From contig DUBV01000105.1 in assembly GCA_012960105.1 (NCBI GenBank), positions 1 through 54,466 of the forward strand: a stretch of DNA of 54,466 bases. Direction: 5' to 3'. The notes under the pieces are model-generated. The model saw only the letters and a program-made list of their open reading frames with translations, was not told the origin of the DNA and ran no database searches. This DNA comes from Thiotrichaceae bacterium (lineage in GTDB: Bacteria > Pseudomonadota > Gammaproteobacteria > Eutrophobiales > Eutrophobiaceae). Below, piece by piece: positions 1 to 54,466 of the stretch; within the stretch, counting starts at the first letter, position 1; each line of letters opens with the position of its first letter. The translations under genes and the position numbers were made by a program.

Positions 1-249
1 GTTATATTGGAATTATCCAATTCTGTTTCAATTCTAGACTGCAGAAATATCACTTCGGTAACAGATAAAAGCTATCGAGATATTGAAATTAAATTTTTCC
101 ACCCCGCTGAAATTGATTATTCAATCAGTTGTTCTTCAAAAGAGGGGGACGTTATCTTTGAAGTATTAGAGCAGACAGCAGATCAATGTCGTGTGAACTT
201 TCTAGACCCGATTCGTAAAAATATACGAATAGACTTCACATCCTCCTAA
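1..249 (+). CDS. C-terminal part of an unidentified protein (5' end outside window)
   Basis: The reading frame is open from the first base and ends with TAA at 247-249, so this is the last ~82 codons of a longer gene. The segment alternates charged and beta-prone stretches, contains three cysteines, and has no signal peptide or transmembrane segment. I do not recognise the family. The stop codon touches the left terminal repeat of the element at 248-390, so the natural C-terminus may have been altered by that insertion. Only the existence of an open frame is well supported. Confidence 0.45.
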   Translation, partial: VILELSNSVSILDCRNITSVTDKSYRDIEIKFFHPAEIDYSISCSSKEGDVIFEVLEQTADQCRVNFLDPIRKNIRIDFTSS

Positions 250-390
250 AAGACCTTTGCACAAGCGGGGATTTTGTTCTCTAGCTAGGCAAACACGTAC
301 GAAATGAGGAAGCTTATATACATAAGTGACCGATTGAGTACGTTTTTAACGACGCTAAAGGACAAAAGAACAATTGTGCGATGGTCTTTT
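248..390. mobile_element. MITE-like element with 15-17 bp imperfect terminal inverted repeats
   Basis: The left end (AAAAGACCTTTGCACAA, 248-264) and the reverse complement of the right end (AAAAGACCATCGCACAA, 374-390) agree at 15 of 17 positions. The ~110 bp interior has no open frame of note. It fills the whole space between the stop codon of the upstream gene (247-249) and the stop codon of the CheW-domain gene (391-393). GACCTTTGCAC-type ends resemble the termini of IS5-family elements, which is from memory and unverified. A clear target-site duplication was not found. Confidence 0.55.
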
Positions 391-1119
391 TCAATAGTTA
401 TTATTTAGCGACTGTACAAATGGCATCGCTGCCACTTGTTGCTGTATATTTTCCATATTGATAATAGGACATAGATATTCAGTTACGATGCCTGCAAACA
501 TCGGATTATTAAAACTGTTTTTATTCCATCGTACATCTTCTGCGGTCAATTTAAAAAAATCACCGACATAATCGCAAGCCAACGCGTAACAACCATTTTC
601 CATAACGATAACATGCTCAATATGTTGCGCATCAATCTGCATATCCTGTTTATTATTAATACTTGTATTTACAGAAACTAGCTTGAATAAATCAATGACC
701 GCAACAGAGCGTTCTCTTAAAGTTACTACGCCTCGAAAAGCATCGCTATCCAAAGGTAAGCGAATTATTTTTTTATTTATTTGTTCAATATAAGAAACTG
801 ACATAGCTGGAACGATCAAATCAGTCCCTGCTGCTTTAACTAATAAACATTCAAATGATTCTTGTGCCCACAAAGGCACGGGTGATGCTTCGGTGATTAC
901 AGTAGTAATTACTTCGGCAGTTTTTTCTTTTATCTCAGAAACATTATCATTAATTTCAAAAGGAAGCAGATCATTTAAAATGATAGATTCAATTTTTAGT
1001 TCCGGTTCGCTTTTTAATTTAATTTCCGGTTCGGCGGGATTTAACAATCCTTCTATATATAAACCGAGATCCAGAGGAATATCGTATTGAGTTTCTTGTT
1101 TTATTTTTTCCGAGTACAT
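391..1119 (-). CDS. CheW-domain protein of the polar-flagellar chemotaxis cluster
   Basis: This 242-residue protein has a variable acidic N-terminal ~85 residues and a C-terminal CheW-like domain (about 87-235), recognisable from IVPAMSVSYIEQI, RGVVTLRERSVAVIDL and the closing segment GIVTEYLCPIIN. In polar-flagellated gammaproteobacteria a CheW-domain protein of this kind (PA1463-like) follows a ParA homologue and couples to CheA arrays at the cell pole. The same order is kept here, 14 bp downstream of a broken parA. No other chemotaxis genes are in view, so it may be an orphan. Its stop codon abuts the MITE-like element. Confidence 0.8.
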   Translation of the reverse strand: MYSEKIKQETQYDIPLDLGLYIEGLLNPAEPEIKLKSEPELKIESIILNDLLPFEINDNVSEIKEKTAEVITTVITEASPVPLWAQESFECLLVKAAGTDLIVPAMSVSYIEQINKKIIRLPLDSDAFRGVVTLRERSVAVIDLFKLVSVNTSINNKQDMQIDAQHIEHVIVMENGCYALACDYVGDFFKLTAEDVRWNKNSFNNPMFAGIVTEYLCPIINMENIQQQVAAMPFVQSLNNNY

Positions 1120-1133
1120 ATCTTATCCATATC

Positions 1134-1760
1134 TTAGGCCGACTGAGGAAAGTCACTCATAACATCCATTATGTCGACAGAATCCGTCATTAGAAATTTG
1201 AGTAAGCTTCGATATGCTCTTACACCGTGTGATTCAGGGTATATGTATGAAACCGGTTTTCTCTTGCTGCTAGCATCTCGAAACTTTGTATCAACGGGAA
1301 TATGTCCTTGCCATAAACTATGCTGGTGTTCTTCCTGTAATTTATTGAGGCTTTCAATTGAAGCACGCGTACGACGGTCAAACATAGTCGGTACAACTAC
1401 ATATTCAAGACGGCCTCTACCTGAAGAAGAAATCATTTTTAGTGTATTCAAAATCCGCTCAAGGCCTTTAATTCAGTTTGTACTGGAATGATTAATTTTT
1501 CACACGCAGCTAGTGCATTAATCATTGATATTCCCAACGTCGGAGGACAATCTATCAACACATAATCGTAATGTTTACTGTTTGGTTGTAACGCATCTTT
1601 AATAATCAGTCCCATTCCCTTTGACATGCCAGCTTGTCTATCTAAGGAAACCAATGATGTCGATGCAGGTAATAAATCAATATTATCTATTCCCGTACGA
1701 CAAAGCATTGAAGGTATCATTATTAATAATCACTTAATTAGTGTGAACTTGTAGAGCTTT
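1134..1760 (-). pseudogene. Broken ParA/MinD-like ATPase of the chemotaxis cluster (ParC-type)
   Basis: Two minus-strand frames together give the C-terminal two thirds of a ParA protein. The first (1720-1448) carries IDLLPASTSLVSLDRQ and YDYVLIDCPPTLG. The second (1451-1134) carries YVVVPTMFDRRTRAS and the closing region. The frame breaks at about 1470-1472: after PVQTE the family continues with about four residues then KGLER, but here only two bases separate them, implying roughly a 10-base deletion. Upstream of 1720 the frame meets TGA (1732-1730), and the P-loop KGGVGKTT part is missing. ParA proteins of this type position chemotaxis arrays at the pole; this copy cannot. Confidence 0.85.
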
Positions 1761-1776
1761 TAACAGGAAATACTAT

Positions 1777-1803
1777 TAAAGTTTTATATATAACGGACGA
1801 TAA
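1777..1803 (+). promoter_or_regulatory. Sigma-28 (FliA) promoter of flgM
   Basis: TAAAGTTT (1777-1784), 11 bases, then GACGATAA (1796-1803) matches the classical FliA consensus TAAAGTTT-N11-GCCGATAA with one mismatch. It lies 35 bp upstream of the flgM start, in the right orientation. A good ribosome binding site (AGGTGG, about 1823-1828) follows. FliA-dependent expression of its own anti-sigma factor is the usual feedback circuit, so placement and function agree. Confidence 0.85.
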
Positions 1804-1838
1804 CACTAGTAATCAAATATTTAGGTGGAACAACATAT

Positions 1839-2165
1839 ATGGTCAGTGAAATAAAAGGCTCAAATCATGCACTTTTAAGTGGTTTGGCAAATCAGCATCA
1901 AGCTGATCAGGTTAAAGATCAGGCGAAAGCAGCTGGAAATAAAACTCAAGGTACGGCAGAAGATAGTGTTAGCTTGACGGATCAAGCTGAAAAAATCCAA
2001 GCGCTTGAGAGTATCGTCGCTAGTCAACCCGTTGTCGATACAAAACGAGTTGAAGCAATACGCAGCGCCATTCTTGATGGCTCATATACTATAGATTCAA
2101 ATAAAACTGCCGATAAAATGGCTGATTTTGAACGTTTATTAGACAGTAAAGTAGGAGATTCTTAA
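1839..2165 (+). CDS. flgM: Anti-sigma-28 factor FlgM
   Basis: This 108-residue protein has a flexible, polar N-terminal half and the conserved C-terminal sigma-binding region (about 44-103; VSLTDQAEKIQALE, then VDTKRVEAIRSAILDGSY and a final helix with ADKMADFERLL). FlgM holds FliA inactive until the hook-basal body is finished and is then exported through the flagellar apparatus. Length is typical. It heads the flgM-flgN-pilZ operon and is preceded by a FliA-type promoter. Start chosen on the AGGTGG ribosome binding site 10 bp upstream. Confidence 0.93.
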   Translation: MVSEIKGSNHALLSGLANQHQADQVKDQAKAAGNKTQGTAEDSVSLTDQAEKIQALESIVASQPVVDTKRVEAIRSAILDGSYTIDSNKTADKMADFERLLDSKVGDS

Positions 2166-2167
2166 TC

Positions 2168-2608
2168 ATGAATGCGGACCACGGAAGGTTAATCTCTATT
2201 CTTAAACAAGAAGAGACTGCTTTGGAAGATTTGTATGGTATTTTGATAAAGGAGCTGGTTGCTCTTAAAGAACGTGATACTAATTCGCTCAATGAGTTGA
2301 CCGAAAAAAAGAATACTATGCTAAACAATCTCGGAGTCATCGACAAAGAAAGACAACTCTTTGTTGAAACTGAAAATAATAATGTCACATTTACTAATGA
2401 AATAACTTCATTAGGTAATGATATTGAAGAATGTCTTGATAAGTGTAAAAAACAGAACAGTATTAATGGTGGCATTATAGAAATGAGCCAACTGTTTAAT
2501 GAGAAGATACTTAATATTATTTGTGGTAACTCTGAGGAGCCTACTACCTATAGTGCGACAGGAAAAAACACTTCTAAAAATAATCAACACTCTCGTGCCC
2601 GTGTTTAA
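2168..2608 (+). CDS. flgN: FlgN-type flagellar export chaperone
   Basis: A 146-residue, almost entirely helical protein begins two bases after the flgM stop, with AGGAG inside the end of flgM. The N-terminal ~110 residues have the FlgN pattern (ILKQEETALEDLYGILIKEL, then ELTEKKNTMLNNL). FlgN escorts the hook-filament junction proteins FlgK and FlgL to the flagellar type III export gate. The flgM-flgN pairing is conserved in polar-flagellated gammaproteobacteria and supports the call despite low sequence conservation. Confidence 0.85.
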   Translation: MNADHGRLISILKQEETALEDLYGILIKELVALKERDTNSLNELTEKKNTMLNNLGVIDKERQLFVETENNNVTFTNEITSLGNDIEECLDKCKKQNSINGGIIEMSQLFNEKILNIICGNSEEPTTYSATGKNTSKNNQHSRARV

Positions 2609-2616
2609 TAATTGTA

Positions 2617-3408
2617 ATGGCACTGCAAGACAAAGTCTTAATTGATAATCGAATCTCGAAAGAGTATTTATCCGATCAGGTCGATCTTGAATCTATAACG
2701 CTAACGTCTACTGATGACATACGTCATCTATTAAAAAAAGTTTACGCGAAACAATCTCTGCTTTCTGTCACCATCGAGTCAACTGATGAATTTTATGGTA
2801 GTACCATTATTGAAATCAACGAAGACGAAAACTACCTCGTTATTGATGAACTCTATCCTGAAGCAGGTCATAAATTAATTGAAATTGGTACGCAACTCAC
2901 TTTCAATACTCAATATGCTGGCGCCTTTGTCAAATTTATTGGAACAGTGGATGCAATTAATGAAAATGAAAAAGCTGCCTATTACAAGATAGGCATGCCA
3001 ACAGAAGTTGAATATCATCAACGTCGAAACACATACCGTATAGCAACTAATATCAATGAACCAATACTGGTTAATCTTGTTAGCGAAGATGAGGTACTGA
3101 TTAAAGCTGAGTTAAGAGACATATCTCATGGGGGCTTGTGTTTACGTGTTAATGCATCACCACATATTCCCATCCAAAATGGAAGTTATGTTCCAACCTG
3201 CTTGATACAAGTTGATAAAAACCGAAAAATATTGAGCTCTTTGAATATATGTTATTTTGAAACGATTAAAGAATCGGGTTCTTTACGAATCGGAGCTGAA
3301 TTTGCGGTAATGAGTAAAATTGATCGGCGAGAACTTGAGCATCTTATTGCGCTATTAGAAAGAGCCATAATACAAAAAATAAAACGCACCGATGTCAAGG
3401 TTGCATAG
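2617..3408 (+). CDS. Flagellar brake protein: YcgR-type N-terminal domain plus PilZ
   Basis: The 263-residue protein has an N-terminal YcgR-like beta domain (about 25-130) and a C-terminal PilZ domain (about 134-245). The c-di-GMP binding motifs are complete: R137-x3-R141 (in RRNTYR) and D168-x-S170-x2-G173 (in DISHGG). Proteins of this kind (YcgR/FlgZ) slow or bias the flagellar motor when c-di-GMP is high. It is the third gene of the flgM operon, as FlgZ is in Pseudomonas, and so is probably FliA-controlled. No membrane segment or signal peptide is seen. Confidence 0.9.
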   Translation: MALQDKVLIDNRISKEYLSDQVDLESITLTSTDDIRHLLKKVYAKQSLLSVTIESTDEFYGSTIIEINEDENYLVIDELYPEAGHKLIEIGTQLTFNTQYAGAFVKFIGTVDAINENEKAAYYKIGMPTEVEYHQRRNTYRIATNINEPILVNLVSEDEVLIKAELRDISHGGLCLRVNASPHIPIQNGSYVPTCLIQVDKNRKILSSLNICYFETIKESGSLRIGAEFAVMSKIDRRELEHLIALLERAIIQKIKRTDVKVA

Positions 3409-3438
3409 CAAACAGACTGGAAGACTAAATATTTAGTG

Positions 3439-4062
3439 CTAAGCTAGCTGGTTTTTCATTTTAAAATAAGAATCTAAATCCGAAACTCTATCTATATCGG
3501 CTCTTTTTTCTAACACACCAAGATTTAAATTATTTTTTTCTATTAACGCGCATGTTTCAGAAAAAACCGTTTTTTTTCCCCAATTAACATCTAAAAATAA
3601 TTCAGGTTTGTTTTTTTTCATTCCAATAAGATAATAACCGCCATCCTCAGCAGGCCCTAAAACAACATCTTTTTCGTTTTCAAGATAATCTACTGCTGTA
3701 TTTAAATCCGAACTCAATAATGAAGGGCAATCACTACCTATCAAAACAGCATTAGAATAGATAGCAAATGCACTATCAAACGCACAAGACATTCGTTCTC
3801 CTAAATCATTACCTTTCTGTTTATGTAATGTCATATGAAATGTATTTTTCAGGTATTTAATGTATGGATGATTTATATCACCACTTACCCAAAGTTGAAT
3901 TTCTGAAAAACTTGCTTGCTCTGCCGTCTCTAATGTTATTGTTAAAAATTCTTTATATAGTTCTGTCGCTCTTTGCTCGCCGACGTCAGAAATCAAACGT
4001 GTTTTAACTTGCCCGGCAACAGGTGCTTTTGCAAAAATAAGCAGCACGGACTGACTATTCAT
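3439..4062 (-). CDS. TIGR04282-family glycosyltransferase (arsenosugar-type, DUF2064)
   Basis: This 207-residue GT-A-like protein has FAKAPVAGQVKTRL at the N-terminus, the acidic IGSDCPSL motif and GPAEDGGYYLIGM, which together define the DUF2064/TIGR04282 family. That family is annotated as an arsenosugar-biosynthesis glycosyltransferase because it travels with ArsS and TIGR04283 enzymes; substrate and product are not established. Its ATG overlaps the TAA of the upstream gene by one base (TAATG), showing translational coupling. It is the last gene of the four-gene operon. Confidence 0.85.
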   Translation of the reverse strand: MNSQSVLLIFAKAPVAGQVKTRLISDVGEQRATELYKEFLTITLETAEQASFSEIQLWVSGDINHPYIKYLKNTFHMTLHKQKGNDLGERMSCAFDSAFAIYSNAVLIGSDCPSLLSSDLNTAVDYLENEKDVVLGPAEDGGYYLIGMKKNKPELFLDVNWGKKTVFSETCALIEKNNLNLGVLEKRADIDRVSDLDSYFKMKNQLA

Positions 4063-4748
4063 TATGAATATATTTTTGCCAATCTATTAGTATCAAAATT
4101 AAAGAAATAAAGTAGGCGTAACATCCACATCTTAAAAATTGTTTTTATTATTCCATTTTTTTCCCAACGACGGCTTGAACTTACTACGCGTTCTCTAAAA
4201 CAAAGAGGTTTTGAATAGTTAAGCAGTAATTTTGACATGGCAATATCTTCCATTAATGCTATTTCAGGAAACCCATTTACATCAAAGAACAATTCTTTTC
4301 CTACAAAAATAACCTGATCACCCGTTGCTATACCTGTTAATCTGGAACGAATATTCATGCATGCTTCAATCACACGAAACAATCTGTTATCGCCAGTTAA
4401 ACTTACATCAAAACGACCCCATTTTTTTTTTATATTCTTAATATTAGAAAATACGCTCGAAATATTTGATGGTAAAACAGTATCCACATGTAGAAATAAA
4501 AGACAGTTGCCTGCTGCTTCTGTCGCCCCCGTATTCATTTGAATTGCACGAGATTTTTTTGATTGGATAACGCGGTCACATAAAGGCAATGCCAATAAAA
4601 TGGTATCATCACTGCTGCCTCCATCCACAACAATCACTTCATGATTCTGTTGCCTTAATACTTGAAGTTTACTCAAACATTGTGTTATCTGCTTCGCTTC
4701 ATTTAATACTGGAATAACGATAGAAACCTTAAGTTCTTTATTTGTCAT
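4062..4748 (-). CDS. TIGR04283-family glycosyltransferase (arsenosugar-type, GT2)
   Basis: A family 2 glycosyltransferase fold is evident from VSIVIPVLNEAKQ, VVDGGSSDDT and the metal-binding HVDT motif. The family is the TIGR04283 subgroup found beside arsS. The start at 4748 was chosen because its ATG overlaps the arsS stop (ATGA, 4748-4745) and begins directly before the conserved first strand; an ATG at 4769 would add seven residues. Likely a cytoplasmic enzyme transferring a sugar onto a small acceptor in the same pathway as its neighbours. The exact donor is unknown; the manC gene in the operon makes a GDP-mannose donor an attractive guess. Confidence 0.85.
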   Translation of the reverse strand: MTNKELKVSIVIPVLNEAKQITQCLSKLQVLRQQNHEVIVVDGGSSDDTILLALPLCDRVIQSKKSRAIQMNTGATEAAGNCLLFLHVDTVLPSNISSVFSNIKNIKKKWGRFDVSLTGDNRLFRVIEACMNIRSRLTGIATGDQVIFVGKELFFDVNGFPEIALMEDIAMSKLLLNYSKPLCFRERVVSSSRRWEKNGIIKTIFKMWMLRLLYFFNFDTNRLAKIYS

Positions 4749-5707
4749 GTAGAAAGGGCGCCGCCACAACTACTTCCCTGCCCGGCTGTACATCCATAAC
4801 AATGATCACGAACTGCAATTGATTCACCTTCGACATTAACATCAATAAATTCAGAAAGATGAACTCGTTCTTTATTATCTTGCATATTCAAACCTAGCAT
4901 TTGGTTGAAATCACAATCATAAACATAACCTTGCCAATCAACACTGATCAGATGACGACACATTGTGTTTTCCAAATTTTCATTTCGATATGAATGTTTT
5001 AGCAATGTCATATAATCACTTAATTCATTTTTTGAAATCAAAGTACTACCAAACCGTTTTATTGGCATATTACAGATTGTAAAAAGTTGATTGAATTCTA
5101 TACCGTAACGCTCAGCCAACTCTTTCTTATAAGAATTTTCAAGCTCATTTTGATCTGGAGGTAACACAGGACCTTGCGGATTATATACAAGGTTTAAGAC
5201 AAGATTCGTTTCAGGCTTTCCATATCCCAAACTATTCAATAAATTCAATGCGTAAATACTCTTTTCAAAAACACCTTTGCCACGTTGTTTATCGACATTT
5301 TCAGATTCATAACAAGGTAAAGAAGCAACGATCTCAACTTCATGGCCAGAAAGAAATTGAGCCAAATCTTCCATTCCGGGTTCTGACAATATAGTTAAGT
5401 TACATCGATCAATAATATGAACATCATTATCTTTCGCGCAGGAAATAAGGTTTTTAAATTCGGGATGAAGTTCTGGCGCTCCACCTGTTATATCAAGTGT
5501 TTGAATATTTTTCTTAACAAGAAATGATTTAACTGACTCTAATGTTTCAAGAGACATTTTTTCTGTTCTTTTAGGACTGGAATTTACGTGGCAATGCACG
5601 CATGTTTGATTGCACTTTAGACCGATATTTATTTGTAATGTGTCTAACTCATATCTCTTAATTGCAGGGAAGTTCAGTTGATTAAGGTAAGGTAAGGTAT
5701 CAATCAT
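4745..5707 (-). CDS. arsS: Arsenosugar-biosynthesis radical SAM protein ArsS
   Basis: This 320-residue radical SAM enzyme has the cluster motif CNQTCVHC (C32, C36, C39) and a Cys-rich C-terminus (CYGCTAGQGSSCGG) typical of ArsS. Some ArsS proteins are selenoproteins; this one uses cysteine codons throughout. ArsS is reported to act on dimethylated arsenic species with S-adenosylmethionine to form a deoxyadenosyl-arsenical, a precursor of arsenosugars. It sits 15 bp downstream of manC and overlaps the next gene by ATGA. The usual partner arsM is absent from the window. Confidence 0.88.
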   Translation of the reverse strand: MIDTLPYLNQLNFPAIKRYELDTLQINIGLKCNQTCVHCHVNSSPKRTEKMSLETLESVKSFLVKKNIQTLDITGGAPELHPEFKNLISCAKDNDVHIIDRCNLTILSEPGMEDLAQFLSGHEVEIVASLPCYESENVDKQRGKGVFEKSIYALNLLNSLGYGKPETNLVLNLVYNPQGPVLPPDQNELENSYKKELAERYGIEFNQLFTICNMPIKRFGSTLISKNELSDYMTLLKHSYRNENLENTMCRHLISVDWQGYVYDCDFNQMLGLNMQDNKERVHLSEFIDVNVEGESIAVRDHCYGCTAGQGSSCGGALST

Positions 5708-5722
5708 TTTAATTAAATCTTA

Positions 5723-7159
5723 TTAACTTCGACCAAAATCATCATCATACCTGACAATATCATCCTCTCCAAAATAGGAGCCGGATTGAACTTCAATGAT
5801 TTCCAGTAATTCATCGCCAGCATTTTCAAGTCGGTGCTTTGTGCCCAATGGAATATAAGTTGATTGATTTTCATATAACTGAAATATTTCATCACCTTTT
5901 GTAATAGTCGCCACACCTTTAACAACAACCCAATGTTCAGCACGTTTTTCATGAGATTGTAATGATAATTTTTTACCTGGATTGACTGTCAGACGTTTAA
6001 CTTGAAACGTTTCACCCATATCAACGGAGTCATAACTACCCCATGGTCGATAGACCTTACGATGCATAAAAGATTCACTTCTTTTTTCACGTTTTAATTT
6101 CTCAACAATCTTTTTAACGTCCTGAGTTTTATCTTTAGAAGCGATCATTATCGCATCGTCAGAATCAATAATAACCATGTCCTCGCAACCAATAGTGACC
6201 ACGAGTCCCCGCTCACTTCTAATCAGGCAGTTGCTAGTTTGTTCGGCAATGACATCTCCTTCAATATAATTATTGTTATTATCTTTATCATTAATATCCC
6301 ATACCGAAGACCATGCGCCGACATCAGACCAATCGACATCCACCGGAATCACAGCAAGATTCTTATCATTCTCCTGTGCCAGCTTTTCCATTACCGCGTA
6401 ATCGATAGAATCATCAGGGCTTTTTATAAAGGAGGATTCATCCAGTCTAAAAAACAAACCATCCGTCTCACCCTTATTAAATGAATCCACACAGGCATTA
6501 TAAATAGGGGCTTGAAGTAGCTTTATTTTTTCCAACCAAACCGAGGCCTTCATCATAAAAATACCACTATTCCATAAATACTCCCCCAAACTTAAATACT
6601 GCTCCGCGATAGATCGTTCTGGCTTTTCCGCAAAACCACTAATCGCATGAATAGTTTGTTTGCCAATAGACTCAATTTCATCGCCCATATGAATATAGCC
6701 AAAACCTGTTTTAGGAGCATCAGGTTTAATACCAAAAGTCACTAGATAATCTTTTTTCGCCATCGCTATGCCGGCATTGATTGCGTCATGAAATAGATCG
6801 ATTTTACCGATGATATGATCTGCCGGCATCATAATGATGATCGCATCTTCTTCATTCAATGAAGCCACCGTTAATGCAGGCGCTGTATTTCTGCCCACCG
6901 GTTCAAGAATAATCCTACTGATATTTCTGGAAATTTGGACACTTTGTTCTGCTACAAGAAAACGATGTGTTTCGTTACATAAAATCACGGGGTCTAAAAC
7001 TTCAATCGAGCTATTCAAGCCATCTAATCGCAACAGTGTATTTTGTAACAAGGTATTATCATCAAACAATTTCAAAAATTGTTTGGGGTAATGCTCTCTT
7101 GATAATGGCCAGAGACGTGTTCCTCCTCCACCAGCCAATATGACGGGACATAATTTCAT
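5723..7159 (-). CDS. manC: Mannose-1-phosphate guanylyltransferase / mannose-6-phosphate isomerase
   Basis: This 478-residue protein is a full-length bifunctional type II enzyme. The nucleotidyltransferase domain (about 1-290) shows ILAGGGGTRLWPLSREHYPK and FAEKPE. The C-terminal cupin isomerase domain (about 360-475) shows RPWGSYDSVD, QSHEKRAEHWVVV and the end GTKHRLEN. It converts fructose-6-phosphate to mannose-6-phosphate and mannose-1-phosphate plus GTP to GDP-mannose, in the cytoplasm. It leads the operon with arsS and two glycosyltransferases, unusual company for an enzyme normally seen in capsule, O-antigen or alginate loci. AAGGTG precedes the ATG. Confidence 0.94.
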   Translation of the reverse strand: MKLCPVILAGGGGTRLWPLSREHYPKQFLKLFDDNTLLQNTLLRLDGLNSSIEVLDPVILCNETHRFLVAEQSVQISRNISRIILEPVGRNTAPALTVASLNEEDAIIIMMPADHIIGKIDLFHDAINAGIAMAKKDYLVTFGIKPDAPKTGFGYIHMGDEIESIGKQTIHAISGFAEKPERSIAEQYLSLGEYLWNSGIFMMKASVWLEKIKLLQAPIYNACVDSFNKGETDGLFFRLDESSFIKSPDDSIDYAVMEKLAQENDKNLAVIPVDVDWSDVGAWSSVWDINDKDNNNNYIEGDVIAEQTSNCLIRSERGLVVTIGCEDMVIIDSDDAIMIASKDKTQDVKKIVEKLKREKRSESFMHRKVYRPWGSYDSVDMGETFQVKRLTVNPGKKLSLQSHEKRAEHWVVVKGVATITKGDEIFQLYENQSTYIPLGTKHRLENAGDELLEIIEVQSGSYFGEDDIVRYDDDFGRS

Positions 7160-7477
7160 TAATACACCTTTTAATTTTTATGTTCACGAACGGATAAATT
7201 CAGAATAAATATTAATGCGACTTCATCCTTTAAAAGCTGAATTTTATCAGATGTGCGAAATAATTGAATTTAGAAATTATAGACATGAATAGTTCGAGCT
7301 AGCCACATTTGTCTCGCTTTCACCACAATTCAATTTTATGGTCAGTTCACTCTATCAAACCATTTTAAAAGCAACAATAATTTACAAAACAATGATTATT
7401 TAGTACTCATATATGAACAATAATAATAATAATGATTTCAATAACATAAACGAAATTCAAGCTAATTATTCAGCAGC
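7160..7477. other. AT-rich non-coding stretch upstream of manC
   Basis: About 320 bp without a convincing frame on either strand. It should hold the manC operon promoter (minus strand). A short run of AAT triplets is present near 7420. I saw no clear terminator or dyad. Confidence 0.5.
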
Positions 7478-7710
7478 ATAGAACCGCTTATCCTATTAGG
7501 ATTTTTATGTAGGCATATTTATGCTAATGCGTTGCTTGTGTTACTACAAATCTCTCAATTAAATTATGCCACTTGTCATTAAGACCCAATTAATCTATTT
7601 GAGCTAGATATTGAAGCACTAACTCAAGTCTCAGTTGCATCCAAAAAAAGAAAAAACGTTTGAAGCACCAAGCATCATCACCGTTGTTAATCAAGGAATA
7701 ATCGTTAAAT
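7478..7710 (+). pseudogene. Decayed N-terminus of a TonB-dependent receptor
   Basis: In one plus-strand frame there is a signal-peptide-like hydrophobic stretch, then a stop (TAA, 7580-7582), then NLFELDIEALTQVSVASKKR, the typical start of a TonB-dependent receptor before the plug. At about 7655-7661 the frame shifts by one base and continues as EAPSIITVVNQGII, matching the plug-domain start (EAPxxITVVTxxEI). No start codon is left and everything after about 7710 (rest of plug, barrel) is gone. The combination of stop, frameshift and loss of more than 90 percent of the gene makes it a remnant. Substrate cannot be guessed. Confidence 0.65.
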
Positions 7711-7724
7711 ATTCACACCCTATT

Positions 7725-8063
7725 TCATTTATCATTTGAAAACATACATTCCAGATCATACAAATTCAAATTTCTCTTTAATAGAACTGCTATATCATCA
7801 TTATCAAGAGGCTTACTAAATAAATATCCTTGCATAACATCACAACCCATTTCTCTTAATGCAACGGCTTGAGATTTTGTTTCAACCCCTTCTGCTACTA
7901 CTTGCAATTTCAAAGTATGAGCCAATTCAATAATCGTTTTAACAATGCTGGCATTAATTTCGGATTCATCCATATCTTTTATAAATGACATATCCACTTT
8001 CAAAGTATCAAAAGGTAATTTCTTTGTGGATAGGTATCTGAAGTCTACCTGAATACCCAACAA
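7725..8063 (-). pseudogene. C-terminal remnant of an EAL-domain c-di-GMP phosphodiesterase
   Basis: The translation holds the second half of an EAL domain: LPFDTLKVDMSFIKDM, VVAEGVET and QGYLFSKPL. The first half, including the ExLxE signature and the DDFGTGYS loop, is missing; the expected loop is degraded to a few residues before RYLSTKKL. No ordinary start codon or ribosome binding site is present; only TTG is available at 8063. Intact EAL domains are ~240 residues and hydrolyse c-di-GMP; this 112-residue piece lacks key catalytic residues and should be inactive. It converges on the TonB-receptor remnant. Confidence 0.8.
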
Positions 8064-8247
8064 TAAGAAGTATCCAGGATTTATTATAAATATATAATTT
8101 GCCTATAGCATAAAGTCCTTACATAATATTTACAGAAACATCACTCCTTGGTTTTGCTAAGGGAAATTGCAATGCAAAAAAATATAAATAATGAATCCGA
8201 ACAAGTTTCGTTTCTCATGAAAGCATTAGATGAAGCACAATGAAACC

Positions 8248-8616
8248 ATGAAAATAAGAATAATTTTCCTTATCGTCCTGTTTTGCACGAAAATAGAATA
8301 TGCTTCAGGTGATTGGCCGCACTATGTACCTTGCCCAAATATTACTTCCGTAACAGAACCTGCCGGGAACAAGAACACAAGCGATGGTTTTACCTTCTAT
8401 AGTTCAAGGAGTAATGAGCCATACCCTGCTATAAAGTTTATAGAAGCAGATTTAAACAGTACATATACTTTAAATTGTTACTACGAGGTAAGCGATGGGA
8501 CACGCGTAACTGCGACATTCACCACATCAAAATGCTCAGTATCGTCTGGATTCGATAGTTCAGGAAAATGCAATAATTCAGATCCAGGACAATGTATGGC
8601 AGTTTGTAGCTATTAG
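8248..8616 (+). CDS. Small secreted Cys-rich protein, function unknown
   Basis: A 122-residue product begins at the ATG at 8248 with a clear signal peptide (MKIRIIFLIVLFCTKIEYASG). An in-frame ATG at 8230 would add six residues. The mature ~100 residues contain six cysteines, several in a C-terminal cluster (KCSVSSGFDSSGKC, QCMAVCSY), suggesting disulfides in the periplasm or outside. It is otherwise Ser/Thr/Asn-rich and probably beta-structured. I do not recognise a family. It is the only intact gene in the decayed 7.2-9.3 kb stretch, and no strong ribosome binding site is visible. Confidence 0.6.
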   Translation: MKIRIIFLIVLFCTKIEYASGDWPHYVPCPNITSVTEPAGNKNTSDGFTFYSSRSNEPYPAIKFIEADLNSTYTLNCYYEVSDGTRVTATFTTSKCSVSSGFDSSGKCNNSDPGQCMAVCSY

Positions 8617-8706
8617 AGATTGCACAAATGAATCTGGATGAGTTTCAACTCTCAATATTTTTATTTCACTAGATTACTAATACTTGATTTTTATGACAAT
8701 TTAAAT

Positions 8707-9260
8707 CTAATCGCCAGGCACTGGAAATGACTCTAACACTCTTTTGACGCTATCTTGTAAACGTTGTTGCCGAATATCATCTGGCATTTTTAAATTAACC
8801 ACATCGTTTATAGACCTCCTCCACTCACTTTTACGATCAGACACTGTGGCAGCACTCAATATCAATGAGCCATATTCAAAATCATTTTTTCTATTGTCTT
8901 GATTAAGTTCAGGATATTCTTTAAGTATATTTATTACATCTGAATCACTCAATGTCTCTTCTAAAATCACGACATAGCTTGTGTAAAAATCAACCTTCGG
9001 ATTAGAATCCGCATAAGTATACCCTCTGGATTCTAATTCACTTATTAATGAACTTTCTAATAATGATTTTATATTCGAGTCATTAAAGCGAGGAGCATCA
9101 TAAAAAATGTCCCTACAGGCATCCATGAAAATGTTCTTCCGAGTTTTTCAGTCATCACCGAATTTGAATCATCAACTTGTTTTGCGTGAGCCGCACCAGT
9201 AATGACAAGAAGTAACCCAATCAATCAATAATGCGTAAAACTTGATATAGTATTTTTCAT
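8707..9260 (-). pseudogene. DUF4136-like exported protein, disrupted by a stop and a frameshift
   Basis: The longest intact frame (9126-8707) encodes a DUF4136-like domain: LISELESRGYTYADSNPKVD, FEYGSLIL and a closing helix ending SVKRVLESFP. Upstream, in a different frame starting at an ATG at 9260, is a signal peptide (LIGLLLVITGAAHA) interrupted by TGA at 9227-9225. The frames are joined if one A is added to a five-A run at about 9149-9155, giving a coherent exported protein. Two lesions are needed to explain the locus, so it is scored as a pseudogene, although the homopolymer site could be a sequencing error. Confidence 0.7.
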
Positions 9261-9286
9261 GATAATGTTTTCTCTCTGAATAATTC

Positions 9287-10507
9287 TTATTGAAAGAATG
9301 GTAACCCCATAAAAAATTGAATAACAAAAGCATTCGTTATATCAATAAAAAATGCACCCAATAACGGAATAATTAAAAATGCTTTAGCTGAAGCACCATA
9401 CTTGGTGGTTATCGCGCGCATGTTTGCCATGGCTACAGGAGTGGCACCTAATCCTAATCCCGCAAATCCAGCCGTAATAACTGCTGCATCATAATCACGT
9501 CCGGCTATACGAAAAACAATAAAGTAGGCAAAGAAAGCCATTACCATTACCTGTAGCAATAGCACTAACAATAATGGTCGTATTGCATGCGATAGAATCA
9601 GTATTTGCATACTCATCAAACTCATCGAAAGAAATAAAGTCAGGCTTACATCACTCCATAAACCAATAGCATTGATATACTGCTCTGTTTTTTTAATTTT
9701 TAGTAAATCGGAAAGGTTAGTAATGATGATGCCAACGAAAAGAGAAGGCAGGTATAGAGGCATAGTAATACCTTTAGTATCCAACCATTCATGTATGTAG
9801 CCACCGATACCCATACAAAGCGCAATAACAAATGTTGCATTTATTATTACATCCATATTTACCAGACTAGCCTTGCTCTTATGTTGAGGATTAGGTGTTT
9901 CGGAAGATTCTGTCTTATCACCTTTAAGATTATATTTAGTGATTAAAAATTTAGCGATAGGGCCTCCCACTAAACCACCAAAAATCAAACCAAAGGTTGC
10001 GCAAGCCATTGCAATCTCTACTGTCCCATTTAGCCCATATTGTTCTGCGAAGAGCTTGCCATAAGTAATCCCTGTGCCATGACCGCCTGCAAAAGAAACG
10101 CTACCTGCTAGTAAGCCATAGGCAGGATGGCCTTCCATGATTGATGCTACTGCAATGCCGATGGAATTTTGTATAACTAGATAGAATGTTGCGACAGCTA
10201 AGATAATGACTAATAACTTCCCGCCTTCTACAAGTAAGCGTAGATTGGCGGAAAGGCCAATGGTACTGAAGAAGATAAGTAACAACATGTCACGCAGAGC
10301 CAAATCAAAATTCACTTTGATATTGGCAGTAATATCCAGTAAAGCCACGATCAAACTGCATATCAAACCACCTGTTACAGGTGCAGGTATATTGAATTCA
10401 CTTAGAAAATTGACTTTCTTTGTCAGGAACATACCTAACCATAAAACAACGATACTGAGCTCCAGAACATGACGAGTACCTAGTTCAATGACAAAAATAT
10501 CATTCAT
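9287..10507 (-). CDS. gltS: Sodium/glutamate symporter GltS
   Basis: This 406-residue polytopic membrane protein shows the GltS family hallmarks: the N-terminal LGTRHVLELSIVVLWLGMFL, two inverted halves with re-entrant loops, GSVSFAGGHGTGITYG in the first half and GFAGLGLGATPVAMANM in the second. GltS imports L-glutamate with sodium ions across the inner membrane. Length is that of the family. It is transcribed divergently from an OprD-type porin gene, with an operator-like dyad in the 150 bp between them, so outer- and inner-membrane uptake may be co-regulated. Confidence 0.92.
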   Translation of the reverse strand: MNDIFVIELGTRHVLELSIVVLWLGMFLTKKVNFLSEFNIPAPVTGGLICSLIVALLDITANIKVNFDLALRDMLLLIFFSTIGLSANLRLLVEGGKLLVIILAVATFYLVIQNSIGIAVASIMEGHPAYGLLAGSVSFAGGHGTGITYGKLFAEQYGLNGTVEIAMACATFGLIFGGLVGGPIAKFLITKYNLKGDKTESSETPNPQHKSKASLVNMDVIINATFVIALCMGIGGYIHEWLDTKGITMPLYLPSLFVGIIITNLSDLLKIKKTEQYINAIGLWSDVSLTLFLSMSLMSMQILILSHAIRPLLLVLLLQVMVMAFFAYFIVFRIAGRDYDAAVITAGFAGLGLGATPVAMANMRAITTKYGASAKAFLIIPLLGAFFIDITNAFVIQFFMGLPFFQ

Positions 10508-10534
10508 AGCCTTTAACCTAAAAAATTAATATAT

Positions 10535-10557
10535 TGTTTTAAACATACTATAAAACA
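10535..10557. promoter_or_regulatory. Operator-like dyad between gltS and the OprD porin gene
   Basis: TGTTTTA (10535-10541), nine bases, TAAAACA (10551-10557) is a perfect 7-bp inverted repeat with half-sites about one helical turn and a half apart. It lies in the shared divergent promoter region. A/T-only dyads arise easily in AT-rich DNA, so this is a weak prediction. Confidence 0.3.
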
Positions 10558-10658
10558 CGTCCTAAATAGTGCAAAAACAATCAAATATGATACTTTATAG
10601 TTGAATAACAAAAGTGTATCACAGACATTTTCATGATAAATCATATTATTCTAAGTTG

Positions 10659-12044
10659 ATGATAATTATAAAATATACTCGGTTATTGTGCGTCGCATCA
10701 ATATTCTCTTTTGTTATGAGCATCTCACCAAACCTATATGCAGAACCAAAATATGTACTGGATGAAAAACCACATCCCAGTTCTGCAGATAAGATAAAAG
10801 GTGCTTTATCATCATCATTTATTATTGAGCGTCTAAAAGGTCCCTTTTTTCCAATATTGAAAGAGAAGCTCCAGAACCTCCCGCCTTTCTTCCGTGATAC
10901 AAAACTCGGATTAAACTTCAGAACCTTTAATTTTGATCGGGATAATGACGGATTCGTCGATGTCGATGGTAGTAACGATAATAAGGCATGGACTGTTGGT
11001 GGTTCGATTGATTACCAATCCGGCTACTTATTCGATCGTCTTTCATTGGGTGCCAGCTATTACACGTCACAAAAAATTAATGGTACAGAAAATGAAGGAG
11101 GAACAACTTTATTAGAACCTGTTCAGAATGGATTTGATGTTCTTGGACAAAGCTATGTTAATTATAAACTAAATGATGAAATTAACTTCCGCGCTTACCG
11201 CCAATCATTTAACCTACCTTACTTGAATAAACAAGACAACAGAATGGTACCAAATACACATGAAGCTTTTACCATCACAGGGTTAAATGCCTTACCCAAA
11301 GTTAATTTCATTGGTGGTTATGTCAGTAAAATGAAAACACGTAATTCAGACTCGTTTAAACACCTGTCTAGTATTGCTGGTGCAACAGGAACTAACGATG
11401 GACTATTTATGGCAGGAGCGCGCTATCGCATCAATAAACATACAAACTTTGGTGCAATTAATTTCTATTCATTCAATATAATGAATATCTTTTACACTGA
11501 AGCGAATCATTTAATTAAGATCACTGATAATATTCCACTAAAGCTATCTGCACAGTTTACAGATCAACGTAGCATTGGTAATGAAAACATTGGTAATTTT
11601 GATACCCGAACTGGTGGAGTTAAAGCCTCGATAAGTTATCGTGGTGCAGTATTGACCGCTGCCGCAACAATAACAGATAAACACGCTGGTATACGATCCC
11701 CATATGGTGGTCGACCGAGTTATTTATCAATCATTGTAAAAGATTTTGATCGTGCTGATGAAGACGCATGGTTAATGGGGCTAGCTTATGACTTTAGTTA
11801 TATTGGCTTAGATGGACTCAGTGCCTATACCAACTATGCTGAAGGTATTACCCCGGATACGGGAAGTGCAGCTTCACCTGATCAGTCTGAATGGGATATC
11901 ACTATAGACTATCGCCCGCAGATACCAATTCTTGAAGGCTTATGGTTTCGATATCGAAGAGCAGAAATTGATCAGGATGGTACAGGTGCTATTGATTTAG
12001 TTGATAATCGATTTATTCTTAACTGGGAAATACCACTTTCATAA
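10659..12044 (+). CDS. OprD-family outer-membrane porin
   Basis: The product (461 residues from the ATG at 10659; a GTG at 10614 would lengthen it) has a signal peptide ending near LYAEPKY and the OprD-family start FFRDTKLGLNFRTFNFDRD followed by alternating amphipathic strands. Motifs such as RAYRQSFNLPYLNKQDNRMVPN are typical of OprD/OccD/OccK porins that pass carboxylate-bearing solutes. The last strand reads NRFILNWEIPL. Being divergent from gltS, it may be the outer-membrane route for glutamate or related acids; this is inference. The potassium-channel gene follows 14 bp after its stop. Confidence 0.85.
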   Translation: MIIIKYTRLLCVASIFSFVMSISPNLYAEPKYVLDEKPHPSSADKIKGALSSSFIIERLKGPFFPILKEKLQNLPPFFRDTKLGLNFRTFNFDRDNDGFVDVDGSNDNKAWTVGGSIDYQSGYLFDRLSLGASYYTSQKINGTENEGGTTLLEPVQNGFDVLGQSYVNYKLNDEINFRAYRQSFNLPYLNKQDNRMVPNTHEAFTITGLNALPKVNFIGGYVSKMKTRNSDSFKHLSSIAGATGTNDGLFMAGARYRINKHTNFGAINFYSFNIMNIFYTEANHLIKITDNIPLKLSAQFTDQRSIGNENIGNFDTRTGGVKASISYRGAVLTAAATITDKHAGIRSPYGGRPSYLSIIVKDFDRADEDAWLMGLAYDFSYIGLDGLSAYTNYAEGITPDTGSAASPDQSEWDITIDYRPQIPILEGLWFRYRRAEIDQDGTGAIDLVDNRFILNWEIPLS

Positions 12045-12058
12045 CATTGGATATTGTC

Positions 12059-12745
12059 ATGGACACACCTAAAAATATAGAAGAATCTCTAAATAAAGGC
12101 AATTTCATATATATGCTTATTGGTTTACTGACCCTTTCATTAATAGGGCCTTTAATTACGCAATGGTATCCTGATGGTTCCAGAATAATCACACAATTTG
12201 CCTTTATGTCTGTCATGGTGATCGGTGTATGGAGTCTAAATAAACAACGAGTCTGGTTTATGGCAGGACTCACCTTGATTATTCTAAGTTTGTTTTTTAC
12301 ATTTATAAATTATTTCATTAACTCAAAATCTTTATTATTAATCGGATTATTTAATACATTACTATTTTGTATATTGTCTATGATAGTGGCAATTCGACAA
12401 ATATTATTTCGCGGAAGCATTACGACTAATAAAATAGTTGGTTCGATTTGTATTTACTTATTGTTAGGCTATATCTGGGCGATTATTTATATTTTTATTG
12501 ATGTAGTATTTCCAAATTCATTTAACGGCATAGCATCATCATCAAACTATAATGATTACTGGGACTTGATTTACTACAGTTTTGTGACATTAACCACACT
12601 AGGTTATGGTGACGTTAGTCCAGCTATACCCATCGCACGATCATTTTCTTATCTTGAAGCAATATGTGGACAGTTTTATTTAGCGATTCTGGTAGCAAGT
12701 CTGGTTGGCGCATATCTGGCTGATCACAGTAAACCAGACGTATAG
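12059..12745 (+). CDS. Two-pore-helix (Ion_trans_2) potassium channel with four extra TM segments
   Basis: About 228 residues with roughly six membrane segments: four N-terminal helices, then a pore module with TM, pore loop and TM. The selectivity filter TLTTLGYGD is canonical for K+ channels. There is no cytoplasmic RCK/TrkA-N domain, so gating is not by a visible ligand domain; the N-terminal helices lack an obvious arginine-rich voltage sensor. The start at 12059 (MDTPKN) is preferred over an upstream TTG. It follows the porin gene after 14 bp and is probably co-transcribed. Confidence 0.85.
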   Translation: MDTPKNIEESLNKGNFIYMLIGLLTLSLIGPLITQWYPDGSRIITQFAFMSVMVIGVWSLNKQRVWFMAGLTLIILSLFFTFINYFINSKSLLLIGLFNTLLFCILSMIVAIRQILFRGSITTNKIVGSICIYLLLGYIWAIIYIFIDVVFPNSFNGIASSSNYNDYWDLIYYSFVTLTTLGYGDVSPAIPIARSFSYLEAICGQFYLAILVASLVGAYLADHSKPDV

Positions 12746-12809
12746 ATGTCACATTCGTTTAACACAATTGGCTATATCAACTTAAACAATATTGCTTGTC
12801 AGTTCGTTT

Positions 12810-14531
12810 TTAGCTTAATAATCGATTGATATGAATGATAGTCAGATCATCAGCCAGTGGTTGCTCAAGTAACTCATCAAGCTCTTTAGCCAATAATTCG
12901 ATAAGGTTTTCTCGCGGACACGATTGCAAACAAGTCTTTGTTAACTCAACCAAGCCTTTCTCTTCCAATCTAACTCCCGATTTTGTTTTTCCCTCTGTGA
13001 CAGCATCGCTATACAAAAGAATGGAGGAGCCTTTTGGAAAGGGAATCTCTCGGTCTTCATAAGTAGAACCATCAAACATCCCAATAGGAAGCCCCTCCCC
13101 TATCCCTATAAGTGGTTCATCTTCACCGGGCATAAAAATGAGAGGATTGGGAGTGGCAGCACCAGCATAAGTCAGAATATCAAGATTACGATCAATCACT
13201 CCATAGAACATAGTGGCGTATTGACCTGATGGCAATAAGGGCGAGAGACGATTATTCAGGTTTTCTAAAAATACTGCAGGCTCTGTATTTGTTGTAGCTT
13301 CACTTTCTAATAAGGCATGTAATCTGAAAGTATTTAATGCTGCATTAATACCATGACCCACAAAATCAACCATTAATACTGCTACGCGATTCTCATCAAT
13401 ACTATCCAATTTCCAAAAATCACCACCTAATTCTGAGCTTGGTTCAAAGCGTGAGTCAATGTGTAATACATGGATATCAGATATAGTCTTCACTTTATCT
13501 AAATCAGGTAACAAAACTCTCTGAGTTTCACGTGCCATATCCAGTTCACGACCAACTCGTTCACCATAGGCTTCCAGGACTTCTGTTAGTTTTTGAAGTG
13601 CATTTCTTTGTGTGATTAATTTACTTTCACTTTCCTGTAATGCACGCTTCTGCCTTTGAACCTGACTGATCCACAATACCGCCAGGATTAGAAGAACTGA
13701 CAAGGTGCTACCTACTTTCCATAATAATGAATAATCCACTAACGGATCGTATTCAACATTAATCCAACGTTGCTGAATAGCGGTATGTTCTTCCGTTGTA
13801 ATGCTGGCAAGTACTTTATCTATTAGAGGAACCAATGATTCCCAGTCCTTACGAAAACCAAATCGCATCTCTAATGCTGGAACCTCAGCGGGTGCTGCAA
13901 CCTTAAGATTTGCCAAATTATATTTTCTGATCAGATATATACCAACAGCGAGGGTACCGACAAAGGCATCTGCTTGACCCGTTGAGACAAGTTTTAAAGC
14001 ATCAAAAGGATTGTCGGCCATGACCACATCAAGTTTTGGGTATTGTCGTTTTAGAATATCCGTTACTGCATAGCCTTTTGTCATGGCAACTCTTTTATTA
14101 TTTAAATCTTTCAGTCCACCTACATAAGGATAATCAGGTTGCGTAAAAATGACCTGTGGAATTGATGTAAATGGCGCAGTAAAAGAGAGATATGCATCCC
14201 GCTCTTGAGTCTGTGCCAGACAAGTGATTACATCGAGATCTTTGTTCATGATTTTGTTCAGGACATCATCCCAAACAAGATCAGGAATCAGCTTAATTTC
14301 CAGGCTTAAACGTTTTGCCACAATATCCGTATAGTCTTGACATATACCTGCATAAACACCATCTTTTTGGCGAAATTCAAAAGGTGGCCATGCAGAATCT
14401 GCTCCCCTGAGCATTGTATCCGGATATTCTGATAGCAATTGTTGTTCATCGTCAGATAAAAAGAATGTTTCCTGTGCATGTGCTACAACAGAAATACAGA
14501 CGATCATCAGCAACAAAATATGACGAGACAT
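12810..14531 (-). CDS. Periplasmic SBP_bac_3 sensor fused through one TM to a SpoIIE/RsbU-type PP2C phosphatase
   Basis: The order is signal peptide (ending VVAHAQ), periplasmic amino-acid-binding-type domain (about 25-265), one transmembrane helix (about 275-295, STLSVLLILAVLWIS), a coiled coil, and a cytoplasmic SpoIIE phosphatase domain (about 340-570). The phosphatase shows its metal-site motifs: GGDFW, VDFVGHG, YSDAVTEG and ADDLT. Such proteins usually dephosphorylate an anti-sigma antagonist in a partner-switching module in response to a ligand. No STAS-domain antagonist or anti-sigma kinase gene lies nearby. Start set at 14531; an ATG at 14573 would add 14 residues before the signal peptide. 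Confidence 0.88.
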   Translation of the reverse strand: MSRHILLLMIVCISVVAHAQETFFLSDDEQQLLSEYPDTMLRGADSAWPPFEFRQKDGVYAGICQDYTDIVAKRLSLEIKLIPDLVWDDVLNKIMNKDLDVITCLAQTQERDAYLSFTAPFTSIPQVIFTQPDYPYVGGLKDLNNKRVAMTKGYAVTDILKRQYPKLDVVMADNPFDALKLVSTGQADAFVGTLAVGIYLIRKYNLANLKVAAPAEVPALEMRFGFRKDWESLVPLIDKVLASITTEEHTAIQQRWINVEYDPLVDYSLLWKVGSTLSVLLILAVLWISQVQRQKRALQESESKLITQRNALQKLTEVLEAYGERVGRELDMARETQRVLLPDLDKVKTISDIHVLHIDSRFEPSSELGGDFWKLDSIDENRVAVLMVDFVGHGINAALNTFRLHALLESEATTNTEPAVFLENLNNRLSPLLPSGQYATMFYGVIDRNLDILTYAGAATPNPLIFMPGEDEPLIGIGEGLPIGMFDGSTYEDREIPFPKGSSILLYSDAVTEGKTKSGVRLEEKGLVELTKTCLQSCPRENLIELLAKELDELLEQPLADDLTIIHINRLLS

Positions 14532-14592
14532 ATGATTAAATTTAATTAAAATAAATTTTGTAGACAGTAGCATTATTGTACTGTTTATAGCT

Positions 14593-15504
14593 TTACTGAA
14601 TATGGTTCATTCCGAAATAGTAGATCCTTTGTTCGAATGAATTTATTTTATCAGGATTAAGAATCAGTTCAGATTCTTTCAAACGAACAACATCATCCTG
14701 TCGATCAACCCATTCGTCAGCAGTGTCCAACGTCGTTAATACACTACTAGCCCCTTTAGTATAATAATGCCCAGGTATGACTACCCTTGGTTGATAACGC
14801 TTTAGTGCATCATCAATATCTTGATAGGATAGAATATGACTTGAACCATCTATATTCATAATTAGTATATCAATATTTTTTAAAAGTTCATTTGCAAACT
14901 TTGAGAGATCAGGACGGTTATCTCCCCAATGAGCTATTCGCAATCCACCTGTCTCTATAATTTGAATAAAATTATCCATATGCAAATAATTATTCGGTGG
15001 GCAAAATTCTTGACTAAACTCTTTCGCTACGTCAGTCCATTTATACCACCCTTTCGATTTACACATGTGTTTTTCAGCAATGCCGGTAATCTTCACATCA
15101 CCTAGTTTGAGTTCACCAGCCATGCGTTCTAATACCATGATCGCATGAGGCCGATACACCGCATCATGATCAAAATGCGCATGCGTTGAGATAACGATAT
15201 CGACAGCAGTCTCAGGAAATTCATTTGGAAACCAACGTCCCCACACTCCGGAAGGATCATTGCGCCAGGGATCTATCAATATGCTCAGACCTTCTGGTGA
15301 TGTAATTTTAAAAGCCATGTGACCATAAAATTCTATTTTCACATCTCCTGACTTTTCAGGGTCTCCTCCCTGAGTCTGCATTCGGATCACATTATTATTG
15401 TTTTCCGAAAATTTCCACGAATCAGAATCTGAAGAGACGATGGTTGAAAATGTGACCAACTGAAATATAATTAAAAGCCCAATATTGTTTCGTAAACACT
15501 TCAT
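14593..15504 (-). CDS. Exported metallo-beta-lactamase-fold hydrolase (UlaG-like)
   Basis: A 303-residue protein with an N-terminal signal peptide (about 1-25) and a metallo-hydrolase domain. The metal-binding motif is THAHFDHD; other ligands appear in AHWGDNRPD and VIPGHYY. The KIEFYGHMAFKI start and short fold resemble UlaG-like/YtxM-type hydrolases rather than true beta-lactamases. It probably acts in the periplasm; its substrate is unknown. It is 61 bp upstream of the sensor-phosphatase gene in the same orientation and may be co-transcribed with it. Confidence 0.8.
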   Translation of the reverse strand: MKCLRNNIGLLIIFQLVTFSTIVSSDSDSWKFSENNNNVIRMQTQGGDPEKSGDVKIEFYGHMAFKITSPEGLSILIDPWRNDPSGVWGRWFPNEFPETAVDIVISTHAHFDHDAVYRPHAIMVLERMAGELKLGDVKITGIAEKHMCKSKGWYKWTDVAKEFSQEFCPPNNYLHMDNFIQIIETGGLRIAHWGDNRPDLSKFANELLKNIDILIMNIDGSSHILSYQDIDDALKRYQPRVVIPGHYYTKGASSVLTTLDTADEWVDRQDDVVRLKESELILNPDKINSFEQRIYYFGMNHIQ

Positions 15505-15584
15505 AACTCTATGTGTCCTACATATTATTTAAATTAATAATAATGAGTTCTATCACTGCTGATACAAGGTTCATAAAAAATCGT

Positions 15585-17498
15585 TTACATCAATGGTTCT
15601 GCAACCACTCCAAACCCGCTTACTAAGATCGTTTTCAATTGTTCGTCTGATAATGAAGTGCCTGGGAATTGACCTACGCTTTCATAATGTTCATAAAAAT
15701 TCGGATCATCCATAGTTACAGGCTGCATACCATCACGTAATTCAAAACTACTCGTATATCTAAAGGGCCAAATATCAAACACAGGCAACATCCGTGAAAT
15801 AGTTTCCAGAGTTTCTGTTATAAAACCAAGGATTGGTACATGTTGACGTTTAGCTATAGTCCAACTGTTTTGCGGTGCTATGTATTGATGAATACTTTTC
15901 GATAATTCTTCTGCAAATGCTTTATCGCGTATTGTTAAGGTCACTTCTGTGTTTAATCCAACACCTCGTGGATCAAAATTATGTGAACCAATTACAGAAA
16001 TTTCATTATCAATGACCAGTGATTTTGAATGTATACCTATCCTTGGCCCATCAACACTATCGATAGCGACAGTATCGTAACGATCAAATTCTGTATCGCC
16101 TTCTGGATCAAATTCAGACCTTCGTTCATCAGGATTGCTATGTTTCGCCAATTTAGTATAACGCGGCATCATTTTTTCTATATCATCAGGGTTGGGTTTC
16201 AATTCATGAATCTTGAATTGAAGATCTTTCACATTACGTTTTTTTCGTTTAAAGGAAAGTGCATAAATTATATATTGATCAATAGATGCGAGACTATTTG
16301 TAGAAACTGTAAAATCAATATCAGGGTTATTTTCCCTTAAATCACTAAACAATTTGTATGCGGAATTACTAATTAGAAAATAAGGCGTCTGCATAAGCAC
16401 AGACTGCTTTGCATCTTCGATAACCTGTCTCAATTTTTTCGAGGTATTTAAATCTGCTTCTGCATCTTTAATAAATGGTTTCTGTGGTCTATCGGCTAAA
16501 AACAAAACATCCGATACAGAATGTGCCGTTTCAATAAATTGTTTTGTAATATAAGTATTATTAGTAGCATTGAGAATAACTTCATCGAAGTCTTTGCTAT
16601 CAGGAAAAATTAAATCCGGTAAGGTTTTTTGTTTATTATTGTCAAATAAATGTTCCCTAACATCTGATAACTGATCCAGTTCAACGGTAATTGGATCATC
16701 CCAGTAACGATTAAAAGATTTCTGCATATCACCAGCAGCTGAACCTACAATCAAAACATCACGATCAAGAAAATCATATTCTTCATCCCAGTTGTAATAT
16801 GCATTTTCTATATTTCGACCACCCGTTATACCTATACGGCCGTCAAATACCATAACCTTATTATGCATGCGATGATTAAGCTTACTGAAATCCGTAAACA
16901 AAGATTTCACGGCATCCATTGTCGACAATGTTGCTTTGTGTTGTAACGGGTTATACAACTTTACCTGAAAGTTCTCATGCAATAGAGCAACCGCAGCCAG
17001 GTTGGCTGGATCGTTTCCTGAATAGAGTTGATCACCAATGATACGAACCCTAACTCCTCTTTTTGCCGCAGCAATTAATTCTTGTGCAAATAAGCCACCT
17101 ATTTCATCATTCGCCCAAATATAGGTTTGAACCTCAATTGATTCTCGGGCAGCCCGAATCAAATGTATGCGCGCTATTAATGATTTCTCACCAACATCAA
17201 GAATAGTTGCAGAATGAAGATTGTTACTTGTCGAACTGAATAATTCGTCTGCCAGGTCTTTTAGAGGAGAATCTATGCTACAACGGGATATATTAGATTG
17301 TGGACATGATAATTCAGTGTTTGCAACTACTCGAGGTAATAACTCTTGTTGCTCTTCTATCACCTTTACTGATGAACAAGCAGAAATTAGGAGCATGAAA
17401 GTAATTAACACTCCAACCTTAACAAAATAATTTTTGTTAATATAAACTGTCTCATATAAACTTGATGAAATTAAATAATGCAAGGCTATTATTGGCAT
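15585..17498 (-). CDS. Phospholipase D-family lipoprotein (cardiolipin synthase C-like)
   Basis: This protein carries two HKD motifs: HNKVMVFDGRIGITGGRN (about 205-225) and HSKSLVIDNEISVIGSHN (about 495-515). A lipobox (LLISAC) gives a lipidated N-terminus; the ATG at 17498 puts the cysteine near residue 41, long for a signal peptide, so a later start is possible. Two-HKD proteins of this layout (ClsC/YmdC and relatives) move phosphatidyl groups between lipids. Predicted location is the inner face of the outer membrane or the periplasm. It runs in the same direction as the hydrolase gene downstream. Confidence 0.85.
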   Translation of the reverse strand: MPIIALHYLISSSLYETVYINKNYFVKVGVLITFMLLISACSSVKVIEEQQELLPRVVANTELSCPQSNISRCSIDSPLKDLADELFSSTSNNLHSATILDVGEKSLIARIHLIRAARESIEVQTYIWANDEIGGLFAQELIAAAKRGVRVRIIGDQLYSGNDPANLAAVALLHENFQVKLYNPLQHKATLSTMDAVKSLFTDFSKLNHRMHNKVMVFDGRIGITGGRNIENAYYNWDEEYDFLDRDVLIVGSAAGDMQKSFNRYWDDPITVELDQLSDVREHLFDNNKQKTLPDLIFPDSKDFDEVILNATNNTYITKQFIETAHSVSDVLFLADRPQKPFIKDAEADLNTSKKLRQVIEDAKQSVLMQTPYFLISNSAYKLFSDLRENNPDIDFTVSTNSLASIDQYIIYALSFKRKKRNVKDLQFKIHELKPNPDDIEKMMPRYTKLAKHSNPDERRSEFDPEGDTEFDRYDTVAIDSVDGPRIGIHSKSLVIDNEISVIGSHNFDPRGVGLNTEVTLTIRDKAFAEELSKSIHQYIAPQNSWTIAKRQHVPILGFITETLETISRMLPVFDIWPFRYTSSFELRDGMQPVTMDDPNFYEHYESVGQFPGTSLSDEQLKTILVSGFGVVAEPLM

Positions 17499-17574
17499 TT
17501 TTTATTTCTCTCAAACCTGAATAGCAATATTATAATCGCATTATACGGTAATGAGCTAAGCTCAGGAATATATA

Positions 17575-18120
17575 ATGACAATCTGGAGAAATTGTATGAT
17601 TGAAATGAACTCATCTTACCGAATATGTATCTGTCTGTTTCTACTTTTTATGTCCGTAATTAACCCCGTTCAATCTGAAGAAAAAATAAATCAAGCATTT
17701 TCGAAATTTCTGTCTAAGTGCACTACCGAATCAGATTATGATCCAAACAATACTAAGATCTCTGACAAATATACCCTTGCTAAAGGTGAACGAGCATTTC
17801 TAGATTGTGCATATACGGGGATTGAAAAAAACATCATTCCTGAATCATACATACCTAACCAGTATAAAGATTTAATCAAATCACATCGAAAATGGACTAA
17901 CGAAGTAGAAAAGAAATTACTTACCCGAAGTGAACGTCGATCTCGCACACTCATTGTTATCGGCAGACTTGAAAAGCTCGACTCACAACAAAAAGACTTA
18001 ATGATTGAACAAATGCAACGGACTCGTGAAGTAATGATGGAAGATATACGCAAAAGAGAGTTGCACCGACTGATGCAGCCAAGAATTAATTACAATTCAA
18101 TGCGAGGAGCTCTCAGATAA
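17575..18120 (+). CDS. Exported helical protein of unknown function
   Basis: A 181-residue product with a signal peptide (CICLFLLFMSVINPVQS). The mature part is charged and largely helical, with two cysteines (KCTTE, DCAYTG) and a basic Arg/Glu-rich C-terminal half. No family recognised. Two starts are plausible: 17575 (AGGAA upstream) and 17596 (GGAG upstream, shorter N-region). It is followed 24 bp later by an EEP-fold gene in the same direction. Confidence 0.6.
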   Translation: MTIWRNCMIEMNSSYRICICLFLLFMSVINPVQSEEKINQAFSKFLSKCTTESDYDPNNTKISDKYTLAKGERAFLDCAYTGIEKNIIPESYIPNQYKDLIKSHRKWTNEVEKKLLTRSERRSRTLIVIGRLEKLDSQQKDLMIEQMQRTREVMMEDIRKRELHRLMQPRINYNSMRGALR

Positions 18121-18144
18121 TTTTTACTATGCATTCGTGTCAAC

Positions 18145-19014
18145 ATGATTATGAAATATTATATATCATTCATATTATTAAGTTTTTTAATAGTTTGTTT
18201 TGGATTTGGCAGTAATATCACCGAGCAGTCAGGTTTAATAAATAAAATCCCTCAGCATAATAATGTCAGGTCGCTAACCTTTATGACCTTGAATATAGCT
18301 CACGGAAGAAAGAACAAATTTCATCAAGCACTTTTAAACAAGAATAAAATTAAAGAGAACCTGAATGACATTATCAGAATATTTATCCGAGAGACTCCCT
18401 ATGTCGTAGCCTTACAAGAAACAGATGGCCCCTCCTTTTGGAGCGGCAACTTTAATCATGTTGAATACCTTTCGACTCAAGCTAGTTTTAATAGCAATTT
18501 CCAGGGGTATCATGTTAATAATTTTGGATTGCACTATGGAACTGCCATACTGGCAAGTAGCAAACTGGAACACTCTAAGTCACACACATTCACCCATCAT
18601 TCATTTATTTCTCTTCCAAAAGGTTTTGTTTTATCAACGATAAAATGGCCCAGTGAACATAATCTTTATATTGATGTGATCTCAGTACATTTGGACTTTC
18701 TATTAGATAGTGTCAGGCAAAAACAAATAGAGGAAATAGTATCAGTAATGAAAGAACGTAATAATCCAATTATATTAATGGGTGATCTTAATGCTGATTC
18801 CAGTAGTAGTGCATTTAATTATCTAATTGATAATTTGAACTTAAAAACCTATGAATTAAACAAGATTGGACTTGAGACATTTTCAAGATCAAATAAACGA
18901 ATTGACTGGATACTTATTTCAAAGGAAATGGAGTTTATATCTTATAAAGTAATTAACGATAAATTATCAGATCATAACGCAGTCATTTCTGAGATTGCGT
19001 TAATAAGAAAATAG
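18145..19014 (+). CDS. Exported endonuclease/exonuclease/phosphatase (EEP) family protein
   Basis: A 289-residue protein with an N-terminal hydrophobic export signal and the EEP fold: FMTLNIAHG, VALQETDG, MGDLNADS and the catalytic SDHNAV near the end, with RIDWIL before it. These are the metal and catalytic motifs of the DNase I/sphingomyelinase/inositol phosphatase superfamily. Substrate is uncertain: extracellular DNA or phospholipid head groups are possible given the export signal and the lipid-active PLD gene on the other side. No clear ribosome binding site is visible at 18145; the ATG at 18151 is an alternative. Confidence 0.8.
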   Translation: MIMKYYISFILLSFLIVCFGFGSNITEQSGLINKIPQHNNVRSLTFMTLNIAHGRKNKFHQALLNKNKIKENLNDIIRIFIRETPYVVALQETDGPSFWSGNFNHVEYLSTQASFNSNFQGYHVNNFGLHYGTAILASSKLEHSKSHTFTHHSFISLPKGFVLSTIKWPSEHNLYIDVISVHLDFLLDSVRQKQIEEIVSVMKERNNPIILMGDLNADSSSSAFNYLIDNLNLKTYELNKIGLETFSRSNKRIDWILISKEMEFISYKVINDKLSDHNAVISEIALIRK

Positions 19015-19048
19015 ATTTTTTAATTCCTGTAGCTCCTGCTATTTTGCC

Positions 19049-19621
19049 TTATTCAGATATAATCGCTTCAATTTCAACTAGTCCATCTTCACCAGTAAAA
19101 ATACGATAGTTATTATTTCTTGCGCAAGATACAACATGTCCACCATCAATATCACTAACGACAGCTGTTATTGACTCACAGGTATTACCAGATAACTCAA
19201 TAATTGAAAAAAGGCTACGTGCAACTTCAGCATCATGTTCAGATATTTCATCTGACTGCTGAAACAATTGATCTGTCATAGGAATAACATCAATAAATAT
19301 TTCGATGCCTTTACGAATTACTCCTGTTATTTGATCAACCACGCTGAGAATACCATTCTTTGTCTGACTAATAATAAATTGCCCACCACTTTCACAGACA
19401 ACATCATAACTATCGTCTTCATTTTGCTCTATCTCACTAATTCCATCACAATCTATACCCTGCAATGTCAAAGCAGTATATATATCATCAATAATCGATA
19501 CTTCATTGTCTTCTTCCTGAGAAAAAACAGCAGTTGAATAAACAATCATAAGAACAGATAAATATAGCGTTACATACTGCTGTATATCTATAATTTTATT
19601 TACAGTAATTTTCACACTCAT
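19049..19621 (-). CDS. Exported acidic protein with an internal duplication
   Basis: A 190-residue product with a hydrophobic N-terminal signal (about 15-34). The rest is acidic and holds two copies of a ~45-residue unit. Copy 1 runs LTLQGIDCDGISEIEQ through DVVCESGGQFIIS. Copy 2 runs IELSGNTCESITAVVS through HVVSCARNNNYRIF. Each copy has two cysteines at matching spacing. The unit looks PepSY-like in size and pattern, but I would not assign it. It lies four bases after the stop of the upstream membrane-protein gene, so the two form an operon. Confidence 0.65.
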   Translation of the reverse strand: MSVKITVNKIIDIQQYVTLYLSVLMIVYSTAVFSQEEDNEVSIIDDIYTALTLQGIDCDGISEIEQNEDDSYDVVCESGGQFIISQTKNGILSVVDQITGVIRKGIEIFIDVIPMTDQLFQQSDEISEHDAEVARSLFSIIELSGNTCESITAVVSDIDGGHVVSCARNNNYRIFTGEDGLVEIEAIISE

Positions 19622-19625
19622 AATC

Positions 19626-20204
19626 CTAGATTAATTTATATTTCTCTGGATCAGAAAGATAAGACCATAACAACAATCGAACTTCATATATTTCACGGGC
19701 TAGCTCTGGGTCTTTGCCTTGTACCAGGATCATCATTTCCTGCACCATTAAATCATAACGTTCTCTGAGTTCTTTTATATTCGGTGGGCGTTTTCCCTGA
19801 TGATGAGCGGCAAAAGATTTATTAAGCCGGGCGGTATTATTTTTAATCGAAAGCTTGGTAAAAATTCCTATCGATTTTGTTTGACCAAGATGTTCATATA
19901 AATTATTAATCCTAGGATCAATACTGCCTGAATCAGCTAATGCATCAGGCTGCACGCCAACAATAAAATACAAAGCAATTATCGTGATTAACATGAAAGA
20001 CAAAGACCACTTTGAAAGCATGGATTCTCTAATTACAACCTTCTTAAGCAACTCCCATATCAGAATAGCCGCCAGACCACCAGCCATCCCTGCCAGATAA
20101 CTTGGCATAGTGACATCAAAAATATTTCCCCATATTAGACCGGCAACAAATCCTGCGACCAACATAGTCAGAATGGTAATAACTAATTTCTGCCAAAGTG
20201 ACAT
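19626..20204 (-). CDS. Membrane protein of unknown function
   Basis: About 192 residues with three membrane segments in the N-terminal half (VITILTMLVAGFVAGLIWG, MAGGLAAILIWELL, LSFMLITIIALYFIVG) and a soluble helical C-terminal half. AGGAG sits seven bases before the ATG at 20204, which is why that start is preferred over GTG at 20231. I do not recognise the family. It is co-directional with the duplicated-domain exported protein and diverges from the AI-2E-family transporter gene. Confidence 0.65.
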   Translation of the reverse strand: MSLWQKLVITILTMLVAGFVAGLIWGNIFDVTMPSYLAGMAGGLAAILIWELLKKVVIRESMLSKWSLSFMLITIIALYFIVGVQPDALADSGSIDPRINNLYEHLGQTKSIGIFTKLSIKNNTARLNKSFAAHHQGKRPPNIKELRERYDLMVQEMMILVQGKDPELAREIYEVRLLLWSYLSDPEKYKLI

Positions 20205-20313
20205 ATCCCATCTCCTGTCTGTCAGACTCACTAAATAATGATCTCAGCCCAATTTCATTATATATTAGTTGCTTACTGTCACCGAATTTTCAACATAATA
20301 ATAGGAAATGACT

Positions 20314-21402
20314 ATGAGCAACTCTTCTACCGAGACACATGAGCCTGTAGCAATGAAAAAATCCATTGAAATTATTGTTAGTATCGGCTTGATAGCCCTG
20401 CTAATAATCTGGAGTTTCCAGATTATTAGACCTTTTATCACTCCAATTATTTGGGGCATTGTCATCGCAATTGGTACTTACCCGATATTCCTTTGGTTAA
20501 ATAAAAAACTGAATTTAAGTAATGGCCTGGCTGCCACTTTATTTACCTTGATGATGCTTGTCTTGTTAATTACACCCACCATATTACTTACCGGTGTTTT
20601 ATTTGAAGATGCACAAGCACTATCTAAAAATCTGGCAAGTGGTGAAATCAGCATTCCTGCCTCTCCGGAAGCAGTTGGTGAGTTACCCTTGATTGGTAAA
20701 AAACTGGAGGCTTTCTGGGTTCAAGCATCAGAAGATCCACATGCAACTTTGGGTCAATTCGAACCGGAGATTAAGGCCTTTGGTAAGTGGTTATTAAAAG
20801 CTGCGGCAGGCGCGGGTCTGACTGTATTGATGTTTATCTTTTCTATTATTATAGCCGGCGTCTTTATTGCCAAAGCTGAAGCATGTAGCAAAGCAGCCTT
20901 GGTCATTTTCAAACGTATCGCCGGCGAGCGTGGCAAGGAAATGACTCTACTTTCTCACAAGATTATTCAAAGTGTTATTAATGGAATACTGGGCATTGCA
21001 TTAATTCAAACTTTGTTAGCCGGTTTGGGGTTTGTCGCGATGGGAATACCCGGCGCAGGTTTTTTATCTGTGATTTGCCTGGTTTTAGCTGTGGTTCAGA
21101 TCGATATATTGATCATATTAATCCCCTTATCCATCTATGCATTTTCATTCGCCGGTACTGGCGCTGCCGTAACTTTTCTAATATGGAATGTAGCCGTAGG
21201 TCTTATGAACAATATATTAAAACCAATTTTACTTGGTCGTGGTGTCGACGCACCCATGCTGATCATTTTTCTTGGTGCCATTGGTGGATTATTACTTAAT
21301 GGAATATTAGGTTTGTTTATTGGCCCAGTTGTTCTGGTATTTGGTTATACATTATTTATGGGATGGCTCAATCATGAGACTGAATCATCGGAAAATACTT
21401 AA
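20314..21402 (+). CDS. AI-2E/PerM-family transporter
   Basis: This 362-residue multi-spanning protein has the AI-2E-family layout: two or three N-terminal helices, a soluble stretch (about 90-150), then conserved helices with GILGIALIQTLLAGLGF, and an ending GLFIGPVVLVFGYTLFMGW. Members export autoinducer-2 or ions; the family name does not prove substrate. AGGAA six bases upstream favours the ATG at 20314 over the ATG at 20308. Transcribed alone and divergently from 19626-20204. Confidence 0.85.
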   Translation: MSNSSTETHEPVAMKKSIEIIVSIGLIALLIIWSFQIIRPFITPIIWGIVIAIGTYPIFLWLNKKLNLSNGLAATLFTLMMLVLLITPTILLTGVLFEDAQALSKNLASGEISIPASPEAVGELPLIGKKLEAFWVQASEDPHATLGQFEPEIKAFGKWLLKAAAGAGLTVLMFIFSIIIAGVFIAKAEACSKAALVIFKRIAGERGKEMTLLSHKIIQSVINGILGIALIQTLLAGLGFVAMGIPGAGFLSVICLVLAVVQIDILIILIPLSIYAFSFAGTGAAVTFLIWNVAVGLMNNILKPILLGRGVDAPMLIIFLGAIGGLLLNGILGLFIGPVVLVFGYTLFMGWLNHETESSENT

Positions 21403-21677
21403 AAACTTCCCTCGTTAAATTCATGTATAAGGTATAACTGATAAGTACAGATAAGAAAAAGGAAGGATCACAGGAACAACCAGAAACCAAAGCTTAAGAA
21501 CAGACTACAGAACCATCAGATTATCAACAGAGTAAACAGGATCCGGTGCGCAGTTTATATAGTCATAGTAATGACTACACTTGAGCATTGGTGGTCTAGA
21601 AAAAACCTTACTAGTAACTAGTAGTAAAACACTACAAGAGAATAAATATAATAAACCTGATTTAGGATGTTAATTAT
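21403..21677. other. Non-coding gap with two dyads between convergent genes
   Basis: There is no convincing gene in these 275 bp. Two perfect 7-bp inverted repeats are present: TAGTCAT-AGTA-ATGACTA (21560-21577) and TACTAGT-A-ACTAGTA (21609-21623). Neither is followed by a T-run, so they are not obvious intrinsic terminators. A short Lys/Glu/Gln-rich frame at about 21448-21590 is broken by a stop. Confidence 0.4.
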
Positions 21678-23225
21678 CTATCGTCCTAATGCCTGATTCC
21701 TTGCTTCAAATTCATTGATTATTCGCTTATAAGCAACATAGTACTTGAATATATTGCCCACATATACAACGGGTTCTTGTCCAACCCTCGATGCAACGAT
21801 ATATTCAACATTATCAAACCATTTATCAGGATCCAGTCCCCTTTCTTTAGCTTCCTTTCTTAATCTATTGATACGATTCGGACCTGCATTATAAGCCGCC
21901 ATAGTAAACATATATCTCTCAAAATCGTCCAGATTTTCTTCAGAAAAATATCTATCACGTAATACACTGATATATTTTGTTCCTGCATGAATATTGTTCT
22001 CAGGAGTACTAATATCCGGAATGCTCACCAGTTTGTCTGCCGCTGTTGAAGGTAGTACTTGCATTATACCGATTGCGCCCACATGACTTTTAGCATTTTG
22101 ATCAAAACGGGATTCCTGATAAGCAAAACTGATCAACAATACCCAGTCAATATCATATTGCGCTCCATACTTTTTAAATAACAAAACCAGGTCGTCCATC
22201 TCGTGAAATGGTTCATTTTTCATAGCTGAATAAGCCCATTTAATATCTTTAAAATAACGATTTAATATCACATTGCCTATTAAAGTACCTTGCTTGTGAT
22301 TATCGACAAACTCATTAATTAGTGACTTGAACTCCGGACTGTTTTTGCGCAATGCATAAGCTATTTTTCCTTCTTCCTTAAGCGGCATCTCTTTATGAAT
22401 TTTCAAATCTGTAAATATTTGTGACCATATAGCAAGAACATGATCATCATGGACCGTCATGGGTAACATACCCGCGTTTACCATATCCAGAATATCTTCA
22501 CGTTCAAGTCTTGGATCAACCAGGCTTATTTTAATTTCGGCTTTTCCCTCCTTAACAAATCTCTGGTTCAATTCCTGAAGTGTTTCAAAGAAACTGGAAT
22601 CCTCTCTTACCGCAATCTCGGTACCGGCAAGATCTTCAATCGAGGTAATAGCAGGTGACTTGGGTCCGGTGACCAGCAGTTCGTGTACATTCCCTTTTGA
22701 AATTGGTCGAGAGAAATCGATGAGTTCTTCTCGTTTAGAAGTTATCGTCAAATTCGCTATGATAACATCGCCATAACCATCAACCAGATAAGGAATAAGC
22801 TGATCACGCCTTACCGGAATAATAATGACATGCAGTTTTGAGGCTTTGTTTCCCAGTTTCTTTTTTATAAATTTTTCAAGTTCTTTTGAAAATTCATAAA
22901 CAGTGCCACGTTGTTCAGCTCTATCGATATAATAAGAACCCAGACTAAATGTAGTTAACACACGTATTTGTTGTTTCCCAAGCATCTTGTCAAGATCACC
23001 AACCATGGGTTTTGATAATGGTGGCCAAATATCATCAAGAATAGCAGTCGATATTTCTTCTGTGGATTCCGAGTAATTCTCTTGCTGGGTTGACAATGAT
23101 TTTTCTGGTGAAGTGTTGACATCGCCTACTTGTAATTCATTATCAGATGACATTAAGAAAAACAAAGCAACCATCAACAAGATAATTAAAAAACTAAAGA
23201 CAATATATTTCCGGCTGGAACTCAT
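21678..23225 (-). CDS. MltF-like membrane-bound lytic transglycosylase
   Basis: A 515-residue protein: one N-terminal TM anchor (about 7-25), a periplasmic SBP_bac_3 domain (about 85-325) and a C-terminal SLT domain (about 350-500). The catalytic glutamate lies in YQESRFDQ, followed by GAIGIMQVLPSTA and MAAYNAGPNR. MltF-type enzymes cleave the MurNAc-GlcNAc bond to form 1,6-anhydro ends during wall turnover, and their regulatory domain modulates activity. The N-terminal ~80 residues are a low-complexity linker. A strong hairpin separates it from the gene upstream, so it probably has its own promoter. Confidence 0.87.
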   Translation of the reverse strand: MSSSRKYIVFSFLIILLMVALFFLMSSDNELQVGDVNTSPEKSLSTQQENYSESTEEISTAILDDIWPPLSKPMVGDLDKMLGKQQIRVLTTFSLGSYYIDRAEQRGTVYEFSKELEKFIKKKLGNKASKLHVIIIPVRRDQLIPYLVDGYGDVIIANLTITSKREELIDFSRPISKGNVHELLVTGPKSPAITSIEDLAGTEIAVREDSSFFETLQELNQRFVKEGKAEIKISLVDPRLEREDILDMVNAGMLPMTVHDDHVLAIWSQIFTDLKIHKEMPLKEEGKIAYALRKNSPEFKSLINEFVDNHKQGTLIGNVILNRYFKDIKWAYSAMKNEPFHEMDDLVLLFKKYGAQYDIDWVLLISFAYQESRFDQNAKSHVGAIGIMQVLPSTAADKLVSIPDISTPENNIHAGTKYISVLRDRYFSEENLDDFERYMFTMAAYNAGPNRINRLRKEAKERGLDPDKWFDNVEYIVASRVGQEPVVYVGNIFKYYVAYKRIINEFEARNQALGR

Positions 23226-23238
23226 AAATCACGTTAAT

Positions 23239-23263
23239 AAAAAGGGAGCATCAGCTCCTTTTA
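23239..23263 (-). terminator. Intrinsic terminator after the DUF3313 gene
   Basis: On the minus strand the sequence reads AAAAGGAGC-TGAT-GCTCC, then C and a T-run (CTTTTTATT). The hairpin is also flanked by a T-rich tract on the plus strand, so it could work both ways. It lies 25 bp after the DUF3313 stop and just before the MltF start. Confidence 0.75.
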
Positions 23264-23287
23264 GTTTAAAAAATAGTAGATTAATTT

Positions 23288-23932
23288 TTAATGCTCAGCA
23301 TCCAAACGAGATCGGAATCGTTTTGCATAAAACGTCAAGGCATTAGTTAAACTTTCCCAAGTTGGTTTATCTTTTTTACTGACTGTATCAGAAAGACTAT
23401 CAACTAATATTCCAAGCCGCTCACCACTTTCACCGTCAAGTAACTCTGCCTCAATAGTTGCATCAGAAAGTGTAATACGTTTTCCCGCAACATCTTTTAA
23501 TGCAGTAATAGCTGCACCGATTGGCAAGTATCCCAAAAGGCTGCGTTTCTTTTTCTTCATTTTAAAATTGGTGATTGCAAGACGAACAATAAGAACTCCT
23601 TTACCGGTAGAATTAACAACTGGATAATCGGGTTCAAGTTCTTTTGTTAAAATGTCCGCAAAAGAATCTGCCAGTACTTTCATTTCATCCGGAGAAACAC
23701 CTTTATATTTTGTGTCGGGGTGATAGAAGAATTCAATCGGTGAGATAACAATCTTATCGTATGCGCCAAGTGTTACTCCAGCTTTACGATAAACCATGGC
23801 GCCGGCTCGATCAGGGTCCGCTTTTAAACCTGAATAATCATCCAGAAATCCAGAATTTGGTGCCGCATACAATGGGTACGATAAGATACTAAAAATAAAT
23901 AGTAATAATATTTTTTCTCTCAATTTAAACAA
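23288..23932 (-). CDS. DUF3313-family exported protein
   Basis: The 214-residue product has a signal peptide (LLLFIFSILSYPLYAA) and the DUF3313 pattern: GFLDDYSGLKADPD near the mature N-terminus, KIVISPIEFF, a central basic turn KMKKKKRSLLGYLPIGAA, and a C-terminal LTNALTFYAKRFRSRL. The family is periplasmic or outer-membrane associated with unknown function. The start is TTG at 23932, supported by AGGAG six bases upstream; no ATG or GTG fits. It follows the patatin gene by 53 bp and ends in an intrinsic terminator. Confidence 0.75.
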   Translation of the reverse strand: MFKLREKILLLFIFSILSYPLYAAPNSGFLDDYSGLKADPDRAGAMVYRKAGVTLGAYDKIVISPIEFFYHPDTKYKGVSPDEMKVLADSFADILTKELEPDYPVVNSTGKGVLIVRLAITNFKMKKKKRSLLGYLPIGAAITALKDVAGKRITLSDATIEAELLDGESGERLGILVDSLSDTVSKKDKPTWESLTNALTFYAKRFRSRLDAEH

Positions 23933-23985
23933 AATACACTCCTGTTGATTAATTAATAGCGCTATTGTTTTATATTTTTTGATAT

Positions 23986-25434
23986 TTAATTCAGATCATT
24001 AATGAATTTTTGAAAAGTCTTAGACTCACCAATAATTTCTTTCGCAGCATTTCGCAAATCATCCACTTCACTCGGATTTAACACAAATGAAGTAGGTAGT
24101 TGTTTCAGTCGATCACGTTTTTGTTTATCTTTTATGTCATCCAGGTCAATAACAATAAGGTTTGCCTTAAACTCATCACAACCGGCCGTATCCTCTCCTT
24201 TGCTGACACGATCAGCACAGCGACCTTCAGCAAAATCCTTACTAAAATCAGCCATTGCTGATTTTACTGCCACCAGTGATTCAAACGTATATTCATTCAA
24301 CGGAATCGATGTGGCACCCATGATCGTATCTAGTAATGGAACTGGGCTTGCTAGTCTGCTGAAATGCGTTTTAGATTCAGCCTGTGCATTCACAATAATA
24401 ATTACCAAACGTTTACTATCCTGTTTCCCGGTACTTTTTGCTAGTTCCCATGCATTTCCTGCGAATGTGAATCGGTTAATAAATGGTCGTACTCCCAGGT
24501 TATCAGTTAATCCGCCATCATAGAGATGAAGATAGGGATATGTTTCTCGATCCAGCCACAGCACATACTTCTCAGCAAGATGACGTCGCCTCGATATATC
24601 ATCTTCACTGTTCAATACTGCATCGAGCCATGGGGGTCGTTGATAACCGCAACTGCCGGCATTATTGTCGATGGTGATCGAACTAAATAATACGGGTACT
24701 GCCGATGAGGCAGCAACAGCACGTGACACCGGATATGTAGAGACATCATTACACAAGAGATCAAACTGTCCCTGCAAGAATGTGAATTGTGTCCCAGTCG
24801 ATACCTCTGTTGCATTAATCTGGATAAGTGGTCCATTGCTAGACATCATGTCGGCAAAGGTCTTTCCTTCAAACAGGATCTCATCATAATATTCTGCGGC
24901 ATAATCACTACGGCCAAAAAATGATGAGCCTAAACTAAACCATGTCCACGGCTTCCATAAGATGCCCTTAAGATAACCTTCGACATCAATTTTCAGGAAT
25001 TTTTCTTCATAATCTTCAAAAATACGATCACCGAAGAGTCCGTAATAAGCAGCGGTAAAACTGCCGCCCGAGACAGAAGAGATAGTGTCTATTTCATCAA
25101 TTAGTCGCCGTTCCTTACCTTCCCACTGAATGGTTATTTCACGCAGTGCCTCCAATACACCGTAAGAGAAGGCAGCTGCACGCGTTCCCCCACCGGAAAA
25201 TGCAATCCCAACAAATAAGGTATCGGATCGACTTTCATTTTGAGTAAGCTGTGATCGATATCCACCAAAGGGATTAATTTCATCTATTGATTCGCTAACA
25301 GGATAATGCGCCGTGCAACCGGAAATAAGAATAAGTAACGGGAGAAATAATTTATAAAGTGAGTTTCTGGATAACGCGTTGTTGTCACTGTTTATGATAA
25401 GGACACCATCACTAAACTTTTTAAGTAGCAACAT
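23986..25434 (-). CDS. Patatin-like phospholipase lipoprotein
   Basis: A 482-residue lipoprotein (lipobox LILISGC) with a patatin domain: oxyanion motif SGGGTRAAAFSYG, nucleophile motif SSVSGGSF and catalytic aspartate in YDGGLTDN. The serine sits in SVSGG rather than the classical GTSAG, as in many bacterial patatins. It should hydrolyse acyl esters of lipids at the inner leaflet of the outer membrane or in the periplasm. The ATG at 25434 has GGAG six bases upstream. It forms a likely two-gene unit with the DUF3313 gene. Confidence 0.87.
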   Translation of the reverse strand: MLLLKKFSDGVLIINSDNNALSRNSLYKLFLPLLILISGCTAHYPVSESIDEINPFGGYRSQLTQNESRSDTLFVGIAFSGGGTRAAAFSYGVLEALREITIQWEGKERRLIDEIDTISSVSGGSFTAAYYGLFGDRIFEDYEEKFLKIDVEGYLKGILWKPWTWFSLGSSFFGRSDYAAEYYDEILFEGKTFADMMSSNGPLIQINATEVSTGTQFTFLQGQFDLLCNDVSTYPVSRAVAASSAVPVLFSSITIDNNAGSCGYQRPPWLDAVLNSEDDISRRRHLAEKYVLWLDRETYPYLHLYDGGLTDNLGVRPFINRFTFAGNAWELAKSTGKQDSKRLVIIIVNAQAESKTHFSRLASPVPLLDTIMGATSIPLNEYTFESLVAVKSAMADFSKDFAEGRCADRVSKGEDTAGCDEFKANLIVIDLDDIKDKQKRDRLKQLPTSFVLNPSEVDDLRNAAKEIIGESKTFQKFINDLN

Positions 25435-25469
25435 AACAACTCCAGGTTTTTTATCCCGTATTGGTTATA

Positions 25470-28400
25470 TTAAGACGGGGCCTTTATTTTATATAGCGTT
25501 GCATACAACACTGGCACTAGTACCATGGTCAGTATAGTACCGAAGCTTAGACCTGCCATAATCGTGACACCCATGCCAACCCAGAAAACATCTTGTAATA
25601 AAGGTATGACCCCCAGTACGGTGGTTGCAGCAGCCAGACCCACCGGACGAAGACGAGACAAACCAGAATGGACAATAGCCTCGTAGGGCGTTTTACCTTC
25701 GGCTAGCTCGATATTAACCTGATCTAAAAGTACAACGGCATTCTTGATCATCATCCCTACCAGGCTCATGCCTCCCAACAAGGCAACGAAACCAAACGCC
25801 GCGCCGGAAAACAACAATCCCCAGGTGATACCGATCAAGGCAAACGGAATCGTCAGGGCAATGACAATCGGTGGGCGGAATGCATTAAACAGTGCCACAA
25901 CGATAAAGGCGATGACCACAGCAGCTGGGATCATTCCCGGTATCAAGGATTTCTGAGAAGCCGCCGCCGATTCAATCTCACCACCCCATTCAAATGTGTA
26001 ACCTACTGGTAATTCAGATGACTCAAGTTTCTCTGCAACATTCTTCATCACAGAAGGCAATGTAACTTCTAGTATGGGATTAGCCTGAATGGTGATTGTG
26101 CGTCTGCGATCTCGCCGCCAGATAACCGAGTCTTCCCATTCGGTTAATACCGCATCGGTAACTTGAGATAAGGGAACCGTGTAGGTTGCCCCTTGCGGTT
26201 GTACTTGCAATACATCCAGGCCACCAACATTACGACGTTCTTCTTCACCCATACGCATGATAATCGGTAAGACATCATCTTTATCACGATATTGCCCAAT
26301 GACGCGACCATCATAAGCGCGTTTTGTCGTATCACCGATATCCTGCCGGGTGATGTTGGTCCAGCGTCCGCGTTCCTGGTTATACTCCGGGACTAATTTT
26401 AATACCCGTTGGCGCCAGTCAGTTTGTGACATACCTACTAGCGGCTCAGCATCGAGAATATCCGTGCTTTTTATGGCTAGAGAGCGGAGGACGGCCGCAT
26501 CTGCAACGGCTGGCCCGCTTATTCGAGCTTGTAGTTTCCAGGTTTCAGCCGGACCAACACCGTATTTAATCATGGGAACCTGAGCATCGGGGAAAGTCTC
26601 TTCAAACCAAGGAGTTAAGTCTTTAATAAGATCATCGATTTCTTTTTCGTCATGCATGTTGACGATCAGTTGACCATAAGCCTGATTCGGATCTTCCGGA
26701 GTCACCGGCAGATAAAATCGTGGAGGACCACCACCGATAAAGGTACTTATACTCGCAACACGCTCATCATTTAATAATTTTTTTTCAATAATTTTAATAT
26801 CTGCAGAAACATCCTGAATACGCGTTCCCTCGGGTGTCCAGTAATCTACCATGAATTTGGTCATGGACGAGTCCGGAAAAAATAATTGTTTAACTTGTCC
26901 AAAACCGATGATTGATACAACCAACAATACAACCATGGCACCAATGGTTACCCACCGTCTTTTAATGGCGATATGAAGTAGAGACCTATAATAAACATAA
27001 AACTTTGCACCATAGGGATCGATACCTGCTTCACCCGGTTTTGGATCCGGCATCATATCCATGCATTGGATCGGCGTCAGTGTCACAGACAGCACCCAAC
27101 TGAACATCAATGAAATACCAACCACCATAAACAAGCTGCCGCAATACTCACCAACACTCTCTGTGGATGCAATAATAGGATAAAAGGCCATCACGGCAAC
27201 AACGGTTGCACCAAGTAATGGCATAGAAGGTAACGTTGCTGCTTCTATTGCAGCCTTGGTTCGATCCATGCCTTTTTGTAATCGGCTGACAAAGCCATCG
27301 GCGACGACGATCGAATTATCCACCATCATGCCTAATGCAATCACCAATGCACCCAATGACATACGTTGCAGATCGATACCCATCATAGACATGATAATGA
27401 ATGTGCCCAAGATCGTAAGAATCAGTGCAGTACCAATAATAATACCCATGCGCAAACCCATTGATGCGGCCAGTACCACCAGTACAATCAATATGGCCTC
27501 AGTCAGATTAATAAAAAAGCCCTGGATAGAGGCATCAACGATATCCGCTTGCCAATGCACTCGTTGTACTTCTATACCAATCGGAAGTTCGGCGATCAGT
27601 TCATCCAGACGATCTGCAACCTTATGTCCCATCGTCACGACGTTTGTTCCTGGAATATTACTGATAGCGATAGCAATGGCACGTTCACCATTAAAACGCA
27701 TAATCTTGGCGGGAGGATTCTGATAACCTTGACTGACTGTGCCTATATCTTTTATTCGAATTAGCTCTGAATTATCTGCTGATGCCCGTATGGTCAAGTC
27801 TGCAATCTCTTCCGGCGATTGAAACTCACCTGTCGGTGTAATACGCAAACGCTTATTCTGTACGTCGACATAACCACTATCAACCACCTCATGATGATGA
27901 GCCAATGTCGCCGCCACATTCGTTTCGCTTAAACCCAGCTGACTGATTTGGGTTTGTGAACTATCAATATAAATGACTTTTTTCTGTTGTCCCCAGAACA
28001 CAACTTTCGCTACACCGTCTACCAGACTAAGTTCCTTCTTTAAGTTCTTTGCATATTCTTCCAATTCAGCATAGGTATAACCATCTCCAGTCAGAGCCAA
28101 CAAATGACCAAACACATCACCAAAATCATCATTGACCATTGGCCTGCCAACACCAGAGGGTAGCGATGTTTCAACTTCACGGATTTTTCTACGTAGCTCA
28201 TCCCATATCTGCGGAATTTTATCGGCAGTGTAGGCAGGAATAATGTTCACTTTGATAACGGAAACACCAGAACGAGACCATGACTTAATGTAGTCAATCT
28301 GTTTCATTTGCTGTATAGCAAGCTCTATACGATCAGTGACTTCCAATTCCACTTCTTCGGCACTAGCACCCGGATAATAGGTTGTTATCGCTGCCGTTTT

Positions 28401-28526
28401 GACAGTGAAGTCAGGATCTTCTAATTGACCGAGAGAGAGAAATGCCGCGATACCGGCAATAAAAATCAGGACGAAAGCAAAATAGGAAACTGTCTTTTTT
28501 TCGATAGCAGCTGCTGTAAGATTCAT
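25470..28526 (-). CDS. RND efflux permease (AcrB/HAE1-like)
   Basis: This 1018-residue inner-membrane pump has the standard two-half RND layout: TM1, a large periplasmic loop, TM2-6, and the repeat. In TM4 the motif is IALGMMVDNSIVVADGF, so the proton-relay pair is Asp-Asn rather than Asp-Asp. In TM10 the lysine is kept (MMIKNAVVLLDQ). It exports drugs, detergents or other amphiphiles using proton motive force, together with the adaptor and outer-membrane factor genes upstream. Eight bases separate it from the adaptor gene. Substrate is unknown. Confidence 0.93.
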   Translation of the reverse strand: MNLTAAAIEKKTVSYFAFVLIFIAGIAAFLSLGQLEDPDFTVKTAAITTYYPGASAEEVELEVTDRIELAIQQMKQIDYIKSWSRSGVSVIKVNIIPAYTADKIPQIWDELRRKIREVETSLPSGVGRPMVNDDFGDVFGHLLALTGDGYTYAELEEYAKNLKKELSLVDGVAKVVFWGQQKKVIYIDSSQTQISQLGLSETNVAATLAHHHEVVDSGYVDVQNKRLRITPTGEFQSPEEIADLTIRASADNSELIRIKDIGTVSQGYQNPPAKIMRFNGERAIAIAISNIPGTNVVTMGHKVADRLDELIAELPIGIEVQRVHWQADIVDASIQGFFINLTEAILIVLVVLAASMGLRMGIIIGTALILTILGTFIIMSMMGIDLQRMSLGALVIALGMMVDNSIVVADGFVSRLQKGMDRTKAAIEAATLPSMPLLGATVVAVMAFYPIIASTESVGEYCGSLFMVVGISLMFSWVLSVTLTPIQCMDMMPDPKPGEAGIDPYGAKFYVYYRSLLHIAIKRRWVTIGAMVVLLVVSIIGFGQVKQLFFPDSSMTKFMVDYWTPEGTRIQDVSADIKIIEKKLLNDERVASISTFIGGGPPRFYLPVTPEDPNQAYGQLIVNMHDEKEIDDLIKDLTPWFEETFPDAQVPMIKYGVGPAETWKLQARISGPAVADAAVLRSLAIKSTDILDAEPLVGMSQTDWRQRVLKLVPEYNQERGRWTNITRQDIGDTTKRAYDGRVIGQYRDKDDVLPIIMRMGEEERRNVGGLDVLQVQPQGATYTVPLSQVTDAVLTEWEDSVIWRRDRRRTITIQANPILEVTLPSVMKNVAEKLESSELPVGYTFEWGGEIESAAASQKSLIPGMIPAAVVIAFIVVALFNAFRPPIVIALTIPFALIGITWGLLFSGAAFGFVALLGGMSLVGMMIKNAVVLLDQVNIELAEGKTPYEAIVHSGLSRLRPVGLAAATTVLGVIPLLQDVFWVGMGVTIMAGLSFGTILTMVLVPVLYATLYKIKAPS

Positions 28527-28534
28527 AGGATCTA

Positions 28535-29671
28535 TTACTCCGTCTTCTCTTCCAGAATTCTTACTTCCATACCCTCACGTAAGTAATTCACACCTGCAGT
28601 AGCGACCCATTCTCCATCTTCTAATCCACTGGTCACCATAATGCCAGTATCGGTTAATTTCCCGATTATAACTTCTCGCTTTGCTACGGTTTTACTTTGT
28701 TCATTAATGATCCAGACGTAGGTTTTTTCTATATCATCCGGCGACAAGATAGCGGCTACCGGAACCTGCTTACCGATAGCAAGCTTGCTCATATCATCTG
28801 CATCTGGTTTGCCAGATGCCTTGCCCGCCATGCCGGGAAGAATATTAATATCTTCTGGTTGATCCATGATCAAGGTCACTGGATAGGTCCTTGTTGTTCT
28901 CGACGCCTCAGTACCGATTTCCTTAATCTCAGCCGGAATTTTTCTATCAGGAAATGGATCGAAAATAACTTCAATATTTTTCGCCTGAGGCGCCATTGAT
29001 ATAAGACTTTCCGGAATGTTGATCACCATCTCTATTCTTGAATTATCTACAATGCGCACGATAGGCTCTTTGGCTTGCACGAACTCAAAATTCTTAACGT
29101 AGGTACTAACGACAACACCATCAAACGGCGCCTTTAGATAGGTGTAATTGAGTTGGTCTTTTGCAGAGGCAACCGATGCCTGTAAAGATTTAATATCCGC
29201 ACGCGCTTGATCTCGTTGTGAGCGTTTGCGATCAACGGCAGTCTGACTGGTTGCACCGGCATCTCTTTCAAGAATTCGCATCTCTCTATCGAACTCGGAT
29301 TGTGCGCGCTTGAGATTGGCCATGGTCTTATCCAATTGCCCGCGTACATTATTTAAACTGACTTCATAATCACGAGGGTCGATACGAACAACAACATCGC
29401 CAGTCTTTACTTCATCACCAACATTTACAGGAAAGGTAATCAAGGGGCCTGATACGCGGAAAGATAAATCAACTTCCTGTGTTGCGGTTGCCGTACCGGG
29501 GAATTGTCGTTGTCTGAATTGGACAACATCACTAACTTTCATTGCCCTGACAGGTCGAACGATCTTTTTCTCTTCCAGTTGTTCCTTTTCACAGGCTTGT
29601 AACGACAGGAATAACGGTATAATAAATAGATACCCCATTCTTTTAATATTCTTAACTCTATTATAAAACAT
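28535..29671 (-). CDS. RND periplasmic adaptor lipoprotein (membrane fusion protein)
   Basis: A 378-residue protein with a lipobox-like LFLSLQAC, then the barrel/lipoyl halves and a coiled-coil hairpin (about 105-165: LDKTMANLKRAQSEFDREMR). The second lipoyl half contains YLKAPFDGVVVSTYV. It links the permease to the outer-membrane factor. Four conserved structural parts in order and the position between the two partner genes make the assignment firm. Start is the ATG at 29671. Confidence 0.92.
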   Translation of the reverse strand: MFYNRVKNIKRMGYLFIIPLFLSLQACEKEQLEEKKIVRPVRAMKVSDVVQFRQRQFPGTATATQEVDLSFRVSGPLITFPVNVGDEVKTGDVVVRIDPRDYEVSLNNVRGQLDKTMANLKRAQSEFDREMRILERDAGATSQTAVDRKRSQRDQARADIKSLQASVASAKDQLNYTYLKAPFDGVVVSTYVKNFEFVQAKEPIVRIVDNSRIEMVINIPESLISMAPQAKNIEVIFDPFPDRKIPAEIKEIGTEASRTTRTYPVTLIMDQPEDINILPGMAGKASGKPDADDMSKLAIGKQVPVAAILSPDDIEKTYVWIINEQSKTVAKREVIIGKLTDTGIMVTSGLEDGEWVATAGVNYLREGMEVRILEEKTE

Positions 29672-29713
29672 AGCGTTTATTCCTTAGTAGTTTACTGTGT
29701 GATATTAGTTAGC

Positions 29714-31279
29714 TCACCAATCTGGTTTTGGAGAGGATGACTTTGCATCATCTCTTGAATCGGAAGGAGTTGACTCAAGTAACTCTCCCCAATTTGTTCG
29801 TTGCTTCATTTGTTCCTTTGTTTCTATTGGAACAAAATCTTTGCCTTGCCTTATTTGCCAACCACCACCGAGGGCGCGATACATCGCAATCAGGTTAGTC
29901 GCGATATCACCTTGACGCGCTGTCTTTAAATCTTGTTGTGCAACCAATGCCTGTTGTGTATCGAGTACGCGTTGATAATCTGCCACACCATCCCGATATT
30001 GTAGAAGCGCCAGCTCAACAGAACGTTGTGCCGCATCGACACTCTCTGATAGAAACCCGACTTGTTCCTTGGCTCGTAAGAATCCAACTAATGCATCTTC
30101 AACTTCACGCGAGGCTTCCAATACGGTGTTTTGATAATTTACGATCAGTTGTTGCAAGCGTGCGTCCTGAACACGGACATTATTTTTAATCCGTCCATAG
30201 TTAAATATATCCCAGGTCAGACTAGGACCAGCAAAAGCTTCAAGACTATTTAGTTGAAACAGATCTCCAAGATTACTATTAAACGTATCACTTGATTGTA
30301 AACCTATAGAGCCGACCAGAGAAAAATGTGGATACAAATCAGCTTCGGCAATTCCGATACGCGCACTTTGTGCTGCCGCTTGTAATTCCGCTCGACGGAT
30401 ATCAGGACGACGACGTAATAGTTCTGCCGGAATTCCCACAGCAATCTCAGAAGCTGCGGACGGAATAACACTTTCACCTTCTAATAAAGTTTCAAGATTA
30501 CCGGGAGGTAGTCCAAGTAAGGTACTAATTGCATGCTTGGCTTGTTGTAAGCCGACTTGTAATGAGGGAATTGATGCCTTGGTGTTGAGTAATAAGGTTT
30601 TTGCTTGTTGAACATCCAGTTCGGTGGTTGCTCCACTTTCGAAACGGATAGTCGTAATCTTTAAACTACGTTCCTGTATTTCTACATTCTTATGCGCAAT
30701 AGCAATACGTTCTTCGAATGTCCTGATTAAAGCATAGGCTGAGGCAGTACTTGATGTCAGACTCACTAGTACATCATCATAATCTGCAATGCTAGTTAGC
30801 AGATCTGCATCGGCTGCTTGTATGCCGCGTTTGAAACGACCCCATAGATCTATTTCCCAAGCTACATCGAAACCAATATCGGCATCCCGATAGGATGTGT
30901 CGGCAGTTCCAGAAATGTTCGGCTGATTATCGCTTAACTCGATATGGCCAAGACCAGCGCTTACCTGCTGTGCTTGCGGGTAGCTATTGCCAACGGCAAT
31001 ACCAAGTTGTGCCCGGGCTTCCAGTATTCGAATGCCGGCAATCTGTAGTGAAAGGTTTTGTTGATAGGCTTTTTCGATTAATGAATCGAGTGTCGGGTCA
31101 TTAAATACCGTCCACCAGTTACTGACATCGCCTTGTTCAGAGAGGATTGTTGAATCGTGACTTTCCAGCCATTGATCTGCGACGGGAGCATCGGGTTTGA
31201 TGAAATCTGGCCCGACAATATTACAGCCTGACATAAACAAGCATGCCAAATAAAACAGATAGTATCGAAATCTATTCAT
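29714..31279 (-). CDS. RND outer-membrane factor lipoprotein, NodT family
   Basis: This 521-residue lipoprotein (lipobox LFMSGC, then NIVGPDFIKPDAPV) has two outer-membrane efflux protein repeats, with conserved WEIDLWGRFKRGI in the first and GPSLTWDIFNYGRIK in the second. It forms the trimeric outer-membrane channel of the pump. The C-terminal ~50 residues after YRALGGGW are a polar extension. It is the first gene of the operon, followed 42 bp later by the adaptor; a perfect dyad lies 72-94 bp upstream of its start. Confidence 0.92.
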   Translation of the reverse strand: MNRFRYYLFYLACLFMSGCNIVGPDFIKPDAPVADQWLESHDSTILSEQGDVSNWWTVFNDPTLDSLIEKAYQQNLSLQIAGIRILEARAQLGIAVGNSYPQAQQVSAGLGHIELSDNQPNISGTADTSYRDADIGFDVAWEIDLWGRFKRGIQAADADLLTSIADYDDVLVSLTSSTASAYALIRTFEERIAIAHKNVEIQERSLKITTIRFESGATTELDVQQAKTLLLNTKASIPSLQVGLQQAKHAISTLLGLPPGNLETLLEGESVIPSAASEIAVGIPAELLRRRPDIRRAELQAAAQSARIGIAEADLYPHFSLVGSIGLQSSDTFNSNLGDLFQLNSLEAFAGPSLTWDIFNYGRIKNNVRVQDARLQQLIVNYQNTVLEASREVEDALVGFLRAKEQVGFLSESVDAAQRSVELALLQYRDGVADYQRVLDTQQALVAQQDLKTARQGDIATNLIAMYRALGGGWQIRQGKDFVPIETKEQMKQRTNWGELLESTPSDSRDDAKSSSPKPDW

Positions 31280-31350
31280 GTCTGAGATTACTATAAATTA
31301 TTATTAAAATATTATTAAAATATTCTAGCATAGTAATTTTGTAATAAAAG

Positions 31351-31392
31351 ATGAATAATATATAATTATTCATAAACATACATATTATTCAT
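31351..31392. promoter_or_regulatory. Operator-like dyad plus third half-site upstream of the RND operon
   Basis: ATGAATAAT (31351-31359), ATATA, ATTATTCAT (31365-31373) is a perfect 9-5-9 inverted repeat, and ATTATTCAT occurs again at 31384-31392, 19 bp on. The sites lie between the divergent RND operon and the gene at 31464. This arrangement suits a dimeric TetR- or MarR-type repressor; none is encoded nearby. Confidence 0.5.
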
Positions 31393-31463
31393 ATGGATAA
31401 TTTTTATCTATAATTATATGTAGCCTTAAGGCAATCGTTAGTACAAATCAGGGGAAATCTATC

Positions 31464-31826
31464 ATGGCCACTGAAGGACTCTGGACGGTTCAGTTTTCTG
31501 CAACTGAAGAATTTTATGAAAACTTGCAGGTTGGTGAGGAAATCAATCGTGGTGGCACATTTGTGCTGACCAACAATAAAGTCTTTGGTGGTGGCATTTC
31601 CTATTATTTCACCGGATCGTATGAATCTTCCGATTCAATAATCTCCATGACACTCACCGCGACGCGCTATAACGACTTTGTGCCAGGGTCGTTTGGTGAT
31701 GACACCGAAGGCCGAATTTCATTTTCGGGCACCATTAACGAGAATATAATGAAACTACATGGGCATATGGAATTCAATAAAAACAGAATGATTTATGTAG
31801 AAGCTCATAAACGAGCTAATATTTAA
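31464..31826 (+). CDS. Small beta-rich soluble protein, possibly GrlR-like
   Basis: A 120-residue protein without signal peptide or membrane segment. Its pattern (GLWTVQFSA, then GGTFVLTNNKVFGGG, then YYFTGSYESSDSIISMTL and GRISFSGTINENIMKLHG) resembles the small lipocalin-like GrlR family, whose members bind regulators. That link is by pattern only. A good GGGGA ribosome binding site precedes the ATG. It is divergent from the RND operon and heads a run of plus-strand genes for small exported proteins. Confidence 0.55.
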   Translation: MATEGLWTVQFSATEEFYENLQVGEEINRGGTFVLTNNKVFGGGISYYFTGSYESSDSIISMTLTATRYNDFVPGSFGDDTEGRISFSGTINENIMKLHGHMEFNKNRMIYVEAHKRANI

Positions 31827-31868
31827 CAATAACAATTCATTGAAGTATTTTTGTAAGGAGAAAGGTAC

Positions 31869-32417
31869 ATGGTCAAACATCTTTATACATTCTTGATATC
31901 AGGCATATGTGTATTAACAACAATCAATACACATGCAAACGATGTCTTCGCCTATCCATCGGGCGGCCAATCCATGGAACAACAACAGAAAGATCAGTTT
32001 GAATGCCACCAATGGTCAGTCAGTCAAACGGGTTTTAATCCAATGAACAGTTCACAACAACAAAACTATGCTTATAGCCCTTCTTCTCCTTCGAGTTCCG
32101 GCGGATTTGGTGATGCAGAAACAGGTCAAGGTGGAATGGTTAGAGATGGAGCACGAGGAGCAGCTCTTGGTGCTATCGGTGGTGCTATAGCAGGTGATGC
32201 CGGTAAAGGTGCTGCCATTGGTGCAGCTACAGGCGCATTATTCGGGAGAATGCGTCGTAGAGGTCAGCAAGCAGAACAACAACAATGGGAACAACAGCAG
32301 GCTCAACAAGCGCAAATGCAGCAACAACAGCAAGCACAACAACAACAACAAGCAAAAAATGATTTTAATCGTGCTTATAGTGTTTGCATGTCATCTAGAA
32401 ATTACAAAGTACAGTAA
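31869..32417 (+). CDS. Exported glycine-zipper protein with Gln-rich tail
   Basis: 182 residues: signal peptide (to about HAN), a Ser/Gln-rich linker, a glycine-zipper stretch (about 98-127; RGAALGAIGGAIAGDAGKGA), then a long Gln/Ala tract and a final segment with a lone cysteine (YSVCMSS). It is of the YMGG-like/glycine-zipper outer-membrane type, in which the zipper inserts in or associates with membranes. A cysteine near the mature start (QFECHQW) may pair with the C-terminal one. Ribosome binding site AAGGAG is strong. Confidence 0.75.
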   Translation: MVKHLYTFLISGICVLTTINTHANDVFAYPSGGQSMEQQQKDQFECHQWSVSQTGFNPMNSSQQQNYAYSPSSPSSSGGFGDAETGQGGMVRDGARGAALGAIGGAIAGDAGKGAAIGAATGALFGRMRRRGQQAEQQQWEQQQAQQAQMQQQQQAQQQQQAKNDFNRAYSVCMSSRNYKVQ

Positions 32418-32446
32418 TTACATAAGTTATTAATGGAGAATTACTA

Positions 32447-32902
32447 ATGAATAATTATAAATCCGGTTTGATATTATTAATGTCAATACTCGTAACAAGT
32501 CCAGTTATTGCAGAAACAATGAAATATACAGGAACCCTTCATGCCAGCTCAGTAAAAAGTTTAATGCCTTTAGCCAATGGTGATGGTGTACTCATGGTTG
32601 AAGCATCTGGTATTGCAGCATTGTCAGGAACCCCACCATCAGTGCTGGCTGTCAAATGTTCTGGTATGGGAATCGTTGATCCGGAAAGTAAAGCGAAGAC
32701 CATTTTTTATTGTTCCTTTACCGAATCAGAAGAAGATGGTTTTGATGTGAAAGGCATAATTAAAGATGAAACTGGTGCATTCGACGTTATCGGAGGTAGT
32801 GGTAAATGGACGAAGGCAAAAGGTAAAGGCGAATTTATCCAGATCATTAAAACAGCTAAAGGTAGTAAGAACGTTTTTAAAGTGGAAATCACAACCCCAT
32901 AA
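32447..32902 (+). CDS. Small exported beta-barrel-like protein
   Basis: A 151-residue protein with a signal peptide ending SPVIAE. The mature sequence is beta-rich, with two cysteines (KCSG, YCSF). A late motif, VIGGSGKWTKAKGKGEF, resembles the conserved GGTGKFxGAxGxG turn of allene-oxide-cyclase/dirigent-like barrels. Function in bacteria for that fold is unclear. A GGAG ribosome binding site precedes it and the gene is 29 bp after the glycine-zipper gene. Confidence 0.6.
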   Translation: MNNYKSGLILLMSILVTSPVIAETMKYTGTLHASSVKSLMPLANGDGVLMVEASGIAALSGTPPSVLAVKCSGMGIVDPESKAKTIFYCSFTESEEDGFDVKGIIKDETGAFDVIGGSGKWTKAKGKGEFIQIIKTAKGSKNVFKVEITTP

Positions 32903-32923
32903 CAAATCAGAAATTTATCTACA

Positions 32924-34153
32924 ATGAGCAATAAATCAATATCTCTCTTTCTAATAACGCTACTGTTTTCTTTGTCTGCAAATGCAGTACGAACCTATGA
33001 AGCAACTTCCGAGTTAAATGCCGCGGCAATTCTGCCAGCTGAATTATTATCTGGACCGAATCATCAGGTAGATAGCGTTGTCATCAACGATGGTTACCTC
33101 AATATTTATACTATCAGATCAAAGTATGGCGAGGTTCAAGCAACGTCTACTGCAAAACTAAGAAAATATATTCATGAGATTAACGCAGCTGCACGTATGG
33201 AAGCTGTGAAAGGTACGGATGAATTCAAGAGTGGTATTAAAGAAAAAGTAGGCGATGTTGTTGCAGGCGCAAAAGGACTAGTGACTCACCCGATTGATAC
33301 ACTTGACGGTGCTATTTCCGGTGTTGGTAAATTATTCTCTCGTGGTAAAGAAAACCTTTTTGGTGACGCACGCAGTGATTCTGAAACAAGTCGTACCAAA
33401 GATTTAATTGGTTTTTCAAAGACAAAACGCGATTATGGTTTTGAATTTGGCGTTGATGTCTATTCACGAAACCCAATTTTACAAGAACAATTGGATGATA
33501 TTACTTGGGCGGGATTTGGTGGCAGCGTAACGATGAGCGCTTTATTAATGTCTATTCCTGGAGGCACACCTATTATCAGTGTCACAGGTGGGACAGAATT
33601 GATGAACAAAGTGTTTCGTGATTCTGCACCTGCTGATTTACGAAAACTGAATCGTGAAAATTTAGAGTCAATGGGCGTAAGTGAAGACATTAGTGACTTA
33701 TTTATTTCAAATGCCAATTACACACCTCGAGAACAAACCCTGCTTGTCAATGCGTTGGCTAGTATGAAAAATACTAAACAACGTTCGGAATATATCAAGT
33801 TTGCGATATTAACAGACAACGCAGACATGGCTTTTTTCCGTCAACAACAAGCACAAATGTACGCCGGCTATAACAAATCTGTTAAACCAGTGAAAGAATT
33901 TATTTCTATCCGTGAAATATCTGTTGCTAAAAGTAGTGACAATAAAATTGTTTTTAATGTGCCACTTGATTACATGGTCTGGACAAAAGGTTTGGAAACT
34001 GTCGCTAGCATAATTACACAGGAAGTAGCACGCATGAAAGATGTCACTGGTCGAGAAATTTGGGTAACAGGAAAATTTAGTCCCTTGGCAAAAGAAAATC
34101 TAGGAAAAATGGGATGGACTATTAATGAAGGTGCTCAACATCTCCTTGACTAA
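32924..34153 (+). CDS. Exported protein of unknown function (409 residues)
   Basis: A signal peptide (LFLITLLFSLSANA) is followed by a long soluble protein. A central part has helix-forming sequence (GIKEKVGDVVAGAKGLVTHP) and a small hydrophobic patch (about 200-225, MSALLMSIPGGTPIISVTGG). The segment MGVSEDI at about residue 250 recurs in the next gene. I do not recognise the family. No clear ribosome binding site is seen; it starts 21 bp after the previous gene. Confidence 0.65.
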   Translation: MSNKSISLFLITLLFSLSANAVRTYEATSELNAAAILPAELLSGPNHQVDSVVINDGYLNIYTIRSKYGEVQATSTAKLRKYIHEINAAARMEAVKGTDEFKSGIKEKVGDVVAGAKGLVTHPIDTLDGAISGVGKLFSRGKENLFGDARSDSETSRTKDLIGFSKTKRDYGFEFGVDVYSRNPILQEQLDDITWAGFGGSVTMSALLMSIPGGTPIISVTGGTELMNKVFRDSAPADLRKLNRENLESMGVSEDISDLFISNANYTPREQTLLVNALASMKNTKQRSEYIKFAILTDNADMAFFRQQQAQMYAGYNKSVKPVKEFISIREISVAKSSDNKIVFNVPLDYMVWTKGLETVASIITQEVARMKDVTGREIWVTGKFSPLAKENLGKMGWTINEGAQHLLD

Positions 34154-34190
34154 TATGCAGCAGTAAATCTAATAACAGGAACCCTCGCGT

Positions 34191-34454
34191 ATGGCCGACA
34201 ATAACCAGGTTACTATTACCGTGCACCTTGTGCACGGTGAACCGTTGGTATACTCGTTGGAACCTTCTGAAGCAAAAAAGATGGGCGTTAGTGAAGATAT
34301 CGAACGTGCATTGCAACGAATCAGTATGGCAGTTGAAGCGGATAATAAATTAAGACTTATTCCTTATAGCAATATTAAATATGTTGAAATCGATCCTGCT
34401 CCGACCAATTTACCCTTTACAATCATACAAGGTGCTAAACAAATTTCAGATTAA
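34191..34454 (+). CDS. Small cytoplasmic protein of unknown function
   Basis: An 87-residue soluble product without export signal, predicted beta-beta-alpha-beta. It starts with a strand-like TITVHLVHGEPLVY and has a central helix containing MGVSEDIERAL. Its C-terminal segment (RLIPYSNIKYVEIDP) looks like a small single-domain binding protein such as those that close with an Sm-like strand. The heptapeptide MGVSEDI is shared with the product of the upstream gene. An AGGA-type site precedes the ATG. Confidence 0.55.
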   Translation: MADNNQVTITVHLVHGEPLVYSLEPSEAKKMGVSEDIERALQRISMAVEADNKLRLIPYSNIKYVEIDPAPTNLPFTIIQGAKQISD

Positions 34455-34512
34455 CCAGATAAGCTACTTTAATATTATTTCAAAAATATAATCAAAACAT
34501 TAGGAGAACCTT

Positions 34513-35766
34513 ATGTCGCTTTTTAAATGTACAACTGTATTTTTAAAGCACACGACACTGACACTGAGCATCATTGTCACAGTATTTCTTGCAGGTACGA
34601 TTCTGCCCGGTGTCGATGCTATTGCAGAAACACAACCAAACGTCACTGCGGCAGCCGATAGTAGTACTACAAATCTACTTACTCCGGAACAACTGAGTGA
34701 ACTTGTTGGACCAATTGCACTTTATCCTGATGAATTGATTGCTATCGTCTTACCCGCTTCTACATTCCCAATACAAATCGTTCAAGCGTCCCGATACCTG
34801 GAAAAACACAAGAAAGATTCAACGATTAAACCAGATAAAAATTGGGATAGCAGTGTACTCGGATTACTTAATTATCCTGAAGTAATTGAAAAGATGAACG
34901 GTAATTTGGAATGGACCTGGAAACTGGGAGAAGCTGTCGTTAGTCAGCAGAACGATGTTATGGAAACTATTCAGCAGTTTCGTAATACAGCCTACACAGC
35001 AGGCAATCTGAATTCCGATGAACAAACGATCATTGTTCAGGAAAAACAGATCATTAAGATTGAATCTGCCTCTCCAGAAGTGATCTATGTTCCTTCTTAT
35101 AATCCTGCAACTGTGATCGTACACCAACCCGCACCCTATATTTATCATTACTCCGCGCCCTATCCTTATTACTATAACCCTGCAGCCGTATTCTGGACCG
35201 GGATGTTCGTAGGCGCAGCCATCAGCTATGGAGTTGGTTGGGGTTACCATGGACATGGTCACAATGACATCAACATTAATCGTAATACGAACATCTCGGG
35301 TGGTAATAAAAACATCAATGTTGGTGGTGGTAGTAAATGGAATGCTAATCGCGGTAGCGGTAGTGTTGGTAGACCCGGCAATGTGACAAGGCCTGTTGCA
35401 GGAACACGACCTAACACTGGAAAACGACCGAGTGTTGGAACAAGACCCGGATCAAGACCGAGTACAGGACAAAGATCTAGCACCGGACAACGATATAATA
35501 CCGGACAACGAGCTAGTACCGGACAACGAGCTAGTACCGGACAACGAGCTAGCACTGGACAACGACGGTCATCAGTACAATCACGCACCAGAACGAGTAA
35601 TTCGGGTTCCTTTGGCGGCTATAAACGTGGTCAGAGTGCTTCCAGAAACAGTCAACGTGGCCGACAAAGTCGTTCAAGCCAAACAAGATCAAGAACATCA
35701 AGGAGTGCACCGAGTCGATCTAGCTCAGGTCGCTCTCGTGGCGGCGGTGGTGGTCGTAGACGTTAA
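34513..35766 (+). CDS. DUF3300-domain exported protein with repetitive basic tail
   Basis: A 417-residue protein: signal peptide (about 1-40), DUF3300 domain (about 55-220; LVGPIALYPDELIAIVLPAS, EVIYVPSYNPATVIV), a Tyr/Pro stretch, one hydrophobic segment (FWTGMFVGAAISYGVGWGY), and a ~150-residue Arg/Ser/Gly/Gln tail. The tail includes six tandem 18-bp units. The tail is very basic, which suggests binding to acidic polymers (nucleic acid, LPS or exopolysaccharide). DUF3300 genes usually precede DUF2950 genes, as here. Ribosome binding site AGGAGA is clear. Confidence 0.85.
   Translation: MSLFKCTTVFLKHTTLTLSIIVTVFLAGTILPGVDAIAETQPNVTAAADSSTTNLLTPEQLSELVGPIALYPDELIAIVLPASTFPIQIVQASRYLEKHKKDSTIKPDKNWDSSVLGLLNYPEVIEKMNGNLEWTWKLGEAVVSQQNDVMETIQQFRNTAYTAGNLNSDEQTIIVQEKQIIKIESASPEVIYVPSYNPATVIVHQPAPYIYHYSAPYPYYYNPAAVFWTGMFVGAAISYGVGWGYHGHGHNDININRNTNISGGNKNINVGGGSKWNANRGSGSVGRPGNVTRPVAGTRPNTGKRPSVGTRPGSRPSTGQRSSTGQRYNTGQRASTGQRASTGQRASTGQRRSSVQSRTRTSNSGSFGGYKRGQSASRNSQRGRQSRSSQTRSRTSRSAPSRSSSGRSRGGGGGRRR
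35461..35568. repeat. Six tandem 18-bp repeats inside the DUF3300 gene
   Basis: Units of the form AGTACCGGACAACGAGCT encode (S/N)TGQR(A/S/Y/R). Units 3 to 5 are nearly identical, the outer ones diverged. In-frame copy changes would lengthen or shorten the basic tail without a frameshift. Confidence 0.9.
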
Positions 35767-35830
35767 TTAATAACGTTATAAATATAGTGGCGACACTAAT
35801 TTAAAGATTGAATATCAGGAGACATTAATC

Positions 35831-36793
35831 GTGAATACCAAGCGTGTAAAATTTACAAAATTAATTCAGAGATCCATCTCATTTGCTCTATTGACTATAG
35901 CCTTATGTAGCCCAATAAATATTATTGCTCCCTTTGTTTCAGTTGCGTTTGCAGAAGAGCCGATGACATATGAAACACCAGACGCCGCAGTAAACTCTCT
36001 CCTTGCCGCGTTGAAGAAAGGTGACCACGAGACCTTGCTTGATATCTTCGGACGAGAGTACGAAGAAGAGTTGATTGGCGGTGATCCAATCGCCAGTAAA
36101 GAAGCACGTAAACAAGCTTCAGAAAAAGCGCAAGAAATGCACAAACTTCGTGATGACGGAAAAGATAAAAAAGTGCTGCTCATTGGTTCCGAGGCCTGGC
36201 CGGTACCTTTTCCTCTAGTAATGAAAGATGGAAACTGGAGTTTTGACACGGCGGCAGGCATAGAAGAAGTTGTGAATCGTCGTATTGGAAAAAACGAACT
36301 GAACGCCATAGATATGTGTCACGCTTACATTGAGGGACAAATTCAATATTCGAGCATTGATCGTGATGGAGATGAAGTTCTGGAATACGCACAAAAGATT
36401 TTAAGCACTGAAGGAAAGAAAGACGGACTATTCTGGGAATCAAAAGAAGGTGAGGAACTCAGTCCCTTCGGACCTTTAGTCGCTGATGCCAGTAATTATC
36501 TGGAAGGTCATGAACCAGGTGATCCGTTCAAAGGTTATTATTACAAGATTATTACACGCCAGGGTGCAAACGCTCCCGGCAAACGCTATGACTATATTAT
36601 CAATGGCAACATGATCGCTGGTTTTGCTACGATTGCCTTTCCAGCTGATTACGGTAATTCCGGCATAATGACATTTATGTGTAGCCATCAAGGCAAAGTT
36701 TACCAAAAAAACTTTGGTGAAGATTCCGATTTAATTGCTGCGGGTATAGATGAATATAATCCTGATGACTCATGGTCTGAAGTAAAAGACTAG
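35831..36793 (+). CDS. DUF2950-domain exported protein
   Basis: A 320-residue protein with a signal peptide (to VAFAEE) and the DUF2950 pattern: TPDAAVNSLLAALKKGDHE at the N-terminus, FPLVMKDGNWSFDTAAG, DMCHAYIEGQIQY, PFKGYYYKIITRQG and YGNSGIMTFMCSHQGKVYQK. The family is periplasmic with unknown function and is normally paired with DUF3300. The start is GTG at 35831 with AGGAG about 9 bp upstream. It ends overlapping the convergent DUF5329 gene by four bases. Confidence 0.87.
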   Translation: MNTKRVKFTKLIQRSISFALLTIALCSPINIIAPFVSVAFAEEPMTYETPDAAVNSLLAALKKGDHETLLDIFGREYEEELIGGDPIASKEARKQASEKAQEMHKLRDDGKDKKVLLIGSEAWPVPFPLVMKDGNWSFDTAAGIEEVVNRRIGKNELNAIDMCHAYIEGQIQYSSIDRDGDEVLEYAQKILSTEGKKDGLFWESKEGEELSPFGPLVADASNYLEGHEPGDPFKGYYYKIITRQGANAPGKRYDYIINGNMIAGFATIAFPADYGNSGIMTFMCSHQGKVYQKNFGEDSDLIAAGIDEYNPDDSWSEVKD

Positions 36794-37140
36794 CTATTGC
36801 TTGCTCGATATCGCATAAGTTCATCTAGCAACCACTGTTTACTAGTTTGTGTAGACTGGCCTACGCACTCAATAAAATAAGACTTCTTCGAGATCATGCT
36901 TTTCGATGCACTTAACTCAATGAATTCTTCTGCTGTACTAATTTTCTTCTTGAAGTGCGCGTATTTTTTCTTTATGTGAGAAACTGTTTTATCAGCATTA
37001 TATGGAACTCCATTTCTAATGAAATCACATTCTGTATCTGCAACAAAATTTAATAGGTGATTAATTTCATCACTTACGTAATCAGCACCATGAATGGAAC
37101 CTGACATCAAAAACAAAAATAATAAAGTTGTTATTTTCAT
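36790..37140 (-). CDS. DUF5329-family exported protein
   Basis: A 116-residue product with a signal peptide (LFLFLMSGSIHGA). The mature sequence is YVSDEINHLLNFVADTECDF, then HIKKKYAHFKKKISTAEEFI and SYFIECVGQSTQTSKQWL, typical of DUF5329. Two cysteines may form a disulfide. Function unknown. It converges on the DUF2950 gene with a four-base overlap, so transcripts probably share a terminator region. Confidence 0.75.
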   Translation of the reverse strand: MKITTLLFLFLMSGSIHGADYVSDEINHLLNFVADTECDFIRNGVPYNADKTVSHIKKKYAHFKKKISTAEEFIELSASKSMISKKSYFIECVGQSTQTSKQWLLDELMRYRASNS

Positions 37141-37580
37141 ACTAGATTCGCTATTTATTAGTATTTTGTTATAGATATATTTAACACTACACGGTTTTTT
37201 CCTGTTTTCTTTACCTGATAAAATGTCTCATCACATCGATAAAGCATAGCCTGAAAAGATTATTTATTTTATTAATACGTGATGCCCATTACTAACCATC
37301 ATTTTAAACCTAATACTCGAAGTTTTAATTATTAATTTCTCTGTTTCTATTCTAAATCCTCTCAGCAAACTCTAACAAAATTTTATTATTGACTAGTCCG
37401 AGCATAAATCAGAATCAATAGTAGAAATATAGGACTGCGAAGTTGATTTGTTAAACCTGAAACAGAGTAAATTAATTTATCCCATCACTATAACCCTGGA
37501 TTAGGTTATTATTGCTGTGACCGTCCCCCGACGTTTTACCCCAAAAATGGATGGCCTTTTAAGTTATTGTTTTTAAACAT
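37141..37580. other. 440-bp AT-rich spacer upstream of tRNA-Arg
   Basis: No open frame worth calling on either strand. It should contain the promoter of the DUF5329 gene (minus strand) and that of the tRNA (plus strand). A C-rich patch at about 37518-37550 stands out against the AT background. I saw no integrase or att-like repeat. Confidence 0.5.
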
Positions 37581-37658
37581 TGCCTTGGTAGCTCAGATGG
37601 ATAGAGCGTCCCCCTCCTAAGGGGAAGGTCGCAGGTTCGACTCCTGCTCAGGGCACCA
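37581..37658 (+). tRNA. tRNA-Arg (anticodon CCT)
   Basis: The cloverleaf is readable: acceptor TGCCTTG pairs with CAGGGCA (one G-T), D arm GCTC...GAGC, anticodon stem CCCC/GGGG around the loop CTCCTAA (anticodon CCT), T arm GCAGG-TTCGACT-CCTGC, and an encoded CCA. It reads AGG arginine codons. No second tRNA is nearby, and there is no sign of an integrated element at its 3' end. Confidence 0.95.
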
Positions 37659-37813
37659 AGTATTACACTGAAGTGTTAGCTTTTATTAAAAAATAATTCA
37701 GCAGAAAAAAGCTATGCATGGTTTTGTAATCCCAGCTAATGTATTCAATGCAGTCCTACGCTACTGAATACACTAAGAGTAGATTCAATATTAAAGAAAT
37801 TCTGAGAGAACAG

Positions 37814-38005
37814 TTATGATGTACTCGACAACCTTTTTGATAATTCATCCGCCATCATGCAAATTCTGTTTAAGTTAGGAATAGACATTGTTGTATCTGA
37901 TTCCATCATTACGTTTTTGTACTGTTCTAGATCTTCGGAAATCTGTTGTGCTAATTCTGAATCAGATAACATTTTTATATGTTCTTCAAGTTCAGCATTA
38001 TCCAT
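37814..38005 (-). CDS. Small acidic protein of unknown function
   Basis: A 63-residue helical acidic protein (ELEEHIKMLSDSELAQQISE, then a second helix ending DELSKRLS) with no export signal. It is 24 bp downstream of the lytic transglycosylase gene on the same strand and could be co-transcribed. A possible AGGGGAGGAAG ribosome binding site precedes the ATG, supporting a real gene. No family recognised. Confidence 0.55.
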   Translation of the reverse strand: MDNAELEEHIKMLSDSELAQQISEDLEQYKNVMMESDTTMSIPNLNRICMMADELSKRLSSTS

Positions 38006-38029
38006 AACTTCCTCCCCTATTTTTCATTA

Positions 38030-38638
38030 TTAACTCATCGAAATTTTGTATTTTTTGTAATACTTAATTACTTTTTTGACGTAGTTTTGAGTTTCTTTGT
38101 AAGGAGGGATTTTGTTACCGTACCTCTTCACCGTACCTTCGCCGGCATTGTAAGCGGCAAGCACAAGTTTTAAATCATTATTAAATAATTTTAATAGATA
38201 TCGAAGATAACGTGTACCACCATAAATATTTTCTCTAGGATTTTTTCGGTTTTTCACACCAAATTGTTTTGCAGTTTCTGGCATGAGTTGCATTAAGCCA
38301 ACGGCACCGGCTTTCGAGATTGCATTCGGATTATATGAAGACTCTGCAGTGATGATTGCGTGTAATAAAGTATGTGGTAATTTGTATATCTTGGCGACGC
38401 TTCTAATTGTCGCGTCATATTTTTTTTGATTTTTTTGCCAATTGAAATTCTTTGGTGGTATATATTCTTCCCAACCTTTCCATGTTTTTACCAGTCGCTT
38501 ATAACCACTGTGTCGCGGCTTATCTGTCAGTATTATGCGGCCATGTTTATCGACATACTTATATATATCAGCATGACTCGGTAATGAGAGTAATGACAAT
38601 ATGGCGATAAATATTATTGTAAATTTAGTGTTCAGCAT
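38030..38638 (-). CDS. Lytic transglycosylase with DUF4124 N-terminal domain
   Basis: A 202-residue exported protein: signal peptide (to SHA), DUF4124 segment (DIYKYVDKHGRIILTDKP), and an SLT domain with the catalytic glutamate in ITAESSYNP, GLMQLMPETAKQFGV and LAAYNAGEG. It should cleave peptidoglycan glycan strands in the periplasm. Such short Slt70-like enzymes are common in gammaproteobacteria. It is 48 bp after pgpA on the same strand. Confidence 0.88.
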   Translation of the reverse strand: MLNTKFTIIFIAILSLLSLPSHADIYKYVDKHGRIILTDKPRHSGYKRLVKTWKGWEEYIPPKNFNWQKNQKKYDATIRSVAKIYKLPHTLLHAIITAESSYNPNAISKAGAVGLMQLMPETAKQFGVKNRKNPRENIYGGTRYLRYLLKLFNNDLKLVLAAYNAGEGTVKRYGNKIPPYKETQNYVKKVIKYYKKYKISMS

Positions 38639-38686
38639 TACGACCTGCGATCTTCTTGATCCTATTTTTAGGAAATTTGATTAACT

Positions 38687-39208
38687 CTATAGCAAATATA
38701 GGCTTATTTGAATAATTATCAGTGAAAAAACAGCTGCTATTACGTCATCGAACATAATTCCAAAACCACCTTTTAGCCGTTTATCGGCAATAGAGATAGG
38801 CCAGGGCTTCCAAATATCAAATAACCGGAATAGAACAAAACCAAGCAATATCCACTCCCATTGTTTCGGTACCATATACATAGTGATGAAATAACCGACG
38901 ATTTCATCCCAAACAATGCCAGGATGGTCATGCACATTGAGTGCTTTTGCCGTGTATCCGCATAGAAATATGCCGATGAGAAAGGTAAAAATAATAAATA
39001 AGAGAAAGACTTTCCAATCCATCAAATACTGGGTCGGAATTAGCAAATACAAACCTACACCAACGACGGTACCCATGGTTCCAGGCATTTTAGGCGATAG
39101 GCCACTGCCAAAACCCAATGATAAACAATGAACTGGATTTAATAGTAGTTTTCCCGGAACTTTTTCCGAAATTTTTGATGGAACTCTTACTTGTTCAGTT
39201 TTGTCCAT
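38687..39208 (-). CDS. pgpA: Phosphatidylglycerophosphatase A
   Basis: A 173-residue membrane protein with the PgpA signatures: LGFGSGLSPKMPGTMGT near the N-terminus, HDHPGIVWDEIVGYFI in the middle and FRLFDIWKPWPI followed by GGFGIMFDDVIAA at the C-terminus. It removes the phosphate from phosphatidylglycerophosphate to make phosphatidylglycerol at the inner membrane. In many gammaproteobacteria it lies beside thiL and nus genes; here that context is lost. Divergent from the gene at 39262. Confidence 0.93.
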   Translation of the reverse strand: MDKTEQVRVPSKISEKVPGKLLLNPVHCLSLGFGSGLSPKMPGTMGTVVGVGLYLLIPTQYLMDWKVFLLFIIFTFLIGIFLCGYTAKALNVHDHPGIVWDEIVGYFITMYMVPKQWEWILLGFVLFRLFDIWKPWPISIADKRLKGGFGIMFDDVIAAVFSLIIIQISLYLL

Positions 39209-39261
39209 AATGAGACACTAAATTTGAAAAAAAGCAGTTTACCTTATAATCCTAAACAAAT

Positions 39262-39624
39262 ATGCGACTATCACTGTTCACCCTATTCTTCTTATTAACA
39301 CATGCCGCCTTAGGCGGTGAAGCAGATATCGTAGCCGTCGATGTTGAACATAGCGGCGGTGATTTTTATCGATTCAGTGTGACTGTTAAGCATAGCGATG
39401 AAGGCTGGGAGCATTTCGCCAAAGCTTGGGAAGTATTAGACATGGACGGTAATGTTTTAGGTGCACGAGTCTTGCTTCATCCTCATGTGAACGAGCAACC
39501 TTTTACGCGTTCACAAACGATATCTATTCCGGAAAATATTAATCAGGTTACAATTCGTGCATACGATATCATTCACAAATTTGGTGGCAAAGAATTAACT
39601 GTTAACATAAGGAAATCAAAATGA
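39262..39624 (+). CDS. Small exported beta-sandwich-like protein
   Basis: A 120-residue product with a short signal peptide (LFTLFFLLTHAALG). The mature protein is beta-rich (DIVAVDVEHSGGDFYRFSVT, then HFAKAWEVLDMDGNVLG, ending VTIRAYDIIHKFGGKELTV). It is histidine-rich, with motifs such as VLLHPHVNE that might bind metal; this is a guess. Its stop overlaps the start of the methyltransferase-fold gene (ATGA), so the two are translationally coupled. Confidence 0.7.
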   Translation: MRLSLFTLFFLLTHAALGGEADIVAVDVEHSGGDFYRFSVTVKHSDEGWEHFAKAWEVLDMDGNVLGARVLLHPHVNEQPFTRSQTISIPENINQVTIRAYDIIHKFGGKELTVNIRKSK

Positions 39625-40418
39625 AGTTATTATTAGTTAGCTTATTGTTTATCATTAATATGGGTACTGCGAATGCGGCAAATTCATTCATTGATGACGC
39701 CGTTGCCTCAAAACATCGAACCGAGAAAAACAAAGCACGAGATGTATACCGTCACCCTGCTGAAACCCTGGCTTTTTTTGGTCTTCAAAAAGATATGAAA
39801 GTGCTTGAAGTACTCGCAGGACGTGGCTGGTATACAGAAATACTGGCTCTCGCTTTAAAGGACAAAGGTGAATTAACTGTCACCAGTTTTGGTGATAAAC
39901 ACCCGAATGATTATCTTCGCGGAATACATAATGATTTTAAAATGATTCTTGATGGTAATCCTGACATCTATAGCAACATTAAACTTACCGTATTCAAAGA
40001 TGGCGAATATTTGAAAGGTATTTCCGATGATTCACAAGATATGGTGGTGACATTTCGTAATACACATAACTGGATCAGATTTGGTGGCGTTGAAGATGCG
40101 TACCGCGCTTTTCATCGCGTCTTGAAAAAAGGTGGTGTATTAGGCGTAGTACAACATCGAGCAGACAAAGGTAGTACTGCTAAAGATTCAGCGCAAAAAG
40201 GTTATGTTCCAAGTTCCTATTTAATTCGACTTATCGAAGACATGGGTTTTGAACTCGTTGCCACATCTGAAGTGAATGCCAACTCTAAAGATACAAAGGA
40301 TTATCCTGAAGGTGTTTGGACATTGCCACCCTCTTATCGTTTGAAAGATGTTGATAAAGAAAAATATACGGCTATTGGCGAAAGTGATCGAATGACCTTA
40401 CGATTTGTAAAGAAATGA
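39621..40418 (+). CDS. Exported class I SAM-methyltransferase-fold protein
   Basis: A 265-residue protein with a signal peptide (to NAA) before a methyltransferase-like core: KVLEVLAGRGWYTEILA is the SAM-binding first motif, with DMVVTFRNTHNWI and AYRAFHRVLKKGGVLGVVQH following. An export signal on a SAM-dependent fold is unusual because SAM is not expected in the periplasm; this group of exported methyltransferase-like proteins is widespread but uncharacterised. ATGA overlaps on both sides (39621, 40415-40418) tie it to its neighbours. Confidence 0.8.
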   Translation: MKLLLVSLLFIINMGTANAANSFIDDAVASKHRTEKNKARDVYRHPAETLAFFGLQKDMKVLEVLAGRGWYTEILALALKDKGELTVTSFGDKHPNDYLRGIHNDFKMILDGNPDIYSNIKLTVFKDGEYLKGISDDSQDMVVTFRNTHNWIRFGGVEDAYRAFHRVLKKGGVLGVVQHRADKGSTAKDSAQKGYVPSSYLIRLIEDMGFELVATSEVNANSKDTKDYPEGVWTLPPSYRLKDVDKEKYTAIGESDRMTLRFVKK

Positions 40419-40804
40419 ACGAAATAAACATTACTGCAAAACTTTTTTTATTGCTTGGTTCAGCTAATGCGATGTTGGCTGTAATGCTTGGTGCTTTTGG
40501 TGCGCATGCATTAAAAACTCGCTTGGATGAAAACTTGTTAAAAGTTTTCCACACAGGTGTTGAGTATCATTTCTATCATGCGCTCGGGCTAATACTGGTA
40601 GGTATTATTGCTATGAACATACCGGTCAATATCTGGATAAAGAATTCAGGTTGGATGATGTTTGCCGGAATTATTTTATTTTCCGGTAGTCTTTATTTAT
40701 TAAGCATCTTAAATCTACGCTGGCTGGGTATGTTTACGCCACTTGGTGGATTATTATTCATCCTTGCATGGTTAAGCCTGTGTATTGCCATTGTTAAACA
40801 CTAA
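40415..40804 (+). CDS. DUF423 membrane protein (YgdD-like)
   Basis: A 129-residue protein with four membrane segments and the DUF423 marks: GSANAMLAVMLGAFGAHALK at the N-terminus, YHFYHALGLILVGI, and a C-terminal TPLGGLLFILAWLSL. Function unknown. It overlaps the methyltransferase-fold gene (ATGA) and is immediately followed by the gene at 40805. Confidence 0.88.
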   Translation: MNEINITAKLFLLLGSANAMLAVMLGAFGAHALKTRLDENLLKVFHTGVEYHFYHALGLILVGIIAMNIPVNIWIKNSGWMMFAGIILFSGSLYLLSILNLRWLGMFTPLGGLLFILAWLSLCIAIVKH

Positions 40805-41182
40805 ATGAGAATATTGATGAAATCCTCTATTTTTCTACTTATCCTTTTTATCCCCATTTTCAGCTTTTCCGAAGATATGAATGAGCAAATCAACAAAGCT
40901 TGTTCGCGCCATGCGGTATCATTGGTCGCATCATTAAAATCAGAAGTTGTTGGTGACTTAAGTCAGGAAAAATCTGCGCAAGCTTTAAAACTGGCGACTG
41001 ATTCATGTCAGGCTTACCTCAAAAAAGAGTTTGGTGGAAGCACCGCAACTGTTGCAACGGTAGAAGAAGCACAAGAAAAAGAAGTTGTTGAAGAAGATAA
41101 TATGGACTGGTTTACTACAAAAATATTAAGCGGTGATACTACACGGAAAAAAGGCAATAAACGCTTGAAGAGACTTAAATAA
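40805..41182 (+). CDS. Small exported protein of unknown function
   Basis: A 125-residue product with a signal peptide (IFLLILFIPIFSFS). The mature part is helical, with two cysteines (ACSRHA, DSCQAYL), an acidic linker and a basic C-terminus. The ATG directly follows the DUF423 stop; an in-frame ATG at 40817 is an alternative. Its 3' end overlaps the convergent DUF1232 gene by eight bases. Last gene of the 39262-41182 operon. Confidence 0.6.
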   Translation: MRILMKSSIFLLILFIPIFSFSEDMNEQINKACSRHAVSLVASLKSEVVGDLSQEKSAQALKLATDSCQAYLKKEFGGSTATVATVEEAQEKEVVEEDNMDWFTTKILSGDTTRKKGNKRLKRLK

Positions 41183-41546
41183 ATACTTGTTTTATAAACA
41201 TAACTACTACGCTAACAATAGCCAGCCATAGAAATAATACTAAAACAACTCCTATCAGCTTCAATCGACGTCTTTGAGACTCATCTATATCTTTTGAATT
41301 AATTTCCTGTTTAACACTCTCAGGAATTAATTTATAAATAAAAGCGAAAACTATCGGCACCAGGATTATTTCATCGAGAAAACCAACGACGGGAATAAAA
41401 TCAGGAATGATATCTATGGGGCTAATGATATAAGCCAATAACAAGATCACTAAAGCTTTGGCATACCACGGTGTACGAGCGTCTTGCATCGCTGATATTA
41501 ATAACAGAATTTTATCTGCAATATTCTCTGTTATATTTCCAGACAT
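41175..41546 (-). CDS. DUF1232 (YkvA-like) membrane protein
   Basis: A 123-residue protein with the DUF1232 signature (TPWYAKALVILLLAYIISPIDIIPDFIPV) and two or three membrane segments, plus a C-terminal TM (VLVLFLWLAIVSVVVMFI). Function unknown. It lies 8 bp downstream of batD on the same strand and may be co-transcribed with the Bat cluster. Confidence 0.85.
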   Translation of the reverse strand: MSGNITENIADKILLLISAMQDARTPWYAKALVILLLAYIISPIDIIPDFIPVVGFLDEIILVPIVFAFIYKLIPESVKQEINSKDIDESQRRRLKLIGVVLVLFLWLAIVSVVVMFIKQVFI

Positions 41547-41554
41547 GCTATAGA

Positions 41555-43246
41555 TTATTTTTTATACAATGCTTCCAGATTCCCTTCTGTTGGCGTTATT
41601 TTTTTATTCTCAAACGATTGTGATTTAAAACTAACAAAAAAAGCTACGCCATCCCATTGGTTCGTTACCTTTCCGTATAAACAAGTATTAAGTTCATCAA
41701 TTTTTAACTTTAAATCTTCGTTACATAATTCTTTTATCGCATTAATGTTCGTTATATTCTTATCTTGCCAATGTGCATTGGCCCAATCTAACAATGCTTG
41801 CTTAGCCAAAACCGCATCGTTTATCGCACATGCATGTTTAATTTGTTTTATATATAGACGGTTCGATAATTCATTAGAAACTTTATCATCCTTTACACTT
41901 TCTTTTCGTTTACTCTGCCAAAATATAAATAATGTAATTATCCATAAGATAAACAGAAATAAACTTAAGCATTGCCAAATTATTTGATTGCCATCAGCTT
42001 CAACTACATTAATACTTTGTTCACCTGAACTTTTTTCTACTAGTTCGTTTTCTTTTTCCAAAGGCTGTTGCTGGACATTATAAGTAGGCGCTGCAATAGA
42101 TATATTCGCATGTATCATACGTTCTGGTAATTCAGCAAATTCCATTTTATCAGCAACTGTATTCCACCAAGGTATTTTTATTGCTGGCAATAAATAGTCA
42201 CCCGCTACTATAGGAATGATTGCAGTTTTGTCATGGCGAATACCAATAGAACCTTTTTCATCTATTGCCTCTGCAAACTCAGGTTGATCTGGATATGATT
42301 TTAATTTTTCAGGAAGATTACTTTTGATTTCAGGAAGATTACTTGCTACCAAACCATTTGCCGTTAATATTAATGTACGTGTCGTCGCTTCACCTTGCTG
42401 TAACTTATCTGGCGAAACCGACCATTGTTCCTGAATATATAAATTACTTGCAGGTAACCATGTATCGCCAGTAAATGTATCAGGAATAGGCTTTACCTCA
42501 AGATTAATACTACTAGAGCGTTTCACTACCGATTTAGGTTGAGGACCAAAGGGATCAAATCCGAAAAAACGTCCCGAACCTATCTGTCCTTGAAAAACGA
42601 TCGGTTCGATTCTTAATGCGCCACTATTTTGAGGAAAGATAGTGTATTGCCGTTGAATAACGACATAACGTTTACCTTTGATATGTAATTCAAAACTTTT
42701 ATCTTCACCTAGTTTATTTATAACTGCCTGTCCACCATTTATTTTAGGTTCAGATAAACTGGCATTATTTGTTTGAACAGCACGATATAATTTAACTGTA
42801 TAAACTACCTGCGCTTGCACATAAGGTGTTTTGGTATCTACTTCAACTTCAAGATAAAGATCTCCTTTATTAGCAGATTTGTTCGGTGACACATTGGCAA
42901 CAACTTTAATTGTATTTGCTTGACTAACATCTTTACCAAAATGAATAGCCGGAACAGTTAATACTCCCGCATGATTAGCCATTACCGTTAATATCCATTG
43001 CTGGGACAATGTCATTTTCCCATTGACTATTTTAGTATTCGTTCGACGACCTGTTTTTAATACAGTAAACGACTTATTCAATGGACTGAAATCAGGTTCG
43101 GAATCTACTGATTGATCTGTTGCAAATACCAATTGAAATGCTTCATCAACTACGATAGGAGTTCGATCTACACTAATGGTAATTTCAGCCTGCAGAAACT
43201 GACTGAATAACATCAACACAAATGTAATAATTAATTTTATAGCCAT
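41555..43246 (-). CDS. batD: BatD-family protein
   Basis: A 563-residue membrane-anchored protein: signal peptide (to LQA), repeated immunoglobulin-like beta domains in the periplasm (about 20-390), one TM (about 425-447) and a cytoplasmic C-terminal ~110 residues. The N-terminal VDRTPIVVDEAFQLVFATDQ and KTGRRTNTKIVNGKM match the BatD/oxygen-tolerance family. In the MoxR-associated Bat modules it works with the VWA proteins next to it in envelope stress or protein assembly. It begins six bases after the batB/batC gene. Confidence 0.88.
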   Translation of the reverse strand: MAIKLIITFVLMLFSQFLQAEITISVDRTPIVVDEAFQLVFATDQSVDSEPDFSPLNKSFTVLKTGRRTNTKIVNGKMTLSQQWILTVMANHAGVLTVPAIHFGKDVSQANTIKVVANVSPNKSANKGDLYLEVEVDTKTPYVQAQVVYTVKLYRAVQTNNASLSEPKINGGQAVINKLGEDKSFELHIKGKRYVVIQRQYTIFPQNSGALRIEPIVFQGQIGSGRFFGFDPFGPQPKSVVKRSSSINLEVKPIPDTFTGDTWLPASNLYIQEQWSVSPDKLQQGEATTRTLILTANGLVASNLPEIKSNLPEKLKSYPDQPEFAEAIDEKGSIGIRHDKTAIIPIVAGDYLLPAIKIPWWNTVADKMEFAELPERMIHANISIAAPTYNVQQQPLEKENELVEKSSGEQSINVVEADGNQIIWQCLSLFLFILWIITLFIFWQSKRKESVKDDKVSNELSNRLYIKQIKHACAINDAVLAKQALLDWANAHWQDKNITNINAIKELCNEDLKLKIDELNTCLYGKVTNQWDGVAFFVSFKSQSFENKKITPTEGNLEALYKK

Positions 43247-43252
43247 TTTTGC

Positions 43253-45049
43253 TTACCAGTATTTTTCATTCGTCGAAGACTTTTGTTTCTGTTGCTGATA
43301 TTGATATTTGAATTTACGTCTTAACAAACCGGAAGGATCATCCGGTATACGACGCAACCATTGTTCTGCTGCCTGCTGTTCTTCATCAAGTTCATTCATT
43401 TCCTTTTGAGTTTGTTGTTCCTGTTCTTTATTCTCATCTTCTTTTGATTCTTCTTCAGCCTGCCGCTTCATTTCTTGTTTCTTTTCTTCTTCAGCTTCGT
43501 TTTTGTCAGCCTGCTGTTCAGAACTTTCTTGTTCATCCTGTTCGTTTTGCTGTTGTTCTGATTGTGAGTCTGATTGTTGTTCTCCTCCTGGCTCAGAATT
43601 CTGTTGTTCCTGATCAGACTGCTGGTCTTCGTTCTTTTCTGAATCTTGCTCTGATTTTTCGTTTGAATTTTCGTCTGATTGGGACGGCTGTTGTTTTTCT
43701 AATTCTTTCTCTACAAGTTCTTTATTAAATTTTGCATCTTGATTTTCAGGATTATTTTCCAGAGCTTGATCATAAGCAGTAATTGCGTCTTCATATCGTC
43801 CCTGTTTTGCTAAAGAGTTTCCTTTATTATAAAGACTACGCTCATCTTGATACTCATTTAATAATTCTTCTGCAGCAGCATAATCACCGGCTTTATATTT
43901 GGCCGCCGCTTTCCATTCATTGTCTTGAAATAAATCAGAAGCAACTGTGGCCTGTTCATTTTCTAAAGCACGCATAGCTTTTTGATTTTCATTCAACCAC
44001 AAATCATTCCATTCAAAAGCCATTGCATCATCAGGACTACTTATCATCAGACATATTAATATTGCTAAATAGCCACGCCTGAAACCAAATGCAACAATGG
44101 GTAAAATAAATAAGACTAACCACGGACCAAATTCATGCCATTGATCAGTTTTAAATTCTGTTTCCGTTTCACTATCAGATTCCAGACCACTATTAAACAA
44201 ATGATTAAGTCGTTCAATATCACCATCAGCAATCTGACTGGTTTCATAATAACCACCGCCTGCATTAGCCAGTTGACTAAGTACCTTCTGATTAAGTTTT
44301 GGTATAACGATGGTTCCGGCTCTATCTTTCAAAAAACCACTTTCACCCATGCTAACAGGAGCTCCTCCTTCAGTACCTAAACCGAGAATAGAAACCTGAT
44401 AACCACTTTCCTTTGCTCGAATAAAATTGCTTTCATATTTTAGTTCGACTTCATCACTGACCAATAAAATATGTCCCTGACTGATACCGGCTTGCTTTAA
44501 TAATTCGACAGATTTTGTAAGAGCAATATCAGTATTACTACCCAGAGCTGGCATTATTGCAGGAGATAATGACGTTAATAGTGAGTTAATCGTTTTAATA
44601 TCATCGGTTAACGGCGTTACCGTAAATGCATCTCCGGCGTAGACAAGTAATGCTGTTTGCCCTTCTTGCCTGAGTTTTAATAAATCAGCAATTTTAAAGC
44701 GTGCTCGTTCAAGTCGATTCGGCTTAATATCATCCGCATACATAGATAAAGATAAATCCAGAGCAATGACTAACGCTGATTCTTTTTGAAACACAGGTTG
44801 AGGCAAACGTTCCCAGCTAGGTCCCGCTAAAGCAATGATAATTAATAAAAAAACTAAAGCAGCTAAAACTATATTTGTTATTTTTTTTTGTCCCGATTTA
44901 CCGACTAATATATAAGGCAGTAATTCAGGGTCACAAACACTTTCCCAATGTTTATTTATCAAATGACGCTTAGCCAACTTCCATAAAATAAAAGCAACAG
45001 GAATGATCGCAATAAACCAATAAGGACGAATGAAATGAAATTCAGTCAT
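43253..45049 (-). CDS. BatB/BatC fusion: membrane VWA domain plus TPR and acidic tail
   Basis: About 598 residues: two N-terminal TM segments, a VWA domain (about 85-280) with a complete MIDAS start DLSLSMY (DxSxS), a third TM pair (about 305-340), a TPR region (about 370-450; YNKGNSLAKQGRYEDAITAY), and a ~130-residue Gln/Glu/Ser-rich tail. BatB and BatC are separate proteins in some bacteria. The ATG at 45049 (MTEFHF) is preferred; an upstream ATG at 45061 lies next to the inserted repeat element. Confidence 0.88.
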   Translation of the reverse strand: MTEFHFIRPYWFIAIIPVAFILWKLAKRHLINKHWESVCDPELLPYILVGKSGQKKITNIVLAALVFLLIIIALAGPSWERLPQPVFQKESALVIALDLSLSMYADDIKPNRLERARFKIADLLKLRQEGQTALLVYAGDAFTVTPLTDDIKTINSLLTSLSPAIMPALGSNTDIALTKSVELLKQAGISQGHILLVSDEVELKYESNFIRAKESGYQVSILGLGTEGGAPVSMGESGFLKDRAGTIVIPKLNQKVLSQLANAGGGYYETSQIADGDIERLNHLFNSGLESDSETETEFKTDQWHEFGPWLVLFILPIVAFGFRRGYLAILICLMISSPDDAMAFEWNDLWLNENQKAMRALENEQATVASDLFQDNEWKAAAKYKAGDYAAAEELLNEYQDERSLYNKGNSLAKQGRYEDAITAYDQALENNPENQDAKFNKELVEKELEKQQPSQSDENSNEKSEQDSEKNEDQQSDQEQQNSEPGGEQQSDSQSEQQQNEQDEQESSEQQADKNEAEEEKKQEMKRQAEEESKEDENKEQEQQTQKEMNELDEEQQAAEQWLRRIPDDPSGLLRRKFKYQYQQQKQKSSTNEKYW

Positions 45050-45064
45050 TACTACGAACACCGT

Positions 45065-45231
45065 TGTATATCCGTGATATTTGAAAATGCGTGTTTTAGA
45101 GTACGTCTATTTTTATTCAGGGCAAGGCGCGACGATGCGCATGGTCGTTCCCTGCAAAGAGGAGCAACGCTGCCAGGGATGAAGATAGGCGTGCTATAAA
45201 TATGCATTTTCAAGTATCACGGGTATATACA
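45065..45231. mobile_element. Long imperfect palindrome (MITE-like) between batA and batBC
   Basis: The left end (45065 onward, TGTATATCCGTGATATTTGA) and the reverse complement of the right end (TGTATATACCCGTGATACTT) form an imperfect terminal inverted repeat. Similarity continues inward: TCTATTTTTATTC on the left against CCTATCTTCATCC on the right. The centre contains a near-palindrome around GATGCGCATGG. The whole could fold as one ~165-nt hairpin. No frame is present. It is clearly more GC-rich in the middle than its flanks. The right terminal repeat provides the last six codons and stop of batA. Confidence 0.8.
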
Positions 45232-46199
45232 CGCATTAATAATAATGTTGCCATCAAACATAGAGCTACAGCTAAAGGCCAATAATACAATGCTGTTTTT
45301 GGCCTAAATCGTTGCACGTCTTTTTCGACTGGCTCAAGTTCATCCAATAGCTGATAAATCTTTACAAACTCTTCAGTATCTCTTGCACGGAAATAACGAC
45401 CGCCAGTTTTGTCGGCAATTGCCTGTAATGTTTTTTCATCCAGATCTCGAGACGGATTAACACTATGGGAACCTATCCATGTGCGAACTATCATTTCATC
45501 GGCACCGATACCGATAGTATAAATTTTTAATCCCTCACGCGCGGCTATGTCTGCTGCCGCTAAAGGTTCTACTTCACCTGCTGTGTTGGCACCGTCAGTT
45601 AATAATACAAGTACTCGACTTTGTTCATCTTGTTCACGTAACCGTTTAACTGCCAGACCTATCGCATCACCTATCGCTGTTAATTGTCCAGCTAAACCTA
45701 TTACTGACTCATGCAGCAAAGTCTTTACTGTTATGCGGTCAAAGGTTAGCGGCGTCTGTAAATAAGCTTGTTCACCAAATAAAATCAAACCTAAACGATC
45801 ACCAATACGACGTTCAATAAATTCTCCTGCAACTATTTTAGTTGCCACTAAACGATTTACGCGTCGATTGTTTATTACAAAATCTTCTTCTTTCATACTG
45901 CCTGATAAATCAACCGCCAACATCAAATCTCGACCACTTACCGGAACTTCGACAAACTCACCCAACCATAGTGGACGCATGGCGGCAGTAACTAAACAAC
46001 ACCATGCAATAATAGCCATCCATAGAAGTTTTCGCTTTACATCGACACGATGTTCAATTGTAGATTCCGTAATAAAATCATTTATAAACGGAACACGTAG
46101 AGCTGCTTCATTAACCACTTCGACAGGTCGTAATAACAATCGGAGAATAAAAGGTAATGGTAATAAAACAGCTACCCATGGCCAATCAAAATTTATCAT
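45210..46199 (-). CDS. BatA-like VWA-domain membrane protein
   Basis: A 329-residue protein with two N-terminal hydrophobic segments, a VWA domain (about 75-280) with MIDAS DLSGSMK and the later TLDRIT-like and LLTDGANTAG parts, and a C-terminal TM (about 305-322). The start at 46199 overlaps the DUF4381 stop (ATGA). The last codons (VYTRDT) and TGA are encoded by the terminal repeat of the inserted element, so the native C-terminus was probably altered. Part of the MoxR-DUF58-DUF4381-VWA-VWA-BatD cluster. Confidence 0.88.
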   Translation of the reverse strand: MINFDWPWVAVLLPLPFILRLLLRPVEVVNEAALRVPFINDFITESTIEHRVDVKRKLLWMAIIAWCCLVTAAMRPLWLGEFVEVPVSGRDLMLAVDLSGSMKEEDFVINNRRVNRLVATKIVAGEFIERRIGDRLGLILFGEQAYLQTPLTFDRITVKTLLHESVIGLAGQLTAIGDAIGLAVKRLREQDEQSRVLVLLTDGANTAGEVEPLAAADIAAREGLKIYTIGIGADEMIVRTWIGSHSVNPSRDLDEKTLQAIADKTGGRYFRARDTEEFVKIYQLLDELEPVEKDVQRFRPKTALYYWPLAVALCLMATLLLMRVYTRDT

Positions 46200-46705
46200 G
46201 ATAATTTTTGTGGCAAAGGGTTTCTGCCTGCTGACTCTATCCAAACTGAGGTTAAAAGTAGCAATTCAGTTGCATCATAATTTGGATTAGATTGATATGG
46301 CGCTTCGATTAATACTCGCCCAGTACCATTACTGAATGATTTATCACCCTGAAGTTGGTCTAGAAATAACAACCACTTTTCTCCAGTTATCGATGCCGAT
46401 TCATCTCGTTTAAATAAACTAATACTGACACGTCGGATTAATTCAGAAATTTCTTTTACTAATTCTGACTTATCCTGATTTAATTTAAATTCATTTTCTA
46501 TACGAGTTAGTTCTTGCCTAGCAAGATACAGTGCTGATATTCGATGTTTACGACGCCGTCTAATAAAGTAAACGGTAGCGACAATTATCATCAATATTAA
46601 CGTTAATAATATCCACCAACCAGGAGCTGGCGGCCACCATAAAGACGAATCAGGTAAATGAATATCGCGTAATGGTAATTCTGCAGGGTTATCTCCTTGT
46701 ATCAT
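46196..46705 (-). CDS. DUF4381-family membrane protein
   Basis: A 169-residue protein: a short N-terminal segment with LPLRDIHLPDSSLWWPPAPG, one TM (about 30-50), a basic cluster (RRRRKHR) and a helical cytoplasmic C-terminal domain (ELIRRVSISLFKRDESASIT). This is the DUF4381 pattern of Bat/MoxR clusters. ATGA-type overlaps tie it to DUF58 upstream and batA downstream. Confidence 0.85.
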   Translation of the reverse strand: MIQGDNPAELPLRDIHLPDSSLWWPPAPGWWILLTLILMIIVATVYFIRRRRKHRISALYLARQELTRIENEFKLNQDKSELVKEISELIRRVSISLFKRDESASITGEKWLLFLDQLQGDKSFSNGTGRVLIEAPYQSNPNYDATELLLLTSVWIESAGRNPLPQKLS

Positions 46706-47643
46706 CGTGAACGCAGACCATGTTTGATTATCTGCTCCGCATTATCCTCAGTACGACAACTTAAAAAATTGGCATGGCATGAACGTGCTGTTTTTATTAA
46801 GTATTGCTGATGTGACTTAAACTTATTCGCGTGATCAGCAATGAGTTTTTTATTATTTGTATCGAATTCCAGTTCTTGTTCGCCATTTCTTATTCGATAA
46901 TTCCCCGCTGGCGGTAAAAACTCTTCTAACCAATCATAGATATGCACCATAATTAATTCATTGTGTTGGCGTAAACGAATCAAATGCGAACGTGACTCTT
47001 CATCAAAACCACGGAAATCACTTAATAAAATCACCAGACTTCCGGGTCTAGCCATACGACGTAAATTAATTAATGAATGCAACATGCCTTGTCGTTGATT
47101 TTCATGAATGTCGGTTTGTTGCCATGCAGGATGTTCAACCATATGTTTGATTAATCGTAATACTGCAGACTTACCACGTTGAGGTTTTAACTCATGATGA
47201 ATTGAATCAGAAAACACAACGCCTCCAACTCGGTCACCTTGTCGATTTGCAGTCCATGCAAATAAACTGGCAAGTTCAGCTGCCATAACAGACTTAAATT
47301 TTCCGCGTGTAGCAAAAAACATAGGTGCCCGAAAATCTACCCAGATATGAACCGGTCGTTCACGTTCTTCACAAAATAATTTGGTATGTGCTTTACCAGT
47401 ACGTGCGGTAACACGCCAATCGATATTACGAATATCATCACCCGCCTGATATAAGCGTGATTCATTATACTCCATACCTCGACCTTTAAATGCGGATTGA
47501 TAATCACCCGATTGAACGGCGCTAATCATTCCCGATTTAAGTGACAAAGTTCGACTCTTCTGACTCAAAGCAATTAATCCCGCTGTAGTAATACTGGCTG
47601 GACTATTGCCTGGACTAGAAATTGATTCAGATGTAACTGACAT
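46702..47643 (-). CDS. DUF58-domain protein
   Basis: A 313-residue protein with the DUF58 signature (GRGMEYNESRLYQAGDDIR, then NIDWRVTARTGKAHTKLFCE) and a VWA-like remainder with LVILLSDFRGF. It has no TM segment. In MoxR clusters it is thought to be the substrate or partner of the MoxR ATPase. It begins 11 bp after moxR and overlaps DUF4381 by four bases. Confidence 0.9.
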   Translation of the reverse strand: MSVTSESISSPGNSPASITTAGLIALSQKSRTLSLKSGMISAVQSGDYQSAFKGRGMEYNESRLYQAGDDIRNIDWRVTARTGKAHTKLFCEERERPVHIWVDFRAPMFFATRGKFKSVMAAELASLFAWTANRQGDRVGGVVFSDSIHHELKPQRGKSAVLRLIKHMVEHPAWQQTDIHENQRQGMLHSLINLRRMARPGSLVILLSDFRGFDEESRSHLIRLRQHNELIMVHIYDWLEEFLPPAGNYRIRNGEQELEFDTNNKKLIADHANKFKSHQQYLIKTARSCHANFLSCRTEDNAEQIIKHGLRSR

Positions 47644-47654
47644 AAAACTAATTT

Positions 47655-48617
47655 TTAGGGAACAGCTATACGTGATATTAATTCCGAAATAACACCGTCG
47701 GCGGTTACTCCTTCGGCCTCAGCTTCATAATTTAATATCAAACGATGTCGTAATACTTCATGAGCAACGGCTTGAACATCTTCAGGACCAACATAATCGC
47801 GTTGTTGTAACCACGCATGTGCTCGAGCACAACGGTCCAATGTAATACTCGCTCGTGGACTAGCACCGTATTGCAACCACTGCGAAAGATCATCACCATA
47901 AACACCGGCATTCCTCGTTGCTAATACTATTTGTAATAGATACTTTTCAATATTGTCTGCCATATGTATGGACAACACTTCATCGCGAGCAGCAAAGATA
48001 GCGTCCTGTTTTATTGGAACAACTTCTTCCGGAGCAGAAGATAGTTTTGCTTCGTTACGTGCTAACTTTAAAATATCGCGCTCTTCTTCATCACTCGGAT
48101 AGCCTATGGTTACGTGCATCAGAAATCTATCCAGTTGGGCTTCGGGCAAAGGATAGGTTCCTTCTTGCTCAATTGGATTTTGTGTTGCCATTACTAAAAA
48201 TAATTTGGGTAAGATGTAGGTTTCCTTGCCTACCGTGATTTGCCGTTCTGCCATAGCTTCTAGTAAAGCAGACTGAACCTTTGCTGGAGCACGATTGATT
48301 TCATCGGCTAATACCAGATTGTGAAATAAAGGACCTTGTTGAAATACGAAACTTCCCTCTTGCTGACGGTATATTTCTGTTCCGGTCAGATCAGCAGGCA
48401 ATAAATCTGGCGTAAATTGTATTCGATGGAAATCAGCTTCAATTCCATCTGCCAAAACCTTAATAGCCCGGGTTTTAGCCAAGCCAGGCGCACCTTCTAC
48501 CAATAAATGGCCATCAGCCAGTAAAGCTATAAGTAAACGGTTGACCAGCTTTTTCTGGCCTATAATTTGCGTTCCTATATGGGATTGCAAGCGTTGAATT
48601 TCTGAAATTGCAGACAT
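47655..48617 (-). CDS. MoxR-family AAA+ ATPase
   Basis: A 320-residue AAA ATPase: Walker A GAPGLAKT (about 41-48), Walker B LVLADEINRAPAKVQ, sensor LVMATQNPIEQEGTYPLPEAQ and arginine-rich RFLMH. MoxR proteins act as chaperones that load cofactors or assemble VWA partners. It is the first gene of the cluster, with 219 bp upstream to the divergent aldolase gene. Confidence 0.94.
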   Translation of the reverse strand: MSAISEIQRLQSHIGTQIIGQKKLVNRLLIALLADGHLLVEGAPGLAKTRAIKVLADGIEADFHRIQFTPDLLPADLTGTEIYRQQEGSFVFQQGPLFHNLVLADEINRAPAKVQSALLEAMAERQITVGKETYILPKLFLVMATQNPIEQEGTYPLPEAQLDRFLMHVTIGYPSDEEERDILKLARNEAKLSSAPEEVVPIKQDAIFAARDEVLSIHMADNIEKYLLQIVLATRNAGVYGDDLSQWLQYGASPRASITLDRCARAHAWLQQRDYVGPEDVQAVAHEVLRHRLILNYEAEAEGVTADGVISELISRIAVP

Positions 48618-48836
48618 TTGTTGTATAACTCTTATTTATTTGGTTTGAATTTTATAGACCACAGATTTTATAGAAAAATTCCATCGTTTTCATGAGGAAT
48701 TAATAAGAATGGCTAAATGTTCTCTATAAATTGTCGCTATAACGCTTGCGACATACATTGCTTCCATATAAATAACATAACATGTATTGTCACATTCAAC
48801 ACGGCCATTCCTATTATTATAAGGAGTTAATGAAGA

Positions 48837-49592
48837 ATGAAAGAAAAGCCTAACTTTGCAGATCGTTTGCGTGCTGGTGATGTCTTAATGGGAACTCTGG
48901 TCAGCTTACCCTCACCAGAAATTTGCGAAATACTCTCCCATGTCGGCTATGACTGGTTATTCATTGATGCTGAACATGGCGCATTTAATCCACAACAAGT
49001 GCAGGGCATGTTACAAGCTGCAGCTCCTACTCCTTGTGTTATCCGTGTTCCCGAAGGAGAATCAATCTGGCTTAAAAAAGCACTCGATATTGGTGCAGCT
49101 GGCGTTATCGTTCCACAAGTACATACTTCCGCCCAAGCAAAAATAATCATCCAACATTGTAAATATGCGCCTAATGGCGACAGAGGTATTGGTATCGGAC
49201 GTGCGCATAAATACGGAATTGATTTTGAACGCTATATTGAAAAAGCCAATGAAGAAACCGCCGTCATATTACAGGCAGAAAGCATTGAAGCTGTGGAACA
49301 TATTGATGACATCGTCAACCTGAAAGGCCTCGATGCAATATTGATTGGTCCTTATGACTTATCCGCAAGTTTAGGTGTCACCGGACAAATAGATCACCCT
49401 ATAGTTCAGGAAGCTATTAATACAATAACAGCAAGTTGCCAAAGAGCTAATGTCAGCATGGGATTTTTTGGTGTTAGTGCAGAAGCGGTATTACCTTATA
49501 AAGAAAATGGCTTCACGCTATTAACTGTCGGCGTTGATACAACATTCTTGATTAAGTCCGCTACGCAAACACTTTCTGACATGAATGGTTAA
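48837..49592 (+). CDS. HpcH/HpaI-family aldolase
   Basis: A 251-residue TIM-barrel class II aldolase. Recognisable are MGTLVSLPSPEICEI, WLFIDAEHGAF, VIRVPEG, the metal-binding LQAESIEAVEHID and GPYDLSASLG. Family members cleave 2-keto-3-deoxy sugar acids or 4-hydroxy-2-oxo acids with a divalent metal; the substrate is open. AAGGAG precedes the ATG. It is followed by two small genes with overlapping or near-contiguous starts. Confidence 0.9.
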   Translation: MKEKPNFADRLRAGDVLMGTLVSLPSPEICEILSHVGYDWLFIDAEHGAFNPQQVQGMLQAAAPTPCVIRVPEGESIWLKKALDIGAAGVIVPQVHTSAQAKIIIQHCKYAPNGDRGIGIGRAHKYGIDFERYIEKANEETAVILQAESIEAVEHIDDIVNLKGLDAILIGPYDLSASLGVTGQIDHPIVQEAINTITASCQRANVSMGFFGVSAEAVLPYKENGFTLLTVGVDTTFLIKSATQTLSDMNG

Positions 49593-49953
49593 GAAACCCA
49601 TAATGAGTCTTGGTACAATTAACACAATATTGAATACAGCACCTATTGTAATTCAGGGTGCAACTAGATTAATTAAGTTAATTCGTGATCAGGGTAACGA
49701 TAATAAACTCGAAGAAGAAATACCGGATACGATTGATGGTATTAAAAAAGAAATTGACCGACTACAACAACGCCTTGATGCTAACAATGAGTCTAATGTC
49801 GAACAAATAAAATTGATCGAAGAGCTAGCAAAACAAAATGAATCATTAGCCACTCAACTTAAAAATACAATTACACACTTAAATAGAATTACTTTTATAG
49901 CAATTATTGCCGTTGTTGTTTCTCTCTTTTGTTTAATCTATACGTTTAAGTAA
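49585..49953 (+). CDS. Small coiled-coil membrane protein
   Basis: A 122-residue protein: N-terminal helix, a coiled coil (about 45-95; IKKEIDRLQQRLDANNESN), and a C-terminal TM (about 100-120; FIAIIAVVVSLFCLIYTF). No family recognised. The ATG at 49585 overlaps the aldolase stop; an ATG at 49603 (MSLGT) is an alternative. It belongs to the aldolase operon. Confidence 0.65.
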   Translation: MVKKPIMSLGTINTILNTAPIVIQGATRLIKLIRDQGNDNKLEEEIPDTIDGIKKEIDRLQQRLDANNESNVEQIKLIEELAKQNESLATQLKNTITHLNRITFIAIIAVVVSLFCLIYTFK

Positions 49954-49954
49954 T

Positions 49955-50260
49955 ATGAAAAAGGTTTATAGCAGCGACAACTTCATCATGGCAGGTCATG
50001 TACATAGCCTATTAGAAGCCAATGATATCGACTGTCACTTACGGAATATGGACCTGACCGGTGCCATTGGTGAATTACCACTCAATGAATGTTGGCCTGA
50101 AGTCTGGGTTAATGATGAAGCTGATTTTACCTCAGCCGATCGCTTGATAAAAGCAGCTCTCTCTCCTGCCGAAAAAAATGAAGCATGGCAATGTCAATGT
50201 GGCGAGCCGATTGAAGGACAATTTGAAATATGCTGGTCATGCGGTAGTGAAAAACATTGA
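49955..50260 (+). CDS. DUF2007 protein with C-terminal zinc ribbon
   Basis: A 101-residue protein with the DUF2007 signal-transducing-like domain (KKVYSSDNFIMAGHVHSLLE, then EVWVNDEADF) and a C-terminal four-cysteine knuckle (CQCGEPIEGQFEICWSCG). It starts one base after the previous stop. Function unknown. A 6-bp hairpin (GAATAC-CTAT-GTATTC, 50259-50274) covers the end of the stop codon and may help termination. Confidence 0.85.
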   Translation: MKKVYSSDNFIMAGHVHSLLEANDIDCHLRNMDLTGAIGELPLNECWPEVWVNDEADFTSADRLIKAALSPAEKNEAWQCQCGEPIEGQFEICWSCGSEKH

Positions 50261-50383
50261 ATACCTATGTATTCGTTAGATCAATAATATTCGAGACAAC
50301 GGGCACAAGAGAATAAACAGATGAAAACTTACTCTTCATTGCTATTACTATGGACGACCAGAACCTCTTGAAAAATTGATTGA

Positions 50384-51250
50384 TTAATTATTGAGCATTT
50401 TATATAGAGCAATCATATCTTCTTCGCCTAAGCCAGAATCATCAGCTGTACGATAAATGGCTTCCGTTTTCTTTAATAAAGTCATACCTTCATCTGTTTT
50501 ATCTGTTGCTAAAGCAAGTCGAATATCTTTCAACATATTCTTTACAGAAAATTGAGGTTCGTAATCACGGTTACGTAGTTTTGGTTCCTTATATTCGCAT
50601 AAATAATTCCAGCCGGTATTATTTCTTAATACATTAAAGTATTGATCATCACTCAAACCATTACTTGTTGCGTAGGCATAACTTTCGCAAAGTGCTTCAA
50701 GCTGCATCGACAAATTCAAATTCATCGCTAATTTAGCAACACTTGCGGTGCCTACTTCACCCACATGAATGCGTTTCCCCGATAAGGTTGCCAACAACGG
50801 TTCCAGTTTATTAACAGTGCTCGCATCCCCTCCAAGGTACAAAGGTATTTTTCGTTCGACTGCAGCAAGCTTACTACCGCCAATTAATGCCTCAATAAAA
50901 GAAGATCCACAAGCTTCAACTCTATTTTTAAACTCAATATTATCTTCTGGTTTAACCGTCGCACATTGAACCACAATATGATTTTTAGTTAAAACAGGTT
51001 CGAGTAAATCAATAACATCGGAAACAGCACCTCCGTCACTAACAAGAATAAATAAAATATTGGCTTTAGACACAGCTTCTACTATTGATTCAATAAACCT
51101 CGGCGTACTAGTAGAGGCATTGGTTTTCACCGTTCTATTCCACGTCGCTACCAACAAACCATCTTGCTCAAGATTATTAGCAATAGCTACCCCCATAATC
51201 CCCATTCCCAGTATTACAGTTCCAAATTCATGCTTATTTAACTCAGCCAT
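50384..51250 (-). CDS. NAD(P)-dependent dehydrogenase, HIBADH/GLYR1 family
   Basis: A 288-residue protein with an N-terminal Rossmann motif (VILGMGIMGVAIA, about 11-23), the substrate motif EALIGGSKLAA (normally DAPVSGG) and a C-terminal helical domain with the lysine in KLAMNLNL. It belongs with 3-hydroxyisobutyrate dehydrogenase and glyoxylate/succinic semialdehyde reductases. GGAG is seven bases before the ATG. The substrate-recognition motif is degenerate, so the reaction is uncertain. Confidence 0.83.
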   Translation of the reverse strand: MAELNKHEFGTVILGMGIMGVAIANNLEQDGLLVATWNRTVKTNASTSTPRFIESIVEAVSKANILFILVSDGGAVSDVIDLLEPVLTKNHIVVQCATVKPEDNIEFKNRVEACGSSFIEALIGGSKLAAVERKIPLYLGGDASTVNKLEPLLATLSGKRIHVGEVGTASVAKLAMNLNLSMQLEALCESYAYATSNGLSDDQYFNVLRNNTGWNYLCEYKEPKLRNRDYEPQFSVKNMLKDIRLALATDKTDEGMTLLKKTEAIYRTADDSGLGEEDMIALYKMLNN

Positions 51251-51339
51251 ACATTACTCCGGTTATACAGTTTCTAGACCTAACGATAAGCAATCAGTAT
51301 TATGAATACTTATTCATGAATGATCGATATAAAAACTAA

Positions 51340-52770
51340 ATGAGTAGCACACAAATCGCACCCCGTTCATTGTCACAAAGCCAAGCCTTCATATTAGCAA
51401 CGACTTTGGTTCTATTGTTCTTCCTCTTGTCATTCTCTGCGCGCGTTCAAGCTAATGAAACATTGCTATACACATTCTGGGTAACAACCGGGCTTCTGAT
51501 TTTATTCTACGCCATAAGTAGTTTCGTCCAATTCCGACAAAATAAACAAGCATCTATTCTCATCATTATTGCAAAACCGCATTACGTACAAATGCTCATG
51601 CATCTTTGTATTTTTGCTTACTGGGGATGGTACTGGCCGCAAGTTTACGATCAAGCCATCCTAATCATTGGCCAATTAGTCTACGTACATATTTTTGACT
51701 TATGTTTTCGTTGGTATCAAGGCAAACCCTTTATCATCGGTTTTGGTCGGTTCCCTATTATTTTTAGCACCAATTTATTTCTCTGGTTTCAGGATGACTG
51801 GTTTTATTACCAGTTCATCATGATCACCTTTGGTATACTCGCTAAAGAATACTTCACTTGGACCAAGGATGGACGGAAAACACACATCTTTAATCCTTCT
51901 GCAATTTCATTATCTGTTGCTTCATTATTGTTAATCATTACCGGCACCACCGATATCAGTTGGGGCAGTCAGATATCAAATACATTAAATACACCGCCGC
52001 ATATTTATCTGGAAATTTTTATTCTTGGTCTAATTGTTCAATATCTATTTCACGTCACACTGGTAACGCTTGCTACTGTCATTTCACTATTAGTGCTAGG
52101 TGCAATCTATTATCAATTTACCGGCATTTACTTTTTTTATACTTCAGATATACCTATTGCCGTTTTTCTAGGATTGCATTTACTAGTAACAGACCCGGTA
52201 ACATCACCAAAAACAAATACCGGAAAACTTCTTTTCGGTTTGTTATATGGCTTGAGCGTGATGCTCTTATTTGAAATTTTAGAATACTTCGGCGCACCTA
52301 CGTTTTACGATAAATTACTCGCCATACCACTATTGAACCTAAGTATTATTTTTCTTGATCATCTCGGTAATAGAATAAATTTAGGGAAGCTATGGCCTGA
52401 ATTTTTAACATTATCGATGTATGCAAAAAAATTAAATATTGTTTTTATGGCTATCTGGATAGCACTATTTTTTAGCTGGCAAACTTTTGGACATCTTGGA
52501 AAAAATCATCCTGGCACTCAATCACAATACTGGGAAGAAGCTTGCGATGACGATCTACGTAATGCTTGTCGAAACTTACATGATTTACTTGGCAATGAAT
52601 GCAACAACAATGTTGCACTTGCCTGTGCGCGATTAGGTTCACTACATCGATTTGCTAAAGGTGTTGAACGTAATGATGTTAAAGCCTATCAATATGTTAA
52701 GCGTGCTTGCGATATTGGTTTACAAGAAGCATGTATCCATCTTCATGAATATCGACCAGATCACTATTAA
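51340..52770 (+). CDS. RnfD/NqrB-like membrane protein fused to Sel1 repeats
   Basis: A 476-residue protein with about ten membrane segments in residues 15-385, then a soluble Cys-rich tail (about 395-470) made of Sel1-like helical repeats (EEACDDDLRNACRNLHDL, ALACARLGSLHRFAKG). In the membrane part HIFNPSAISLSVASL, LGLHLLVTDPVTSPKTNTG and GKLLFGLLYGL resemble the RnfD/NqrB family; TDPVTSP is the region around the flavin-bearing threonine in RnfD. No other rnf or nqr gene is nearby. It may be an electron-transfer or flavin-linked membrane protein. Confidence 0.75.
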   Translation: MSSTQIAPRSLSQSQAFILATTLVLLFFLLSFSARVQANETLLYTFWVTTGLLILFYAISSFVQFRQNKQASILIIIAKPHYVQMLMHLCIFAYWGWYWPQVYDQAILIIGQLVYVHIFDLCFRWYQGKPFIIGFGRFPIIFSTNLFLWFQDDWFYYQFIMITFGILAKEYFTWTKDGRKTHIFNPSAISLSVASLLLIITGTTDISWGSQISNTLNTPPHIYLEIFILGLIVQYLFHVTLVTLATVISLLVLGAIYYQFTGIYFFYTSDIPIAVFLGLHLLVTDPVTSPKTNTGKLLFGLLYGLSVMLLFEILEYFGAPTFYDKLLAIPLLNLSIIFLDHLGNRINLGKLWPEFLTLSMYAKKLNIVFMAIWIALFFSWQTFGHLGKNHPGTQSQYWEEACDDDLRNACRNLHDLLGNECNNNVALACARLGSLHRFAKGVERNDVKAYQYVKRACDIGLQEACIHLHEYRPDHY

Positions 52771-52818
52771 TGTACTAATACTAGTATTAAAAATGCTTAA
52801 TATTAAATAAGAATTCCC

Positions 52819-53214
52819 ATGACAGAAATTTATGTATCTGAAGTTATGACTGAAAACGTGATCAGTTGCGCTTCCGATGTTTCATTAAATGAAGTTGTAC
52901 AAATTTTAAGTAGTAAACGATTATCCAGTTTGATAATAACTGAAAATAATACACCTATAGCCATTATAACTTAACGTGACATGGTATCTATATTGGCCGA
53001 CATGATGAATGATGTCGTCTGGGACAAAATATCTATCGATCATTTCATGACTAGCCCAACCTACACCATTCGCAGTGATGCTTCTATAGATGAAGCAGTG
53101 ATGTTTACAATAGATAAAAACATTCGACAACTACCCTTAGTAAACAATGACAACAAACTCATAGGCTTATTAACACAAACCGATATAGTCAATGGTCTAT
53201 TAAAGCCTTCCTGA
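52819..53214 (+). pseudogene. CBS-pair protein interrupted by one nonsense codon
   Basis: The frame from the ATG at 52819 to the stop at 53214 encodes two CBS domains (VSEVMTENVISCASDVSLNE and MTSPTYTIRSDASIDEAVM, with LIGLLTQTDIV at the end). It is interrupted only by TAA at 52972-52974. The motif there reads IAIIT-stop-RDMV where the family has GIITERD, so GAA to TAA is the simple explanation. An ATG at 52981 could restart the second half. Full-length CBS pairs bind adenosyl ligands and regulate partner proteins. A sequencing error is possible. Confidence 0.85.
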
Positions 53215-53281
53215 TTTTTTTATTAAATACACATCCTTGTGTACCAATTAATAAATCTGCAGGCTATCCTTATAGGGGGGA

Positions 53282-53722
53282 CTAATTCCAGCTTTGTAAC
53301 TTGATTTTCCAACTACCATCATTCTGCTTTTCCAGAACATTAGTAATGTTACCTTCAAAATTGAAGATGGTGCCGTTAGCACCTATACGCGTCGCTTCCC
53401 AAAGTGCAGTTTCGTAAGCGATATCTCCTTTAATCTCCGTATCTACATTAGAAATAGAATATTCAGTAATACCCATTTCCTTTAAACCTTTCAGATAACC
53501 TGTAATTGCAGTCGGTCCTTCAAGGATTTCACTACTAGGTGGAAACACAACTGCATTTTCGGTATATAAGCTCATTAATGCTTCTGTGTTACCCTTATCA
53601 AAGCTGCTTACCCATCTGGAATTAAGCCGTTGTAATTCGGCACTTCCCGCAGTAGTTGATGCAGCATAGCTTGAAATTAAAGACAAAAGTGATATAAAAA
53701 TCAAAGATTTAGTATATTTCAT
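53282..53722 (-). CDS. Exported NTF2-like (SnoaL/DUF4440) protein
   Basis: About 146 residues, starting at the ATG at 53722, which has AGGAG seven bases upstream. A signal peptide (to YAAST) precedes an NTF2-like domain: RWVSSFDKGNTEALMSLYTE, AVVFPPSSEILEGPTAITGY and the end DGSWKIKLQSWN. Such domains are small pockets used by enzymes or binding proteins. Divergent from a LysR regulator, which may control it. Confidence 0.83.
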   Translation of the reverse strand: MKYTKSLIFISLLSLISSYAASTTAGSAELQRLNSRWVSSFDKGNTEALMSLYTENAVVFPPSSEILEGPTAITGYLKGLKEMGITEYSISNVDTEIKGDIAYETALWEATRIGANGTIFNFEGNITNVLEKQNDGSWKIKLQSWN

Positions 53723-53841
53723 TTTAAGTACTCCTAAGTAAATGTTGCTGTTGATAAATATAGGTACGATGGCATAAACGAACAAGACGCATACAGTTCA
53801 TAGACTCATTCCAAATAGGAAATAATTAAGGTTGTGTGACA

Positions 53842-54466
53842 ATGGATAGATTAACCAGCATGAAAGTATTCGCCGCCGTAGTCAGACTCGGTAGCTTTGC
53901 CGCTGCGGCAGAGGAAGTCGATATTTCCAATACTATGTGTTCAAAATTCATTCGCGATCTGGAAGACAGTCTCGGCGCAAGACTCCTAAACAGAACTACG
54001 CGACAACATAGTCTCACTGAAGTCGGCAGCGCTTATCATAAAAAAATTATAGATATCCTGACTGAAGTAGAAGAAGCCGAACAATGCGTATCCGATTTAC
54101 AAAATAATCCCATCGGCACATTACGAATCATGTCACCACCTTCGTTTGGATCGTTTCATATTGCGCGCGCGATTAAAGATTATAAAAAACAATATCCCGA
54201 TGTCGCTATTGAATTAAATTTGTCTGATGATTTTGAGAATCTAGTAGATCAGGGAATGGATCTTGCCTTTCATGTCGGTGAATTGGAAGACACTAGTGCC
54301 GTGGCATTAAAGCTTTCATCCAGTCGCTTAATTGTTTGCGCATCACCTGAATACTTAAAAGAAAGCGGCACGCCACAAACGCCTAATGATTTAAGCAGCC
54401 ATGTATGTTTAGGAATGATGAACCATCAAGTCTTTGCTCCCGACTGGACATTTAATATTGATGGCG
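53842..54466 (+). CDS. LysR-family transcriptional regulator (3' end outside window)
   Basis: The frame from the ATG at 53842 runs to the window end (over 200 codons). The N-terminal winged helix-turn-helix is typical of LysR proteins (MDRLTSMKVFAAVVRLGSFA, then RDLEDSLGARLLNRTTR, TEVGSAYHKK). The effector domain begins with GTLRIMSPPSFG and is cut off. It is divergent from the exported NTF2-like gene, and LysR regulators commonly control a divergent neighbour. Confidence 0.93.
   Translation, partial: MDRLTSMKVFAAVVRLGSFAAAAEEVDISNTMCSKFIRDLEDSLGARLLNRTTRQHSLTEVGSAYHKKIIDILTEVEEAEQCVSDLQNNPIGTLRIMSPPSFGSFHIARAIKDYKKQYPDVAIELNLSDDFENLVDQGMDLAFHVGELEDTSAVALKLSSSRLIVCASPEYLKESGTPQTPNDLSSHVCLGMMNHQVFAPDWTFNIDG

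Follow-up and report, generated by a model that had tools for sequence, protein, structure and literature searches.

The window, i.e., the whole stretch of 54,466 nucleotides of Thiotrichaceae DNA that was analysed, contains a bat gene cluster on the minus strand. The gene order is MoxR (AAA_3), DUF58, DUF4381, BatA (VWA), a short palindromic element, BatB (VWA and TPR) and BatD (Table 1). The first-pass annotation had described the element as an imperfect palindrome with matching ends, and this description holds. The exact limits of the element, TATCCGTGATAT...GTATCACGGGTA, enclose an imperfect palindrome of 157 bp (45069-45225), and its two ends are identical, without gaps, at 24 of the 30 outermost bases. 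An inverted-repeat search yielded arms at 45047-45096 and 45198-45247 as the sole inverted repeat of the region. When folded as RNA, the palindrome reaches -95.5 kcal/mol on the plus strand (z = -9.8; 0 of 200 shuffles equal), whereas the fold of the minus strand, which is the sense strand of the operon, is distinctly weaker (-64.9 kcal/mol; z = -5.0). A search of Rfam assigned the element to no family.

Table 1. Features at the batA-batB junction, in positions of the window.
Feature	Position	Strand	Remark
IS630-type MITE, 157-bp non-autonomous palindromic element	45069..45225	.	ends TACCC...GGGTA
TA target-site copy, left	45067..45068	.	basis includes the empty sites
TA target-site copy, right	45226..45227	.	
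Left terminal inverted repeat	45069..45090	+	TATCCGTGATATTTGAAAATGC
Right terminal inverted repeat	45204..45225	-	TACCCGTGATACTTGAAAATGC
batA (VWA domain)	45210..46205	-	last four codons (TRDT) and stop from target copy plus terminal repeat
batB (VWA + TPR)	43253..45049	-	start ATG 45049 or GTG 45061, immediately beyond the hairpin

The batA frame continues into the element and ends there as ...LLLMRVYTRDT*, with its TGA at 45212-45210 within the terminal repeat, as had been read at first (VYTRDT-stop). In the sister species that are readable at this junction, the batA stop codon overlaps or abuts the batB start codon and no element lies between them, which confirms the earlier statement that the palindrome separates genes that are normally tightly linked. 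The batA C-termini of relatives, a comparison already proposed with that statement, differ from the one in the window, and these relatives lack the palindrome. When the element and one TA are removed in silico, the batA frame ends as ...LLMRVYNGVRSND (VYNGVRSND), and its TGA overlaps the batB start ATGACTGA. Since the window without the element thus has the overlapping layout of the relatives, and the sister species are without the element, the element was inserted. By this insertion, the seven C-terminal residues of the batA product were replaced by TRDT. batA is not a special case in this respect, since other copies of the element also end open frames: 6 or 7 of the 42 aligned copies described below terminate an open frame that is 100 codons or longer, mostly with the same TGA ten bases into the element.

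The first-pass annotation had proposed to count the terminal repeat in the genome, and the count amounted to about 9-10 copies of the family. In the host genus, the family is found in 7 of 12 genomes, with 31 matches in one of them (G006). An alignment was made of 42 complete copies from six genomes of the genus (L001, L086-L133). They are usually 157-182 bp long, depending on the presence of an optional 22-bp module, and a few copies bear additional small hairpins. Both termini read TACCCRWGATACTTGRAAATGC, and the ATA...TAT at the element ends is retained in 40-42 of the 42 copies at each position. Thus, the element is short, does not contain a transposase gene and is present in multiple dispersed copies with terminal inverted repeats at both ends, all of which are characteristics of MITEs. 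Copies at the same site are common to different species in three cases (L093/L131, L117/L118, and L109/L119), and the insertions are therefore partly old. The orthologous copies L093/L131 and L117/L118 differ by gain or loss of the 22-bp module CCAACAGTAGGCGCTTTAGGCG; in L120, this module is located in the opposite arm.

The target of insertion was deduced from empty sites. The flanks of eleven other copies were joined and searched for in the genus, and eight further loci had a readable empty junction. At these loci, the target is TA and the net gain is two bases more than the element itself. Among younger relatives, represented by 60 copies of other genera, a TATA flank is present in 58 of 60 on the left side and in 55 of 60 on the right, as expected for duplication of TA. 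Insertion at TA with duplication, as seen at the eight loci, in the empty sites of batA and in the TATA flanks, is again a characteristic of MITEs of this type. Elements of the IS630/Tc1-mariner group insert at TA and duplicate it (PMC2170065). Two other placements were considered. A duplicated TA directly beside the CCC was rejected, because it would join the batA and batB frames into one and does not agree with the empty-site lengths; against insertion without any duplication, the TATA flanks of the young relatives and the IS630 ends favor duplication of TA. In the host genus, the flanking TA has its outer T in 29 of 42 copies on the left and in 23 of 42 on the right, i.e., this T was lost in 32 of 84 cases, whereas the inner A was retained in 82 of 84, even though the empty sites show TA. 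This combination is not explained by simple decay of a TA duplication and counts against the interpretation given below.

Among those listed, matches to the end pattern occur in Alteromonadaceae, Pseudoalteromonas, Catenovulum, Shewanella, Psychrobium, Psychromonas, Methylophaga and Legionella, and in many gammaproteobacterial MAGs; L223, one of the matches, is a G006 contig. In L268, from Methylophaga sp. NORP53, ends of the same kind enclose an element of 1107 bp with an intact transposase of the IS630 family (NF033545, 221.8 bits at a cut-off of 100; DDE_3). Annotated IS630 transposases on plasmids of Klebsiella (pKP308-1) and Vibrio (pVPH2) are likewise bounded by ends starting with TATACCCGT. 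Compared with the left ends of the IS630 elements from Methylophaga and from the Klebsiella plasmid, the right end of the element in the window has 19 of 22 bases identical; in 2000 shuffles, no more than 12 were. The possession of ends in common with autonomous elements, here L268 and those of pKP308-1 and pVPH2, is a further characteristic of MITEs. Two more end pairs, in L249 and L229, were considered as autonomous elements and rejected, because they enclose no transposase, and IS630 relatives retrieved from a sample of the class do not have these ends. No copy of the window element was detected in the plasmid and phage collections searched, and the end pattern had no exact counterpart in viral contigs.

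Several smaller and larger forms were encountered in these searches. In L216, L219, L223, L226, and L254, palindromes of 42-56 bp consist of little beyond the two ends. Insertions immediately against the end of another copy, with a TATA in common, are present at L268 48-93, L220 4997-5042 and L229 3355-3400. A size class of 123-146 bp (L197, L222, L240, and other loci) combines the same ends with a different core, GAATCCCCATGAGC...GATTGGGGTGAGCGA, and is strand-asymmetric too. In G010, a high-copy element (e.g., C1:13303-13611) occupies at least 35 places, and one copy is present in the own genome (C52:8459-8767). It contains a frame of 343 amino acids with a weak match, below the cut-off, to the IS630 model (positions 5-110), and no inverted TACCC ends were found around the copies checked.

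An IS630-type MITE has thus been inserted into the end of batA, and it supplies the stop codon of this gene. The repeat family, the empty sites, the TA target, the matching IS630 ends and the changed C-terminus have all been shown, and the best overall explanation, in which we have high confidence, is that the element was mobilised in trans and inserted at a TA in the last codons of batA. A transposase of the IS630 family presumably recognised the ends of roughly 22 bp, TACCCRTGATACTTGRAAATGC, and acted on the element in trans. The element entered the TA dinucleotide within the last batA codons and duplicated it. The batA frame was closed within the first 20 nucleotides of the insert, since the end of the element has a stop codon in the frame in which batA enters, with a loss of seven residues and a gain of four. 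In this way, batA survived. The overlap between batA and batB is gone as a result of the insertion, and translational coupling of the two genes was probably lost with it. The hairpin in the polycistronic mRNA may also alter the stability of the mRNA. A helper transposase in the host genome is usual for a MITE but not required, and helpers are often lost. Among 53 genomes of the host family, many of which are draft assemblies, no IS630 transposase with matching ends was found, which is a point against this explanation; IS630-like matches do occur in this family, but they were rejected as helpers because their ends differ.

As an alternative, the element could be a mobile DNA with a hairpin that, on one strand and either as RNA or as single-stranded DNA, was under selection during its spread. 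In 40 of the 42 copies, one strand folds better as RNA owing to G-U pairs, with a mean difference of 18 kcal/mol, which speaks for such selection. So do the changes within the pairs, when the pairs are assigned without regard to strand and changes are called shared if present in at least three copies: the shared changes comprise 20 G-U vs. 3 A-C, whilst the private ones comprise 20 vs. 18 (Fisher p = 0.011). The shared changes are inherited, however, and hence not independent, and a related class of 262 bp lacks the asymmetry (186 vs. 182). Furthermore, template switching re-matches the arms and thereby generates pairing without any RNA function. Such events have been described at quasipalindromes and RNA hairpins (PMC8794818). 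L119, at a site in G010/G004 that is shared with its ortholog L109, has a right arm that is the exact complement of the left one, whereas L109 is mismatched there. The right arm of L119 was rewritten in place by a template switch. Because arms are re-matched in this way, their pairing is no proof of RNA function. Selection of one strand is an unlikely explanation. That one strand, as RNA or single-stranded DNA, had to stay paired during the spread, and that the MITE would thus also rely on a strand-specific hairpin or a non-coding RNA, is distinctly unlikely as well; resident copies would in that case decay freely or be re-matched by template switching.

A regulatory role within the bat operon is a different matter. 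The first-pass annotation had suggested that the hairpin could attenuate or process the operon transcript. No terminator-like site was found at the element, Rfam gave no match, and the mRNA strand is the one with the weaker fold. The hairpin is nevertheless long, stable and located within an operon, and Correia elements, which resemble it in size and architecture, undergo RNase III cleavage when present in mRNA (PMC2649163). By analogy, cleavage of a hairpin in the operon mRNA by RNase III would be plausible, and attenuation or RNase III processing of the operon is a guess. That selection maintains a cis-acting attenuator or RNase III processing site in the bat operon appears very unlikely, as the family is present at many unrelated loci, the bat operon of the readable sister species does without the element, there is no terminator signal, the sense strand folds at -64.9 vs. 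-95.5 kcal/mol, and private mutations in resident copies favor retention of pairs on neither strand. As a short, palindromic and dispersed repeat, the element also resembles REP/REPIN or another palindrome of HUH transposases (RAYT, IS200/IS605), but its TATA-bounded inverted ends in common with DDE-type IS630 elements, its insertion at TA with a target copy left behind, and the lack of a GTAG-type motif at the ends make this extremely improbable.

The IS630-type MITE in batA provides a clean case, in which the filled site can be set beside the empty ones of sister species and an IS of the helper type has matching ends. It rewrote the C-terminus of a protein and probably uncoupled two overlapping genes, neither of which was destroyed. 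The family is distributed over many gammaproteobacterial genera, marine and other. In addition, the re-matching of arms in place calls for caution in taking the covariation of hairpins as proof of RNA function.

A full-text search for the end sequences of the family retrieved no published description among the papers covered, and the sequence of the family may be undescribed; the kind of event is well documented and ordinary. Correia elements have ends TATAGTGGATTAA... and are hosted by Neisseria, whereas the ends here are TATACCCRTGATACTTG and the host is a gammaproteobacterium, and the element was thus rejected as a Correia element. The Correia/NEMIS elements are nevertheless similar in their length of 104-157 bp, their inverted ends, their size classes, their hairpin in mRNA and their insertion beside and into genes (PMC2649163). 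Their sequence is unrelated, and RNase III cleavage and promoters have been demonstrated for Correia elements, not for the element described here. ISY100 and other IS of the IS630/Tc1-mariner group also target and duplicate TA and have ends of ~24 bp (PMC2170065), but they encode a transposase, which this element does not. The Chunjie MITE of Geobacter uraniireducens, compared here via a review, was likewise inserted into an operon (PMC10969869), but it is a different element. The nearest precedent is RUP of the pneumococcus with IS630-Spn1, which is also short and gene-less, with ends matching IS630 and insertion at TA targets (PMC2229807). Unlike for RUP, no helper IS was found in the host family of this element, which further differs from RUP in the phylum of its host, in its sequence and in being palindromic along nearly its whole length.
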